Assembly (NCBI RefSeq): GCF_026672425.1
Contig: NZ_JAPPRC010000006.1
Location: 372,001 to 436,000 of the forward strand
Source: Pannonibacter sp. SL95
GTDB taxonomy: Bacteria > Pseudomonadota > Alphaproteobacteria > Rhizobiales > Stappiaceae
Direction: 5' to 3'
DNA: 64,000 nt
Shown here: positions 1-64,000 of the stretch, piece by piece
Numbering within the stretch: position 1 is the stretch's first letter
How the letters are laid out: each line of letters starts with the position of its first letter
Made by a program: the position numbers and the translations under genes
The notes under the pieces: model-generated
Database searches by the model: none
What the model was told of the DNA's origin: nothing
Seen by the model: the letters and a program-made list of their open reading frames with translations, nothing else

Positions 1-627
1 GTCTATCACGGCGGCGAGGGCCGGGTCGTGAAGGACCTGATGGAGGCGCAGATCCTCATCGGCTTCAAGGGCCAGCCCTACAAGTCCAAGGACTATTACG
101 CCGCGCAGATCCTGGCGTCGGTCCTGGGTGGCGGCATGTCCTCGCGTCTGTTCCAGGAAGTGCGGGAAAGCCGCGGCCTCTGCTATGCCATCTATGCCTT
201 CCACTGGGCGTTCCACGACACTGGTCTGTTCGGCGTGCATGCCGCAACGGGCGAAGCGGACATCGCCGAACTGATGCCGGTGCTTGTCGGCGAACTGGAG
301 CGCGCCTGCTCCGATATTTCCGAGGCAGAGGTGGCCCGCGCCAGGGCGCAGATCCGGGCCGGTCTGATGATGGCTCTGGAAAGCCCCGCAGCCCGTGCCG
401 GCCAGATCGCCCGGCAGATGCTGATCCATGGCCGCACGCTGACGCTGGAGGAGATCACGGCACGCATCGACGCCGTCACGGCCGAAAGCGTGCGTGAGGT
501 GGCGATCACCACGTTCGTCAATTCGGCGCCAACGCTGACGGGCCTCGGGCCGGTCGGCTCGATGCTGTCGCTTGACCAGGTGGCGGAGCGGCTGGGCAAG
601 CCTGTTCGCCATCTCGCTTCGGCCTGA
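1..627 (+). CDS. M16-family zinc peptidase (processing-peptidase-like), C-terminal part
   Basis: The reading frame is open from base 1, so the N-terminal half with the HxxEH zinc site lies outside the window. The visible 208 residues look like the C-terminal domain of an M16 (pitrilysin / mitochondrial-processing-peptidase beta type) protein. The glycine-rich loop followed by SSRLFQEVRESRGLCYAIYA is typical of substrate positioning in this family. The stop at 625-627 is 19 bases before the next start, so it is probably co-transcribed with the GNAT gene. Peptidase activity cannot be judged without the missing half. The family assignment is well supported by the SRLFxxxRExxGLxY signature. Confidence 0.85.
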   Translation, partial: VYHGGEGRVVKDLMEAQILIGFKGQPYKSKDYYAAQILASVLGGGMSSRLFQEVRESRGLCYAIYAFHWAFHDTGLFGVHAATGEADIAELMPVLVGELERACSDISEAEVARARAQIRAGLMMALESPAARAGQIARQMLIHGRTLTLEEITARIDAVTAESVREVAITTFVNSAPTLTGLGPVGSMLSLDQVAERLGKPVRHLASA

Positions 628-646
628 CTTCTGCGGAGCGCGCACC

Positions 647-1270
647 ATGGCCCTGCTTCGCTCCTTCGGAGTATCGGAAGCCGAGCCGTTGCTGCAGGGC
701 GAAACGGTTTATCTGCGGCCGCCCGTGATGGCGGACTACCGGCAATGGGCGGAGCTGCGTGAACTGAGCCGGGGGTTCCTGACCCCCTGGGAGCCGGTCT
801 GGCCTGCGGATGACCTGACCCGCTCGGCCTTCCGCCGCCGCTTGCGACGCTACGCTGCCGAGCGGCGGGAAGGGCGCAGCTACCCCTTTTTCCTGTTTTC
901 TGCCGGCGGCGACCAGCTGCTGGGCGGCGCGACCCTGTCCAACATCCGCCGCGGCGTGTCGCAGGCCTGTTCGCTGGGCTACTGGATGGGCGAACCGCAC
1001 GCAGGAAAAGGCCACATGCGCCGGGCTGTCGCCTTGATCATGCCATTCTGTTTCGATGTTCTGCAGCTGCACCGGATCGAAGCCGCCTGCCTGCCATCGA
1101 ACGCGCCGTCGATCCGCATCCTGCAGCGGAGCGGCTTCGTTCAGGAGGGCTACGCACGCCGCTATCTGCACATCAATGGCGCCTGGCAGGATCACCTGCT
1201 GTTCGCCCGCCTCGCCGATGATCCGCTGGTCTCCGGGGCGTTCTCCCCACAATGGACCGCAGCGTCATGA
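647..1270 (+). CDS. GNAT-family N-acetyltransferase, RimJ/RimL type
   Basis: The 207-residue product has the layout of acetyltransferases that modify protein N-termini or small amines using acetyl-CoA. It carries LRPPVMADYRQW near the N-terminus, a central GYWMGEPHAGKGHMRRA segment for acetyl-CoA binding (motif A), and a C-terminal IRILQRSGFVQEGYARRYLHINGAWQDH block typical of RimJ. I chose ATG at 647, because the longer frame from 572 overlaps the upstream gene and starts in unconserved sequence. It follows the M16 peptidase gene closely. The substrate is unknown; ribosomal protein S5 (RimJ) is only a family precedent. Confidence 0.85.
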   Translation: MALLRSFGVSEAEPLLQGETVYLRPPVMADYRQWAELRELSRGFLTPWEPVWPADDLTRSAFRRRLRRYAAERREGRSYPFFLFSAGGDQLLGGATLSNIRRGVSQACSLGYWMGEPHAGKGHMRRAVALIMPFCFDVLQLHRIEAACLPSNAPSIRILQRSGFVQEGYARRYLHINGAWQDHLLFARLADDPLVSGAFSPQWTAAS

Positions 1271-1285
1271 AAGACCCCTTGTGAC

Positions 1286-4222
1286 ATGGCAGGCAACCCG
1301 GTAGTTCTTCGGGCCATGCTTGGCTTTGTTTTTGGGTCGGCGAGCATGCTGCTCCGCCGTGCCGCCGTGTTTCTTGTGCTCGTGCTTGCGCTCCTCGTTG
1401 CCGGGCGTGCCCATGCGCTTGAGCCGATTCCGGTGCCGCTTGACGTCGAAGCGCTGGAACTGACCAAGGCCATCGACATGTATCCGGGCGCCGGTCCGCG
1501 CCTGCAGGTGTCGACCGCTCCCGGGCAGGACGGCATCGTCCGCCGCATCGAGGTGGTCTCGCGCGACGGCATCAACAGCGACTGGGCAGTCTTCGCCCTG
1601 ACCAACACCTCGGACGAGCAGGTCGACCGCCTCATCGTCGCCCCGTTCTATCAGCTCGTCGGCTCGCGCATGTTCTGGCCGGATCTCGGCAAGTCGCGTG
1701 TTGCCTCGATCACCCCCAGCCAGGGCATCGCACCGGAACGGCAGAAGAGCCTTGAGGCGGACGTGTTCCTGGTCACCCTCGACCCTGGCGCCATCGTGAC
1801 CTTTGTCGTCGAATTGACGACACCGGAACTGCCGCAGATCCGCCTGTGGGAACCCGATGCCTACAAGGAAACGGTCAACGCCTACACGCTCTACCGCGGC
1901 ATTATTCTGGGCATCTCCGGCCTGCTGGCGCTGTTCCTGACCATTCTCTTCGTGGTCAAGGGAACCGTGATGTTCCCCGCAACCGCGGCGCTCGCCTGGG
2001 CGGTTCTGGCCTATCTGTGCATCGACTTCGGCTTCTGGAGCCGGGTGTTCAACCTGACCCAGGGCGAGGACCAGCTCTACCGCGCCTCGGCGGAAGTGAT
2101 GCTGGCAGCCAGCCTGATCATCTTCCTCTACGCCTATCTGAACCTGAACCGCTGGCACATCCGCTATTCGCATCTGGCGCTTGGCACGCTGACGCTGCTG
2201 CTTGGCCTGCTGGGTGTTGCCGTCTGGGATCCCTCGATCGCCGCCGGCATTGCCCGCCTGGCGCTCGGCATGATCGGCATCATCGGCTTTGCCACGGTGC
2301 TTGTCCTGGCGCTGCAGGGCTATGACCGCGCGATCATGCTGATACCGACCTGGTTCCTGCTGATTATCTGGCTTGTCGGTTCCGGCATGACGGTCACCGG
2401 CATCATCGCCAACGACATCGTCCAGCCGGCTCTTGGCGGTGGTCTGGTGCTGGTCGTGCTTCTGATCGGCTTCACGGTGATGCAGCATGCCTTTGCCGGC
2501 GGCGCCATCGTGCAAGGTCTGATTTCCGACGTGGAGCGGCGGGCGCTTGCGCTCACAGGTGCCGGCGACATCATCTGGGACTGGGATATCGACCGCGACC
2601 GGATCTTCACCGGCCATGAAGTCGAGGATCTGCTCGGCCTGCGCCATGGCACCCTCGATGGTCCCGCGCGCGACTGGCTTGACGTCCTGCACCCGCAGGA
2701 CCGAGACCGCTTCCGCGCCACGCTGGACGCGGTCATCGACCAGCGCCGCGGCAAGGTGCAGCAGGATTTCCGTCTGCGTTCCGAAGATGGCCATTTCCGC
2801 TGGTTCCGCCTGCGCGCCCGTCCGATCCTGGGATCGGATGCGGAAGTCATCCGCTGCGTCGGCACGCTGCTCGACATCACCGAGCAGAAAACTGCCGAAG
2901 AACGCCTGCTGCATGACGCCGTGCATGACAACCTGACCGGCCTCGCCAACCGCGAGCTGTTCATGGACCGGCTCAATGCGGCGCTGGCCCGCGCGCGCGC
3001 CGATGGCGCGATCAAGCCTTCGGTGCTGATCCTCAATCTCGACCGGTTCAAGCAGATCAACGACGGCATTGGCCTGTCGGCAGGCGATTCCATCCTGCTG
3101 ACCATTGCCCGCCGGCTCGACCGCCTGATCCAGCCGCAGGATTCACTCGCCCGCCTCAACGGCGACCAGTACGGCCTGATCCTCCTGTCGGAGCAGGAAG
3201 CCGACCGCATTGCCCAGGTGGCGGACGCCTTGCGCAAGGCCGTGCGCGCGCCGATCACCTATGGCGACCGCGAGGTCTTCCTCACCTGTTCCATCGGTTT
3301 TGCGTTGCATGACGGCGGCAAACAGACCTCGGAAGAACTGGTGACCGATGCCGAGATCGCGCTGAACCACGCCAAGCGCCTTGGCGGTGACCGTCAGGAA
3401 GTGTTCCGTCCGATCCTGCGTCCGCTTGGACGCAACGTGATCGACCTGGAAGGCGACCTGCGCAAGGCAATAAAGGACGGCGAGCTCGGCGTCTATTTCC
3501 AGCCCATCGTGCGCCTGTCGGACCAGTCGGTGGCCGGCTTCGAGGTCCTGTCGCGCTGGAAGCATCCCAAGCGCGGCCAGATCGCGCCCAGCGAGTTTAT
3601 CCCGATTGCCGAGCAGTCCGGCCTGATCAACGAGCTGGGGCTCTATGTCCTGACCAAGGGCGCAAAGCAACTGGCCGAGTGGCAGGACAAGATCCGCACA
3701 CCTGTGCCGCTGTTTGTCTCGGTCAACATCTCGTCCCGCCAGCTGCTGCGCCATGACCTCATCAACGAGGTGAAGGCGATCCTGTCACGCAGCCGCATCG
3801 CGCCGGGCACCCTGAAGCTGGAACTGACCGAATCCATCGTCATGGCCAATCCGGAGTATTCGGCCAAGGTGCTGGAGCGCCTGCGGGCGCTCGGGGCCGG
3901 CCTGTCGCTGGACGACTTCGGCACCGGCTATTCGTCGCTGAGCTATCTCCAGCGCTTCCCGTTCGATACGATCAAGATCGACCAGTCCTTCGTGCGCCCC
4001 AATGGCCGTGCGGCCCGCCCGGTCATCCTGCGCTCCATCGTTGCCCTTGGCCACGACCTCGGCATGGCCGTGGTGGCGGAGGGCGCTGAGGGCGAGTCCG
4101 ATGCGCTGGAACTGCTGCAGCTCGGCTGCGAATACGCGCAGGGTTATTTCTTCGGCGAAGCAATGACCGCCGAGGAAGCAACCGCCTACATCCGCAAGGC
4201 CTATGACGCCTTGCCGGCGTGA
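1286..4222 (+). CDS. Membrane PAS-GGDEF-EAL c-di-GMP signalling protein
   Basis: This is a 978-residue sensor. A signal peptide-like segment (best if translation starts at Met21, base 1346) is followed by a periplasmic domain to about residue 200, a block of about seven hydrophobic helices (about 205-410), a PAS domain (about 415-540), a GGDEF domain (about 550-700) and an EAL domain (about 715-970). The GGDEF signature is degenerate (NGDQY, starting at N625), so cyclase activity is unlikely. The EAL domain keeps FEVLSRW (Glu753), LELTES, DDFGTGYSS and KIDQSF, so c-di-GMP phosphodiesterase activity is plausible, with the usual Ala replaced by Val. The periplasmic-plus-7TM layout resembles 7TMR-DISM receptors. 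The ligand is unknown. Confidence 0.9.
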   Translation: MAGNPVVLRAMLGFVFGSASMLLRRAAVFLVLVLALLVAGRAHALEPIPVPLDVEALELTKAIDMYPGAGPRLQVSTAPGQDGIVRRIEVVSRDGINSDWAVFALTNTSDEQVDRLIVAPFYQLVGSRMFWPDLGKSRVASITPSQGIAPERQKSLEADVFLVTLDPGAIVTFVVELTTPELPQIRLWEPDAYKETVNAYTLYRGIILGISGLLALFLTILFVVKGTVMFPATAALAWAVLAYLCIDFGFWSRVFNLTQGEDQLYRASAEVMLAASLIIFLYAYLNLNRWHIRYSHLALGTLTLLLGLLGVAVWDPSIAAGIARLALGMIGIIGFATVLVLALQGYDRAIMLIPTWFLLIIWLVGSGMTVTGIIANDIVQPALGGGLVLVVLLIGFTVMQHAFAGGAIVQGLISDVERRALALTGAGDIIWDWDIDRDRIFTGHEVEDLLGLRHGTLDGPARDWLDVLHPQDRDRFRATLDAVIDQRRGKVQQDFRLRSEDGHFRWFRLRARPILGSDAEVIRCVGTLLDITEQKTAEERLLHDAVHDNLTGLANRELFMDRLNAALARARADGAIKPSVLILNLDRFKQINDGIGLSAGDSILLTIARRLDRLIQPQDSLARLNGDQYGLILLSEQEADRIAQVADALRKAVRAPITYGDREVFLTCSIGFALHDGGKQTSEELVTDAEIALNHAKRLGGDRQEVFRPILRPLGRNVIDLEGDLRKAIKDGELGVYFQPIVRLSDQSVAGFEVLSRWKHPKRGQIAPSEFIPIAEQSGLINELGLYVLTKGAKQLAEWQDKIRTPVPLFVSVNISSRQLLRHDLINEVKAILSRSRIAPGTLKLELTESIVMANPEYSAKVLERLRALGAGLSLDDFGTGYSSLSYLQRFPFDTIKIDQSFVRPNGRAARPVILRSIVALGHDLGMAVVAEGAEGESDALELLQLGCEYAQGYFFGEAMTAEEATAYIRKAYDALPA

Positions 4223-4469
4223 GACTTTGAGCCACGCAAGCGTGAAGTACCGGCTCAACCAGCCCAGCCATGACGTCGGGCGGCGCACAGATCCTCTGCC
4301 GTCATCCCCGCCTTGTGCGGGGATCCATTCCGCAGCGCTCTAATGACGCCCGAACGCGCTGGCATTTGCGATTAGATCCCCGCACAAGGCGGGGATGACG
4401 ACCGTGTTGGGGATTATCCGGTATCTGCACCGCTAGCGCGATGCCATGCCAACTGGCTTGCCGCCGGGC
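4223..4469. repeat. Intergenic REPIN-like inverted pair
   Basis: This is a convergent gap between the GGDEF/EAL gene and the lipid kinase gene. A 27-base palindromic element (GTCATCCCCGCCTTGTGCGG, continuing to GGATCCAT) lies at 4301-4327, and its inverted copy (GATCCCCGCACAAGGCGGGG, then ATGAC) at 4375-4399, separated by about 47 bases. Each arm can fold on CCCCGCcttGTGCGGGG. The same element recurs at 22.3, 42.0-42.4 and 50.7 kb. I see no gene in this stretch. A function as a bidirectional transcription stop is possible but there is no T-run. Confidence 0.85.
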
Positions 4470-5414
4470 TCAGGGAACGATGATGGAGACCGGCAGCGGG
4501 GCCGGCTCGATGGTCAGCGGCGTGACGCCGAACGGGTCGCCGTCCACCTGTGCCGGCACGCGCCGGGCTGCGGTGATGCTGATGCGCTCCGCACTGAAGA
4601 CCTTGACGCCGCGAGCCCTGTCGAGCCGTCCCATCATCAGCGCCAGCCCGTAGCGCAGCGCCGAGAGCGCGTTGTCCTCAGCAAGCGTCACCAGATGCAG
4701 CCCGGGCTCGGTCACCGACGCCTCACGGCACACGACGAAGGGGCCGCCATAGCAGCGGCTCTTGGTGGCAATGGCGAGCCGGCAAGTCATGAGTTCCCCG
4801 TCCGCCTCGACGATGAGATCCTCCCCCTTGCGCGACAACGCGACTTCCACCCCGATCATGCCGTAGGCGAGCTTGCCCAGCCGTCGCTTCAGCGACAGCG
4901 GCACGGCATGCACCACTTCCGCGTCGAAACCGGCCGAGGCCATCAGCACGAAGGGCCGGCCGTTGGCGAGGCCATAATACAGCGGTTTGGTCCGGCGGCG
5001 GGCGATCATGGCCGCAATGGCATCCGCCTTGCGCGGCAGGTCAAGCTCGGCGGCAAGCACATTCGCCGTCCCGGACGGGATCACGGCCAGGGCAGGGGGA
5101 TTGGCGTTGTGCTGAAAACCGGTGATCGCCTCATTGACCGAACCGTCGCCGCCTGCGACTGCAAGAATGCCGGTGGCAAGGCCGGGGTTGGCGGCGATCT
5201 CGCCGATCTCACCGGCGCGCTTGGTCAGGTGCAGCGTGACTGCATAGCCGCTGTTGGTCAGCCCCTTGCAGATCGCCTCGAGGCGGGCAGGGCGATAGCT
5301 GCCGGAGGTCGGATTGGCCAGGATCAGCACCGTCCGGGCCGCATCTGCCGTCATGTCCGTCTGCGACGGGCTGACCGTGTCCGGCTGCGGATCGGCTTTA
5401 CGCAGGGCCATCAT
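4470..5414 (-). CDS. Diacylglycerol kinase-family lipid kinase (YegS/DagK-like)
   Basis: The 314-residue protein has the motif set of the DAGK catalytic family: ILANPTSGS near residue 30, [11 protein letters not shown] for nucleotide binding (the GGDGT-type motif), [13 protein letters not shown], and a C-terminal QVDGDPFG. These proteins phosphorylate diacylglycerol, ceramide, sphingosine or phosphatidylglycerol using ATP. The lipid cannot be told from the sequence. Its ATG (5412-5414) overlaps the stop of rnhA in an ATGA arrangement, so it is the last gene of the ispH-thrB-rnhA unit and is probably translationally coupled. The first 20 residues are unconserved, so an internal Met ([12 protein letters not shown]) is an alternative start. 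Confidence 0.9.
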
Positions 5415-5893
5415 GCGCCGGTCTCCGCCGCGCCTCCACGGCCCCGCTGGTACGGCTTCATGCCGAGCCGGGCGAGTTCATCGGCGCGCTCGTTTTCCGG
5501 ATGGCCGGCGTGGCCCTTGACCCAGTGCCAGGAAATCTGGTGCCGGCGCTGCGCCTCATCCAGCGCCTGCCACAGCTCGGCGTTCTTCACCGGCTTCTTG
5601 TCCGCTGTGCGCCAGTTGTTGCGCTTCCAGTTGAACAGCCACTTGGTGATGCCATCGCGCACATAGACGCTGTCGGTGTAGAGATCGACAGTACAGGCGC
5701 GTTTCAAGGCATTCAGCGCCTCGATCGCGGCCATCAGCTCCATGCGGTTGTTGGTGGTGTCGGCGGCCCCGCCATTCAGCTCGCGCTCATGCGGGCCGAA
5801 GCGCAGGATCGCGCCCCATCCACCCGGCCCGGGATTCCCCGAACAGGCACCGTCCGTATAGATCACCACGCGCTCGCCATCGCTCTCGCTCAT
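5411..5893 (-). CDS. rnhA: Ribonuclease HI
   Basis: The 160-residue enzyme is close to the usual 150-160 of bacterial RNase HI. It degrades RNA in RNA-DNA hybrids using two metal ions. The catalytic carboxylates are visible in order: Asp in [12 protein letters not shown], Glu in [12 protein letters not shown], Asp in LYTDSVYV and Asp in [12 protein letters not shown]. The basic [16 protein letters not shown] handle region is present. I chose the ATG at 5893, which begins [15 protein letters not shown]; it overlaps the thrB stop as ATGA. The longer open frame extending to 6163 is a shadow of thrB. Confidence 0.97.
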
Positions 5894-6855
5894 GCGCTCA
5901 GACCATAGTCGCGGCCAGACCGGGCGCTGCGGTGGAAGCGGAGCTTCTTGAGATATTCCATCGGATCCTTGGGCGTCACCAGCGCACCGGGGGGCACGCG
6001 CAGCCAGTCGTACAGGCGGGTCAGCAGGAAGCGCAGGGCCGCGCCGCGCGCGAGCACCGGAAGCGCTGCAAACTCGGCTTCCGTGAAGGGCCGGACCTTG
6101 CGATAGGCATTGAGCAGCGCCCGCGCCTTGGTCACGTTGAACGAGCCGTCGGCCTCGAAGCACCAGGCGTTCATGCAGATGACCACGTCATAGGCAAAGG
6201 CGTCGGTGCAGGCGAAATAGAAGTCGATCAGGCCCGACAGCTCGTTGCCGAGGAAGAACACGTTGTCGGGGAACAGGTCGGCGTGAATGACGCCAGACGG
6301 AAGCCCCTTCGGCCAGTTGCCCTCCAGGAACGTCAGTTCGTCGGCAAGTTCCTGTGCAAGGCCGGGCGACACCGTATCAGCCTGGGCTTCGCAGCCCTCG
6401 TAAAGCGGCCGCCAGCCGGTCACGTCCAGCGCGTTCTTGCGCGTCATGGCAAAGTCGCTGCCGGCAAGATGCAGCTGCGCCAGAGCCTCGCCGAGCGCTG
6501 CGCAATGTTCCAGCCTTGGCCGGCGCACCCACATGCCATCAAGGAAGGTCACCATGGCGGCCGGGCGCCCGGCCAGTGTGCCGAGCATGGCGCCATCCTC
6601 GGTTTCCAGCGGCTGCGGGCAGTTGATGTCCTTCATCGCCAGATGCTGCATGAGGCCGATGAAGAACGGCAGGTCATCCGGGTTCACGCGCTTCTCATAG
6701 AGCGTCAGGATGAAGTGCCCGGCCTCGGTGTGGACGAGGAAATTGGAATTCTCCACGCCCTCGGCAATGCCCTTGAACGAGAGGAGACGGCCAATGCCGT
6801 ATCGGGCGACAAAGGCGGCAAGGTCTTCGTCGGCAACTTCGGTATAGACGGCCAT
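5890..6855 (-). CDS. thrB: Homoserine kinase, ThrB type II (choline kinase-like fold)
   Basis: This 321-residue kinase phosphorylates homoserine to O-phosphohomoserine on the way to threonine. It belongs to the aminoglycoside-phosphotransferase-like ThrB of alphaproteobacteria and pseudomonads, not the GHMP-type ThrB. Evidence is the N-terminal [20 protein letters not shown] block, [13 protein letters not shown], and the catalytic [14 protein letters not shown] (HxDxxxxN) followed by [16 protein letters not shown], which supplies the metal-binding Asp. It sits between ispH (6-base gap) and rnhA (ATGA overlap). That order, ispH-thrB-rnhA, is common in Hyphomicrobiales. Confidence 0.95.
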
Positions 6856-6861
6856 GTCGGG

Positions 6862-7863
6862 CTACTCGGCGGCGCTGGCGCTGGGGGCGTCCGCCATGGG
6901 GCGAAGCTCGCGCGGCAGGTTGAAGGCGATGGTTTCTTCCGCGGTCCGGACTTCTTCCACCGAAACGGTGAAGCGCTCGGCAAAGGCGGCGATGATTTCC
7001 TCGACCAGGGTTTCCGGTGCCGATGCACCTGCGGTCAGACCGAGGCTGGTGATGCCGGCAAAGTCGTCCCAGTTCAGCTCGCAGGCGCGCTGCACCAGCA
7101 CCGCCGTGGCGCAGCCGGCCCGCTCGGCCACTTCCCGCAGCCGCTGCGAGTTAGACGAGTTGGGGGCACCAACGACGATCATGGCATCCACCTGCGGCGC
7201 GACCACCTTCACCGCATCCTGGCGGTTGGTGGTGGCGTAGCAGATGTCTTCCTTGTGCGGGGCGACGATATCGGGGAAGCGCTCTTTCAGCACCTCGACG
7301 ATGCCCTTGGTGTCGTCAACGGACAGGGTGGTCTGGGTGATGAAGGCAAGCTGCAGACCGGTGCGCGGCTGATAGTTGCGCGCGTCGTCTTCGGTCTCGA
7401 TCAGCGACACGGTTCCGGCAGGCAGCTGGCCCATGGTGCCGATCACTTCCGGATGGCCGGCGTGGCCGATCAGCAGGATCTCCCGGTCGCGGCGGAAATG
7501 GATCTCGGCTTCCTTGTGCACCTTGGAAACGAGCGGGCAGGTGGCATCAAGGTAGAACATGTTGCGCCCGCGCGCGTCTTCCGGCACGGACTTGGGCACA
7601 CCATGGGCGGAAAAGATCACCGGGCGTTCGCGGTCCTCAACCGGGATCTCGTCCAGCTCCTCGACGAACACGGCGCCCTTGGCCTTCAGCCCGTCAACGA
7701 CAAAACGATTGTGCACGATTTCGTGGCGCACGTAGACCGGACGTCCGAACCGGGCAAGGGCCAGTTCGACGATCTGGATGGCGCGATCAACGCCCGCGCA
7801 AAAGCCGCGCGGCGCACACAGTTTTACTGCCAGAGCCGGAAGGGCTCCCGCTGGCTCGGTCAT
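6862..7863 (-). CDS. ispH: 4-hydroxy-3-methylbut-2-enyl diphosphate reductase
   Basis: IspH is the last enzyme of the non-mevalonate isoprenoid pathway. It uses a 4Fe-4S cluster to make IPP and DMAPP from HMBPP. The three cluster cysteines are recognisable in [25 protein letters not shown] and [41 protein letters not shown] and [11 protein letters not shown] are further family motifs. The start at 7863 (MTEPAG) is preferred because AAGGA lies 7-8 bases upstream; an in-frame ATG at 7887 would add eight residues. The 333-residue length is normal. It is the first gene of the ispH-thrB-rnhA-lipid kinase operon. Confidence 0.96.
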
Positions 7864-8040
7864 GTCGGATCCTTGAGCATGGCTCATGGGCGCAATAGAG
7901 GGTTGCCCCCCGTGCCTGTCAAGTGAAATGCCTTTCCTGATCAACGCCAAAGGCCGCTGATGCGGCTCCCGGCCTCGCCAAGCATCAGGTGACCTGATAT
8001 AGACACGGGTCGATTTCTTCGTGAACGAGTGGACAATCGC

Positions 8041-8673
8041 ATGCTGAACGCCAAGTGCCCTGCCGTCCGTAAGTCCTTTTCCCGTACGGCGCTTGCCCTC
8101 GTTCTGGCCGCATTGGTGGCCGGGTGCGGTCTGACAGGGGACGACACGAGTTCGTCCACGCCGTCCTCGGGAACGGGCAGTGTCGTCACCAGCATCGTCA
8201 CCACCGGCCAGGGTCCGATCAAGGTCGACCCGCGCACCTTCGAGCAGCAGCCCAACTGCCCGCGTCTCGAACTTCGGTCCGAGACGTTCCTGATCATGAA
8301 ATACGAGAAGGGCAAGCAGGACGATCCGCGCCATCTGCTCTACCAGGCCAGCGTCGAGAACTGGGCCCGCGAGTGCATCCGCGTTGGCGATCAGGTCCAG
8401 GTCAAGATCGGCCTGTCCGGCCGTGTCACGCCGGGACCGGTGTGGCCGGGCGGCGAGATCGTGCTGCCCTTGCGCGTTTCGCTGATCAGCGGCAGCTCGG
8501 ACGACAAGCCGCTGCGCAGCGAACTGTTCTCCATCCCGGTCACCGTCGGCTCCGGCGCGCCGGCCGAGATCTGGACGCTGGTCGATGAGTCCTTCACGGT
8601 CTCGTCCGAACCCGGCCAGCGGGTGATCTTCGGTTTCGATGAAAGCAACCAGAAGCCCGGCAAGCGCCTCTGA
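8041..8673 (+). CDS. Predicted lipoprotein of unknown function
   Basis: The 210-residue product begins with a basic stretch, a hydrophobic core ([13 protein letters not shown]) and a lipobox LVAGC with Cys29 as the lipidation site. Residues +2 and later ([10 protein letters not shown]) suggest outer-membrane retention. The mature part has no motif I recognise; it is predicted soluble and rich in beta-strand-like stretches ([16 protein letters not shown]). The frame can also start at GTG 8029, four codons earlier. It is divergent from ispH. Function unknown. Confidence 0.75.
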
Positions 8674-8814
8674 AATCCGCGCTGCGCCGCCGTTTTCCGG
8701 CAAAGAAACCATGCACGCGGCGCGTATTGACAATCGCAGGGCGGAATCAGACAATCCGCGCGCCGGTTCGGGTCGTGACGAGTCGGTGAGGGGCAGGTTT
8801 TGCCCTTGAAAAAG

Positions 8815-9060
8815 CGACAGCGGGAGAGGCTGGACGAGGGGGCATTGCCAGGCATGGCAGGGCTCGCGGGCGCCAGCGCCGAAGGAGCAACCGCCCCGGA
8901 AACTCTCAGGCAAAAGGACCGCTTCGCTTCGACGCTCTGGAAAGCAGTGCGCAGGCTTATGCCCGCGTGCTCACCGAAGGAGTAACCGGTGCTGCGCAGG
9001 AACTAGACCTGCGCGATTGCCGGGAAATCTCTCAGGTACTCGGACAGAGGGGGTGGTGGA
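8815..9060 (+). ncRNA. Tandem glycine riboswitch (gcvT element)
   Basis: Two consecutive glycine aptamers precede gcvT. Aptamer 1 runs from CGGGAGAGGCT (8821) through GCCGAAGGAGCAACCGCC (8877-8894) to GGAAACTCTCAGGCAAAAGG (8899-8918). Aptamer 2 runs from the linker TCTGGAAAGCAGTG (about 8936) through CACCGAAGGAGTAACCGG (8972-8989) to GGGAAATCTCTCAGGTACTC (9022-9041) and GGACAGAGGGGG. These are the hallmark conserved strings of the class. It is established that glycine binding turns on gcv expression, so that excess glycine is oxidised. I cannot place the expression platform exactly; it must lie between about 9041 and the gcvT start at 9108. Confidence 0.95.
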
Positions 9061-9107
9061 TGGGTCGCTTGCGGTCCGTTCCGGCACCCTTGCGACGAGG
9101 ACCTTTG

Positions 9108-10271
9108 ATGGGCACGACCGATTCTCACGCCGCTGACGCGGCGGATCTCAAGCGCACTCCCCTTTACGATCTGCACGTCGAGCTTGGCGCCCGCATGGTG
9201 CCCTTCGCCGGCTACGACATGCCCGTGCAGTACCCCACCGGCATCATGACCGAGCACCAGCACACCCGTGCCGCCGCCGGTCTGTTTGACGTGTCGCACA
9301 TGGGCCAGGCCTGGCTCATTGGCCCCGATCACGAAACGACCGCCCGCGCTCTGGAAGCCCTGGTGCCGTCGAACATGGTCGAACTCGGCCGCGGCAAGCA
9401 GCGCTACACGGTCCTCCTCAACGCCGAAGGCGGCATCGTCGATGACCTGATGGTGACGCGCCCGGTTGCCGACGCGCAGGACGGCCGCCTGTTCCTCGTC
9501 GTCAATGCCTCGCGCAAGGACGTGGATTACCCGCTGATCCGCGCCGCTCTGCCGGCCAATGTCCGTCTTGAGCTGATCGAGGACCGTGCGCTGATCGCGG
9601 TGCAGGGTCCGCAGGCAGTTGCAGCCGTCGCAGCCCATGCGCCGAAGGCCGCCGAGCTTGCCTTCATGAGCGCCGACTGGATGGAATTCGACGGCATCAC
9701 CTGCCACGTCTCCCGCTCCGGCTACACCGGCGAGGACGGCGTGGAAATGTCCGTTCCGGCCGACAAGGCCGAGGCGATCACCCGGGCGCTTCTGGCGGAC
9801 GAGCGCGTCAAGCCGATTGGCCTTGGCGCCCGCGACAGCCTGCGCCTCGAGGCCGGTCTGTGCCTCTACGGCCATGACCTCGACGAGACCACCTCGCCGG
9901 TCGAAGGCGACATCACCTTCATCCTGCAGAAGCGCCGCCGCGAGGAAGGCGGCTTCCCTGGTGCTGCCCGCATCCAGCGCGAATTCGCCGAAGGCCCGGC
10001 CCGCAAGCGCGTCGGCCTGAAGCTCGATGGCCGCGCCCCGGCCCGCGAAGGCGCCGAGATCAAGGTCCCAGGTGGCGACACCGTCGGCATCGTCACGTCT
10101 GGCGGCTTCGGTCCGACGGCTGGCGTGCCCGTTGCCATGGGCTATGTCGCGGCGGCCCATGCGGCCCCCGGCACGAAGCTCGCGCTTGTCGTGCGTGGCA
10201 AGGACCTCGAGGCGACCGTCGTCGAGATGCCCATCGTCCCGCACCGCTATTACCGCGCCCCCAAGGCGTGA
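9108..10271 (+). CDS. gcvT: Glycine cleavage system T-protein (aminomethyltransferase)
   Basis: GcvT transfers the methylene group from the lipoyl-bound aminomethyl of H-protein to tetrahydrofolate, releasing ammonia. The 387-residue sequence shows MVPFAGYDMPVQYP, the GLFDVSHMGQ signature, a SRSGYTGEDGVE segment, LGARDSLRLEAGLCLYGHD and a C-terminal VPHRYYR. I chose ATG at 9108 after a GACGAGGA ribosome-binding site. The frame is open further upstream into the riboswitch, and ATG 9060 is possible but lies inside the aptamer end. It is the first gene of the riboswitch-controlled operon, 42 bases before gcvH. Confidence 0.96.
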   Translation: MGTTDSHAADAADLKRTPLYDLHVELGARMVPFAGYDMPVQYPTGIMTEHQHTRAAAGLFDVSHMGQAWLIGPDHETTARALEALVPSNMVELGRGKQRYTVLLNAEGGIVDDLMVTRPVADAQDGRLFLVVNASRKDVDYPLIRAALPANVRLELIEDRALIAVQGPQAVAAVAAHAPKAAELAFMSADWMEFDGITCHVSRSGYTGEDGVEMSVPADKAEAITRALLADERVKPIGLGARDSLRLEAGLCLYGHDLDETTSPVEGDITFILQKRRREEGGFPGAARIQREFAEGPARKRVGLKLDGRAPAREGAEIKVPGGDTVGIVTSGGFGPTAGVPVAMGYVAAAHAAPGTKLALVVRGKDLEATVVEMPIVPHRYYRAPKA

Positions 10272-10313
10272 CCTCAACCGATCCGAACAGCATTACTTCC
10301 GGAGACTGACCAC

Positions 10314-10685
10314 ATGACCACCTACTACTCCAAGGACCATGAATGGATCGCCGTTGACGGCGACACCGCCACTGTCGGCATCACCGACTACGCCCAGAGC
10401 CAGCTCGGCGATGTCGTCTATGTCGAGCTGCCGGACACCGGCAAGGCCCTGAAGAAGGGCGACGAGGCCGCCGTGGTGGAATCGGTCAAGGCCGCCAGCG
10501 AAGTCTATGCCCCGATCGACGGTGAAGTCGTCGCCACCAACGCAGCGCTGGTGGACAGCCCGGCCAATGTGAACGAGGATCCGGAAGGCGGAGCCTGGTT
10601 CGTGAAGCTGAAGATCGCCGACAAGGGCCAGTTGGCGGATCTGATGGACGAGGCGTCCTACAAGGCCTACGTGGAGACGCTGTAA
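10314..10685 (+). CDS. gcvH: Glycine cleavage system H-protein
   Basis: The 123-residue lipoyl carrier shuttles the aminomethyl group between P-, T- and L-proteins. It begins [20 protein letters not shown], as H-proteins do, and the lipoylated lysine is Lys59 in [15 protein letters not shown]. The C-terminal [15 protein letters not shown] block is also typical. ATG 10314 follows a purine-rich CCGGAGACTGACC. It lies inside the gcv operon, with only four bases to the downstream OsmC-like gene. Confidence 0.97.
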
Positions 10686-10689
10686 ACCC

Positions 10690-11175
10690 ATGGCTGGACA
10701 CATCTACAAGGCTGGCGTCTTCTGGCGCATGGAAGGTGACTTCAAGCCGGGCAAGTACTCGCGCGGTCACCTCTGGCGCTTTGACGGCGGCGTGGATGTG
10801 CCGGCCTCGTCCTCACCCCATGTCGTGCCGCTGCCCTATTCGGTGACAGCGGCGGTCGACCCGGAGGAGGCGCTCATCGCGGCCCTGTCCTCGTGTCACA
10901 TGCTGACCTTCCTCGACCTTGCCCGTCGCGGAGGCCTCATGATCGATGCCTACGAGGATCAGGCCGAAGGGCTGATGGAGCGGATCGCTCCCGGCCGCAT
11001 GGCCATCACCAAGGTGACCCTGCGCCCGTTGCTCACCCTTCGCGCGGCCGAGCTGCCGGATCCCACCTGGCTGACCGATTTGCACGACAAGGCGCATGAG
11101 GTCTGCTTCATCGCCAATTCGGTGAAGTGCGAAATCAGCGTGGCGCCCGAACCCGTGCGCCTCGTGGCTCCCTGA
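10690..11175 (+). CDS. OsmC/Ohr-family peroxiredoxin-like protein
   Basis: The 161-residue protein has the OsmC fold signature: a first cysteine in ALIAALSSCHMLTFLDLARR (about residue 75) and a second in HEVCFIANSVK (about residue 138), the pair that reduces organic hydroperoxides in characterised family members. It starts four bases after gcvH and is followed 55 bases later by gcvPA, so it is transcribed with the glycine cleavage genes. What it does there is unclear; protection of the lipoyl or PLP machinery from peroxides is only a guess. The family call is strong, the substrate unknown. Confidence 0.9.
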   Translation: MAGHIYKAGVFWRMEGDFKPGKYSRGHLWRFDGGVDVPASSSPHVVPLPYSVTAAVDPEEALIAALSSCHMLTFLDLARRGGLMIDAYEDQAEGLMERIAPGRMAITKVTLRPLLTLRAAELPDPTWLTDLHDKAHEVCFIANSVKCEISVAPEPVRLVAP

Positions 11176-11230
11176 GCCAATACCGAGCCAATACAACGCC
11201 CTGTTCCGCTGAAGAAGGACGCACCCGACG

Positions 11231-12577
11231 ATGCGTTATCTGCCGCTTTCCGACACCGACCGCGCCGATATGCTCGCGCGCGTCGGCGTGTCATCCATCG
11301 ATGAGCTGTTCGCCGATATCCCGGAAGCCGCCCGTCTCAAGGGCCTCGTTGATCTGCCGACCCGCAAGTCGGAGATCGAGGTCGAACGTCACCTCAACCG
11401 CATGGCAGCCAAGAACGTGGCGGCCGGCTCGGTGCCCTTCTTCGTGGGTGCCGGCGCCTACCGCCACCACGTGCCGGCAACCGTTGATCACCTGATCCAG
11501 CGCTCGGAGTTCCTGACCTCCTACACGCCGTATCAGCCGGAAATCACGCAGGGCACGCTGCAGTACCTGTTCGAGTTCCAGACCCAGGTTGCCCGCCTCA
11601 CCGGCATGGAAGTCGCCAACGCCTCCATGTATGACGGCTCGACCGGCACCGGCGAAGCCGTGCTGATGGCGCACCGCGTCACCCGCCGCAACAAGGCGGT
11701 GATCTCCGGCGGCCTGCATCCGCAGTACCGCGCCGTGGTCGAAGGCCTGTCGAACCTCTCCGGCGACAAGGTCGTGTCCCTGCCGGCCGACCCGATGGGC
11801 ACCGAGGACATTCTCGCCGCCATCGATGGCGAGACTTCCTGCGTCGTCGTGCAGTCGCCGTCCTTCTACGGCCAGATCATCGACCTGAAGCCGATTGCCG
11901 AAAAGGCGCAGGCCCATGGCGCGCTGCTCATCGCCGTCTTCACCGAAGTCGTCTCGCTCGGCCTGATCGAGTCGCCGGGTGCGCAGGGTGCGGACATCGT
12001 CGTCGGCGAAGGCCAGTCCATCGGCAACGGCCTCAACTTCGGCGGCCCCTACGTCGGCCTCTTCGCCACCAAGCAGAAGTACATGCGGCAGATGCCGGGG
12101 CGTCTGTGCGGCGAGACCGTGGACGCGGAAGGCAAGCGCGGCTTCGTGCTCACCCTCTCCACCCGCGAGCAGCACATCCGCCGCGAGAAGGCGACGTCGA
12201 ACATCTGCACCAACTCCGGCCTCTGCGCGCTGGCCTTCACGATCCACATGACGCTGCTCGGCGAAGCCGGCCTGACGCGTCTGGCCCGGATCAACCACGC
12301 CAATGCGGTGAAGCTAAAGAAGCAGCTGTCGGCAATTGCCGGCGTCGAAGTCCTCAACAAGGCCTATTTCAACGAGTTCACCGTCAGGCTGCCGAAGCCG
12401 GCGCATGACGTCGTTGAGGCACTTGCGGCCCGTGGCATCATCGCCGGCCTGCCGGTGTCGCGCCTGGAGCCGGGCAAGGCTGACCTTGCCAACCTTCTCG
12501 TGGTCGCCTCGACCGAAATCAACACCGACGAAGACCGTGCTGCCTTTGCAGCCGCCCTCAAGGAGGTGCTGGCATGA
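11231..12577 (+). CDS. gcvPA: Glycine dehydrogenase (decarboxylating) subunit 1, GcvPA
   Basis: This is the 448-residue alpha half of a split P-protein. Together with GcvPB it decarboxylates glycine with PLP and loads the aminomethyl group on GcvH. Family features include [20 protein letters not shown] at the start, [49 protein letters not shown] and [20 protein letters not shown]. The PLP lysine is in the other subunit. In other bacteria gcvPB follows directly, but here the stop (12575-12577) overlaps the start of a foreign-looking ORF by ATGA and gcvPB begins 322 bases later. Confidence 0.96.
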
Positions 12578-12579
12578 GC
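12570..12579 (+). repeat. 10-bp direct repeat, left copy (gcvPA/insert junction)
   Basis: TGGCATGAGC spans the gcvPA stop and the start codon of the inserted ORF. An identical copy lies at 12896-12905, exactly 326 bases downstream, spanning the insert stop and the gcvPB start. The two copies bracket the AT-rich segment. They could be a target duplication or the microhomology used for insertion. Confidence 0.9.
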
Positions 12580-12903
12580 TTTCATTGGATCTACTGCTAC
12601 GAGAAATGCTCAGAAGCAATGCGATTGATGCTTTCGCCGCGTTATGATCATCGAGAAGCTATCGCAATTGCCTATAAGGATCAGCTTATTCATCTTCGGG
12701 ATGAAAATATTCCTGAGGAGTGCAAGGCTGAATACCTTGAGTTTAAAAAATTGTTCGAAAAACACAGGAAAATAGATCAGTATACTGGGGTGAATTTTTA
12801 TAACGTAAAGAAGAGCTCTCTTGAGCGAATTACAAGTGCATACGCGGATTTCTTCTTAGGTTTCTTGCGAGTTTATCACGAGAAGAGGGGGGCTTTGGCA
12901 TGA
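12574..12903 (+). CDS. AT-rich ORF of unknown function inserted between gcvPA and gcvPB
   Basis: The 109-residue product begins [20 protein letters not shown] and ends [11 protein letters not shown] do not recognise it. It has no signal peptide or membrane helix, and is rich in Lys, Glu, Tyr and Phe, suggesting a small soluble helical protein. Its base composition is very different from its neighbours: 117 of 290 bases in 12601-12890 are G or C (about 40%). Codon use is also different, with many AAA, TTT and GAT codons. Both ends overlap the flanking genes as ATGA, so the ORF is translationally embedded in the gcv operon. A 10-bp direct repeat flanks it. I infer recent horizontal insertion. 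Translation is likely, function unknown. Confidence 0.75.
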
Positions 12904-12905
12904 GC
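12896..12905 (+). repeat. 10-bp direct repeat, right copy (insert/gcvPB junction)
   Basis: TGGCATGAGC, identical to 12570-12579. It contains both the TGA of the inserted ORF and the ATG of gcvPB. Removing one copy with the 316 intervening bases would restore a gcvPA-gcvPB junction with an ATGA overlap, which is probably the ancestral state. Confidence 0.9.
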
Positions 12906-14492
12906 ATGAACACCCAGGGCCGTCCGACGGCCGCCGGCGATGCCGGTTCTGCATTCCGTCCCAAGACCTTCACCGGCAACCGCGCGCTCGACATGGAAGA
13001 GCCGCTGCTGTTCGAGATCGGCCGCCTGGATGTGACCGGCGTCGATCTGGACGAGCCGGAAGCCTTCGAGGCCGAGCTTGGCGCCCATGCGCGCAAGTCG
13101 GGCATCGGCCTGCCGGGCCTGTCCGAGCCGGAGACGATGCGTCACTACGTGCGCCTGTCGCGCAACAACTACGCCATCGACGCCGGCCTCTATCCGCTCG
13201 GCTCCTGCACCATGAAGCACAACCCGCGTCTCAACGAGAAGATGGCGCGCGTGCCGGGCTTCGGTGACATCCACCCGCTGCAGCCGCTGTCCACCGTCAA
13301 GGGCGCCGTCGAGCTGATCTCGGAGCTGGGCGACTGGCTGATGGAACTGACCGGCACCTCCGCCGTCGCCATGAGCCCGAAGGCCGGCGCGCATGGCGAA
13401 CAGTGCGGCATGATGGCGATCAAGGCCGCGCATATCGCCGCCGGCCGTGATCCGAAGATCGTGCTGGTTCCCGAAAGCGCCCATGGCACCAACCCGGCCA
13501 CGGCCGCGCTGCTCGGCTTCAAGGTCGTCACCATCGACGCCAAGGAAGACGGCACCGTGGACCTGACCTCGGTGAAGAAGGCCATTGCCGACAACGCCGG
13601 CAACATCGCCGCGATCATGCTGACCAACCCGAACACCTGCGGGCTGTTCGAGCGCGACATCATGGAAATCGCCGCCGCGATCCACGAAGCCAACGCCTAT
13701 TTCTACTGCGACGGCGCCAACTTCAACGCCATCGTCGGCAAGGCCCGTCCGGGTGATCTCGGCATCGACGCGATGCACATCAACCTCCACAAGACCTTCT
13801 CCACCCCGCATGGCGGCGGTGGCCCGGGCTCCGGTCCGGTGGTCCTGTCGGACCGTCTCGCCCCGTTCGCCCCGCTGCCCTTCGTGCGCAAGTCGGCCTC
13901 GGGTCTGGAAATGGTCGAGACGGAAGCCGGTCTCAAGGACGGCGAGAAGCCCTTTGGCCGCATGACCGCCTTCCACGGCCAGATGGGCATGTTCGTGCGC
14001 GCGCTGGCCTACATGCTGAGCCACGGCTCGGACGGCCTGCGCCAGGCGTCGGAAGACGCGGTGCTGAACGCGAACTATGTCCGCGTCGGCCTGCAGGACC
14101 TGATGACCCTGCCGTTCGGCGTGCGCCCCTGCATGCACGAAGTGCTGTTCGACGACAGCTTCCTGAAGGACACCGGCGTCACCACGCTCGACTTCGCCAA
14201 GGCGATGATCGACGAGGGCTATCACCCGATGACCATGTACTTCCCGCTGGTGGTGCATGGCGCGATGCTGATCGAGCCGACCGAGTCCGAAAGCCGGGCG
14301 GCCCTCGACCTGTTCGTCGCCACGCTGCGTGACCTCGTCATGTCGGCCAAGCGCGGCGAGACGGAGCGCTTCACCGGCGCGCCGTACCTTGCCCCGCGCC
14401 GCCGCCTCGACGAGACCCGCGCCGCGCGCGCGCCGATCCTGACCTATCAGGACCCGGTCCCGGCCATGGTCACCCCGGCCGCCGCCGAGTAA
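12900..14492 (+). CDS. gcvPB: Glycine dehydrogenase (decarboxylating) subunit 2, GcvPB
   Basis: The 530-residue beta half of the split P-protein carries the PLP lysine in MHINLHKTFSTPHGGGGPGSG. Other family segments are YPLGSCTMKHNPRLNE, GDIHPLQPLS, KAGAHGEQCGMMAIKAAH, ESAHGTNPATAA and MTNPNTCGLFE-like MLTNPNTCGLFERDI. It forms a heterotetramer with GcvPA in studied systems. The ATG overlaps the stop of the AT-rich inserted ORF. It is the last gene of the operon and is followed by a strong terminator. L-protein (lpd) is not in the window. Confidence 0.97.
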   Translation: MSMNTQGRPTAAGDAGSAFRPKTFTGNRALDMEEPLLFEIGRLDVTGVDLDEPEAFEAELGAHARKSGIGLPGLSEPETMRHYVRLSRNNYAIDAGLYPLGSCTMKHNPRLNEKMARVPGFGDIHPLQPLSTVKGAVELISELGDWLMELTGTSAVAMSPKAGAHGEQCGMMAIKAAHIAAGRDPKIVLVPESAHGTNPATAALLGFKVVTIDAKEDGTVDLTSVKKAIADNAGNIAAIMLTNPNTCGLFERDIMEIAAAIHEANAYFYCDGANFNAIVGKARPGDLGIDAMHINLHKTFSTPHGGGGPGSGPVVLSDRLAPFAPLPFVRKSASGLEMVETEAGLKDGEKPFGRMTAFHGQMGMFVRALAYMLSHGSDGLRQASEDAVLNANYVRVGLQDLMTLPFGVRPCMHEVLFDDSFLKDTGVTTLDFAKAMIDEGYHPMTMYFPLVVHGAMLIEPTESESRAALDLFVATLRDLVMSAKRGETERFTGAPYLAPRRRLDETRAARAPILTYQDPVPAMVTPAAAE

Positions 14493-14515
14493 GCCCCGGC
14501 AAGGCCAACGACAAG

Positions 14516-14552
14516 AAAGCCCCGAAGCGTCACCGCTTCGGGGCTTTTTTGT
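14516..14552 (+). terminator. Rho-independent terminator of the gcv operon
   Basis: A GC-rich hairpin, AAGCCCCGAAGCG / CGCTTCGGGGCTT with a TCAC loop, is followed by TTTTTTG. It lies 24 bases after the gcvPB stop. The complementary A-run on the left arm means it may also end transcription of the minus-strand neighbour's antisense, but the T-run favours the plus strand. Confidence 0.93.
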
Positions 14553-14559
14553 TGTGAAG

Positions 14560-15468
14560 TCAGCCCGTCATTGCGGCGGCCATCGTGCTGCCCCAGGCGT
14601 TGGCATTGGCACTGGTCTGTGACGACAGCGAGAACTGCCAGCCCATCACCCCGCCAAACTGCGCTCCCAGCGATTGCTTCAGGGGCGTGACCAGCGCGCT
14701 TGCCGTATCCTGAGCATCCAGATAGCCCGACCCGCCATTCGACGTCGACGTGATCCGTCCCAGCACCAGCTTGCCCGGTGCAATCGTCTTGGACAGGTTC
14801 ATGATGCTGGAGGGGAAGCCGCCGCCGCTGATCCCGGCGACCTTCTGCGCCTGATCGGTCGTGGAGGTCCCGACATACCAGGGATTGTTGTAGTACTGGA
14901 TGTTGAGCCAGTCGATCGACGCGCCGCCCTCGGCCATCACCGCCTGATAGGTGCCCTGCGGATAGGACGCGTAAGCGCCGGGGTAGAGATAGGGCGGCTG
15001 CGGCGCGTGGCTGATCAGCCGGCCGGCAAAGCCGGGCTCTGCCTTCAGCAGGTTGGACAGGCCAGCCAGAAACGCAGCCGGATCATAGCCTGCGGTCGAC
15101 GGCGAGGTGATGGCGTCGGTGTCCTCATAGTCGATGTCGATGCCATCGAGCTTGTTCGTGTTGACGAAGTTGATGATCGAGGCAACGGCCACCTGAAGGT
15201 TCTGTGCCATCCCCTTCCAGCCGCCGTCCGGCACAATTCCGCCGCCGATGGCAACCATCACCTTGCGCTTGCCGCCTTCCTTGAGCTGGCTGATCGTATT
15301 CGGATCGGCGATGAAATGCTGCAGCTCGCTGCTGGGCACCACGGTTCCGTTTACCTGCGGCAGCAGGAAGCTGAGAATGACATGGGTGAAGTCGCTGCCG
15401 ACGATCCCGGTGATCGGCGTGCTCTGGCGCAGGGCATAGATGATGTTGCGCGGGGTGGTATCCGTCAT
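14560..15468 (-). CDS. Glycoside hydrolase family 18 (chitinase-like) without signal peptide
   Basis: The 302-residue protein has the GH18 catalytic motif DGIDIDYE at residues 108-115, with Glu115 as the proton donor. Other GH18 features are FTHVILSFLLPQ (beta-1 and beta-2), KVMVAIGGG (SxGG-like) and a C-terminal GVMGWQFSLS with the substrate-stacking Trp. The chosen ATG (15468) has AGGAG eight bases upstream. No signal peptide is present even in the longer frame to 15546, which is unusual because chitinases usually act outside the cell. Cytoplasmic action, non-classical export or lysis release are the alternatives. It appears monocistronic and converges on the gcv terminator. Confidence 0.88.
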   Translation of the reverse strand: MTDTTPRNIIYALRQSTPITGIVGSDFTHVILSFLLPQVNGTVVPSSELQHFIADPNTISQLKEGGKRKVMVAIGGGIVPDGGWKGMAQNLQVAVASIINFVNTNKLDGIDIDYEDTDAITSPSTAGYDPAAFLAGLSNLLKAEPGFAGRLISHAPQPPYLYPGAYASYPQGTYQAVMAEGGASIDWLNIQYYNNPWYVGTSTTDQAQKVAGISGGGFPSSIMNLSKTIAPGKLVLGRITSTSNGGSGYLDAQDTASALVTPLKQSLGAQFGGVMGWQFSLSSQTSANANAWGSTMAAAMTG

Positions 15469-15581
15469 TGTCAGGCTCCTTGCACGGTCGGGATGACCTT
15501 GGCTTGCAGCGCGGGCTGCACTGACAGGAACGCCTGACGGCAACAAGTGTGATCTGACACACCGGATTGCCCGGATTACGG

Positions 15582-16103
15582 TTACCGGCCCGTTAGCGCA
15601 AAAGGCAGGTCGCGCCCAAGACGCCAGATCCCGTAACCGGTAGCGAGCAAGGTCAGGCCGCTGACCACCGTGCGGGTCTGGTTGAAGGCCTGCCAGGTGG
15701 GGGAGTAGGCCTGCCAGATCGCGCGCGCCTCATCGATGCTGTCCGGCACGCGCACCAGGGCCAGGGCCTCGTTCATCGGCACGTTGAAGCGCATTGTCAG
15801 AACCAGGCCACCCAGAAAGTACAGGAGCCCCCCTCCCAGGAAGGCAACACCGGCGCCGCGCGCATTCAGCCGCAAAGCCAGCAGCCCGGTCAGGGTCAGC
15901 ACCACGGGTGTTGCAAAGAACGCCGGCGCGAAGACGGCATTGCGGACGGAGCCGTTCATCGCCTGCATCGCAGCGATTGCAATGCGCGGATCGGCGGCAT
16001 CCAGTCCCCACATGGTCGAACAGACCCAGGCATAGAAGAAACCAAAGATCGCCCCGGAAAGGACAAGCGACAGGCCGGCGGCGGCCAGACAGATGCGTTT
16101 CAT
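15582..16103 (-). CDS. DUF1772-like integral membrane protein
   Basis: The 173-residue product has four hydrophobic segments: LAAAGLSLVLSGAIFGFFYAW, VFAPAFFATPVVLTLTGLLAL, GVAFLGGGLLYFLGGLVL and TVVSGLTLLATGYGIW. The NVPMNEALA segment after the third helix and the late WQAYSPTWQAFNQTRTVVS are typical of the DUF1772 (anthrone-oxygenase-like) family. Catalysis has been proposed for fungal relatives, but nothing here proves it. ATG 16103 was chosen; a longer frame to 16139 starts in unconserved sequence. It is divergent from the tyrS leader region. Confidence 0.75.
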   Translation of the reverse strand: MKRICLAAAGLSLVLSGAIFGFFYAWVCSTMWGLDAADPRIAIAAMQAMNGSVRNAVFAPAFFATPVVLTLTGLLALRLNARGAGVAFLGGGLLYFLGGLVLTMRFNVPMNEALALVRVPDSIDEARAIWQAYSPTWQAFNQTRTVVSGLTLLATGYGIWRLGRDLPFALTGR

Positions 16104-16261
16104 GCGATTCAACTCCCTCGCATGGCTGCCCCCAGCCATGTCCGTCTGCCCATCGGCATCCTAGCAGCGACGGCTGCGCCGGTTCGTCGCAACTTGTCGC
16201 AGCGGGTAACTGGTTGTCGCAGGAGAGTTGCAGCCGTCAGGTCACTGCTTTTGACGGGCGC

Positions 16262-16290
16262 TTGACAGCAGGGCAGGGAGCAGGCATCAA
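16262..16290 (+). promoter_or_regulatory. Candidate sigma-70 promoter for the tyrS leader
   Basis: A perfect TTGACA (16262-16267) is followed after 17 bases by CATCAA (16285-16290), a weak -10 with A2, T3 and A5 matching. Transcription would start about 16296-16298, at or next to the ATG of the 18-codon leader ORF, which would make that ORF nearly leaderless. Confidence 0.45.
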
Positions 16291-16297
16291 AAGCGCC

Positions 16298-16354
16298 ATG
16301 AGCAGAAACCTGACCACCTTTGCATCGGTCTATTACTTTACGGCGCCCTTCTAG
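16298..16354 (+). CDS. Possible 18-residue Tyr/Phe leader peptide upstream of tyrS
   Basis: The mini-ORF encodes MSRNLTTFASVYYFTAPF, with two adjacent Tyr codons and three Phe codons, and stops at TAG 16352-16354. It ends 111 bases before tyrS. After it, GGCGGC (16354-16359) could pair with AGCCGCC (16407-16413), while GCCGCC (16408-16413) can instead pair with GGCGGC (16420-16425), so two exclusive hairpins are possible, as in amino-acid attenuators. No T-run follows the second hairpin, so any control would have to act on the ribosome site or by Rho. No good Shine-Dalgarno precedes it. It is an inference from architecture. Confidence 0.4.
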   Translation: MSRNLTTFASVYYFTAPF

Positions 16355-16465
16355 GCGGCCGTGTTCGATCCTGCTCGATTATCAAACAGCATGAGATGAA
16401 CCACATAGCCGCCGCGTCAGGCGGCTTGCATGGTTCAAGGTCCCTGGCGCGGCCAGGAGACCAGA

Positions 16466-17743
16466 ATGACCCAGCATGTTGATGAAGCCACCGGTCGCGC
16501 CACGCGTCTGAAGTCCGAAGCCCTTCGCGTCCTCCTGGACCGCGGTCTCGTCAATCAGGCGACCGATCTCGAGGGGCTCGACGCCGCCTTCCACGCAGGT
16601 TCTGTCACCTTCTACGCCGGCTTTGATGCCACCGCCGCCAGCCTGCATGTCGGTCATCTGGTTCCGCTCGTCACCATGCGCTGGCTGCAGAAGCTTGGCC
16701 ATCAGCCCATCGCCGTGCTTGGCGGCGGCACCACGCTGGTCGGCGATCCGAGTTTCCGCAATGACAGCCGCCCGCTGCTGACCGAGGCACAGATCCGCGA
16801 GAACATGGCCGGCATCCGCCGGTCCATCGAGGGCATCCTCGATCTGGAGGGGACCGACGGGGCATTGCTCGTCAACAATGCCGAGTGGCTGACCGAGTTC
16901 CGCTTCCTCGAATTCCTGCGCGATTACGGCACCCAGTTCACGGTCAACCGCATGATGAGCTTCGACAGTGTCCGCACCCGTCTGGAAGCGCAACAGCCGC
17001 TGACTGTGCTGGAGTTCTGCTACATGATGCTGCAGGCGGTCGATTTCCTGGAGCTTGCCCGCCGGCACGGCTGCACGCTCCAGATCGGCGGTTCCGATCA
17101 GTGGGGCAACATCGTCAATGGCGTGGACCTCGGCCGCCGCGATGGTCGCCAGCTTTTCGGCCTCACCGTGCCGCTGGTCACCGCCGCCAATGGCCAGAAG
17201 ATGGGCAAGACCGCCGCCGGTGCCGTCTGGCTGCATCCGGACAAGCTGTCGCCGGCCGGTTTCTGGCAGTTCTGGCGCAACACCGCCGATGCGGATGTGG
17301 CGCAGTACCTGCGCCTCTTCACCGAGTTGCCGCTGAACGAGGTCGCCCGGCTGTCGGCCCTCAAGGGGGCTGAGCTCAACGAGGCGAAGAAGATCCTGGC
17401 GACTCAGGTCACAGCCCTGGTGCATGGCGCAGCTGCCGCAAGAGGCGCGCTGGAACAGGGCGAGGCGCTGTTCTCCGATGACGAGGACGGTGCCGAGGCA
17501 ACCCATACCCTGCCGCTGGCAAGCCTTGCCTCTGGTCTGGGGCTGCTCGAACTCGTCGTCGCGACCGGCTTCGCCCAGTCAAATGGCGAGGCGAGGCGCC
17601 TTGTCGAGGCGGGCGGCGTCCGCCTTAACGGCTCAACTGTCGATGACCCGCGCCGCCGCATCTCGCCGGGGGATCTGGCCGCCAACGACCGCCTGACGCT
17701 GGCCATCGGCCGCCGCCGCAAGGCCCTTGTCGCTTTCGGGTGA
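16466..17743 (+). CDS. tyrS: Tyrosyl-tRNA synthetase
   Basis: The 425-residue class I synthetase charges tRNA-Tyr. The ATP-binding HIGH motif appears as HVGHL in ASLHVGHLVPLVTM, and the KMSKS loop as KMGKT in ANGQKMGKTAAGAVW. YAGFDATAASLH and GGSDQWGNIVNG are characteristic of TyrRS, and the last 60 residues form an S4 RNA-binding domain (EARRLVEAGGVRLNG). The ATG at 16466 follows CCAGGAGACC. The upstream frame from 16430 is not needed. Confidence 0.97.
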   Translation: MTQHVDEATGRATRLKSEALRVLLDRGLVNQATDLEGLDAAFHAGSVTFYAGFDATAASLHVGHLVPLVTMRWLQKLGHQPIAVLGGGTTLVGDPSFRNDSRPLLTEAQIRENMAGIRRSIEGILDLEGTDGALLVNNAEWLTEFRFLEFLRDYGTQFTVNRMMSFDSVRTRLEAQQPLTVLEFCYMMLQAVDFLELARRHGCTLQIGGSDQWGNIVNGVDLGRRDGRQLFGLTVPLVTAANGQKMGKTAAGAVWLHPDKLSPAGFWQFWRNTADADVAQYLRLFTELPLNEVARLSALKGAELNEAKKILATQVTALVHGAAAARGALEQGEALFSDDEDGAEATHTLPLASLASGLGLLELVVATGFAQSNGEARRLVEAGGVRLNGSTVDDPRRRISPGDLAANDRLTLAIGRRRKALVAFG

Positions 17744-17830
17744 GGGACGGGGCTTCGCCTGAACGAAAGGCCTCTCCGCTCCACGAGGCAGGGCCAACGC
17801 GTATGTGGCCAGACGGCTGTCGAGGCGTCG

Positions 17831-18000
17831 AAGCCCCCCTCCCCCTCGTGGGGAGGGGTAAGGGGTGGGGGGCTTCGGCGGCCAACAGCTCACCAAGCGT
17901 CTGAAGCAAGCCTAGTAAAGAATGTTAGTGGCCTGGATTTAAGTCCACTTCCCCCCACCCCCAAACCCCTCCCCACGAGGGGGAGGGGAGCGGAGAGGCT
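17831..18000. repeat. Inverted pair of GC-rich palindromic repeats (CTCGTGGGGAGG type)
   Basis: The gap 17744-18124 between tyrS and the convergent unknown gene holds no gene. One element at 17831-17877 (AAGCCCCCCTCCCCCTCGTG, then GGGAGGGGTAAGGGGTGGGG) and an inverted relative at 17950-18000 (CCCCCCACCCCCAAACCCCT, then CCCCACGAGGGGGAGGGGAG and CGGAGAGGCT) face each other over about 72 bases of ordinary sequence. Each contains CCCCTCGTGGGG-like dyads. Related single copies are at 36684, 57637 and 63737. Confidence 0.85.
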
Positions 18001-18124
18001 CCCACACGGTAAAACTCCTTGGGCGCAGTTCGTCACATCGAACGCTTGTCAGACTTCATATGCGATACCGCTGCCCCTTGGAGGTAAGGGGGACGCGACG
18101 CCCCCAAGCTCAAAAAAGGCTGCC

Positions 18125-18910
18125 TCAGACGAAGCTGCCGAAGAACCGGCACATGAACTCGAGTTGACGCTGGCGGTCATCATTGAAGTTGGAAACCGGA
18201 AAATACCCGCGATCCGTGGTGATCTGTTCTGTCACCGGCAAACCGTTGGAACCGATAGCGATGGCGACGGACTGCGCCGAGTACCCAAGACGCATCATCT
18301 GGTCGAGAAGCCCCGGATAGTACTGGGCGTAGAACTGCTCGGCCAGCGGGCGCGTGGCAAAGGGATGCCCTGTATGGGCGGTGCTGTTGATGGTGGTCGC
18401 ATCGACGACCTTCATCGGCTGGTAGCGGTCAGCGGTGACATTGTGATCGCCGCCCCAGATGGTTCCCTCCATCGCCCCGGCATTGATGTAAACGACAGAT
18501 CCGTTGAGTTGAGGCGGGTTTACGCTCGTATTTTGCGTGATGAGTTGCGCTGTCGAAATCCCCGGGCCGGTTACGATGTTCTGGATCGCCGTCTTGATGT
18601 CTGCCACCGTGCTCCCGAGATTGCGGAAGAGAACCTGCGCGCTCTGGGAGTTGGTCTGGTAGCTGGCATTGCGCGCCCATTGACCGGTGTAGATCCCGAC
18701 CACGCGTGTGGCCCTCTCGTACATGGCAAAACCTGATGAATGCAGCGGCCGCAACCTCAGGAAGTTGTTGGCGTCATTCATGTAATACGTGCTGGGGAGC
18801 TGATCGGTATCAAACGACATGCTCGCATTGTTCGGCGCGATCGTGATGTCGATGCTGCCGAACAGGCGGTTGAGGGGTTTGATCAGCGATACGGGGGTCG
18901 GGGTCGGCAT
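18125..18910 (-). CDS. Protein of unknown function
   Basis: The 261-residue product starts MPTPTPVSLIKPLNRLFGSI and ends REFMCRFFGSFV-like (LEFMCRFFGSFV). It is rich in Asn, Thr, Ser and Gln and has no signal peptide or membrane helix. I recognise no domain. Composition and the phrase-like segments (STYYMNDANNFLRLRPLHSS, GHPFATRPLAEQFYAQYYPG) suggest a folded beta-rich protein. Its GC content is a little lower than that of its neighbours. Like the GH18 enzyme 3 kb away it lacks an export signal, though there is no evidence that they are linked. Start ATG 18910 follows a GGAGTGAGCC ribosome site. Confidence 0.7.
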   Translation of the reverse strand: MPTPTPVSLIKPLNRLFGSIDITIAPNNASMSFDTDQLPSTYYMNDANNFLRLRPLHSSGFAMYERATRVVGIYTGQWARNASYQTNSQSAQVLFRNLGSTVADIKTAIQNIVTGPGISTAQLITQNTSVNPPQLNGSVVYINAGAMEGTIWGGDHNVTADRYQPMKVVDATTINSTAHTGHPFATRPLAEQFYAQYYPGLLDQMMRLGYSAQSVAIAIGSNGLPVTEQITTDRGYFPVSNFNDDRQRQLEFMCRFFGSFV

Positions 18911-19007
18911 GGCTCACTCCTTGATCGGCCGCACGGGGCGGGTTGATCAGGAGGACGCACAGCGAGGCGATCCGTGAGCCAGCCTTCAGGCTGCGAGCCG
19001 CGACAAG

Positions 19008-19044
19008 CAAAAACACCCCCGGCCCTTTCGAGGCCGGAGGTGTT
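19008..19044 (-). terminator. Rho-independent terminator downstream of ccrM
   Basis: On the minus strand, AACACCTCCGGCC / GGCCGGGGGTGTT (one mismatch) with a TCGAAAG loop is followed by TTTTTGC. It lies about 108 bases beyond the ccrM stop and upstream of the next minus-strand gene (start 18910), so it separates the two transcripts. Confidence 0.85.
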
Positions 19045-19151
19045 CCTGTCAATTCGCGGGGACGCGAATGTCCGCGTCCGGAGGAGTGACGGACAGACGA
19101 GGGCTGTGGCCAACCCTCCCCCGTCACATCAGGCGCCGCATCGGCCTGATG

Positions 19152-20417
<1,266 letters not shown>

Positions 20418-20700
20418 TTATTTTCTTTTTGATTTCAAGAGTTTCTTTACCGAAGTAAAGACTTGCGCTCGCGAATTGCGACAGGGCTTGAAACCGCGCC
20501 AAGGAATGCGCGGGATTATGCTGCCGCCGGCCTGCGCGGGCAGTCGCCCGCGTTAACGCTTGCGGACCACTCCCAAAAAACTTCCGATCCGAAGATTTCT
20601 GCGCACTGCGAAAAAATTTTCAAAAACCTGTGTCACACTCCTTGACGAAGCGTAGTGCGATGCTGATCCTATACGGTTAATAACAAGAAGGAGAAATGAG

Positions 20701-22209
20701 TTGTCGAATCGATCTTATCGCAATCCTCTGTTGCGGCCGCGCAATCTGATCCTGGCGCCGGAGGCCCCGCTCCAGCCTTACATGAAGGCTGAGGAAGCGG
20801 TCGCCCGCCTGATCGAGCTGTTCGAGCGCAACACGGCGTTCATCCGCAATGCGTTCAATGATTTGCTGCAGGGCAGGGTGCCGGACGGGCGGGTCCGTGC
20901 CTTCTATCCGCAGATCCGCCTGATCACCGACAGCCATTCGCGCCTCGACAGCCGTCTTGCCTATGGCTTCGTCTCCGGCCCCGGCATCCATGGCACGACG
21001 ATCACCCGGCCGGACCTGTTCCGCCAGTATCTGACGCACCAGATCTCGCAGCTTATCCGCAACCACGATGTGCCGATCCTTGTTGGCGACAGCGAGACGC
21101 CGATCCCGCTGCACTTTGCCTTCTATGACGGCACCCACGTGGAAGGCGCCGCCTCGGCAAAGCTCGAAAGGCCGCTGGCCGACACGTTCGACCTGCCGGA
21201 CCTGACCCTGATGGACGACTCCATCGCCAACGGCACCTATGAACCGCTCGACGGCGTCATGCCGCTGGCGCCCTTCACTGCGCCGCGCGTCGACTATTCC
21301 CTGCACCGGCTGCAGCACTACACCGCCACAGCCGCCGAGCATTTCCAGAACTACGTGCTTTTCACCAACTACCAGTTCTACATCGACGAGTTCTGCCGCA
21401 TGGCTGAAGACGCGATGGCCGATCCGGACAGCGGCTACGAGGCCTTTGTCTCGCCTGGCAATCTGGTGACCCTGCATGGCGCCTCCGAGCCGAGTTCCGG
21501 CATGGCCCCGGCCAAGCTGCCCCAGATGCCGGCCTATCATCTCAAGCGCGCTGACAACTCCGGCATCACCATGGTCAACATCGGCGTCGGCCCGTCCAAC
21601 GCCAAGACCATCACCGACCACATCGCCGTGCTGCGCCCGCATGCCTGGTTGATGCTCGGTCACTGCGCCGGTCTGCGCAACAGCCAGACCCTGGGTGACT
21701 ACGTCCTCGCCCATGGCTATGTCCGCGATGACAACGTGCTGAACCAGGATCTTCCGGTCTGGGTGCCGATCCCGCCTCTGGCCGAGGTGCAGGTGGCGCT
21801 GGAAGACGCGGTGGCGGAAGTGACCGGCTACACCGGCTATGAACTGAAGAAGGTCATGCGCACCGGCACCGTTGCCTCCATCGACAACCGCAACTGGGAA
21901 CTCTGGGACCAGCGCGGCCTGGTGCAGCGCTTTTCGCAGTCCCGCGCCATCGCCCTCGACATGGAAAGCGCCACCATCGCCGCCAACGGCTTCCGCTTCC
22001 GCGTTCCCTACGGCACGCTGCTCTGCGTGTCCGACAAGCCGCTGCACGGGGAGCTGAAGCTGCCGGGCATGGCAACGGACTTCTACAAGCGGCAGGTCGC
22101 CCAGCATCTGGAGATCGGCATCCGCGCCATGGAAAAGCTCCGCGCCATGCCGCATGAACGCCTGCACTCCCGCAAGCTGCGCAGCTTCGCGGAAACCGCG
22201 TTCCAGTAA
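20701..22209 (+). CDS. amn: AMP nucleosidase
   Basis: The 502-residue enzyme hydrolyses AMP to adenine and ribose 5-phosphate. An N-terminal regulatory domain (FYPQIRLITDSHSRLDSRLAYG) precedes a nucleoside-phosphorylase-like catalytic domain with ITMVNIGVGPSNAKTITDHI, RPHAWLMLGHCAGLR and ALDMESATIAANGFRFRVPYGTLLCVSD. Length and motifs fit bacterial Amn. The start is a TTG at 20701, eight bases after AAGGAG; the nearby ATG at 20696 is out of frame. A rare start codon may keep expression low. It is transcribed away from ccrM. Confidence 0.95.
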   Translation: MSNRSYRNPLLRPRNLILAPEAPLQPYMKAEEAVARLIELFERNTAFIRNAFNDLLQGRVPDGRVRAFYPQIRLITDSHSRLDSRLAYGFVSGPGIHGTTITRPDLFRQYLTHQISQLIRNHDVPILVGDSETPIPLHFAFYDGTHVEGAASAKLERPLADTFDLPDLTLMDDSIANGTYEPLDGVMPLAPFTAPRVDYSLHRLQHYTATAAEHFQNYVLFTNYQFYIDEFCRMAEDAMADPDSGYEAFVSPGNLVTLHGASEPSSGMAPAKLPQMPAYHLKRADNSGITMVNIGVGPSNAKTITDHIAVLRPHAWLMLGHCAGLRNSQTLGDYVLAHGYVRDDNVLNQDLPVWVPIPPLAEVQVALEDAVAEVTGYTGYELKKVMRTGTVASIDNRNWELWDQRGLVQRFSQSRAIALDMESATIAANGFRFRVPYGTLLCVSDKPLHGELKLPGMATDFYKRQVAQHLEIGIRAMEKLRAMPHERLHSRKLRSFAETAFQ

Positions 22210-22302
22210 GTTGGCCTTGACCGGGTCTCGGAATGAGGCCCGGTCAGCCCGTTGTGCCGCCCCGCACCTGCCTGTCGGATACCCTAAATTCCGCCCTCAG
22301 CG

Positions 22303-22385
22303 GTCATCCCCGCCTCGTGCGGGGATCCATCCGGCCTCGGCTCACCGGTCCCGGGTCTCGCTACACTGCGCCCGGGATGACGCCG
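22303..22385. repeat. REPIN-like element, diverged copy
   Basis: GTCATCCCCGCCTCGTGCGG followed by GGATCCATCCGG at 22303-22334 is the left arm of the dispersed element also found at 4301, 42042-42412 and 50710. A weaker inverted partner, CCCGGGATGACG, ends at about 22382. It lies between the convergent amn and bfr genes. Confidence 0.8.
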
Positions 22386-22390
22386 AAGGA

Positions 22391-22420
22391 CAAAAAAAGC
22401 GCGGCCCGGAAGGGCCGCGC
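22391..22420 (-). terminator. Rho-independent terminator of bfr
   Basis: On the minus strand GCGCGGCCC / GGGCCGCGC with a TTCC loop is followed by TTTTTTTG. It lies 30 bases beyond the bfr stop. Confidence 0.93.
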
Positions 22421-22449
22421 GTCGGTCTGATGGGGCTTGTTCGAAGGGA

Positions 22450-22938
22450 TCAGTCGCCGACTTCGTTGGCCGGCTCTGCCTGCAGGAGGCCGTAGCGCTC
22501 TTCGCCGATCTTCGACAGCAGTTCCAGCTGGGTTTCGAGGAAGTCGATGTGGCCTTCCTCGTCGCGCAGCAGTTCCTCAAAAATCTGCATGGAGACGAAG
22601 TCGCCTTCTTCACGGCAGATTTCGCGCGACTTGGCGTAGGACGCACGGGCGTCGTATTCGCCGGCGAGGTCGCACTCCAGCACTTCCTTCACGCTCTGGC
22701 CGATGCGCAGGGGCGCCAGCTTCTGCATGTTCGGATGGCCTTCGAGAAAGATGATGCGCGTGGTGATCTTGTCCGCGTGCTGCATCTCTTCGATCGATTC
22801 GGCGCGCTCCTTCTTGGCCAGGCGCGTGAAGCCCCAGTCGTCCAGCAGGCGGTAGTGCAGCCAGTACTGGTTGATGGCGCCAAGCTCGAGAAACAGCGCC
22901 TCGTTCAGACGCTCGATGACTTTCGCACTGCCCTTCAT
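22450..22938 (-). CDS. bfr: Bacterioferritin
   Basis: This 162-residue subunit forms the 24-mer heme-containing iron store. The diiron ferroxidase ligands are all visible: Glu18 (LFLELG), Glu51 and His54 (IEEMQHADK), Glu94 (AGEYDARA), and Glu127 with His130 ([11 protein letters not shown]). The heme ligand Met52 is present, so it is the Bfr rather than the ferritin type. A TAGAAC-GGTTCTA palindrome sits about 40 bases upstream, matching the iron control element bound by Irr in alphaproteobacteria. It is monocistronic, with its own terminator. Confidence 0.97.
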
Positions 22939-22977
22939 GATGCGGCCTACTCCCTGGCTCGAAATCGTTAAATGAAT

Positions 22978-22993
22978 CTAGAACGGTTCTAAG
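22978..22993. promoter_or_regulatory. Irr-type iron control element (ICE) upstream of bfr
   Basis: CTAGAACGGTTCTAAG contains the near-perfect dyad TAGAAC-G-GTTCTA. This matches the TTAGAA-N3-TTCTAA core of the Irr box as I remember it. In alphaproteobacteria Irr represses bfr when iron is scarce, so storage is only made when iron is available. Position, 40-55 bases upstream of the start, fits repression at the promoter. Confidence 0.7.
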
Positions 22994-23119
22994 TGAATGT
23001 CCAGCGGCTCCTGCAACTTAAACGGAGGATCCCTGAACCCCGATCCACGTAGTTCTGCGCGGTAGCCGAAATCCCTCCCGGCCTGATATATTCAAAAAAA
23101 TGAAACTAAGGAGGGTTCC

Positions 23120-24334
23120 ATGCCGTTCCGTCTTCCTGATCTGGGCAATCGCTACACCCCGCAGTATTTCCTTGCAGCGCTCGGGGCTGGCGGCATTGCG
23201 GTGACGTTCTTTCTCTATCTCATGTTCTGGATCCCGCATCCGGGTCAGACTGTGCCTGTCTTCGAAGATGTCGCCAGCGCTTATGCCGATGGCTCGTGGC
23301 TCCTGCGCGGCATGATTGTGCTTGCCTATGCGGGGGTCGCTTTCTTCGCGCTGCTGCACATCCGGCTGATGGTCTGGAATGTCCGCCAGTTTGTCGCCTG
23401 GCGTCAGACACCAGCCTTTGCGCAGTTGAAATCGGGCAACGGCGAAAGCCTGCTGATGACCGTTCCGCTGGCGCTCGCCATGTCCGTCAATGTCGGCTTC
23501 ATTGCTGGTCTGCTGTTCGTGCCCGGCCTGTGGTCCGTGGTGGAATATCTGTTCCCGCTGGCGCTCGTCGCCTTCGCCGGGATCGGGGTTTACGCCCTGT
23601 CGCTGATCGGCGCGTTCCTTGGCCGGGTGCTGACCGCTGGCGGATTTGACTGTGCCCGCAACAACAGTTTCTCGCAGGTGATGGCGGCCTTCACCTTCGC
23701 CATGGTGGCCGTTGGTCTGGCTGCGCCCGCATCGATGAGTGCGACACCGCTGACGGTTGCTGCCAGCTACATGGCCTCGACCTTCTTCCTCGCCGCGGCC
23801 ACCCTGGTGGGGGCTGTGGGCATCGTGCTTGGCTTCCGGTCGATGCTGGAAAACGGCGCCAACGACGAGGCCGCGCCCAGCCTCCTGGTCGTCATCCCCT
23901 TCGCCACCGTGGCGGGGATCGCCCTGATGCGGCAGGCGCATGGTCTGCATGGCCAGTTCGACGCCCATGCCGGGGCCGCTGACAGTTTCACCCTGCTCAC
24001 CTGGCTGCTCGCGGTGCAGGTGCTGTTCGGTCTTCTGGGGCTCACGGTGCTGCGCCGCCAAGGCTACATCGGCCGCTTCATCACCGGCCCGGCGAAGTCG
24101 GTCGGCTCCTATGCCCTGGTTTGCCCCGCCGTTGCCCTTTCGGTGCTCCTGCAGTTCTACATCAACAAGGGGCTGGTCGGGATCGATCTGATCGCCAAGT
24201 TCTCGGTCGCCTACTGGCTCGTCACGGCGCTTGCGCTGGCCCTGCAGGCCCTGTCGATCTGGCTGGTCTTCCACCTCAACAGCCGCCACTTCTCCAGTCC
24301 CGTCAGCAAGGCAACCCTTGCGCCAGCCGAGTAG
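23120..24334 (+). CDS. Polytopic membrane protein, possibly TDT/TehA-like or TsoY family
   Basis: The 404-residue product has about ten hydrophobic helices and begins YTPQYFLAALGAGGIAVTFF followed by a PHPGQTVPVFEDV periplasmic loop. The opening resembles what I recall of the TsoY (seleno)protein family and, more loosely, tellurite-resistance/dicarboxylate transporter (TDT) permeases; neither is certain. No in-frame TGA is visible, so if TsoY-related it is a non-selenocysteine form. A strong AAGGAGG precedes ATG 23120. It stands alone, divergent from bfr. Substrate unknown. Confidence 0.55.
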   Translation: MPFRLPDLGNRYTPQYFLAALGAGGIAVTFFLYLMFWIPHPGQTVPVFEDVASAYADGSWLLRGMIVLAYAGVAFFALLHIRLMVWNVRQFVAWRQTPAFAQLKSGNGESLLMTVPLALAMSVNVGFIAGLLFVPGLWSVVEYLFPLALVAFAGIGVYALSLIGAFLGRVLTAGGFDCARNNSFSQVMAAFTFAMVAVGLAAPASMSATPLTVAASYMASTFFLAAATLVGAVGIVLGFRSMLENGANDEAAPSLLVVIPFATVAGIALMRQAHGLHGQFDAHAGAADSFTLLTWLLAVQVLFGLLGLTVLRRQGYIGRFITGPAKSVGSYALVCPAVALSVLLQFYINKGLVGIDLIAKFSVAYWLVTALALALQALSIWLVFHLNSRHFSSPVSKATLAPAE

Positions 24335-24355
24335 TGGGCCAGATCGCCGAGTGCC

Positions 24356-24466
24356 CGTCCTTCAGCGGAAGGACTGGCCAAGAAAGCGAGAATGGGTCCG
24401 TCCTTCAGCGGAAGGACTGGCCAAGGAAGGTAGGATGGGTCCGTCCTTCAACGGAAGGACGGACCA
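24356..24466. repeat. 43-bp tandem repeat, about 2.5 copies, each with a hairpin
   Basis: CGTCCTTCAGCGGAAGGAC begins at 24356 and 24399, and CGTCCTTCAACGGAAGGAC at 24442, a regular 43-base period. Each copy folds as GTCCTTC-loop-GAAGGAC, and the third extends to a nine-base-pair stem (CCGTCCTTC / GAAGGACGG). The repeats fill the gap between the convergent membrane-protein and oxygenase genes, and the third copy encodes the last residues of the oxygenase. They may act as stacked transcription stops, but no T-run is present. Confidence 0.9.
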
Positions 24467-24996
24467 TGGCACCAGCAGGTCAGCGAGTAGCGGCGGCCAC
24501 GTGTCACCGGGGCCACCCGGTGCAGCATGAAACTGGCAAACAGCGTTGCGGTGCCGATCGGACGCGGCGCAGACCATTCCGCACTGCCAAGGTTGAGGTC
24601 CAGCGCGCCGCCGTCATAGAGCGCGGGATCTGACAGCTGCACGACGATGGTCAGCTTGCGCTGGCGGGCGATGGCGCCGTCACCGATATCGGAATGCCAG
24701 TCGTAATGCCCTTCGTCGCTCTCGTCGTAGCTTGCGACCTGCAGCCGTTCATGGAAATCGGTGATGTCGAAGCGGAAGGCCTCGCGGTTGGCCTCGGCCA
24801 CACCGCGCATGATGCGCTCCATGACGAACAGCGCGTCGCCCTGATCGTCGAGCCAGTTGATCCGGGCCCGGCGGATTGAGGCTTGTTGTACGCCGCCAAC
24901 GAGCCCGCCTTCGCGCATCTCGCCGCTTTCGGCAAGATCAATGATACGGGCGCATTCGTCCGGCGTGAAAAGGGCAGGGATCGTATGGGTGAACAT
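24448..24996 (-). CDS. 2-oxoglutarate/Fe(II)-dependent prolyl hydroxylase-like oxygenase
   Basis: The 182-residue protein has a double-stranded beta-helix layout with iron ligands HSD (His101, Asp103) in YDWHSDIGDG and His159 in MLHRVAPV, and the 2-oxoglutarate-binding Arg in the following RGRRYSLTCW. It resembles PKHD-type hydroxylases. Substrate unknown. ATG 24996 follows AAGGTG; the frame also allows 25026. Its last codons (CWCHGPSFR) run into the 43-bp repeat array, so the C-terminus has been shaped by the repeat. Confidence 0.85.
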   Translation of the reverse strand: MFTHTIPALFTPDECARIIDLAESGEMREGGLVGGVQQASIRRARINWLDDQGDALFVMERIMRGVAEANREAFRFDITDFHERLQVASYDESDEGHYDWHSDIGDGAIARQRKLTIVVQLSDPALYDGGALDLNLGSAEWSAPRPIGTATLFASFMLHRVAPVTRGRRYSLTCWCHGPSFR

Positions 24997-25064
24997 GGGC
25001 AGCACCTTTGTTGGTTGCCTGCCCATATGCCCGCTTCCCTGCCCAAGGCAACTGCTTTGTTGTC

Positions 25065-25958
25065 TCAGCGCGATGCCTCGACTGTGCGCGTCCTGCGCTG
25101 GCCCCAGCCCAGCGTCATGCCGGCTGCGGCCAGCAGGATGACGGCCATGCCCAGCCCCTGCACCGGCTGCAGGCGGGTGCCCATCGCAAAGACGTCCACC
25201 AGGATGGTCACGACCGGATAGACAAAGGCCAGCGCGCCCTGCTGCGAGGTCGGCAGGCTCTGGATGGCTGCGTAGAGCAGGGCATACATCAACCCGGTGT
25301 GGATGAGCCCCATGCTGGCCAGCACGGCCCAGGTCTCAGGCGTTGCCGGCAGACCATTGGCCAGGACGAACGGGGCCAGCATGACGCTGCCGACGCTGAC
25401 GTGGATGAGTGCGATCAGCTGCGGCGGCACGCCTTTCAGCGCCTTGGTGGTGATCGCGGCGGTGGCCCAGCCGAGCGCGGCCAGCAGCGCCATGGCAATG
25501 CCCGGCAGATAGTCATCGGAGACGTAGGTCGCATCCGGCCGGTTCAGGACGATGGCCACAACCCCGGCAAAGGCGAGGCCGAGCCAGCCGAGCTTTACCA
25601 CAGTGATCCGCTCGCCGAAGAACACCGCGCCAAAACACAGCAGCATGAAGGGCTGCGTGTTGTAGACGACCGTCGCCACCGAAACCGAGGCGCGGCTGTA
25701 GCTGCCAAACAGCAGCAACCAGTTGAGCACCAGCGCAACCCCGCTGAGCCCGGCCATCAGCAGCTGTTTTCGCGTCAGGCGCACCCGCAGCAGTCCCAGC
25801 GCCGCGCACAGGATCACCAAGGCCCCGGCGCCAAACACGCAACGCCAGAACACCACCGTCAGCACCGGCTCTCCGGCCATGACGACAAACCAGCCGATGG
25901 TTCCTGAAATCACCATCGCTGCCACCATCTGGATCGTGCCGCGTGTCTGGTCCTGCAT
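25065..25958 (-). CDS. EamA/DMT-superfamily transporter
   Basis: The 297-residue protein has ten hydrophobic helices in two EamA repeats (VISGTIGWFVVMAGEPVLTV in the first, AMALLAALGWATAAITTKAL in the second) and NTQPFMLLCFGAVFFGE, typical of drug/metabolite exporters. ATG 25958 is preceded by AGGAGCAAGGAC. A Lrp/AsnC regulator is transcribed divergently 135 bases away, and such pairs often export amino acids under control of the adjacent regulator. The substrate is inferred only to that level. Confidence 0.88.
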   Translation of the reverse strand: MQDQTRGTIQMVAAMVISGTIGWFVVMAGEPVLTVVFWRCVFGAGALVILCAALGLLRVRLTRKQLLMAGLSGVALVLNWLLLFGSYSRASVSVATVVYNTQPFMLLCFGAVFFGERITVVKLGWLGLAFAGVVAIVLNRPDATYVSDDYLPGIAMALLAALGWATAAITTKALKGVPPQLIALIHVSVGSVMLAPFVLANGLPATPETWAVLASMGLIHTGLMYALLYAAIQSLPTSQQGALAFVYPVVTILVDVFAMGTRLQPVQGLGMAVILLAAAGMTLGWGQRRTRTVEASR

Positions 25959-26093
25959 GTCCTTGCTCCTGTCTCGATGTGGATGCAGTTTAATCGCTTT
26001 GGTGAAATCGGTACTGGTGTATGGAAAGGGGTTTTGCCAGAATGACCTTCGAATTAAAGGTTTAGATGGAAAAACGCTTTTGGAGGCGTGGCA

Positions 26094-26525
26094 ATGGACG
26101 AGATTGACCGAAAAATTCTTCAGGCGTTGGTACAGGATGCCCGGATGCCGCTGAAACAGCTTGCAGAAGCAGCCGGTCTCAGCGGCCCGGCAACCTCCGA
26201 CCGGCTCCGCCGTCTGGAACAACGGGGCATCTTGCGCGGCAGCACGATTGATATTGATCCAGCTGCGCTTGGCTATGGTCTGGAAGCCGTCGTCCGCATC
26301 CGCCCCATGCCGGGCCAGTTGCATCTGGTTCAGCAGATGATCCAGGAGACGCCGGAAGTGGTCGAATGCGACAAGATCACCGGCGATGACTGTTTCGTTG
26401 CCCGCCTGTTCGTCCGCTCCTTGAATGACATCGATGGCATTCTCGACCGGATCGCGGAACGGGCCTCCACCAGCACGTCACTGGTCAAGGCAAAGGTCAT
26501 TTCCCGCCGTCCACCGGCATTCTGA
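26094..26525 (+). CDS. Lrp/AsnC-family transcriptional regulator
   Basis: The 143-residue protein has an N-terminal winged helix-turn-helix (DEIDRKILQALVQDARMPLKQ, with recognition helix SGPATSDRLRRLEQRGIL) and a C-terminal RAM ligand-binding domain (VVECDKITGDDCFVARLFVR). Such proteins form octamers that sense amino acids. The ATG at 26094 is preceded by TTGGAGG; GTG 26088 is possible. It probably controls the divergent DMT transporter, with sites in the AT-rich gap 25959-26093, and itself. Ligand unknown. Confidence 0.93.
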   Translation: MDEIDRKILQALVQDARMPLKQLAEAAGLSGPATSDRLRRLEQRGILRGSTIDIDPAALGYGLEAVVRIRPMPGQLHLVQQMIQETPEVVECDKITGDDCFVARLFVRSLNDIDGILDRIAERASTSTSLVKAKVISRRPPAF

Positions 26526-26537
26526 GCGCCGGTTCGA

Positions 26538-27638
26538 TCAGCCCAGCCCGTGCGCGATGACCTTGCGCATCACGGTCGGCAGGGCTTCCCCCTCAAGCGC
26601 GTCCAGCGTGGACCACCACCAGCCCTCGGGAAGGTCGCCAGCGCCGAGTTCCGCCGTGAACACCGTCACCTCCAGGTGGAAATGCGTGAATGTGTGGCCG
26701 ACACTGCCGCTGCGCTTGTGCCATTTCGCGGCGACAGGCGCTTGCATCACGGCGGAGGCAACGTCGAAGTCCACCGTCCATTCGCTGCCCGGCACTTCCG
26801 CCATGCCGCCCAGCAAGCCCTTCGGCGGGCGCTTGCGCAGCGCCACGGCGCCATCGCCGGCCCGCCGCAGGACAAAGGCTGCCCCGGTCCGTGTCGGCTT
26901 GGCTGTCTTGGCTGCCTTCCTCGGCAGGGTCTCGGCCACGCCTGCGGCCCGCGCCGCACAGGGCTCCATCCACGGGCACAGCGCACAGGCCGGCCGCTTC
27001 GGCGTGCAGATCGTCGCGCCAAGGTCCATCACGGCCTGGGCAAAGTCGCCAGGCCGGTTCTGCGGCGTCAACGCGCCCATCGCCGCCTTGATCTCGGGCT
27101 TTGCTGCTGGCAGCGGCGTCTCGATCAGCCGCAGCCGGCTCATCACCCGCTCGACATTGCCATCCACCACGGCTGCCGGCCGGTCGAAGGCGATGGCCGC
27201 AATCGCGGCAGCAGTGTAGGGGCCGATGCCGGGCAGGGCCTTCAGCCCGTCTTCCGTCTCGGGAAACCGGCCGCCGTGGTCCCGCGCCACCGCTTCGGCG
27301 CAGGCCTGCAGGTTGCGGGCGCGGGAGTAATAGCCAAGCCCCGCCCAGGCCCGCATCACATCGTCCGCCTCGGCGGCCGCCAGCATCTCCACCTTCGGCC
27401 ACTTCGCCGTAAAGGCGGTGAAATAGTCCTTCACGGCGGCCACGGTGGTCTGCTGCAGCATGATTTCCGACAGCCACACGCGGTAAGGGTCAGGCACCAC
27501 GCCCACCTTGCGCTCATGCGGCGGCACACGCCAGGGCAGGTCGCGGGCGTGGCGGTCGTACCAGGCCAGCAGGGCATCGGTCAGCTGTGCGGGAGGCTGC
27601 CCGGCAGCGGCCGGGCGGGCAGGGGTGGTTCGCGTCAT
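26538..27638 (-). CDS. mutY: A/G-specific adenine DNA glycosylase
   Basis: MutY removes adenine mispaired with 8-oxoguanine. The 366-residue enzyme shows the catalytic helix around EIMLQQTTVAAVKDYF, a helix-hairpin-helix in LPGIGPYTAAAIAAIAF with the catalytic Asp in AVVDGNVERV, the 4Fe-4S cluster motif Cys-x6-Cys-x2-Cys-x5-Cys in CTPKRPACALCPWMEPC, and a C-terminal NUDIX-like domain for 8-oxoG recognition. ATG 27638 was chosen; the upstream frame is unconserved. It is divergent from the DUF721 gene. Confidence 0.96.
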   Translation of the reverse strand: MTRTTPARPAAAGQPPAQLTDALLAWYDRHARDLPWRVPPHERKVGVVPDPYRVWLSEIMLQQTTVAAVKDYFTAFTAKWPKVEMLAAAEADDVMRAWAGLGYYSRARNLQACAEAVARDHGGRFPETEDGLKALPGIGPYTAAAIAAIAFDRPAAVVDGNVERVMSRLRLIETPLPAAKPEIKAAMGALTPQNRPGDFAQAVMDLGATICTPKRPACALCPWMEPCAARAAGVAETLPRKAAKTAKPTRTGAAFVLRRAGDGAVALRKRPPKGLLGGMAEVPGSEWTVDFDVASAVMQAPVAAKWHKRSGSVGHTFTHFHLEVTVFTAELGAGDLPEGWWWSTLDALEGEALPTVMRKVIAHGLG

Positions 27639-27847
27639 GCCGGCAAGGGTGGCGCGGTCCCTCCCGAAATCAAGCAATCCCCGCGCTGCCCCTTGGACAG
27701 GCTGGGGATAAACCCGCTTCAGCCTGTGGATGCAGCACGCCAAACGATACCGTCTTGATTTTGTCCTAAAGGCCCGTGACCCTTGGGTCAGGCATGACAG
27801 GATGCCGGGGCCGGCGCCGCGGGTGAGTGCGGCAGCGGATGGTGACG

Positions 27848-28372
27848 ATGAGTTGGGACAGCAAGGGGCCCGCACGCGGTGGTTCCAGACCGCTCGCGGA
27901 CCTGATCGGCAAGGCGATGCAACCGGCCTTCCGCAAGCGTGGCTTTGCCACGGCGGATCTGGTTGCCTCCTGGCCGGACATTGTCGGGGAACGTTATGGC
28001 GAACGGGTTAGGCCCGAACGCCTCCTCTGGCCGCGCCCTGTCGAGCGCGACGGCGAGACCGTGCCCGAGCCCGCGACGCTGGTGGTCAACACCGATGGCG
28101 CAACGGCCCTGCTGCTGACCCACGAGATGCCGCAGATCCTCGCCCGCATCAATGGCTACTTCGGCTGGGCAGCCGTCGGCCGCATCCGCATCGTTCAAAA
28201 ACCCGTGAGCGTTCCGGTGCGCAAACGCCGGCCGCAGGTGCGTGACCTGACCGAGGCAGAGCAGCGCGAACTTGATGCCCGGCTGGACGGTGTCGAACAC
28301 GAGGGCCTGCGCAAGGCTCTGGAAAAGCTGGGATCGCAGGTGATTGCCCGCAACCGGCCGCAGCGCAGCTGA
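27848..28372 (+). CDS. DUF721 / DciA-like protein
   Basis: The 174-residue protein has the DUF721 features RPLADLIGKAMQPAFRKRGF and LVASWPDIVGE, then a nucleic-acid-binding KH-like region. Family members related to DciA load the replicative helicase in bacteria lacking DnaC, but this longer alphaproteobacterial form has not been shown to do so to my knowledge. Starts at 27839 (ATGGTG) and GTG 27827 are also possible. The position between mutY and the DsbA-like gene upstream of smc is a conserved alphaproteobacterial arrangement. Confidence 0.8.
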   Translation: MSWDSKGPARGGSRPLADLIGKAMQPAFRKRGFATADLVASWPDIVGERYGERVRPERLLWPRPVERDGETVPEPATLVVNTDGATALLLTHEMPQILARINGYFGWAAVGRIRIVQKPVSVPVRKRRPQVRDLTEAEQRELDARLDGVEHEGLRKALEKLGSQVIARNRPQRS

Positions 28373-28541
28373 CGGCTCGGCCACCGTCCCGCTCCTGCGA
28401 CTGTCGGTCCCATGCGTTGACAAGACCCGGCGCCTTTGCCTTCGCACTGCCGCCACAATTGCCATGTTCGGTTGACGGGTTCGCGACAAGCGGGCACACA
28501 GCAACGCATATCGTTTTTCTTGGCAAGGCAGGACCACGCCC

Positions 28542-29183
28542 GTGAAATTGACCCGCAGAACGCTTCTGGCCAGCACCATGGCCCTCGGACTTGGCACCAC
28601 ACTGTCGGCTGCCTTCCCGCTTGTTGCCCTGGCCGAGACGGTCGATGTCGCGAAGCTGATGGAGCCGTCGCCGCTCGGCGAGAAGTCCCTCGGCAAGGAA
28701 GACGCGCCGGTCACCATCGTTGAATATGCTTCGATGACCTGCGGCCACTGCGCCAACTTCCACAAAACTACCCTGCCGGAAATCAAGAAGCAGTACATTG
28801 ACACCGGCAAGGTTCGCATGATCTTCCGCGAATTCCCGCTGGATCCGGTCTCTGCGGCCGGTTTCATGCTCGCCCGCTGCGCGCCGGAAGAGAAGTACTT
28901 CGACGTGATGGACGCCCTGTTCGCCGATCAGCGCGCCTGGGCCTTCACCAATGACCCGTACAACTCGATGCTGAACTTCTCCAAGCAGCTCGGATTCACA
29001 CAGGAGTCCTTCGAAGCCTGCTTGACAAACCAGTCCCTGCTGGACGGAGTGAACGCAGTGCGCGACAAGGGCGGCAACGAGTTCAAGGTGGACTCCACCC
29101 CGACGTTCTTCATCAACGGCGAGAAAGTATCGGGAGCGCTCAGCTTTGAGGAAATGTCGAAGATCATCGACAAGAACCTCTGA
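28542..29183 (+). CDS. DsbA-family periplasmic thiol:disulfide oxidoreductase
   Basis: The 213-residue protein starts with a Tat-like signal (KLTRRTLLASTMALGLGTTL, then cleavage near ALAE). The thioredoxin-fold active site CGHC is at residues 67-70 (YASMTCGHCANFH), and the cis-proline loop is VDSTPTFFINGE. CGHC differs from the CPHC of E. coli DsbA and may act as an oxidase or isomerase. Start is GTG 28542. It lies 66 bases upstream of smc. Confidence 0.9.
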   Translation: MKLTRRTLLASTMALGLGTTLSAAFPLVALAETVDVAKLMEPSPLGEKSLGKEDAPVTIVEYASMTCGHCANFHKTTLPEIKKQYIDTGKVRMIFREFPLDPVSAAGFMLARCAPEEKYFDVMDALFADQRAWAFTNDPYNSMLNFSKQLGFTQESFEACLTNQSLLDGVNAVRDKGGNEFKVDSTPTFFINGEKVSGALSFEEMSKIIDKNL

Positions 29184-29249
29184 TTGCCTTGACCGGCGGG
29201 CCCACGCCCGCCGGACCGCTCCTGCCTGCCTTCAGCCGGAGGCGCGGCC

Positions 29250-32707
<3,458 letters not shown>

Positions 32708-32824
32708 TGGCCCGGCCCTGACGGGTTTGTCCTCGTCAATCCCTGCGGCACAGTGCCCTGACGAACCTGTCACAATCGCCGAAACCATCAGAATTTCAGA
32801 TATTTACATAATATTACCGTGTTC

Positions 32825-32853
32825 TTGACACTGCGCCGGGTGCCGACTATTGT
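32825..32853 (+). promoter_or_regulatory. Strong sigma-70-type promoter of the atp F0 operon
   Basis: TTGACA (32825-32830), a 17-base spacer and TATTGT (32848-32853) give a perfect -35 and a four-of-six -10. An AT-rich upstream stretch (ATTTACATAATATTACC, about 32800-32818) could serve as an UP element. The start site would be about 32860, some 50 bases before atpI. Confidence 0.7.
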
Positions 32854-32912
32854 GCGCGCGGCTTGAGGGGGTCTCGGGAGCCATCAAAACCTCGGTTGGA
32901 TATGGGGCAGTC

Positions 32913-33335
32913 ATGAACCAGTCGTCGCAACCAGGTGGAGATAACGGTGCTGGACGGGACCTGTCTGAAGCCGAACTGTCTGCACGACGGGAAAAGCTGA
33001 CCCGGAAGCTCGACGAGCATCGCCTGAGCGAACAACGCGCTGAGGCCCGCCAGACGAGCAGCACCGGTGCCGGAATGGCGCAGGCTATGAAGCTCTCTTC
33101 CGAGTTCATAGCCGGCATTGCGGTCGGTGCGATGATGGGGTGGCTCCTGGATCACTGGGTCGGGACGTCGCCATTCGGGCTGATCGTCTTTCTTCTCCTG
33201 GGATTCGCGGCTGGTGTGCTGAACGTCATGCGTTCGGCGGGCATCGTTGCGGAGCTGGGGCGGCCAGGTTCAGGGCCTGAAGTGCAGAAAAAAGTCGAAA
33301 GCCGTGGTTCCGAGCAGGATTCCGGCGACAAGTGA
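32913..33335 (+). CDS. atpI: F0F1 ATP synthase assembly protein AtpI
   Basis: The 140-residue product has a charged N-terminal half (SARREKLTRKLDEHRLSEQR) and two membrane helices (SSEFIAGIAVGAMMGWLLDHW and FGLIVFLLLGFAAGVLNVMRS), the layout of alphaproteobacterial AtpI. AtpI helps assemble the c-ring in other species. ATG 32913 was chosen; the frame extends upstream to 32850 without conserved sequence. First gene of the F0 operon. Confidence 0.9.
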   Translation: MNQSSQPGGDNGAGRDLSEAELSARREKLTRKLDEHRLSEQRAEARQTSSTGAGMAQAMKLSSEFIAGIAVGAMMGWLLDHWVGTSPFGLIVFLLLGFAAGVLNVMRSAGIVAELGRPGSGPEVQKKVESRGSEQDSGDK

Positions 33336-33412
33336 CTTGACGCGTTCCATGCGCGAAGACTAAGAGCCCGCGCAGAATGCGCTCATGAACGATTAACGGC
33401 GAAGGTAGACCG

Positions 33413-34162
33413 GTGGCGAACGATCCGATCCATCAGTTCCACATCAAGACTCTCGTGCCGCTCGAAGTCGGTGGCATCGACCTGTCTTTCACCAACGCAT
33501 CGCTGTTCATGGTGCTGACGGTCGTTGCGGCCTCGGCATTCCTGATCTTCTCCTCCTCCAGCCGTGGTCTCGTTCCGACCCGCTGGCAGTCGCTGGCGGA
33601 GCTCAGCTACGAATTCGTTGCCGGACTGCTGAGAAGCTCCGCTGGCACGGAAGGCATGCGTTTCTTCCCGCTGGTGTTCTCGCTGTTCATGTTCGTCCTC
33701 GTGGCGAACCTCTTCGGCATGTTCCCGTATTTCTACACGGTCACCAGCCAGATCATTGTCACCTTCGCACTTGCGATGCTCGTGATCCTGACTGTCACCA
33801 TTTATGGCTTCGCCAAGCACGGGCTGCATTTCCTGCATCTCTTCGTGCCTGCTGGTGTTCCCGGCGCCCTGATCCCGATCGTGGCGCCGATCGAAGTCAT
33901 CTCGTTCCTGTCTCGCCCGATCAGCCTCTCCGTTCGTCTGTTTGCGAACATGCTGGCTGGTCACATCACCCTGAAGGTGTTTGCCGGTTTCGTTGTCACC
34001 CTGAGTGCTGCGGGTACGGCTGGTATCTTCGGTGCCGTCCTTCCGCTTGGAATGACGGTGGCGCTGACGGCCCTGGAGTTCCTCGTCGCGTTCCTGCAGG
34101 CCTATGTCTTCACGGTCCTGACCTGCATGTACCTCAACGACGCGCTCCATCCGTCCCACTAA
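33413..34162 (+). CDS. atpB: ATP synthase F0 subunit a
   Basis: The 249-residue membrane subunit provides the two proton half-channels. The essential arginine is in [22 protein letters not shown], followed by the last helix [22 protein letters not shown]. Start is GTG 33413 behind GAAGG. It is between atpI and atpE, as in other alphaproteobacteria. Confidence 0.97.
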
Positions 34163-34231
34163 GCTCACCCCATCACGTGGCCCTCGGGGCTGCCTGAACA
34201 AGCTGACAACAGTCAACTAGGAGTACTTGTC

Positions 34232-34459
34232 ATGGAAGCAGAAGCTGCAAAGTTCATCGGTGCTGGTATCGCCTGCCTCGGCATGGGTGGTGCTGCTATC
34301 GCTCTCGGCACCATTTTCGGCAACTACCTGTCGGGCGCTCTGCGCAACCCGTCCGCAGCTGATGGCCAGTTCGGCCGTCTGGTGTTCGGCTTCGCCGTGA
34401 CCGAAGCTCTGGGCATCTTCTCGCTGCTGATCGCCCTGCTGCTGCTGTTCGCCGTCTAA
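34232..34459 (+). CDS. atpE: ATP synthase F0 subunit c
   Basis: The 75-residue hairpin proteolipid forms the rotor ring. Its proton-binding carboxylate is Glu58 in [11 protein letters not shown], and the polar loop is [10 protein letters not shown]. The sequence [20 protein letters not shown] lacks the second ion-site residues typical of sodium-binding c subunits, so proton coupling is expected. ATG follows TAGGAG. Base usage is plainly biased toward preferred codons, fitting high expression. Confidence 0.97.
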
Positions 34460-34540
34460 TCCGTCGCAACCCGACGCATTGGAACAGTTAAGATCGACGG
34501 CGGCGCACTTGCGCCGCCTGTTCGATACTTGGAGGCGATA

Positions 34541-35098
34541 ATGGCAGGCGAAACCACTGCGACTGCTGGACATGTCCCGCCGCTGGACGTTCCGGCAACC
34601 GAACACGGGGCCGGTTTCCCGCCGTTCGACCCGACCCATTTTGTCTCTCAGCTCGTGTGGCTGGCGATCACCTTCGTTATCCTTTACTGGGTGATGAAGA
34701 ACGTGGCCCTGCCGCGCATCGCCGGTATCCTTGAGGACCGTCGTGACCGCATTGCCGGTGACCTTGCCGAAGCCGACCGGCTGAAGCGGGAAACCGATGA
34801 AGCCATCGCTGCTTACGAGCAGGCGCTGGCTGAAGCGCGTGGTCGTGCCCGGTCCATCGCCCAGGACACCCGCGACAAGCTGAAGGCCGAAACCGACGCC
34901 AAGCGTGTTGCCGCCGAAGCCGGTATCGCCGCCAAGCTGTCTGACGCGGAAGCCCGCATCAGCCAGATCAAGAGCAGCGCCCTGGCCCAGGTTGGCGAGA
35001 TCGCCAGCGAAACCTCCTCGGCTCTCGTCGAGGCTCTCATCGGTGTCACCCCGTCCAAGTCCGATGTGGACCAGGCGGTCAAGGGTGCGATGAACTAA
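34541..35098 (+). CDS. atpF': ATP synthase F0 subunit b' (AtpG/AtpF2)
   Basis: The 185-residue stalk subunit has one membrane helix (FVSQLVWLAITFVILYWVMK) preceded by a Pro-rich tail, then a long Ala/Glu/Arg coiled coil. Alphaproteobacteria, cyanobacteria and chloroplasts use a b-b' heterodimer, and the first of the pair is b'. ATG 34541 follows TTGGAGG. The next gene starts 13 bases later. Confidence 0.95.
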   Translation: MAGETTATAGHVPPLDVPATEHGAGFPPFDPTHFVSQLVWLAITFVILYWVMKNVALPRIAGILEDRRDRIAGDLAEADRLKRETDEAIAAYEQALAEARGRARSIAQDTRDKLKAETDAKRVAAEAGIAAKLSDAEARISQIKSSALAQVGEIASETSSALVEALIGVTPSKSDVDQAVKGAMN

Positions 35099-35111
35099 GG
35101 GGACCCGGTCC

Positions 35112-35594
35112 ATGATGGATGCATCGTTCTGGGCTCTCGTAGGCCTCATTCTCTTCTTCGTGCTGATCGCCAAGGTCGGCGTTCCGGGCAAGATTGCTGC
35201 TGCCCTCGACAAGCGTGCGGATGACATCCGCCGTGAGCTCGAGGAAGCCCGCAAGCTCCGCGAAGAAGCGCAGGCCCTGATGTCCGAATACCAGCGCCGC
35301 CGGCACGAAGCCGAGGCCGAAGCGGAAGCCATCGTTGCTGAAGCTCGCGCCGAAGCCGAACAGCTGACCGTGGAAACCACGCGCGCTCTGGAAGAGATGA
35401 TTGCTCGCCGCAGCAAGCTCGCCGAGGACAAGATCGGTCAGGCAGAGACCCAGGCAATCGCCGAAGTCAAGGCCAAGGCCGCCGACCTCGCCGTCGCCGC
35501 GGCCGAGACGCTGCTCAAGGCCAATGTGTCGGACAAGGTTTCCGATACGCTGCTGGCCAAGAGCATCGAAGAGGTCAAGTCGGGTCTCAACTGA
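35112..35594 (+). CDS. atpF: ATP synthase F0 subunit b
   Basis: The 160-residue peripheral-stalk subunit has an N-terminal helix (MMDASFWALVGLILFFVLIA) and a charged coiled coil that pairs with b'. It is the last gene of the F0 operon and is followed by a terminator. F1 genes (atpHAGDC) are not here, as usual for alphaproteobacteria where F1 is a separate operon. Confidence 0.95.
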   Translation: MMDASFWALVGLILFFVLIAKVGVPGKIAAALDKRADDIRRELEEARKLREEAQALMSEYQRRRHEAEAEAEAIVAEARAEAEQLTVETTRALEEMIARRSKLAEDKIGQAETQAIAEVKAKAADLAVAAAETLLKANVSDKVSDTLLAKSIEEVKSGLN

Positions 35595-35613
35595 GACAAC
35601 TGGCTACCCAGTC

Positions 35614-35650
35614 TGAAAAAGCGGCCCTTGTGGCCGCTTTTTTGTTTTTT
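35614..35650 (+). terminator. Rho-independent terminator of the atp F0 operon
   Basis: AAAAAGCGGCC / GGCCGCTTTTT with a CTTGT loop, followed by a T-rich run TTTTTTGTTTTTTTG. It begins 20 bases after the atpF stop. The A-run on the left arm would allow partial use for the convergent rnhB transcript. Confidence 0.95.
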
Positions 35651-35684
35651 TGCGGTCAGGGTTCTGGAGCGTATCCGCCCGCGC

Positions 35685-36335
35685 TCAGCGCGCGTCCAGC
35701 AGTGCAGCAATCGGCTTGAACGACATGCGGTGCAGCGGGCAGGGGCCGAGACGCTGCAAGGCCGCCATATGCGCCGGCACGCCATAGCCCTTGTGCACGG
35801 CAAATCCATAGCCTGGATACTCCGCATCGGCGGCAACCATCATCCTGTCCCGGACCACCTTTGCCACGATCGAAGCCGCCGAAACGGCAAGACAGCGGGC
35901 ATCGCCCTTGATCAGGGCCTGGCCGTCGATCCCGAGCCCCGGCGGCACGTCGCGCCCGTCAACCACCACATGCCGCGGCTGCAAGGCCAGGCCCTGCACT
36001 GACCGCCGCATGGCACCGAGCGTTGCCGCCCGGATGTTGACCCGGTCGATGGTTGCGGCAGACGCGCTGGCAAAGCTCACCCAGGCACTGGCGCAAATCT
36101 CCTCGAACAGCGCCTCACGCTTCGCCTCGGTCAGCTTCTTGGAATCATTCAGTCCGTCCGGCAACCGCGCATAGTCGAGGATTACCGCCGCCGTCACCAC
36201 CGGCCCGGCCCACGGCCCACGCCCGGCCTCGTCCACCCCGGCAAGCAACCCGTCCAGCCCCTCCGCCAACCGCGCTTCCGCCTTCGCATCCAGCGCGTCA
36301 CCAAAGGGCAGGTCGAAGAGGCTTGGGGTTTTCAT
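35685..36335 (-). CDS. rnhB: Ribonuclease HII
   Basis: RNase HII cuts RNA primers and single ribonucleotides in DNA. The 216-residue enzyme has the N-terminal motif AGVDEAGRGPWAGPVVTAAV (catalytic Asp-Glu), the later Asp in VVVDGRDVPPGLG, and SAASIVAKVVRDRMMV. The C-terminal YPGYGFAVHKGYGVPAHMAAL is also characteristic. The first 20 residues vary, so the exact start is less sure. It converges on the atp operon. Confidence 0.96.
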   Translation of the reverse strand: MKTPSLFDLPFGDALDAKAEARLAEGLDGLLAGVDEAGRGPWAGPVVTAAVILDYARLPDGLNDSKKLTEAKREALFEEICASAWVSFASASAATIDRVNIRAATLGAMRRSVQGLALQPRHVVVDGRDVPPGLGIDGQALIKGDARCLAVSAASIVAKVVRDRMMVAADAEYPGYGFAVHKGYGVPAHMAALQRLGPCPLHRMSFKPIAALLDAR

Positions 36336-36438
36336 GCAATGGGTTCCGGCACAAACCTGCGGTCACGGCGATCAGGCACGGCTTTGTCGCGCACGTCCTG
36401 CCTGCCGCCAAAAAACTTCACTTGGCATGGTCTCAAAC

Positions 36439-36730
36439 CCTCTCCCCCCTTGAGGGGGAGATGCCCCCGGCAGGGGGCAGAGGGGGGTATTGGGCCGCGC
36501 CTCTGGCACAGCGTTGCAGGAAAGGCTGCATCACCCCCCTCTGTCTGCTGACGCAGACATCTCCCCCTCAAGGGGGGAGAGGGGCGCTGCGATCCGGTGG
36601 ACTGCCACGGGCCTGTTGAAGTCCTCAACAACGCCCTGCTGAACTTCTGCCCAAAGCTCCCGCGCGATCACCGTCGTCAACAAGTGAGGCCCCCACCCAA
36701 GCCCTCCCACAAGGGGAGGTCTGGAGAGGC
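36439..36730. repeat. Three GC-rich palindromic repeats in one intergenic gap
   Basis: The 400-base gap between rnhB and the malic enzyme gene holds no gene. It has CCTCTCCCCCCTTGAGGGGG...GAGGGGGG at 36439-36487, an inverted relative ending CTCCCCCTCAAGGGGGGAGA at 36531-36584, and a third element of the other family (AGGCCCCCACCCAAGCCCTC, then CCACAAGGGGAGGTCTGGAG) at 36684-36730. The first family also appears at 58910. Similar CTCTCCCCCTTGAGGGGGAGATG repeats are common in Hyphomicrobiales genomes. Confidence 0.85.
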
Positions 36731-36735
36731 CTGTG

Positions 36736-39039
36736 TCACTCCACCTCGCTCTGCGTCTTCTTCTGCGCTTCCACAACGGCAAGCGCCGACATGTTGACCA
36801 CGCCGCGAGAGGTCACGGAGGGCGTCAGGATATGCGCCGGCTTGGCGGTGCCGAGCAGGATTGGGCCGACATGCAGGGCATCGGTCGCCACCTTGAGGAG
36901 GTTGAGCGCAATGTTCGCCGCGTCCAGCGCCGGGAACACCAGCAGGTTGGCCTCGCCCTTCAGCCGGCTTGTCGGCATCACACGCTGGCGCAGTGCGGCG
37001 GAGAGGGCCGAATCCCCGTGCATCTCGCCATCGACTTCCAGCTCCGGAGCTTCCGCCCAGAGGATGTCGAGGGCTTCCCGCATCTTTTCGGCCGAGGCGA
37101 GTTCCCGGGAGCCGAAGTTGGAGGCTGCCAGCAGCGCCGCCTTGGGCTCGATGCCGAACCGGCGGATTTCTTCGGCCGCCAGACGCGTCATCTCGGCGAT
37201 CTCGGCTGCGCAAGGGTCGACGGTCACGAACGTATCGGTCAGGAACAGCGCGCCGCGGTCGTTGATGAGCAGCGACAGGGCGGACAGGTCCTGCACGCCT
37301 TCGCGCACCCCGATGATCTGGCGGATGTCCCGCAGATGCCGGATGTAACGCCCTTCAAGACCACAGATGGCGGCATCCGCTTCACCGCGCCGCACGGCCA
37401 GCGCCGCGATCACGGTGGAGTTGGTACGCACGATGGTGCGCGCGGCGTCATGCGGCACGCCCTTGCGGCCAACGCAGGCGAAATACTCGTCGACATAGTC
37501 GCGGTAGCGCGGATCATCCTGCGGGTTGACGAACTCGAAATCAACGCCGGGCCGGATCTTCAGGCCGAAGCGCTCGCAGCGGGCCTTCAGCACGTCCGGA
37601 CGCCCGACCAGGATCGGCACGGCCACCTTGTCCTCGATCAGAACCTGCGCTGCCCGCAGCACGCGCTCATCCTCGCCTTCGGCATAGATGATGCGCTTCG
37701 GCTCTCGGATGGCCGCCTGGATGATCGGCTTCATCACCAGGCCGGAGCGGAACACGAAGCGGTTCAGCACGTCCTGATAGGCTTCGAAATCAGCGATCGG
37801 CCGCGTCGCGACGCCGGTCTCCATCGCCGCGCGCGCAACTGCCGGGGCGATGCGCAGGATCAGGCGCTGGTCAAACGGCGAGGGGATCAGGTATTTCGGC
37901 CCGAAGGTCTCGCTGACGCCGCCATAGGCCCGCGCCGCCACGTCTGAGGGCTCTTCCTTGGCAAGGCCGGCGATGGCGGCCACGGCGGCGTGCTTCATTT
38001 CCTCGTTGATCGTCGTCGCACCCACGTCCAGCGCGCCGCGGAAGATGTAGGGGAAGCAGAGAACGTTGTTCACCTGGTTCGGATAGTCCGAGCGCCCAGT
38101 GCACATCATCACGTCATCGCGGACGCTAAGCGCATCCTCGGGCAGGATTTCCGGATTGGGGTTGGCGAGCGCCAGGATCAGCGGGCGCGGCGCCATCTTG
38201 GCCACCATCTCCGGCTTCAGCACCCCGGCGGCTGACAGGCCGAGGAACACATCGGCGCCCTCGATGATCTCGCCAAGCGTGCGCTTGTCGGTCTTCTGGG
38301 CGTAGATCGACTTCCACGGGTCCATCAGGACCTCGCGGCCCTCATAGACCACGCCCTCGATGTCCGAGATCCACACATTCTCGCGCTTCACGCCGAGCGA
38401 AACCAGCAGGTTGAGGCAGGCGAGCGCGGCCGCCCCCGCACCGGACGCCACCACCTTGACGGTGCCGATCGGCTTGCCGGCCAGCTCCAGCGCATTCTTC
38501 ACCGCCGCACCGACGATGATCGCCGTGCCATGCTGGTCGTCGTGGAACACCGGAATGTTCATCCGCTCGCGCAGCTTGGCTTCGATCTGGAAGCATTCGG
38601 GCGCCTTGATGTCTTCCAGGTTGATGCCGCCGAAGGTCGGCTCAAGTGCGGCAACCGCGTCCACGAAGCGGTCAACGTCCAGCTCGTCCACTTCAATGTC
38701 GAACACGTCGATGCCGGCGAATTTCTTGAACAGGACGGCCTTGCCTTCCATCACCGGCTTGGAGGCGAGCGGCCCGATGGCGCCAAGGCCCAGCACGGCC
38801 GTGCCGTTGGAAATCACGCCGACAAGGTTGGCGCGGGAGGTGTAGAGCGCAGCCGTCGAGGGGTCGCGGGCGATTTCAAGGCAGGGAGCAGCAACACCCG
38901 GTGAATAGGCCAGCGCCAGGTCGCGCTGGTTGCCCAGCGGCTTGGTCGGCTTGATCTCCAGCTTGCCCGGACGCGGATGGGAGTGGAAATAGAGTGCGGC
39001 CTCGGTGAGGTCGGATCCGGCCTTCTTGGTATCGCTCAT
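36736..39039 (-). CDS. maeB: NADP-dependent malic enzyme fused to a phosphotransacetylase-like domain
   Basis: The 767-residue protein joins a malic enzyme domain (residues about 1-430: [49 protein letters not shown], and nucleotide-binding [17 protein letters not shown]) to a C-terminal phosphotransacetylase-like domain (about 440-767) that usually acts as a regulatory module. It decarboxylates malate to pyruvate, giving NADPH. ATG 39039 was chosen from a frame open to 39105. The fusion is the standard MaeB form. It is probably monocistronic. Confidence 0.95.
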
Positions 39040-39182
39040 GGTGCCTCTCGCTGCGGCAGGTCCGCCCTGCCTGAACATCACCCGCAAGCCATGGCGTAAC
39101 GGCATCGCGGGAGCAATCCTTTAGACCTTAGACCAGCCTCTTCGCAAACGGAACCTCAGGAAAGGGCATGAACCGGTCTGTC

Positions 39183-39863
39183 CTAAGCCGTTGCAGCGCC
39201 ATGTGTCTTGCCTGCGGCTCCCACTGGCTCCGCCCGCATGTACAGCCACATCAGCAGGAACAGGACGCCGGCGTTGCACACGTGCCAGAGAAAATGCGTG
39301 CCGAAGGGCAGGGCGCTGCAAGCTGGGCCGTCCAGTGTGCGGAAAGTCAGCGACAGGGTGAACAGCGCGCCGGTCGCAACAAGGCCGAGCGCCGTGTCCC
39401 GGCTGCGCCGAAGGCACAGCGCTCCCACCACGAAAATCGCCGCCAGCGCCGGCAGATACCCGGCCGATGATCCGACCAGCGGCGCGGCCAGCCTGCCGAT
39501 GAAGGGCGATGCGACGAGAAACAGCGCTGTCGTGCCGCCGGCGACGACCACTCCGGCACCGATGAAGCGGCGCAGGGCAAGAAACAGATAGAGGTGGATG
39601 AAAATGGCGATGGGGATCACATCCGCCAGCATCGACCAGCGGTTGGCATAGGTGTGGAACAGGAAGGATCCGATCCCGGTTGCCGTCACCACGCCGATGA
39701 GCGCCAGCGCGCTCCAGTCCTTTGGGGCCCGCTGCAGCCAGATCCGCAGCGCCAGCGCTGCCGCCACAAGGAATGCCGCATTGGTCACGGCATTGAGCGG
39801 CTCGGCCCAGAACGAGGCATCAAGCCGCTCGCAATACTGATCAAGGCTCTCGGTCCAGTTCAT
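39183..39863 (-). CDS. Ceramidase-family (CREST) integral membrane hydrolase
   Basis: The 226-residue protein has seven hydrophobic helices. Motifs of the alkaline ceramidase family are present: GIGSFLFHTYANRWSMLADVIPI (His and Asp) and GTHFLWHVCNAGVLFLLMWL (two His), which would bind the zinc ion. The characterised eukaryotic members cleave ceramides. The natural substrate in bacteria is unknown; sphingolipid-like membrane lipids occur in some alphaproteobacteria. Start ATG 39863 is consistent with the family N-terminus NWTESLDQYCERLDASFWAE. Confidence 0.85.
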   Translation of the reverse strand: MNWTESLDQYCERLDASFWAEPLNAVTNAAFLVAAALALRIWLQRAPKDWSALALIGVVTATGIGSFLFHTYANRWSMLADVIPIAIFIHLYLFLALRRFIGAGVVVAGGTTALFLVASPFIGRLAAPLVGSSAGYLPALAAIFVVGALCLRRSRDTALGLVATGALFTLSLTFRTLDGPACSALPFGTHFLWHVCNAGVLFLLMWLYMRAEPVGAAGKTHGAATA

Positions 39864-39954
39864 GCCAACGCCCTCCCGTCCGACTGTTGTCGCACCCCGT
39901 CATGACGGGCAGATGAGGGCGGGCGAGGGCCGGGACAAGCCCGGCCCGGCATTT

Positions 39955-41178
39955 TCAAAGCCCGGCGATGGCTTCCTTGAGCAGCTTGCCGAGGCGGGAG
40001 ATGCCTTCCTCGATCTGCGCTTCGTTGGCGCAGGAGAAGCTGAGGCGCAGGGTGTTGCCGCCCGAGCCATCGGCAAAGAAGGCACGGCCCGGCACGAAGG
40101 CAACCTTCACGCTTTCCAGTGAGCGGGCCAGAAGCGTCGCGCCGTCGAGGCCTTCCGGCACGGTCACCCAGACGAACATGCCGCCATCCGGCTTCGACCA
40201 GCTGCAGCCCGCCGGCATGTGGGTGGCCAGGGCCTTCAGCATGGCATCGCGGCGGGCGCGATAGGCCGCCTTGATCGTCGCCACCTGGGTGTCGAAATAG
40301 GTCTCGGCCACATCGGCCAGCACCATCTGGTTGATGGTGGAGGTGTTGAGGTCGGCGGCCTGTTTCAGCAGCACGATCTTCGAGATCACCGGTGCGGCGG
40401 CGCAGATCCAGCCCACGCGCAGGCCCGGCGACAGGGTCTTGGAGAAGGAGCCGCAGTAGAGCACGCGGGTGTCGTTGATGTGTCCCTTGCGGGCGATGTC
40501 CAGCGCCAGCATCGGCGGGATTGCCTCGCCGTCATAGCGCAGCGACTGATAGGCCGCGTCCTCGATGACGGCAATGTCCAGCGTGTCGGCAAGGTCGAGG
40601 ATCTTCTCGCGCGTTGCCCGGTCCAGCGTCTCGCCGGTCGGGTTGGCGAAGTCAGCCGAGGCATAGGCGAATTTAACTTCGCCGCCAGCATCCCTTGCCG
40701 CAGAGGCGAAGTCCTCGGCCGGGCGGTTGCCCAGCGGGATCAGGCGGTCGTAGCGCGGCTCATAGGCGTTGAACGCCTGCAGCGCGCCAAGATAGGTCGG
40801 CCAGTTGACCAGCGCGGTGTCGCCCGGCGACAGGAACAGCTTGCCGATATAGTCCAGCGCCTGCTGCGAGCCGGAGGTGATGATGATGTTCGAGGCGTCA
40901 CAGGTCACGCCGAGGCCGGCCATGTAGCTGGCCAGCCAGGTGCGCAGGGCCAGATTGCCCTCGCTGACGGCATATTGCAGCGCCGTTCCGGCCGACGGTC
41001 CCGTCAGGACCTTGGTGTAGGCGTCTGCAAATACCTGGGCGGGAAACAGCGCCGGGTCCGGGATGCCGCCAGCAAAGGAGATGATCTCCGGCCGGTCGAG
41101 GAGCTTCAAGAGCTCGCGGATTTCGGATGCGCGCATACGGGTCGCGCGCGTGGCGAAGATGTGCTCCCAGTTCAGCAT
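39955..41178 (-). CDS. PLP-dependent class I/II aminotransferase
   Basis: The 407-residue enzyme has fold-type I features: IISFAGGIPDPALFP, SGSQQALDYIGKLFLSPGD, FANPTGETLDRATREKIL, VIEDAAYQSLRYDG, and the PLP lysine in CGSFSKTLSPGLRVGWI. It resembles 2-aminoadipate/aromatic-type aminotransferases related to the MocR domain, but has no DNA-binding domain. The ATG at 41178 starts MLNWEHIFATRATRM; the frame to 41253 is not conserved. Amino donor and acceptor cannot be inferred. Confidence 0.92.
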   Translation of the reverse strand: MLNWEHIFATRATRMRASEIRELLKLLDRPEIISFAGGIPDPALFPAQVFADAYTKVLTGPSAGTALQYAVSEGNLALRTWLASYMAGLGVTCDASNIIITSGSQQALDYIGKLFLSPGDTALVNWPTYLGALQAFNAYEPRYDRLIPLGNRPAEDFASAARDAGGEVKFAYASADFANPTGETLDRATREKILDLADTLDIAVIEDAAYQSLRYDGEAIPPMLALDIARKGHINDTRVLYCGSFSKTLSPGLRVGWICAAAPVISKIVLLKQAADLNTSTINQMVLADVAETYFDTQVATIKAAYRARRDAMLKALATHMPAGCSWSKPDGGMFVWVTVPEGLDGATLLARSLESVKVAFVPGRAFFADGSGGNTLRLSFSCANEAQIEEGISRLGKLLKEAIAGL

Positions 41179-41436
41179 GAGGGTTCTCGGTCCATTTATT
41201 GTTTTCAGCGGCGCCTGGTGTGGTGTCGGTGCCGGCCAGTGAGACAGAACCACAGGCGCAAGGATGCGTCAATATTGCTGACCTAAAAGACGCAAAAAAT
41301 CCCTGGGCAGTGACTGTTGGTAATTTTCGGTCGCCTTCCGATTTGATCCTGACATGGCACTGCGCTGGTTGGCGCACTGGCGCTGCTGCGCCGGCTGGCC
41401 TATCTCTGGATCATGACCCGCCGGGAGTGTGCCCCC

Positions 41437-41994
41437 ATGAACCGCATTGATGAAAGCCGTCCCTTTGTCCCTCTCAACATCGCGGTGCTGACCGTGTCCG
41501 ACACGCGCGACCTTGAAGGCGACCGCTCGGGCACGACGCTGGTCGAGCGTCTGACTGGCGCGGGGCACCATCTGGCTGATCGCCGCATTGTCCGCGACGA
41601 AGTGGAGGAAATCAGGGCTGCCGTCCGCGAGTGGATCGCGGCAGAGGGCGTCGACGTCATCATCTCGACAGGCGGCACGGGCTTTACCGGCCGCGATGTC
41701 ACGCCCGAGGCGATCGAGCCCTTGTTCGAGAAGCGGATGGACGGCTTCTCCGAAGTGTTCCACCGCATTTCCTACGACAAGATCGGCACCTCGACGATCC
41801 AGTCCCGCGCCACGGGCGGGGTTGCTGGGGCGACCTACATCTTCGTCCTGCCAGGATCGCCCGGAGCCTGCAAGGACGCCTGGGACGGCATCCTCAAGTG
41901 GCAGCTCGACTACCGCCACATGCCCTGCAACTTCGTGGAAATCATGCCCCGCCTCGACGAACACCTGAAACGCGGCAAACTGCGCCAGGCGTGA
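41437..41994 (+). CDS. moaB: Molybdenum cofactor biosynthesis protein MoaB
   Basis: The 185-residue protein has the MogA/MoaB signature: PLNIAVLTVSDTR, VDVIISTGGTGFTGRDVTPE, and the C-terminal RATGGVAGATYIFVLPGSPGA. The family adenylates molybdopterin before molybdenum insertion, or is a close paralogue. ATG 41437 is chosen for the usual start MNRIDESRPF and a GGGAG upstream; ATG 41413 is an alternative. It precedes a REPIN array. Confidence 0.93.
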   Translation: MNRIDESRPFVPLNIAVLTVSDTRDLEGDRSGTTLVERLTGAGHHLADRRIVRDEVEEIRAAVREWIAAEGVDVIISTGGTGFTGRDVTPEAIEPLFEKRMDGFSEVFHRISYDKIGTSTIQSRATGGVAGATYIFVLPGSPGACKDAWDGILKWQLDYRHMPCNFVEIMPRLDEHLKRGKLRQA

Positions 41995-42041
41995 GGGAAC
42001 CGGTCAGCGGTTTCGCCTCGCAGTTAATAACCTTACGCTCC

Positions 42042-42412
42042 GATCATCGCCGCTTTATGCGGGGATCCATCCGGCAATGCCCCCGGTCGCAACACTTCAA
42101 CGAGCCGCTGGATCCCCGCACGGGGGCGGGGATGACGGTCGGTGGGGTGTCTGGTGCTGAAGGGAAAGCGTCCCTCTGCGGTCATCCCCGCTTTATGCGG
42201 GGATCCATCCGGCAGTGCCACCGGTCGCGACGCTTCAACAAGCCGCTGGATCCCCGCACGGGGGCGGGGATGACGGTCGGTGGGGGTGTCTGGTGCTGAA
42301 GGGAAAACGTCTATCTGCTGTCATCCCCGCTTTATGCGGGGATCCATCCGGCAGTGCACCGGTCGCGACGCTTCAATAAACCGCTGGATCCCCACACAGG
42401 GCGGGGATGACC
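42042..42412. repeat. 139-bp tandem array of REPIN-like elements (three copies)
   Basis: Left arms start at 42042, 42181 and 42320, exactly 139 bases apart. Each unit has GTCATCCCCGCTTTATGCGG...GGATCCATCCGGCA (left arm, first copy degenerate), a conserved core (CCGGTCGCGACGCTTCAACA), an inverted right arm (CTGGATCCCCGCACGGGGGC, then GGGGATGACGG), and about 45 bases of linker. The third copy ends at about 42412, just before the ETF-QO stop. The arms match elements at 4301, 22303 and 50710. The gap has no gene. Confidence 0.92.
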
Positions 42413-42423
42413 GTGTGTAAGCC

Positions 42424-44100
42424 TCACATGTTCGGGTAGTTCGGCCCGCCGGAGCCTTCCGGCACGGTCCAGGTGATGTTGCCGTTCGGGTCCTTGATGT
42501 CGCAGGTCTTGCAGTGGACGCAGTTCTGCGCGTTGATCTGGAACCGCGGTGCGCCTTCGCCTTCCTCGATCCACTCGTACACGCCAGCCGGGCAGTACCG
42601 GTTGGACGGGCCGGCAAAGACGTCATGCTCCGACGCCTTCTGCAGCGCCAGGTCGCCCACCTTGAGGTGGATCGGCTGGTCTTCCTCGTGGTTGGTGTTC
42701 GACAGGAACACCGAGGACAGCTTGTCGAAGGAGATGACGCCATCCGGCTTCGGATAGTCGATCTTCTTGCAATCCTTGGCCGGCTTCAGGCTCTGGGCAT
42801 CGGTCTTGCCGTGCTTCAGCGTGCCGAAGAAGGAGAAGCCGAACAGCTCGTTGGTCCACATGTCGAGCCCGCCGAGGCCGACGCCGAGGATGGTGCCGAA
42901 GCGTGACCACAGCGGCTTGACGTTGCGCACCTTCTTCAGGTCCGCGCCGATTTCGCTCTCGCGCCAGGCGGTGTCGAAATGCGTCAGCTCGCTGTTGGCC
43001 TCACCACGTCCGAGTGCGGCCATCACCTCTTCTGCCGCCAGCATGCCGGACAGCATGGCGTTGTGCGAGCCCTTGATGCGCGGCACGTTGACGAAACCGG
43101 CCGAGCAGCCGATCAGGAGGCCGCCGGGGAACGACAGCTTCGGCACCGACTGGTAGCCGCCTTCCGTAATGGCGCGGGCACCATAGGCAAGGCGCTTGCC
43201 GCCCTCGAAGGTCTCGCGGATCGCCGGATGCGTCTTGAAGCGCTGGAATTCCTCGAAGGGCGAGATGTAGGGGTTCTGGTAGTTCAGGTGCAGCACGAAG
43301 CCGACGGCCACCTGGTTGTCTTCCAGATGATACAGGAACGAGCCGCCACCGGTCTTCATGTCCAGCGGCCAGCCGAAGGAATGCTGCACCAGGCCCAGCT
43401 TGTGCTTGGCCGGGTCGATCTGCCACAGCTCCTTGATGCCGATGCCGAATTTCGGCACGTCGCTGTCCCGGTCGAGGGCAAACTTCGAGATCAGCTGCTT
43501 GGCCAGCGAGCCACGCACGCCTTCGCCGATCAGCACATACTTGCCGCGCAGCTCCATGCCGCGGGTGAAGTTGTGGTTCGGTTCGCCGTTGCGGCTGATG
43601 CCCATGTCGCCGGTGGCAACACCCACCACCTTGCCCTCGTCGTCATAGAGCACTTCGGCGGCGGCAAAGCCCGGGTAGATTTCCACGCCCAGCTCTTCCG
43701 CCTTTCCGGCGAGCCAGCGGCACACATTGCCCAGCGAGACAATGTAGTTGCCGTGGTTGTTCATCAGCTTCGGCATCAGGAAGTTCGGCAGGCGGATGCC
43801 GCCGGCAGGACCCAGCAGAAGGAAATGGTCATCGGTGACCGAAGTCTTGATCGGCGTGTCCTCGCTGCGCCAGTCCGGCAGCAACTTGTCGAGCCCGATC
43901 GGGTCGATCACGGCGCCGGACAGGATATGCGCGCCGACTTCCGAGCCTTTTTCCAGCACGACAACGGACAGCTCTTCCCCCTTTTCCAGGGCGATCTGCT
44001 TCAGACGGATGGCGGCGGCAAGACCGGCGGGGCCGGCACCGACGATCACCACGTCGAAATCCATGCTTTCGCGCTCAGGCAGCTCCAGCATATCCGTCAT
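42424..44100 (-). CDS. Electron transfer flavoprotein-ubiquinone oxidoreductase
   Basis: ETF-QO passes electrons from reduced ETF to ubiquinone at the membrane. The 558-residue protein begins with the FAD motif VIVGAGPAGLAAAIRLKQIA, has a central ubiquinone-binding membrane-associating region (PNFLMPKLMNNHGNYIVSLG), and a C-terminal 4Fe-4S ferredoxin-like domain with NCVHCKTCDIKDPNG and the upstream CPAGVYEW cysteine. Size and motifs match. A TTTACG-TAAG-CGTAAA palindrome 164 bases upstream may be an operator. Confidence 0.96.
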   Translation of the reverse strand: MTDMLELPERESMDFDVVIVGAGPAGLAAAIRLKQIALEKGEELSVVVLEKGSEVGAHILSGAVIDPIGLDKLLPDWRSEDTPIKTSVTDDHFLLLGPAGGIRLPNFLMPKLMNNHGNYIVSLGNVCRWLAGKAEELGVEIYPGFAAAEVLYDDEGKVVGVATGDMGISRNGEPNHNFTRGMELRGKYVLIGEGVRGSLAKQLISKFALDRDSDVPKFGIGIKELWQIDPAKHKLGLVQHSFGWPLDMKTGGGSFLYHLEDNQVAVGFVLHLNYQNPYISPFEEFQRFKTHPAIRETFEGGKRLAYGARAITEGGYQSVPKLSFPGGLLIGCSAGFVNVPRIKGSHNAMLSGMLAAEEVMAALGRGEANSELTHFDTAWRESEIGADLKKVRNVKPLWSRFGTILGVGLGGLDMWTNELFGFSFFGTLKHGKTDAQSLKPAKDCKKIDYPKPDGVISFDKLSSVFLSNTNHEEDQPIHLKVGDLALQKASEHDVFAGPSNRYCPAGVYEWIEEGEGAPRFQINAQNCVHCKTCDIKDPNGNITWTVPEGSGGPNYPNM

Positions 44101-44263
44101 TCGTGTTCTCCCTCTGGCGGCAGCCCCTCGGTTGCGCCGGGGCCGCGGTGGACAGCGCCGCAGGTGTCCCGCTGTCCGTCCTCATTCCACTCTCGTCAGA
44201 CCTCTATTAGAGCAGGGGCAAAGCCCTCGCAATTGCTCCTTTCGCGCAGAGGTGAGAGTTACG

Positions 44264-44279
44264 TTTACGTAAGCGTAAA
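44264..44279. promoter_or_regulatory. Perfect 6-4-6 palindrome in the ETF-QO / UDG divergent gap
   Basis: TTTACG-TAAG-CGTAAA is an exact dyad with a four-base centre. Sequence type is like the MerR-family LiuR sites (TTTACGT...ACGTAAA-like) that control branched-chain amino acid degradation and ETF genes in other proteobacteria; whether it applies here is inference. The gap 44101-44428 contains no other gene. Confidence 0.45.
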
Positions 44280-44428
44280 GCACAGTTTGTTGCGCGGCGC
44301 AAGGCGATTGGCGACATATCCTGCCGCTGGACCGGCATGCGGGCATTCCGTGCGCGCCAGGCCAGTGAACAGTGGTGATGATCGGCCAGCGCGGTTGTCT
44401 TTGTGAGGTGAGTGGATAAAGTGCCGCC

Positions 44429-45349
44429 ATGATCGGTTCCGCGCCTGCCGCCCTGAATGCCCGCCACGTCGAGGCCTTGCTGGAGTTCCTGCAAGCTGCC
44501 GGCGTCGACGCATTCATCGATGCCGATCCGGTTGACCGCTTTGCCCAGTCCGAGCTTGAAGCCCGGCGGCCGCAATCTGCCCCGTCGCCGCAGCCGATGC
44601 CCGGGACCGCGCCGGCACGCGGTCAGGGACTGGCGCCGCCGCCCTTGAACCTTCCTTCGCTGTCGCAGCCACGGCAGGCGAGCGTTGCCCCGCAGTCTGC
44701 CCCGCCGTCTTCCCCGTTGGCGGCCATGTCGGGAGCCGTGATCCCCGGCGAGGATGCGGTGCGTTCTGCCCGCGAGGCAGCACGTACGGCTGCAACTCTG
44801 GAAGAGCTCAGGGCCTGCCTTGCCGCATTCCAGGGCTGCAACCTGCATCTGACGGCCAAGTCGCTGGTCTTTGCCGATGGCAATCCGGCCGCCCGCATCA
44901 TGCTCGTCGGAGAAGCGCCGGGGTCCGAGGAAGATGCCACCGGTCTGCCCTTTGTCGGCCGCTCCGGCAAGCTGCTCGACCGCATGCTGGCCGCGATCAA
45001 GCTGGACCGGTCCTCGGTGTACATCGCCAATGTCGTGCCCTGGCGTCCGCCTGGCAACCGCACGCCGACGCCGCAGGAAACCGAAATCTGCCGCCCGTTC
45101 ATTGCCCGCCAGATCGAGCTGGTCGATCCGGACGTGCTTGTTTTCCTGGGGGCTGCCTCCGCCAAGGCACTCACTGGTGCAACGGATGGTATCCGCAAGA
45201 TGCGTGGACGCTGGATGGATTATGATACCGGCCGGCGCAAGATCCGGGCGATTGCCACCTATCACCCGGCCTATCTCCTGCGCAGCCCGCTCGAAAAGCG
45301 CCTTGCCTGGCGCGACTTCCTGGCGTTGCGCAAAGTTCTTGCAGACTGA
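44429..45349 (+). CDS. Uracil-DNA glycosylase, family 4-like, with a Pro-rich N-terminal extension
   Basis: The 306-residue protein has a low-complexity, Pro/Ser/Gln-rich residue 40-100 linker, then the catalytic domain: MLVGEAPGSEEDATGLPFVG (the motif 1 region), YIANVVPWRPPGNRTPTPQE, and ATYHPAYLLR (motif 2). Only some of the cysteines of the usual 4Fe-4S site are evident (RACLAAFQGCNLH and EICRPF), so cluster binding is uncertain. Family members excise uracil from DNA. The gene is divergent from ETF-QO. Confidence 0.85.
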   Translation: MIGSAPAALNARHVEALLEFLQAAGVDAFIDADPVDRFAQSELEARRPQSAPSPQPMPGTAPARGQGLAPPPLNLPSLSQPRQASVAPQSAPPSSPLAAMSGAVIPGEDAVRSAREAARTAATLEELRACLAAFQGCNLHLTAKSLVFADGNPAARIMLVGEAPGSEEDATGLPFVGRSGKLLDRMLAAIKLDRSSVYIANVVPWRPPGNRTPTPQETEICRPFIARQIELVDPDVLVFLGAASAKALTGATDGIRKMRGRWMDYDTGRRKIRAIATYHPAYLLRSPLEKRLAWRDFLALRKVLAD

Positions 45350-45457
45350 ATTTTCGACGGTTGAATAAAATTGTTTGAACAACTCCAACGCTTTTTTAAG
45401 ATTCAGATCGCTAGCTAAGTATTGTCAAATTTTAGGATTCCCCTTTGGAATTTGCCA

Positions 45458-46051
45458 ATGAGCACGAGCGCATTCTCTGTCCACCGCAGCCACGCCGTCA
45501 GCGTTCCCAAGGAAGCGCCGGTGACGGAAAAGGTGCAGGTGTTTGACGTCGACCGCCTCACCTGCATCGAAGCCGAGATGAGCAACGTCAGCCAATGGGG
45601 CTGCCGCCTGACATCCGACAACATCCAGCTGCTCGGCAAGTCGATCGGGATCCGCGTCGGGTCGGAGATGTATCTGCGCGCGGCCACCGTCACGTCGATC
45701 ACCGGCAATGATGCGGCCATCGTCTTTTCCGCCGCCCAGACCGATGCCGGCGTAAGCCGCCGCCAGGAACCACGCAAGCCCGTGTCGCTGCCGATTGTCA
45801 TGAGCGATCGGGATGGCAATATCCGCGTCACCGGGCGCATCATTGACGCCTCGAAGTCCGGTTGCCGGGTCGCGGCGGAGGGGCTGAGCAAGCTGCCGGA
45901 CGAGATCATCATCCGCGTCCTGGGCATGCCCCGTGCCCTCGTTGGCCAGATCATGCGTCGGGAAGGCGACGAGGCAGGCGTTCGCCTGAACTGGGAAGCC
46001 GTCCGGGATCTCGCCGCGCGGACGCAGAAGGCGGCCCGCGAAGCCTCCTGA
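45458..46051 (+). CDS. PilZ-domain protein (probable c-di-GMP receptor)
   Basis: The 197-residue protein appears to have two PilZ-like halves. The second shows the c-di-GMP ligand set RRQEPRKPV (RxxxR) and DASKSGCRV (DxSxxG). The first half has MSNVSQWGCRLTSD, which resembles the DxSxxG part but lacks an evident RxxxR, so it may be a degenerate copy. Together with the two GGDEF/EAL proteins it points to c-di-GMP signalling, though they are not adjacent. ATG 45458 was chosen; TTG 45422 is possible. Confidence 0.85.
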   Translation: MSTSAFSVHRSHAVSVPKEAPVTEKVQVFDVDRLTCIEAEMSNVSQWGCRLTSDNIQLLGKSIGIRVGSEMYLRAATVTSITGNDAAIVFSAAQTDAGVSRRQEPRKPVSLPIVMSDRDGNIRVTGRIIDASKSGCRVAAEGLSKLPDEIIIRVLGMPRALVGQIMRREGDEAGVRLNWEAVRDLAARTQKAAREAS

Positions 46052-46136
46052 CGGTTCATCGCCACCATCATCTTGTTCTGGCTGCCGGCGCGCACCAGTT
46101 AGACATGCAGGATCAGTTCCTCCAGGGAGACACCTG

Positions 46137-46988
46137 ATGTTTCAAATGCTTGCCGACAAGGTCCGGGCTCTTTCGGGCCGCTCGCGGCCAGTTATCCCCG
46201 TTGTGCGCCTGCAGGGCGTCATCGACAACGGAGGTTTGACCCGCCCCGGCCTGAACCTTGCGCATGTGGCCCAACCGCTCGAACGGGCGTTCCGGATGAA
46301 GCAGGCCCCGGCTGTCGCGCTGGTGATCAACTCGCCCGGCGGCTCTGCCGTCCAGGCCCGGCTGATCACCAAGCGTATCCGCGACCTTGCCCGCGAGCAT
46401 GACAAGAAGGTCCTCGTCTTCGTCGAGGATGTGGCCGCATCCGGCGGCTACATGATCGCGGTCGCAGGCGACGAGATCATCGTCGATCCCTCGTCCATCG
46501 TCGGCTCGATTGGCGTGATCTTTGCGGGCTTCGGCATGACCGGTCTGATCGAAAAGCTGGGGGTCGAACGCCGCGTCTATACCGCTGGCACCAACAAGTC
46601 GCAGCTCGACCCGTTCAAGCCTGAGAACCCGGAAGAGATCGCCCACATCAAGACGTTGCAGACCGAGATCCACGACGTCTTCATCACCCTGGTCAAGGAC
46701 CGTCGCGGTGCGCGGCTCAAGGACCATCCGGATCTCTTTTCCGGCCAGTTCTGGACCGGTCGCAGCGCCGTGGCGCTTGGCCTTGCCGACCGCGAGGGCG
46801 ACCTGCGCTCCGTGCTGCGCGAGAAGTTCGGCGACAAGGCCGAGGCCCGTCTCGTCAATCCGCCGCGTGGGTTTTTCGGTCGCCGGGGTGGCGGCGGTAT
46901 TGCCGCCTCCCTCTTGCCGGCCGGCTATGCGGATGATCTGATGTCGGCTGTCGAGGCGCGGGCCTTGTGGGCCCGCTACGGGCTGTAA
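46137..46988 (+). CDS. S49-family signal peptide peptidase (SppA/SohB-like), soluble form
   Basis: The 283-residue protein carries the Ser-Lys dyad expected of S49 peptidases: Ser102 in EDVAASGGYMIA and Lys154 in YTAGTNKSQLDPF. NSPGGSAVQARLI and GSIGVIFAGF are further family segments. There is no clear transmembrane anchor at the N-terminus (MFQMLADKVRALSGRSRPVI), which differs from many SppA. It is followed 21 bases later by a 61-residue membrane protein. Confidence 0.92.
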   Translation: MFQMLADKVRALSGRSRPVIPVVRLQGVIDNGGLTRPGLNLAHVAQPLERAFRMKQAPAVALVINSPGGSAVQARLITKRIRDLAREHDKKVLVFVEDVAASGGYMIAVAGDEIIVDPSSIVGSIGVIFAGFGMTGLIEKLGVERRVYTAGTNKSQLDPFKPENPEEIAHIKTLQTEIHDVFITLVKDRRGARLKDHPDLFSGQFWTGRSAVALGLADREGDLRSVLREKFGDKAEARLVNPPRGFFGRRGGGGIAASLLPAGYADDLMSAVEARALWARYGL

Positions 46989-47009
46989 GCCTGACAGGAG
47001 ACAACTGAC

Positions 47010-47195
47010 ATGCCACCGCTGTGGGGACTGGCCCTCCTGGGCGCTGCCGGCTTTGCCGCGTTCAAGATCGTCCGCCGCGAAATGAACCGCGTCGAGGCGC
47101 GCCTGTCCGAGGCCGCCCGGCGGTCCGACGATGCGCCGGTGCGTCTGGAGCAGGATCCGTCCACCGGCCGCTACCGCCCGCAGGGCGACGCCTGA
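47010..47195 (+). CDS. Small membrane protein of unknown function
   Basis: The 61-residue product has one helix (LWGLALLGAAGFAAFKIVRR) followed by a charged tail (EMNRVEARLSEAARRSDDAP). It is 21 bases after the S49 peptidase stop with a GGAGACAACTGAC site, so probably co-transcribed. I recognise similar short proteins beside this peptidase in alphaproteobacteria, but no function is known to me. Confidence 0.75.
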   Translation: MPPLWGLALLGAAGFAAFKIVRREMNRVEARLSEAARRSDDAPVRLEQDPSTGRYRPQGDA

Positions 47196-47284
47196 GCCGG
47201 GCTGCGGAGCGACCCAGGCCGACAGGCCTGCCCCCTCCGCGCCGGGACTTGTCCCGGGTGAAAGCGCCCCGTCCAGGTCGTGAT

Positions 47285-47926
47285 CTACTCGGCCGCCAGC
47301 ACAGCTGTTTCGTCCCACGCGAGGCGCAACCGGCGTGCGGCCTCTTCCGGGTCGCCATCCGAAAGGATTGCGGACACCACCGCCATGCCGGCGGCCCCCG
47401 CTGCCCGGATTCCGGCTGCATCGCTGGCGGTCAACCCGCCAATCGCGACGGCGGGCAGGGTGGAGGTGGCACAAAGCTGCGCCAGCCCTTCGTATCCGAT
47501 CGGGGCCGCGTGGTCCGGCTTCGTCCGGGTCGGATGCACGGGGCCAACGCCGACATAATCCACATCCGCCGGATCGAACCGGCCAAGGTGACCAGGCTCG
47601 GACACCGAGACGCCAATGATGGCGTTCGGTCCGAGCATCTGCCGCGCCTCGGCCGGGGTCATGTCGCGGGTGCCGATGTGCACGCCGGCCGCACCGATCA
47701 TCCGTGCCACTTCCACCCGGTCATTCAGCAGCAATGGGACACGCAGCGGATCAAGCCGGGCCTTCAGCCTGCGGGCGAAGTCTGCCACCACCGCATGCGG
47801 GGCGGTCTTGTCGCGCAGCTGCACCAGGCTGACGCCTCCCCGGACGGCAGCGATCACGTCGTCTTCCAGGCCAGGACGCCGGACTTCGTCGGTCACGAGA
47901 TACAGGGACAGGTCAAAGCGGCGCAT
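47285..47926 (-). CDS. thiE: Thiamine-phosphate synthase
   Basis: ThiE joins HMP pyrophosphate with HET phosphate to form thiamine phosphate. The 213-residue TIM-barrel protein shows YLVTDEVRR, GGVSLVQLRDKTAPH, LLNDRVEVARMIGAAGVHIG, DYVGVGPVHPTRTKP and VAIGGLTASDA. ATG 47926 lies inside the 3' end of thiM (14-base overlap), with GGAGTTTG as ribosome site, so the two genes are translationally coupled under the TPP riboswitch. Confidence 0.95.
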   Translation of the reverse strand: MRRFDLSLYLVTDEVRRPGLEDDVIAAVRGGVSLVQLRDKTAPHAVVADFARRLKARLDPLRVPLLLNDRVEVARMIGAAGVHIGTRDMTPAEARQMLGPNAIIGVSVSEPGHLGRFDPADVDYVGVGPVHPTRTKPDHAAPIGYEGLAQLCATSTLPAVAIGGLTASDAAGIRAAGAAGMAVVSAILSDGDPEEAARRLRLAWDETAVLAAE

Positions 47927-48716
47927 TGGCAAACTCCACATGAGCAAGGCCATCCAGCTGGGACGGCGTCAGCTCGTTGAGGGCATTCAAGAAACCGGTG
48001 GCGAAGCTTCCCGGCAGGGGATAGGCCTCGCCAGCCTTCTGCCCGGCGACTGCGTAATAGGCGAGGGCTGCGACTGTTGCGTGAAAGCGATCCTCGGCAC
48101 TTCCTGCAAAGGCCGCCACAACACCGGTTAGCGCACAGCCGAGTGCAGTGACCTGCGTCATCAGCGCCGTACCGTTGTGGATCCGGGCCAGCCGTCGTCC
48201 ATCCGTCACCAGATCGACAGGTCCGGTCATGGCAACGATCCCCTTGGTCGCCCTTGCCAGCGCGACGGCCGCCGGCTGTGCCGTGGCAACATCATCGCCG
48301 CTTTCCGGTCCCCGGGAGGCGCTCTCCCGGCCTGCCAGCGCGAGGATTTCCGAGGCATTGCCCTTGATCAGGATGCCAGGCACCAGTCGGGCGAGCCGTG
48401 TGTTGATCTCGCGGCGATAGGTGGTTGCACCGGCTGCGACCGGATCAAGCACAAGCGGAATGCCGCGCTGCCCGGCAACCAGCGCAGCTGCCTCCATGGC
48501 CGCCACCCAGTCGGGTTCGGGTGTGCCGGTGTTCAGTGTCAGGGCCTGCGCAAGGCCAGCAAACTCTGCGGCCTCTTCCCCGGCATGCACCATGGCTGGC
48601 ACAGCCCCGGCCGCAAGCAACACATTGGCCATGGTCTGCATGGCCACAAAATTGGTGATGTTCTGCACCAACGGACGCCGCGCCCGCATGGCGGCAAGGT
48701 GATAGCCGCACGTCAT
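47913..48716 (-). CDS. thiM: Hydroxyethylthiazole kinase
   Basis: ThiM phosphorylates hydroxyethylthiazole for salvage. The 267-residue protein shows PLVQNITNFVAMQTMANVLLAAG, GIPLVLDPVAAGAT, GILIKGNASEILALAG and the C-terminal VTALGCALTGVVAAFAG. It is followed by overlapping thiE. Upstream is a TPP riboswitch (48902-48985) with a 15-bp tandem repeat between the aptamer and the start. The start ATG 48716 overlaps the stop of a leader ORF as ATGA. Confidence 0.95.
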   Translation of the reverse strand: MTCGYHLAAMRARRPLVQNITNFVAMQTMANVLLAAGAVPAMVHAGEEAAEFAGLAQALTLNTGTPEPDWVAAMEAAALVAGQRGIPLVLDPVAAGATTYRREINTRLARLVPGILIKGNASEILALAGRESASRGPESGDDVATAQPAAVALARATKGIVAMTGPVDLVTDGRRLARIHNGTALMTQVTALGCALTGVVAAFAGSAEDRFHATVAALAYYAVAGQKAGEAYPLPGSFATGFLNALNELTPSQLDGLAHVEFANAPL

Positions 48717-48830
48717 TCCTCGTCCTCACGGCAAGCGGGATTCAGGACGGCGGAAAGGCGCGTGCAGCATGCCATGTGTCCCGGCCGGACAGCGAACGCC
48801 AGTCCGCTCACCGGGAAACCACGGTCGACA

Positions 48831-48890
48831 CCTGTTCTGTCTGAACGTGTTCTGTGTGCCCGTGTGCTGTTTGCACGTGTACTGTTTGCA
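48831..48890. repeat. 15-bp tandem repeat, four copies, in the thiM leader
   Basis: Copies start at 48831 (CCTGTTCTGTCTGAA), 48846 (CGTGTTCTGTGTGCC), 48861 (CGTGTGCTGTTTGCA) and 48876 (CGTGTACTGTTTGCA). The period is exact and divergence grows away from the aptamer. They lie between the TPP aptamer and thiM and, being multiples of three, keep a 62-codon frame open on the minus strand (48713-48901). Confidence 0.9.
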
Positions 48891-48901
48891 AGGTGCTGCA
48901 A

Positions 48902-48985
48902 ACGACTTCCTCCGCCGGCATGACCCGGTTCAGGTTCAAAGGGTTCATCTCAGCCCCCGGTTGTGGGGCGCCCCTGTCGCAAGCA
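48902..48985 (-). ncRNA. TPP riboswitch (THI element)
   Basis: On the minus strand the element reads ACAGGGGCGCCCCACAACCG (from about 48977) then GGGGGCTGAGATGAACC (P3 with the invariant CUGAGA), and GAACCTGAACCGGGTCATGC followed by CGGCGGAGGAAG, the conserved second half. TPP binding represses thiamine genes. About 185 bases separate it from thiM, longer than usual; the space holds the 15-bp repeat. Confidence 0.95.
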
Positions 48986-49053
48986 AAGTTATAGGCGGGG
49001 ATCAGCAGCAGCGCAAGGGGCTTGTCCTTGCGCTGCCGCTGGAGTCGTTCGAT

Positions 49054-49443
49054 TCAGCGGATGAATTCGAGCGGGCGGAAACATTCCCGCTCGTTGACGA
49101 TGAGGCCATTCGGCCACTGGATCCAGCGATCCTGGCAACGTTCGCTTTCGCGGATCGGGATCGGCTTGCGCGGTTTGCGGGGTTCGCGGTTCGGCACATG
49201 CGTCACCACGTGGGTGCGCGGGCCGGATGTCGCTGCCTGCTGGTCCATGCAGCTGCGCGACGCGCAGATGATCGGCGCGCTGTCCGGGTTGCCGCTGTCA
49301 TTGGCCCCCTGGGGGCCAGAGCCGGAAAAGGACGAGGTGTTGCTGCTCTGGTTGTTGCTGCTGTGCGTCTGGGCAGCCGCCAGGCTGGCGCTGGCGATGA
49401 GGGCGGCACTTGCAATGACTGACAAGAAAACGGGGCGGATCAT
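49054..49443 (-). CDS. Secreted protein of unknown function
   Basis: The 129-residue product has an N-terminal signal peptide (MIRPVFLSVIASAALIASAS, cleavage near LAAAQ) followed by a Ser/Asn-rich segment (HSSNNQSSNTSSFSGSGPQ) and a Cys-containing domain with CASRSCMDQQ and RCQDRWIQWPNGLIVNERECF. The four cysteines could form two disulfides. I recognise no family. A GGAG lies before ATG 49443. Confidence 0.75.
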   Translation of the reverse strand: MIRPVFLSVIASAALIASASLAAAQTHSSNNQSSNTSSFSGSGPQGANDSGNPDSAPIICASRSCMDQQAATSGPRTHVVTHVPNREPRKPRKPIPIRESERCQDRWIQWPNGLIVNERECFRPLEFIR

Positions 49444-49717
49444 GGTGTTCTCCTCTGGTTGCGGGTTCCTCACCCGCCGATCCGGCTGCACCTTGCTGCG
49501 GCCGGTGAAATGAAGGTGACGTAACGTCGCCCGGCGCGATAGAGGGGGGGAAGCCGGAAGCCGACAAGGTGTGATCCGCACCACGTTTGTGCGGGCGATT
49601 TTTGCAAATAAGCCGGTCCTTACCGCCGCCCTTGACCTTGCCAGCCGCCCGTGGCACCTGTCCGGCCAAATATCTGCGGCTTTGGCCGCCCCTCCTTTCG
49701 CAATCGGGAACCGCCCC

Positions 49718-50674
49718 ATGTCGAACGAAGCCATCCCGGCCCACATGCGCCCTGAGAACTCCTTCCAGGGTCTGATCCTGACCCTGCAGCGCTATTGGGC
49801 GGATCAGGGCTGCGTCGTGCTGCAGCCCTATGACATGGAAGTTGGCGCCGGTACGTTCCATCCGGCAACCACGCTGCGCTCGCTCGGGCCCCGTCCCTGG
49901 AAGGCGGCCTATGTGCAGCCCTCGCGCCGTCCCTCCGATGGCCGTTACGGCGAGAACCCGAACCGCCTGCAGCACTATTACCAATTCCAGGTGATCCTGA
50001 AGCCGTCGCCGGAAAACCTGCAGCAGCTCTACCTCAACAGCCTCTACGCCATCGGTCTCGACCCGACGCTGCATGACGTGCGCTTCGTCGAGGACGACTG
50101 GGAAAGCCCGACCCTGGGCGCCTGGGGCCTTGGCTGGGAATGCTGGTGCGACGGCATGGAAGTGTCGCAGTTCACCTACTTCCAGCAGGTCGCCGGGTTC
50201 GAGTGCTCGCCGGTCTCGGGCGAACTCACCTATGGCCTCGAGCGTCTCGCCATGTATATCCAGGGCGTCGATAACGTCTACGACCTGAACTACAACGGCC
50301 GCGAAGGCGCCGAGAAGATCACCTATGGCGATGTCTTCCTGCAGGCCGAGCAGGAATATTCCCGCCATAACTTCGAACACGCCGACACCGAACTCCTGTT
50401 CCGCCACTTCCGCGACGCCGAGGAAGAGTGCCGCCGCCTTCTGGCTGCCGGTGCTGCGGCACGCGACGCGATCGGCGCGGATGTGCACCAGATGGTGCTG
50501 CCGGCCTATGACCAGTGCATCAAGGCCAGCCACGCCTTCAACCTTCTGGACGCGCGCGGCGTCATTTCGGTCACCGAACGCCAGAGCTACATCCTGCGCG
50601 TCCGTGAACTCGCCAAGGCCTGCGGCGCCGCCTTCCTCGAAACCCGCGCCGGCGGCGTCGGCTACGAAGGCTGA
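49718..50674 (+). CDS. glyQ: Glycyl-tRNA synthetase alpha subunit
   Basis: The 318-residue subunit provides the aminoacylation core of the bacterial alpha2beta2 Gly[62 protein letters not shown] and [11 protein letters not shown] are invariant family segments. ATG 49718 was chosen; the open frame further upstream is unconserved. The beta subunit gene glyS lies 4.9 kb downstream, separated by lemA, the DUF2207 gene and a GGDEF/EAL gene, rather than adjacent as in many bacteria. Confidence 0.97.
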
Positions 50675-50709
50675 TTGCTGGCATTCTGGGCAGGGCCATA
50701 CTCTCCGCG

Positions 50710-50795
50710 GTCATCCCCGCCCTGTGCGGGGATCCATACCATATCGGCCAGTCCTGAGTTCGTTGGGGGATCCCCGCACAAGGCGGGGATGACCG
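50710..50795. repeat. REPIN-like inverted pair
   Basis: GTCATCCCCGCCCTGTGCGG...GGATCCATACC (50710-50740) faces GATCCCCGCACAAGGCGGGG...ATGACCG (50769-50794). It is the same element as at 4301-4399, with a different spacer, between glyQ and lemA. Confidence 0.88.
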
Positions 50796-50950
50796 CCAAG
50801 GACGGAGCAAGCTTTCGTGCAAACGTCAGGCATGGTCCTGACCGCCGCCACAATTTGCTCCAGGGCACACACCAGCATCACCACGGATGACATCTGCAGC
50901 GTCAGGCGATAGCGTCACGCCGGGATTTGGTCTCGCCTGGAGAAGCCGTC

Positions 50951-51508
50951 ATGGGGTTCTGGATTGTCATTGCGGCACTGGTTGCCGCCACGCTCTATCT
51001 CATTGCGCTCTACAACGGCCTCGTGAAGAAGCGGCAGATGGTCGAGGAAGGCTGGAGCGGCATCGACGTGCAGCTGAAGCGCCGGTCCGATCTCATTCCC
51101 AACCTCGTCGAGACGGTCAAGGGCTATGCCAGCCATGAGAAGGCCTCGCTCGAGGCGGTCACCGAGCTGCGCACGGCGGCGTCGCGTGTATCGCCCGGCG
51201 ACATCGCCGGCCGCGCTGCGGTCGAAGGCCAGATTTCCCAGGCCCTCGGCCGCCTCATGGCCGTCGCCGAGGCCTATCCCGACCTGAAGGCCAGCGACAA
51301 TTTCCGCGAGCTGCAGGCGGCGCTCGACAAGGTCGAGGACACGTTGCAGATGGCGCGGCGCTACTACAACGGTGCCGTGCGCGGCCTCAACGTCATGGTC
51401 GAGAGCTTCCCGTCCAATCTGGTCGCGGGCAAGTTCGGCTTCACCAAGGCGGAGTATTTCGAGATCGAGGACCCGGCCGACCGCGCGCTGCCCAAGGTCT
51501 CATTCTGA
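50951..51508 (+). CDS. LemA-family membrane protein
   Basis: The 185-residue protein has one N-terminal helix ([20 protein letters not shown]) and the LemA core: [40 protein letters not shown], and [26 protein letters not shown]. It is followed at once by a DUF2207 gene; this pair is a widespread unit whose role is not established. ATG 50951 follows GGAG. Confidence 0.94.
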
Positions 51509-51519
51509 CAGGTCCCGCC

Positions 51520-53469
51520 ATGCGCTTGCTCTCGGCCTCGCGTCTTGCCGCGTTTCTCGTTTCGCTCACGGTGCTGATGCTGGGCACGCTCCTGCCAGTG
51601 ACTGCGGCGGAGCGCATCATCCGCTTCACCTCGACCATCGCCGCCAGCAGCGACGGCAGCCTGCGCGTGACGGAGGTGATCGAGGTCCAGGTGGAAGGCA
51701 AGCAAATCCAGCGCGGCATCTTCCGCGATGTGCCGCTGCTTTTCGAGATGGAAGGCGGCCGCATCGCCCGGGCGGGATTTGACCTCGTCTCCGTCCAGCG
51801 GGATGGAGAGGATGAGCCCTATCAGGTCAACTCCAGCGACAGCGGCGTGCGCATCCTGATCGGCCAGGAAAGTGTATTTCTGGCGCCCAGACGCTACACC
51901 TACCGCATTGTCTATGACACCACCCGTCAGATCCGCTTCTTTGGCGAGGCCGACGAGATCTACTGGAACGCCACAGGGAATGAGTGGGCCTTCCCGATCG
52001 ATCAGGCAACCGCCCGCGTGGTGCTGCCGGAGGGTGCAAGCGCGCTGGACTGGACCGCCTACACCGGTCCCTATGGCGCCGATGGCACCGACTACGCCGC
52101 CTATGTGGAGAACGGCGGGCAGGCCGTCGTCTTCTCCACCACCCGGCCGCTGAAGGCTGGCGAAGGCCTGACAGTTGTCGTCGGCGTCGACAAGGGCGTC
52201 ATTGCCCCGCCAACCGAGACACAGGCGCTGCTCTACTATCTGTCCGACTTCCGCAACGAGATCTTCGGCGGCGGCGGCATCCTGATCGTGCTGGTCTATT
52301 ACACGCTGACCTGGTGGCGCGTTGGCCGTGATCCGAAGCCGGGCGTGATCTTTCCCCGCTTCGAGCCGCCACAGGGCCTGTCGCCGGCGCTGGTTCACTA
52401 CATCGTGCAGCGCGGCTTTTCCGATGGCGGCTGGCGCGCCCTGACGGCGGCCTGTCTCAATCTTGCCGTGAAGGATTTCATCCGGCTCGACACCACGGAC
52501 GGCGCGCTGCGGCTGGCTGCCGTCGAAGGCGAAGCCGCTGCCAAGGGCGAGCTGGCACGCAACGAGGCCGTAACGCTGAAATGGCTGCGCGGTCGGGGCG
52601 GAGAGGTGGCCATCGACAAGGCCAACGGCGAGGCCGTTTTGAAGCTTGGCCAGCTGTTCCGCACCTCGGTCGAGCAGGATGGCCAGGACGCCTATTTCCG
52701 GCACAACACCGGCTTCCTGGTCATTGGCGTGGTGCTCAGCGTGCTCACTGCGGCCTCGATCATCTTCTTTGGCCGAATTACTGAAATCGACATGATCCTG
52801 CTTGTGCCGGTCGTGGCCGGCGCCGGCTTCGTCAGCCTTGTCGCCGTCCGGATCGGAAAGGCCCTGAAACGCCGGGCATCCCTGTCCTCGCGCCTGTCCG
52901 CCGTCTTCCTCAGTTTCGCCATTGGCGCTGCCATCTATCTCGGGATCGGTCACGCCAACCTGTCAAAGGTGACGGATGCGCCGCTGTTACCGCTGCTGGC
53001 GGCGCTGCTGCTGGCGGTCAACTATCTGTTCTTCCGCCTGATGGGCGCACCAACCGCGCTTGGCCGCCAGGTGCTCGACGAGATCGAGGGCCTGCGCATG
53101 TATCTGGAGGTGGCCGAAGCCGAGCGCATGAACATGGACGGCGCGCCGCTGATGAGCCCTCAGCACTTCGAAACGCTGCTGCCCTATGCGGTGGCGCTGG
53201 ACGTGGAGGAGCCGTGGTCGGAGGCCTTCGAGGTCTGGCTCGGCACGGCGGCCGGGGCGGCAGCTGCGGCCAGCTATCATCCGCACTGGACCAGCGGCAG
53301 CTTCGATCCCGGCAGCATCGCCCGCGACCTTGGCGGCACGGTGGACGCGATGTCCTCGTCCTTCACCAGCTCGCTCCCGGCCCCCAGTTCCTCCAGCTCC
53401 GGATCATCCGGCGGTGGCGGCGGCTTTTCGGGCGGCGGTGGCGGCGGCGGCGGCGGTGGCGGCTGGTAA
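51520..53469 (+). CDS. DUF2207-domain membrane protein with a glycine-rich tail
   Basis: The 649-residue protein has a signal peptide, an extracytoplasmic DUF2207 domain (about 27-230: [54 protein letters not shown]), a first TM helix at about 250, a cytoplasmic region, several further helices (about 400-510) and a C-terminal Ser/Gly tail ending in a run of glycines and Trp. It is 11 bases after lemA. The polyglycine tail (GGC/GGT runs from 53411) is a low-complexity repeat and may vary in length. Confidence 0.9.
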
Positions 53470-53474
53470 CCGGG

Positions 53475-55121
53475 TCAGCTGATCGAGCTGCGGCGGCTGG
53501 TGCCCGCAGACTTGTCGGCGAGGTCCTTGGTCGCCCCTCGCAGGTCTTCGCTGGGCGACAGGGTTTCGATCAGCCGCTGCACATCCGTGCCCGGGATCGC
53601 GGCGGAGAAAAGGAAACCCTGGCCGAACCGGCAGCCTTCCGTGTTGAGCACGTCGCTCTGTTCGAGCATCTCGATGCCTTCGGCGACCGCTTCAATGCCC
53701 AGCCCCTGTGACAGTCCAAGGATCGCCCGCACGATGGCCGCGCTTTCCGGGTCGCTGGACATGCGGGCGACAAAGGACTGGTCGATCTTCAGCGTATCGA
53801 TATGGAATTCGCGCAAGTAGCGCAGGCTCGAATGCCCCGTACCGAAATCATCCAGCGCGATACGGATTCCCACGTCGGACAGCTGGTCCAGGATTTCCTT
53901 GGTGGCCTTCGGATCGCGCACCAGCGAGTTCTCGGTGATCTCCAGTTCCAGCCTGCGCGGATCAAGCCCTGATTGTCCGAGGATGGAAACGACCTTCAGC
54001 GGCAGCATCCGGTCCTGCAGTTGCACGGGCGAGATGTTGAACGAGAGATACATGTCCTTGGGCCAGGTCATGGCCTGGGCGCAGGCGCAGGTCAGCAGAT
54101 GCTCGGTCAGGTCCGGCATCAGGCCGCAGTCTTCCGCAATGGCGATGAACTGTGACGGCGGAACCGTCCCGAAATCCCGGTCGGTCCACCGCGCCAGCGC
54201 TTCGAATCCGACAATCCGGCGTGTCTTGAGGTCGAGGATCGGCTGGAAATGCGGCTCGATGGCCTTGGACGCAATGGCCACGCGCAGGCGTTGCTCCAGC
54301 AGCGTCCGATGCAGGATTGCCGCGTCCATCTCCACCTCGAAGAAGCGGAAGGTCGCCCGTCCCGATGTCTTTGCCCGGTACAGGGCAACGTCGGCGCGGC
54401 GCAGCAGCTCGACGATGGAATAGCCATTGTCCGGGAACACCGCAATGCCGATCCCGGAGCTGACCGTTACCTGCCGCTCTCCGAGAACGAAGGGCTCCTG
54501 AATACGATTAAGCAGCCGACGGGCAATGCCCGTGGCTGCGTCCTTGTTCTCCAGGATCGGGGTAACGATCGCGAATTCATCGCCGCCGAGACGGGCCACC
54601 AGCCCTTCATCGCCGACGGTTTCCACAAGCCGGCTTGCGAATTCCCGCAGGAGTTCATCGCCGAAGCTGTGACCGTAGACATCGTTGACTGGCTTGAACC
54701 CGTCCACATCCATCATCATGACGGCCCGGTGTTGATCGGGATCCAGCAGATGCACCATGGCGGGGAAGGCTTGTTCGAGGCGTCTCCGGTTTGGCAGGCC
54801 GGTCAGGGCATCGTGCTGGGCAAGTGCCATGGCCTCTACGGCCGCCGCTTCCTGGCGCTCTGCTTCCTGGCGCAAAAGCCGGATCCGCCACAGCGCAAAG
54901 GCGACACCGCCGGCAATCGCCCCCGCCACAAGTGCAAGGGCAAGGTCTGTAATCCAGAGCGACGACCCGGAGCGCAGCCGCAGCTCACCAATGCGTGGCA
55001 GCAACCAGAAGGCGGCAAACGTAGTCGCAAATGCAAGCATTGGTATAAAAAGGGCAACGATCGCTCGTGAAAGCGATCTGTTCCTTACCACCAATGCCCA
55101 CCACCAATTCTTCAAGTTCAT
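53475..55121 (-). CDS. Membrane GGDEF-EAL protein
   Basis: The 548-residue protein has two N-terminal helices (about 19-42, 56-82), then a GGDEF domain with the intact GGDEF at 179-183 and an EAL domain with intact EAL at 307-309, LELEITENSL, DDFGTGHSS and IKIDQSF-like LKIDQSF. Both c-di-GMP synthesis and degradation are possible. An RxxD inhibitory site is not evident. No sensor domain is present apart from the short periplasmic loop. It converges on the DUF2207 gene with five bases between stops. Confidence 0.92.
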   Translation of the reverse strand: MNLKNWWWALVVRNRSLSRAIVALFIPMLAFATTFAAFWLLPRIGELRLRSGSSLWITDLALALVAGAIAGGVAFALWRIRLLRQEAERQEAAAVEAMALAQHDALTGLPNRRRLEQAFPAMVHLLDPDQHRAVMMMDVDGFKPVNDVYGHSFGDELLREFASRLVETVGDEGLVARLGGDEFAIVTPILENKDAATGIARRLLNRIQEPFVLGERQVTVSSGIGIAVFPDNGYSIVELLRRADVALYRAKTSGRATFRFFEVEMDAAILHRTLLEQRLRVAIASKAIEPHFQPILDLKTRRIVGFEALARWTDRDFGTVPPSQFIAIAEDCGLMPDLTEHLLTCACAQAMTWPKDMYLSFNISPVQLQDRMLPLKVVSILGQSGLDPRRLELEITENSLVRDPKATKEILDQLSDVGIRIALDDFGTGHSSLRYLREFHIDTLKIDQSFVARMSSDPESAAIVRAILGLSQGLGIEAVAEGIEMLEQSDVLNTEGCRFGQGFLFSAAIPGTDVQRLIETLSPSEDLRGATKDLADKSAGTSRRSSIS

Positions 55122-55530
55122 GATACCGCACAGCCCGCATCCTCATTCCTGTGTAGCGACTTTTTCTTGCGAAACAGTGAAGTGCTTCATCCGTCATTTT
55201 GACGAGACATTAATTCTGCGGCGCCCAATATTAACTGTGCGCTGCAGCAGATGGCGGATTACTTGGATCTTGAGAGTCCCGTTCTGGGGCGGTCCACATC
55301 TCGGGTGGGCTTTACGATTCGCGCCAGAGCCGGAATTGACACACTGCACCGGCCGCTTTCTGGCGAATCAGCAAGGTGTCGGCAGCGCGCGCAACCCGGG
55401 CCTGCTGCATCCTGCAATGCAGGGGGTGACAACGGCCCTTCGAATTGGTAACGGACACGGCCGGTTTGTGCCGCGCGCGCCGGTTCTGGCAGCGCGTGGT
55501 TTTCTCCTCTAGCGAAGGCTTTGCACCACG

Positions 55531-57615
55531 ATGCCCGATCTCCTGCTTGAGCTGTTCAGCGAGGAAATCCCCGCCCGCATGCAGCGGCGCGCAGGCGAGG
55601 ACCTCAAGTCGCTGCTCACCAACGCGCTGGTTGAAGCGGGTCTGACCTACGAGGGTGCCAAGTCCTTCTCCACGCCGCGCCGTCTGGCGTTGCACATCGC
55701 CGGTCTGCCGGCGGCGTCCAGCCCGACCCGCGAAGAGAAAAAGGGCCCGCGCGTCGGCTCGCCCGACCAGGCGATCCAGGGTTTCCTGCGCGGCGCCGGC
55801 CTTGCCTCGCTGGACGAGGCCACCATCCAGAGCGATCCGAAGAAGGGCGACTTCTATATCGCCGTGATCGAGAAGCCGGGCCGTCCGACGGCGGAGATCA
55901 TCGCCGAGGTGATGCCGGGCATCATCCGCACCTTCCCCTGGCCGAAGTCCATGCGCTGGGGCTCGGGCTCGCTGCGCTGGGTGCGTCCGCTCAAGTCGAT
56001 CATCGCCACCTTCGGTCCGGAAACGGAAGAGCCGGACATCATCGACTTCGAGGTCGATGGCATTCGCGCCGGCAACATCACCCGTGGTCACCGCTTCCAC
56101 GGCAATGAGGACTTCACTGTCCGCCGCTTCGACGACTACATGCCGAAGCTTGAAAAGCACAAGGTCATCCTTGATGCCGACCGCCGCAAGGACGTCATCC
56201 TGCATGACGCCCGTAACCAGGCCATGGCGCTGGGGCTGGAACTGGTCGAGGACGAGGGCCTCCTGGAAGAAGTCTCCGGCCTCGTCGAATGGCCGGTCGT
56301 GCTCACCGGCACGTTCGAGGAAGAGTTTCTGACCATCCCGGACGAGTGCATCCGCCTCACCATCCGCGCCAACCAGAAGTGCTTCGTTTTGCGCAATCCG
56401 GCCACCGGCCGCCTTGCCAACCGTTTCGTGCTGACCTCCAACCTGATCGCGGCCGATGGCGGCACCACCATCATTGCCGGCAACGAGAAGGTCATCCGCG
56501 CCCGCCTGTCCGACGCCCGCTTCTTCTGGGAAACCGACCTGAAGACGAAGCTGGAGGACAACCTCGCCAAGCTCGACGGCATCGTCTTCCACGAGAAGCT
56601 CGGCTCGCAGGGCGAGCGCGTGAAGCGCCTTGAGGCTCTTGCGGCAGACCTCGCGCCGTCCGTCGGTGCCGATGCCGATCTCGCCCGCCGGGCTGCGCGC
56701 CTTGCCAAGGCCGATCTCGTCACCGGCATGGTGGGCGAGTTCCCCGAGCTGCAGGGTCTGATGGGCCGCTACTACGCCACCCACCAGGGCGAGCACGCCT
56801 CCGTCGCCACGGCCATCGAGGACCACTACCGGCCGCAAGGGCCGTCCGACCGTGTGCCGTCCGATCCGGTGGCCATCGCCGTCGCGCTCGCCGACAAGCT
56901 CGACCTGCTCGCGGGCTTCTGGGCCATCGACGAGAAGCCGACCGGCTCCAAGGACCCCTTCGCCCTGCGCCGCGCCGCCCTCGGTGTCATCCGCATCATT
57001 CTCGACAACGGCCTGCGCCTGAAGCTCGGCGCGCTGATCGAGGGCATCATTGCCGCGCGCGTCGGTGCCGGCGCTGCTGCTGCCCTGCGGGACGACCTCC
57101 TTTCCTTCTTCGCAGACCGTCTCAAGGTCCATCTGAAGGAGGAGGGCGCCCGTCATGACCTGATCGACGCCGTCTTCGGCCTTGGCGGCCAGGATGACCT
57201 GCTGATGGTCGTGCGCCGCGTCGAGGCGCTGGGCCGGTTCCTCGCCACCGAGGATGGGGTCAACCTGCTCGCCGGCTACAAGCGTGCGATGAACATCCTC
57301 AAGGCGGAAGAGAAGAAGGACGGCGCTGCCGTCTCCGGCCGCCCGCAGGCGGATCACTTCCGCGAACCGGCCGAGATCGCACTCGCCAGCGCCATCGACA
57401 CGGCCCGGGCCGGTGTGGCCGAGGCGCTGAAGGGGGAAAACTTCGAGGCTGCCATGGAGGCGCTTGCCGCCCTGCGCGGTCCGGTCGATGCCTTCTTCGC
57501 CGACATCCTCGTCAACGCCGACGACGCGGCTCTGCGCCTCAACCGTCTGCGCCTGCTCGCCGAAATCCGCGACACCGCCGGCCTCGTCGCCGACTTCTCC
57601 CGCGTCGCGGGCTGA
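55531..57615 (+). CDS. glyS: Glycyl-tRNA synthetase beta subunit
   Basis: The 694-residue beta subunit recognises tRNA-Gly. [55 protein letters not shown] and [23 protein letters not shown] are family segments; an anticodon-binding domain forms the C-terminus. Codon 3' end GAAATCCGC...GGGCTGAC (57562-57616) is repeated with four mismatches at 58835-58889, on the far side of hisC. The gap 55122-55530 upstream shows nothing recognisable besides ordinary GC-rich sequence. Confidence 0.96.
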
Positions 57616-57616
57616 C
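57562..57616 (+). repeat. glyS 3' end, left copy of a 55-bp direct repeat
   Basis: This segment encodes the last 17 residues of GlyS ([17 protein letters not shown]) and the stop. A copy with 51 of 55 identities is at 58835-58889. The interval is 1273 bases and contains hisC. Confidence 0.88.
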
Positions 57617-57636
57617 CGCGACCTGAACCTGGCTCA

Positions 57637-57687
57637 GGCCTCTCCGCTCCCCTTCCCGTCGTGGGGGGAGCTGAGAGGAGAGGCTGA
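57637..57687. repeat. GC-rich palindromic repeat, diverged copy
   Basis: AGGCCTCTCCGCTCCCCTTC followed by CCGTCGTGGGGGGAGCTGAG and AGGAGAGGCT is related to the elements at 17831, 17950 and 63737. It separates glyS from hisC. Confidence 0.75.
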
Positions 57688-57772
57688 GCGGCTTCGAATG
57701 CAGCGCGGGTCCCTGGGGGGCTTGGGTGTCAACGCGGCTATCCGTTTCGTCAGCAAAAGGGAGCTGTAGAGA

Positions 57773-58828
57773 ATGAGCCGTTTCTGGTCCTCCGCAGTGC
57801 ACGCACTGGAACCCTATGTGGCTGGCGAACAGCCAAAGGTCCCAAACTTGGTGAAGCTGAACACCAATGAATGCCCTTACGCTCCCTCCCAGCGCGTGCT
57901 GGATGCGATAGCTGCCACAACAGACAACCGTCTTCGGCTTTATCCTGATCCGGCGTCTGCCGATCTTCGTCAGGCAATTGCCGCCCGCTTTGGCCTGACA
58001 TCGGAAGAAGTGTTCGTTGGCAACGGATCGGACGAAGTGCTGGCCTTCGCTTTTGCTGGCCTTCTCAAGCACGACGCGCCGCTCCTCCAGCCGGACATTA
58101 CATATAGCTTTTACAAGACCTATGCGCGTCTGTTCGGCATCACAGTCGAAGAAATCCCGCTTGATGCCACATTTCGTGTCGATGTATCGGACTACAGTCG
58201 TCCCTGCGGTGCCATCATTCTTTCCAATCCCAATGCACCAACCGGAACCGCCCTGCAGCTTGAAGAAATTGAAAAACTCGTCGTAGGCCATCCCGATCAG
58301 GTCGTGTTGATCGACGAAGCTTATGTGGATTTCGGGGCCGAGACCGCCGCTTCACTTATTCCGCTACATGAGAATCTGCTGGTTGTGCAGACATTTTCCA
58401 AGTCCCGGGCGCTCGCAGGCCTGCGTGTTGGTTTCGCGCTTGGCCAGCGGCCGCTGATCGAGGCATTGGAGCGGGTGAAGGACAGCTTCAATTCGTATCC
58501 CTTGGACAGGCTTGCGCAGGCGGCTGCCAAAGCCGCGATCGAGGACGAGGCCTGGTTCCTGGAGACACGTGGCAAGGTCATCGCCAACCGGGACATGATC
58601 ACAGCGGAGCTTCGTTCGCGCGGGTTCGAGGTTTTGTCCTCTTCGGCCAATTTCGTTTTCGCACGCCACCCGGCCCATCAGGGGGCTGATCTATCGAAGC
58701 GTCTCCGCGAGCAAGCGGTCTTAGTGCGCCACTTCAACAAACCTCGCATTGCCGACTTCGTCCGCATCACCATTGGCGCAACCGAGGAATGCCGTCAGTT
58801 TCTGAGGGCAATTGACCAAATAATATGA
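57773..58828 (+). CDS. hisC: Histidinol-phosphate aminotransferase (or related HisC-like enzyme)
   Basis: The 351-residue fold-type I enzyme shows LNTNECPYAPSQRVLDAIA, NRLRLYPDPASADLRQAIA, VFVGNGSDEVLAFAF, SNPNAPTGTA, VLIDEAYVDFG and the PLP lysine in TFSKSRALAGLRVGFALG. HisC makes histidinol phosphate from imidazole acetol phosphate. In some genomes a second copy acts on other substrates. It is not with other his genes. GC of sampled lines is about 53% (128/240), against about 68% in glyS next door. A copy of the glyS 3' end follows it. I infer acquisition by transfer. Confidence 0.88.
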   Translation: MSRFWSSAVHALEPYVAGEQPKVPNLVKLNTNECPYAPSQRVLDAIAATTDNRLRLYPDPASADLRQAIAARFGLTSEEVFVGNGSDEVLAFAFAGLLKHDAPLLQPDITYSFYKTYARLFGITVEEIPLDATFRVDVSDYSRPCGAIILSNPNAPTGTALQLEEIEKLVVGHPDQVVLIDEAYVDFGAETAASLIPLHENLLVVQTFSKSRALAGLRVGFALGQRPLIEALERVKDSFNSYPLDRLAQAAAKAAIEDEAWFLETRGKVIANRDMITAELRSRGFEVLSSSANFVFARHPAHQGADLSKRLREQAVLVRHFNKPRIADFVRITIGATEECRQFLRAIDQII

Positions 58829-58834
58829 CGGGTG

Positions 58835-58889
58835 GAAATCCGCGGTACCGCCGGCCTCGTCGCCGACGTCTCCCGTGTCGCGGGCTGAC
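58835..58889 (+). repeat. Right copy of the glyS 3'-end repeat
   Basis: It matches 57562-57616 at 51 of 55 positions, including the TGA. It has no start codon and is therefore non-coding debris six bases after the hisC stop. The arrangement suggests duplication of the glyS terminus during insertion of the hisC segment. Confidence 0.88.
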
Positions 58890-58909
58890 ACCGCCAATTC
58901 GCTGCAACG

Positions 58910-58937
58910 CCCCTCTCCCCCTCAAGGGGGGAGAGGT
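58910..58937. repeat. GC-rich palindromic repeat, single arm
   Basis: CCCCTCTCCCCCTCAAGGGG followed by GGAGAGG is a nearly perfect dyad related to the pair at 36439-36584. It lies between the glyS repeat and the cell wall hydrolase stop, where it may help stop convergent transcription. Confidence 0.8.
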
Positions 58938-58963
58938 TCAGCCTCGTGCCAGACTGCCAGTCC

Positions 58964-60205
58964 TCAGTCCCACGCCCCGGCATAGGTCTTGTAGAACAGG
59001 TGCAGGCCGATCTTGCCGCGCTTGGACATCTGGCTGGCCCAGCGGGGCCGCACATAGGTCGCGTGATAGTGGGTCGAGGCGTCGACCACCTTCAGATACT
59101 GCGTCCCGGCCACGAGTTCCTTGGCCAGCCGCTGCGCCCGGGTCCAGGGCGCGCCTTCGCTCACCCGGTCGGGAATGGTGTCACAGGCAAAGGAGAACTG
59201 GCAGCGGTTGCGCTTGTGCCGGTTCTGGTAGACCACCTCGCAGATCGTGTCCGGATAGGCCGGGTTCTTCACCCGGTTGAGCACCACCTGGCCAACGGCA
59301 ACCTGGCCTTCCTCACTCTCGCCGCGCGCTTCGAAATAGATCGCTTCAGCCAGGCACCGCAGCTCCTTGGCCTCATGCACGGAGGCCGGCAGCGGGCGCT
59401 GGGCCCACCAGTGCGGGTTTTCCGGGTCTTCCGGCGGCGGCAGTTCTTCCTCATATTGCGCGCCAAACAGGGCGTTGAACGGGTCGCGGGTGTCTTCCGC
59501 CGTCTCCGGCGCATAGGCCGAGACCAGCGAGAAGCTGGCGGCGGCAGCATTGCGCGCCATCATCACCTGCTGCAGGTCCATCGGTGCCGCATCGCCCGGC
59601 TTGCCGCGCCGGTTCGTCTTGGAAACAGCGGCAAGCTGCGTGGTTTCCGCCTGGCTCATCGGCTCCGGCTTGACGAAGGCGACGCGCGGCAGCTCTTTCT
59701 GCGTTTCGGTGCCGATCAGGCTGGCCAGCGCATAGACCGATCCGGACGCCTGTTCCAGCATCGCCCGGTCCGGTGCCATGGAAATGTGCCGGTCGCCCTT
59801 GCGGTCACGGTTGATGCGAATTTCCTCCGGCACTTCGGTCGGCAGCGCGTCCTTCACCACCTTGTCGAGGCCACGGATGGCCCCGCTCTGGATGCCCTGT
59901 TCCGCCGTCATCACCGACGGATCGGCAGAGGCGGCGCTCGCACCGGCCAGCACCAGCGTCGGCGCAATGACGGTCGGGGCCGCGGAGGATTCCAGCGAGG
60001 CCATCCACTCCGGCCGCTGGCCGCCCTGGGTGGCGACAAGGTCGGATACGTCCTGCAGGGCAAGTGGCTGGGACAGCGCCAGAAGCGCGAAGGGCGTCAG
60101 CGCGAGGGCATGACGCAGCCGGTAGCGCCGGCGCGGCCGGACCGGCTTTCCGCAAAGATACACGGGGCCAAACATACGCAACGCCACTCCGACAGGCCCG
60201 GTCAT
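58964..60205 (-). CDS. SleB-type cell wall hydrolase
   Basis: The 413-residue protein has a membrane-anchoring or signal-like N-terminus (RYRLRHALALTPFALLALSQPLAL), a long variable region and a C-terminal hydrolase_2 domain (about 290-413) with the catalytic Glu in LAEAIYFEARGESEEGQVAVGQVVLNRV, ICEVVYQN, CQFSFACD and YHATYVRPRWA. SleB-type enzymes are lytic transglycosylases acting on peptidoglycan; in alphaproteobacteria they work in the cell envelope. Start uncertain: ATG 60205, ATG 60175 (with GGAG 12 bases upstream) or GTG 60253. Confidence 0.9.
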   Translation of the reverse strand: MTGPVGVALRMFGPVYLCGKPVRPRRRYRLRHALALTPFALLALSQPLALQDVSDLVATQGGQRPEWMASLESSAAPTVIAPTLVLAGASAASADPSVMTAEQGIQSGAIRGLDKVVKDALPTEVPEEIRINRDRKGDRHISMAPDRAMLEQASGSVYALASLIGTETQKELPRVAFVKPEPMSQAETTQLAAVSKTNRRGKPGDAAPMDLQQVMMARNAAAASFSLVSAYAPETAEDTRDPFNALFGAQYEEELPPPEDPENPHWWAQRPLPASVHEAKELRCLAEAIYFEARGESEEGQVAVGQVVLNRVKNPAYPDTICEVVYQNRHKRNRCQFSFACDTIPDRVSEGAPWTRAQRLAKELVAGTQYLKVVDASTHYHATYVRPRWASQMSKRGKIGLHLFYKTYAGAWD

Positions 60206-60411
60206 GCCGGGGGCAAATGTTAAGAGGGGCTTTCCCCCTTCATCTGCCTTCACTGTGCCGGCTTAACCTTGAGGTTCGGTTAATGGCCCGCGAACCCAAG
60301 GCTTCCGCTGCGTCGTTTTTGCGATTTGCGAAAGTCAGGGTTAAGGCGCAAGGCCGCAAAAGCCGCCACCGCGCCGTCTGTCAGCTTGGCACCTGTCGCA
60401 AATCGGGATGG

Positions 60412-61416
60412 TCAGCGCCCGCCGACGCGCAGGCCGGGAGCGGGGCGCTCTTTCAGCACCTCGCGGCGGAAGCGGAACAGCGCCGCCGGGCGTCCGCCGG
60501 TTGCCGTCGATGTCGCGCCCGTCGGCTCCACCATCTCGGCGTTTTCCACCAGCCGGCGGAAGTTCTGCTTGTGCAGGTGCCGGCCGAAGATCGCCTCGAC
60601 GGTCTGCTGCAGCTCGGTCAGGGTGAAGGTGTCGGGCATCAGCTCGAACACCACCGGACGGTATTTCAGCTTGCCGCGCAGCCGGGACAGGGCGGTGGCC
60701 AGCACCCGGCGATGGTCGAAGCGCATCGGCCGGCCGAATTTCGGCAGGTCCGGGCAGGCCAGTGCTTCCGGCCGCCGGTCGCGCACCGCTTCCTCGACGA
60801 GACCGGCCGAGTAGAGCAGTTCATAGCGGTCCAGCGCCCGTTCCTCGTCCCAGGCGCTGCCGTCCTCGCCAAAGGCCAGGCGAATGCGCTCCTCGCGCTT
60901 CAGCCCGCCCACCGGCAGCCGGTCGGGCGTCCTGTCCGTCACGGCCCGCAGCGCCGGCAGGATGTCCCGGTCCAGCAGGGCAGGGCGTCCGTCGCGCCAG
61001 TCTTCCCAGGGAAAGAAGTCGTACCACGACCGCCAGGACGAATGATGCCGCGCCAGCACATCCTCGCTGTCGGCGCTTTGCCGCGTCAGGGCGAGATAGC
61101 CGACGGACACGATATGCGGGCTGGTGTCCCCCGCCGTCATGTGCCGACCCCGGTCACCGAAGGTGTACAGCTGCTCGACATAGCCAATGCCGAGCGCCGT
61201 CTGTTCCTCGACCCAGGCCCTCAGGCCGATCTCGAAGGTGCGGTGATGCAGCGGATCAAAAGGGCCGAAGGGCAGCCCCTCCGGCTCGTCGCCGCCCGCC
61301 CCGGTTCCAGCAACTGCCAGCACCTGCGGCACCGTGCCATTGACGGAAACGATGACAGCATTGAGCCCGATTTCGATGGTGGCGGTGCCAGGGGTCATCT
61401 CGGGCCGCGTCTCCAT
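60412..61416 (-). CDS. NrtR-like regulator: degenerate Nudix domain plus winged helix
   Basis: The 334-residue protein joins a Nudix-like domain (residues about 15-180) to a C-terminal winged-helix domain (ELMPDTFTLTELQQTVEAIF, then GRHLHKQNFRRLVENAEMV). The Nudix box is degenerate (GLRAWVEEQTALGIG lacks the REUxEE core), so it is likely to sense rather than hydrolyse, as in NrtR, which controls NAD genes by ADP-ribose. No NAD genes are here, so its regulon is unknown. ATG 61416 is one base before the upstream phosphatase stop. Confidence 0.82.
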   Translation of the reverse strand: METRPEMTPGTATIEIGLNAVIVSVNGTVPQVLAVAGTGAGGDEPEGLPFGPFDPLHHRTFEIGLRAWVEEQTALGIGYVEQLYTFGDRGRHMTAGDTSPHIVSVGYLALTRQSADSEDVLARHHSSWRSWYDFFPWEDWRDGRPALLDRDILPALRAVTDRTPDRLPVGGLKREERIRLAFGEDGSAWDEERALDRYELLYSAGLVEEAVRDRRPEALACPDLPKFGRPMRFDHRRVLATALSRLRGKLKYRPVVFELMPDTFTLTELQQTVEAIFGRHLHKQNFRRLVENAEMVEPTGATSTATGGRPAALFRFRREVLKERPAPGLRVGGR

Positions 61417-61417
61417 G

Positions 61418-61924
61418 TCAGCCGACCGGCATCTCGAACGGGGTGCCTTCAAAGGCATCTGCACCGCGGCCAATGGCGCGCACGCCGTCGATCATGCGCC
61501 CGTCCCGTCCCAGGATCTTGTCGGCAAAGGCGACGAGGCGCGCATTGGGTGTTGCCGAAGGCGCGCGGCGGCGCAGCTCGGCCGCCAGTGCCTGCTCGTC
61601 CGCGCCAGGGTTCAGCGTGCAGGCGGCAATATAGGCACCAGCTGTGGAGCGGCTGATCCCGGCCCAGCAATGCACCACCAGCGGCCCCTGCCAGTCCCAG
61701 CTGCGGATGAAGCGGATCAGCTCGGCCACATGCGCCTCAGCCGGCGGCACGAGGCCCTCGACTGGCGCCACGATGTCGTTGAACCCCAGGAACAGATGCC
61801 GGTCCGCTGCAATGCGCAAGGGGCGCGGCACGGCCGTATCGGCATTGATCAGGCTGACCATATGGGTCGCCCCGGTCCGCTCGACCGTCTCGTTCAGGCG
61901 CGAAAGGGAACACACATGCAACAT
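61418..61924 (-). CDS. Dual-specificity / tyrosine phosphatase-like protein
   Basis: The 168-residue protein has the cysteine phosphatase loop HCWAGISRS (His85, Cys86, Arg92) in PLVVHCWAGISRSTAGAY, and an N-terminal MLHVCSLSRLNETVERTGATH. The general-acid Asp may be in the FNDIVAP loop. I chose ATG 61924; a TTG at 61954 would add ten residues. Adjacent genes suggest an operon ygfZ-HD-phosphatase-regulator. Substrate unknown. Confidence 0.88.
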   Translation of the reverse strand: MLHVCSLSRLNETVERTGATHMVSLINADTAVPRPLRIAADRHLFLGFNDIVAPVEGLVPPAEAHVAELIRFIRSWDWQGPLVVHCWAGISRSTAGAYIAACTLNPGADEQALAAELRRRAPSATPNARLVAFADKILGRDGRMIDGVRAIGRGADAFEGTPFEMPVG

Positions 61925-61978
61925 CGTCACGTTATCCGGTTCAGCCAGCCTCAACCCTAACTGCTTCGCAGTCAGAGG

Positions 61979-62641
61979 TCATCGTCCGCTGCTGCGTTTT
62001 TTGTTGGCAGTTGCCGCCGAGACAAGCTCTTCGATCGCCGCAAAGCGGGCGATGAAGTCGGCTTGCGCCAGCGAGGCCGGTTGCGGTTCGAGGCCAAGGC
62101 GCGGGGCCTCCGCCAGTCCGGTGCCGAAGCCTTTCGGCCGGCCGAAGATCCGCGCTGCTTCCTCGTCGTCAAAGCCGGCCAGCTCCACCGCCTCGAAATA
62201 GGCGCAGACGATATCCGCCTTCTTTGCCAGTTTCTTGACAGCGTCCGGCACCTTCGCCGGCAGCCCGAACCGCAGGTGAATTGCCTCCTGCAGCCGGCCC
62301 TCGACCAGCTTGTAATCGCCGCCCATGACCGCCTTGAACGGGGAGATCATGTCGCCGATCACATATTCCGGCGCATCATGCAGCAGCACCGCCAGCCGCC
62401 AGTGCGGCGCCAGATCCGGCTTCATCGCCAGCGCGATGTCCTCGACGATCAGCGAATGCTGCGCAACGGAAAATGCATGGTCGCCGTGCGTCTGCCCGTT
62501 CCAGCGCGCAACGCGGGCAAGCCCGTGCGCAATGTCCGACAGCTCCACATCCAGCGGCGAGGGATCCAGGAGGTCCAGCCTTCGGCCGGACAGCATGCGC
62601 TGCCAGGCGCGTTTGGGAAGGTCAGGTCTGTCGGCAGCCAT
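61979..62641 (-). CDS. HD-domain hydrolase (YfbR-like 5'-nucleotidase)
   Basis: The 220-residue protein has HGDHAFSVAQHSLIVEDIAL (His ligands), LLHDAPEYVIGDMISPFKAV (HD motif), and KKLAKKADIVCAYFEAVEL. This matches the YfbR-like HD family that dephosphorylates deoxyribonucleoside monophosphates, although no specificity can be read. ATG 62641 is chosen; the upstream frame to 62719 is unconserved. It lies 35 bases after ygfZ and 55 bases before the phosphatase start. Confidence 0.9.
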   Translation of the reverse strand: MAADRPDLPKRAWQRMLSGRRLDLLDPSPLDVELSDIAHGLARVARWNGQTHGDHAFSVAQHSLIVEDIALAMKPDLAPHWRLAVLLHDAPEYVIGDMISPFKAVMGGDYKLVEGRLQEAIHLRFGLPAKVPDAVKKLAKKADIVCAYFEAVELAGFDDEEAARIFGRPKGFGTGLAEAPRLGLEPQPASLAQADFIARFAAIEELVSAATANKKRSSGR

Positions 62642-62675
62642 GCGAGGGATATCCACGTCAGGAGGGGAGGGGCCG

Positions 62676-63572
62676 TCAGCCTTCCGCGGCCGCGCCCTGC
62701 GGCCAGCCAAAGCGGGCAAAGGCAGGCAGCGACACGGTCAGCCGGGCGGAACCGCAGGTGAGGTCGGCGTCGTTGTCGAGGGCGGCCTTCACCTTGTCAA
62801 GGCGCAGCAGGGCCAGCCCCTGATTGCCTGTGGAGGAGCCGAGCGTGCCCAGCTGCTGCTCTCCGGCCATCACCGGCGTGCCGGCCGCCGGCAGGCTGGA
62901 CGAGCCCGTCACCTGGATCATCCGCTTGCGCGCCGTGCCCCGGTGCTCCATGCGCGCGACGATTTCCTGGCCGACATAGCAGCCCTTGCGGAAGGACACG
63001 CCCGCCAGCTGATCCATGTCCACGTCATGCGGGAACACATCGCCGAGGTCGAAGTCCTCCCCGGACTGCGGCACGCCGAGGGCAATCCGCAGGGCGGTCC
63101 ATGCGGCCTCGTCCGAGGGGGCAGAGCCGCAGGCCGAGAGGGCCTCGACAATGCCGTCCATCGGGGCAATCAACCGCAGGCCCAGCTCGGCCAGGCGCGG
63201 ATCATTGGCCGCCACCGCGCCGTCGGGCAGCGCCGCCGGCCCCGTACCGCCCCAGCAGACGGCCACGGCGTGGCTTTCGCTGAGATCGGCAATCACCACT
63301 TTCGCCCGGAGCCTGTAGAAGGTCAGCCGCTTGGCAAGGTCGGCGGCTGCCGTCCGGGCGACGTCAATCAGGAACCCGTCCGTTGTGCGGAACACCAGAA
63401 AGTCGAACAGGATCTTGCCCTGTGGGCTCAACAGCGCGGCAAAGGCCGCCTGTCCCGGCTCCAGATGTTCCACGTCGCTGGTGACAAGGTTGTTGAGGAA
63501 ATGCACGGCATCCGGCCCGGTCAGGCTGAGAACTCCGCGGCTTGGCAACAAGGCATGGCGGGCGTCTGGCAT
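62676..63572 (-). CDS. ygfZ: Folate-binding Fe-S cluster assembly/repair protein YgfZ
   Basis: The 298-residue GcvT-like protein has the hallmark KGCYVGQEIVARMEHRG (the K-G-C-Y-x-G-Q-E motif with the essential Cys), plus the N-terminal SLTGPDAVHFLNNLVTSDVE and LSPQGKILFDFLVF. YgfZ supports Fe-S enzymes such as MiaB with folate. The ATG 63572 follows GGAG at seven bases. It probably heads the operon ygfZ-HD-phosphatase-NrtR. Confidence 0.95.
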   Translation of the reverse strand: MPDARHALLPSRGVLSLTGPDAVHFLNNLVTSDVEHLEPGQAAFAALLSPQGKILFDFLVFRTTDGFLIDVARTAAADLAKRLTFYRLRAKVVIADLSESHAVAVCWGGTGPAALPDGAVAANDPRLAELGLRLIAPMDGIVEALSACGSAPSDEAAWTALRIALGVPQSGEDFDLGDVFPHDVDMDQLAGVSFRKGCYVGQEIVARMEHRGTARKRMIQVTGSSSLPAAGTPVMAGEQQLGTLGSSTGNQGLALLRLDKVKAALDNDADLTCGSARLTVSLPAFARFGWPQGAAAEG

Positions 63573-63736
63573 GGCGGCTCTCCGGGAAAACACGTAAACG
63601 GCTCAGTCCCTTGGAGATAGCCCCGCAGGCGCCGTCCGGCAAGCCTTGAGGCCTGACGGGCTGCCTTGTCTCTTTAGCCAGGACGATCATCGGACTTGAA
63701 ATCGGAAGCTGGTCGCAACGACACCAAATCCAGCCG

Positions 63737-63790
63737 AGGCCTCTCTGCTCCCCTCCCCCCTCGTGGGGAGGGGTTGGGGGTGGGGGGCTC
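63737..63790. repeat. GC-rich palindromic repeat
   Basis: AGGCCTCTCTGCTCCCCTCC followed by CCCCTCGTGGGGAGGGGTTG and GGGGTGGGGGGCT is the clearest copy of the CTCGTGGGGAGG-type element, also at 17831 and 17950. It lies between ygfZ and a partial gene. The gap 63573-63836 holds no other feature. Confidence 0.85.
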
Positions 63791-63836
63791 AATCAGCAGA
63801 CCTGTCCCAGACGAAACTGCTCGCAGCAGCCCCGCC

Positions 63837-64000
63837 TCAGTCCTTGCCGCGCTGCAGTTCCGCCCAGACGGCATAGCCACGATAGAGCGTGCCCGTCGCG
63901 GCGGTTGCGCCATGGCGCGAGGCCAGGCCATTCACCACCTCGGCGGTGTCAGCGCGCGGGGACACGTGGAACTTCGTTAGCCAAGCGAACAGCAGCGCCT
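63837..64000 (-). CDS. C-terminal end of an unidentified gene, cut by the window
   Basis: A frame open from the right edge reads ALLFAWLTKFHVSPRADTAE then VVNGLASRHGATAATGTLYR and ends GYAVWAELQRGKD before TGA at 63837-63839. About 54 residues are visible. The composition fits a real alphaproteobacterial protein, but the fragment is too short for me to name. It reads toward ygfZ on the same strand. Confidence 0.5.
   Translation of the reverse strand, partial: ALLFAWLTKFHVSPRADTAEVVNGLASRHGATAATGTLYRGYAVWAELQRGKD

Follow-up and report, generated by a model that had tools for sequence, protein, structure and literature searches.

Horizontally acquired ORFan genes inserted into operons are a general phenomenon, and the locus described here resembles them in that a small AT-rich ORF of foreign character lies within an existing operon and overlaps its neighbours. 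It departs from the general case in that one junction, located between two subunits of a single enzyme (gcvPA and gcvPB), is reused by different groups of ORFs. A further likeness is found to the orphan immunity genes of T6SS, CDI and polymorphic toxin systems, which are depicted in the portions of the literature consulted as small, patchily distributed and diverged single ORFs without a cognate toxin, features shared by the inserts, and one insert group (that of G112) has a homologue in a toxin-immunity array. The difference is that the gcv operon shows no toxin near the insert and that an immunity function is putative here. Integron gene cassettes are likewise single-ORF units of a few hundred bases. 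Unlike these, the insert is situated inside an operon and no inverted repeats of at least 10 nt that could represent attC are present at 12500-12980, a search that shorter or gapped repeats could escape. Finally, the DUF2513 (phrog_585) family includes an ORF that occupies this junction in G166, a distant genome of the order, whereas the present ORF does not match the DUF2513 Pfam model. In the parts seen of open-licence PMC texts on orphan immunity, operon insertion, gcvPA/gcvPB and DUF2513, the junction is not reported as an insertion site.

The window, i.e. the whole 64-kb stretch of DNA that was analysed, harbors the glycine decarboxylase genes together with what we take, from their sequences, to be gcvT, gcvH and an OsmC-like gene. 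The OsmC-like ORF (161 aa, 10690-11175) is located between gcvH and gcvPA and is matched in GC to its surroundings. Coordinates are collected in Table 1.

Table 1. Features of the gcv locus and of the inserted unit (positions refer to the window).
Feature	Position	Strand	Evidence or remark
Two glycine riboswitch aptamers, 5' of the gcv genes	8810..9049	+	Rfam RF00504, 55.5 and 42.1 bits
gcvPA, glycine decarboxylase subunit 1	11231..12577	+	Pfam GDC-P, 4.8e-121
AGGAGG, Shine-Dalgarno-like, in the gcvPA tail	12561..12566	+	Found by eye; putative function
10-bp repeat TGGCATGAGC, left copy, containing gcvPA stop and ORF start (ATGA)	12570..12579	+	
Inserted 326-bp unit	12574..12899	+	GC 0.411; not present in four congeners
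Inserted ORF (109 aa), product predicted as four helices, no family match	12574..12903	+	
10-bp repeat TGGCATGAGC, right copy, containing ORF stop and gcvPB start (ATGA)	12896..12905	+	
gcvPB, glycine decarboxylase subunit 2	12900..14492	+	Pfam GcvP2_C, 2.7e-18

The reading frames of gcvPA and gcvPB are both intact around the insert. The start of the inserted ORF overlaps the gcvPA stop (12577) and its stop overlaps the gcvPB start (12900), and the AGGAGG motif, located ahead of gcvPB where the site is empty, is now found ahead of the inserted ORF. The sequence-only reading of this DNA had described a 326-bp unit with a 109-codon ORF of about 40% GC in DNA of about 65%, bounded by an exact 10-bp repeat with ATGA overlaps on both sides; the overlaps and the repeat are confirmed in the sequence, and the measured GC content of the unit compares with a mean of 0.647 (sd 0.040) for 326-bp windows. 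As few as 24 of the 63674 such windows are equally low or lower, and of the six AT-rich islands in this 64-kb stretch the one at 12521-12960 goes deepest. The two copies of TGGCATGAGC lie 326 bp apart, are absent elsewhere in the window and constitute the sole direct repeat of at least 10 nt at 12500-12980. Neither promoter-like nor terminator-like sites were found at 12400-13000.

Taken alone, the 10-bp repeat is weak evidence and proves little, because the 10-mer is common in the host genome, where it occurs at 25 places compared with 3 for the reversed control. Its two occurrences in 64 kb are more than the 0.31 expected by chance, and 3 of 100 shuffles reach two. The repeat counts as a duplication because the congeners show the empty site. 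Four of them are devoid of the insert, with a junction that reads AAGGAGGTGCTGGCATGAGCATGAA or a close form thereof; in the nearest congener, G003, the empty junction on the gene strand is AAGGAGGTGCTGGCATGAGCATGAACACC. G003 shares 98.2% identity with the present genome along 2936 bp and shows 0 differences from it in either of the 150-bp windows beside the junction, and for G001 the identity is 97.6%, with 2 and 4 differences in the two 150-bp windows. Given these near-identical empty sites, the unit is a recent arrival that brought no foreign flanking tract with it. The import of the whole locus together with foreign flanks was rejected for the present genome by the flank identity to the congeners. 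The earlier proposals that a foreign ORF had entered an ATGA junction while preserving its overlaps, and that removal of one unit would restore a direct gcvPA-gcvPB ATGA junction, are thus borne out, the former by the empty sites and the low GC content, the latter by its match to the relatives' empty sites.

In the family, 87 genomes were surveyed. gcvPB was found in 75 of them (the other 12 giving no match at 1e-150), and the junction was readable in 74 (in G010 from coordinates), the partial G057 being left out. Comparison of related strains, suggested by the sequence-only reading, shows that the insert is not universal, as 67 of the 74 junctions carry none. The seven occupied junctions have gaps of 325 bp (present genome), 328 bp (G109, Roseibium sediminis KCTC 52373), 322 bp (G011), 340 bp (G019 and G038, each), 235 bp (G112) and 485 bp (G043). 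Each of the seven ORFs has the orientation of the operon and a start that overlaps the gcvPA stop, and in six the ORF stop overlaps the gcvPB start. All-against-all comparison yields about five ORF groups, namely the present ORF with that of G109 (42% identity over 106 aa, 5e-27; 45% in a MAFFT alignment), G019 with G038 (85%), and G011, G112 and G043 singly. G011 shows a marginal similarity to G109 (phmmer 0.0015 in a 12-sequence set) and may be a remote member of the present group, which would give four groups instead of five; its protein retrieves itself from the 87 family genomes and then nothing better than E 0.008. In G018, counted as carrying no insert, the ATGA is changed to ATGG, which abolishes the stop of gcvPA, and this gene continues to a TGA a few codons further on.

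As a control, thrB-rnhA, another ATGA junction of the window, was surveyed with a joined ThrB-RnhA query, which matched 86 of the 87 genomes. Inserts were found in 0 of the 63 genomes with both parts among the matches listed (the other 23 being uncounted), the largest gap between the two matches being 29 bp. Fisher's test of 7/74 against 0/63 gives p=0.015, or 0.031 if G019 and G038 represent one event (six events), values that are optimistic since the genomes are related rather than independent; the contrast involves one control junction. The gcvPA-gcvPB junction is a recurrent insertion site, at which accessory genes seem to settle by preference.

Beyond the family, 397 genomes of the order were compared, and further long gaps were taken by eye among the matches listed, without a count. 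The G213 junction contains a 107-aa ORF (gap GC 0.50 versus 0.69 in the flanks), which is weakly related to the present protein (27% over 48 aa, pairwise E 2e-4) and clearly related to an ORF in G074 (31%, 4e-9). At the G220 junction a 114-aa ORF starts 11 nt past the gcvPA stop (gap GC 0.49 versus 0.72), G369 harbors a GC-matched ORF, and the junction ORF of G166 is of phage type, belonging to DUF2513 (3.4e-20) and phrog_585 (6.3e-22). A profile built from the present, G109 and G213 proteins matched three of the 397 genomes (the present one, G213 and G074), and the G074 member is not located at gcvP. With G074 added, the profile found the present genome and one poor match with stops among 249 genomes of the phylum, and G213 alone among 28 genomes of its family. 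Being made from junction members, the profiles overstate the proportion of members that lie there. Apparently, one superfamily (present genome, G109, G213) occupies the junction in three genomes of different genera. In another genus, G302 and G321 possess junction spacers of 154 and 133 bp with an ATGA-started short frame and a common C-terminal stretch, and coordinates hint at similar spacers in further members of that genus; these spacers possibly represent an old, vertically kept insert.

The repeated part of the gcvPA tail is TGGCATGAGC (10 bp) in the present genome, GGAGGTGCTGGCATGA (16 bp) in G109 and GAGGTGCTG (9 bp) in G043, the latter two containing the GAGG or GGAGG located ahead of gcvPB where the site is empty. 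In G011, G019, G038 and G112 no clear repeat extends past the start context, and another purine-rich stretch is found ahead of gcvPB. A dedicated mobile cassette that moves between ATGA stop/start junctions by a recombination specificity of its own (the sequence-only reading had envisaged a cassette targeting ATGA junctions) would agree with the clean 326-bp unit, the exact repeat and the apparent single superfamily at the junction in different genera. We nevertheless consider it improbable, as the repeats vary in both length and position or are not evident, inverted repeats of at least 10 nt are missing, the inserts are of different groups, and thrB-rnhA is unused in 63 genomes. From that proposal the repeated use of gcvPA-gcvPB by different ORFs stands, while enzymatic recognition of ATGA is unsupported, duplication lengths being different and the control junction empty. 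As to other inserts bounded by TGGCATGAGC or lying at ATGA overlaps, which that reading had proposed to look for, the next closest pair among the 25 places of the 10-mer in the host genome is 1.7 kb apart, which also speaks against the cassette. At least two of the other places read as LA-stop/MS-start junctions (17 of the 25 contexts were viewed).

Nor does an insertion sequence or transposon describe the unit, as the ORF that fills it has no Pfam match (no recognisable recombinase), and a target duplication of fixed length is not seen in the three inserts with repeats, which need not be one element. The variable duplication length and the lack of inverted repeats speak against one transposase or integrase, and the anatomy of the insert fits neither integron cassette nor IS. 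Instead, we infer that DNA would have entered by non-specific break-and-join, duplicating 9-16 bp in three cases, and that selection would have retained only those events which left the gcvPA end and the gcvPB ribosome site and start functional. Selection after non-specific joining would thus produce the tidy overlaps without any ATGA-recognising cassette. The inserted ORF would be translated by ribosomes coming from gcvPA. Capture of a foreign gene into an operon can be read at this locus at the base-pair level, from the empty site through filled sites with different cargo to the exact repeats.

The protein itself has no known match, as the earlier reading had stated. Searches of Pfam (E 1), NCBIfam, PHROGs and PADLOC gave none, and the same holds for tblastn against phages and plasmids. 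Of its relatives, the G109 protein found no credible match in plasmids and phages (one weak phage hit, E 0.8, lies under a terminase annotation), nor did G074 in plasmids and phages or G213 in plasmids, all by tblastn; the family profile consensus found none in plasmids. In viral contigs no match was obtained for the present protein, the three-row alignment A2, G074 or G112, and the scan of genome contigs returned Roseibium sediminis (the G109 insert) alone. The structure predicted from the alignment of two sequences comprises four helices (pLDDT 90, pTM 0.82), with mean pLDDT values of 90.0, 87.5, 86.8, 52.5 and 37.5 for the five models, a good and not unanimous prediction. At E 0.001, Foldseek with this model retrieved no match from PDB or BFVD, and no PDB sequence scored better than E 0.03 in a profile search.

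A neutral insertion with an accidental or decaying open frame would be in keeping with the rarity of the insert and its recent arrival in this lineage. It is nonetheless hardly credible in view of the 42-45% identity to the G109 protein, the confident predicted fold and a dN of 0.495 below a dS of 1.18 (near saturation, first 64 codons). For G019 and G038, dN is 0.114 and dS 0.915, so their ORF is maintained as a protein by purifying selection.

The position between two subunits, with overlapping genes, and the presence of three members of one superfamily at this place might indicate a partner or modulator of the GcvP complex, the second possibility raised by the sequence-only reading. This is very improbable: the 67 empty family junctions include those of the four congeners, other ORF groups occupy the same place, and most members came to light through inspection of this very junction, the G074 member lying elsewhere. 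The distribution of the protein speaks against a GcvP subunit, and a role as GcvP partner is unlikely.

Rather, the product is most likely an accessory protein of the orphan immunity or defence type, whose role in the cell does not involve GcvP and which would be made at no extra cost from a metabolic operon. The G112 insert itself has no Pfam or NCBIfam match; plasmids of Pararoseomonas, Paraburkholderia phymatum and Deinococcus carry homologues of it. On P. phymatum pBPHY02 the homologue (41.5% identity, 3995-4216, annotated from 4001) is embedded in an array of filamentous haemagglutinin (fragments), Imm8 (1.3e-45), DUF637, PT-VENN, DUF2489 and small immunity-like ORFs. It lies directly 3' of a short ORF whose stop overlaps its possible GTG start, the annotated ATG being 3 nt past that stop. 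This short ORF may be read as an orphan toxin tail. Next to the homologues of Pararoseomonas and Deinococcus the annotation shows no recognisable toxin. The insert of G043 resembles phrog_1244 (1.4e-8), its protein giving no tblastn match in phage records, and the G019 protein found no match in plasmids. BREX BrxF was discarded as a candidate for the G019 ORF (16.9 bits versus a cut-off of 50). In G074 the relative of the present protein (5443-5838, minus strand) is on a 6.5-kb contig, where no toxin was recognised; scanning of three neighbouring ORFs revealed an MBOAT acyltransferase (6.7e-29) and a Trypco2-like ORF (8.3e-5; 23.2 bits, just under the cut-off of 24.2), the third giving no identification. 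Trypco2-like domains occur in conflict systems.

The cargo at the junction thus belongs among the accessory genes that accompany toxins and phages, as the present ORF would by analogy; the latter is most likely accessory, and orphan immunity or defence is plausible for it. We accordingly regard as probable, with some reserve, that the ORF is a recently acquired accessory small gene, captured at a recurrent site, the overlapping gcvPA-gcvPB junction of a riboswitch-headed glycine-cleavage operon. A sharper form of this explanation, in which the ORF, as an orphan immunity gene expressed from the metabolic operon, would act against a polymorphic or contact-delivered toxin made by competitors, is our leading single guess and is tentative. 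The array around the G112-insert homologue and its place right behind the short ORF point that way, and the small size, AT-richness, rarity and divergence of the inserts fit. Against it, the link is positional and concerns one group, the short ORF in question has no Pfam or NCBIfam match, the relative in G074 has no recognised toxin nearby, and the databases searched provide no direct link of the present protein to toxins, phages or defence.

If the cargo does consist of immunity or defence genes, conserved metabolic junctions would be cheap places to search that are missed by methods based on defence-island neighbourhoods. It is a bolder and rather doubtful extension that overlapping metabolic-operon junctions in general would serve as landing sites for recombinase-free, translationally coupled single-gene defence or immunity ORFs, gcvPA-gcvPB being a strong case and the present ORF representing an undescribed four-helix superfamily that would be glycine-switched together with the glycine-cleavage system. 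Sharing the riboswitch-headed operon, the inserted ORF may in any case come under glycine control. A TPP riboswitch (Rfam RF00059, 73.2 bits) is also present in the window, at 48890-48985 on the minus strand.
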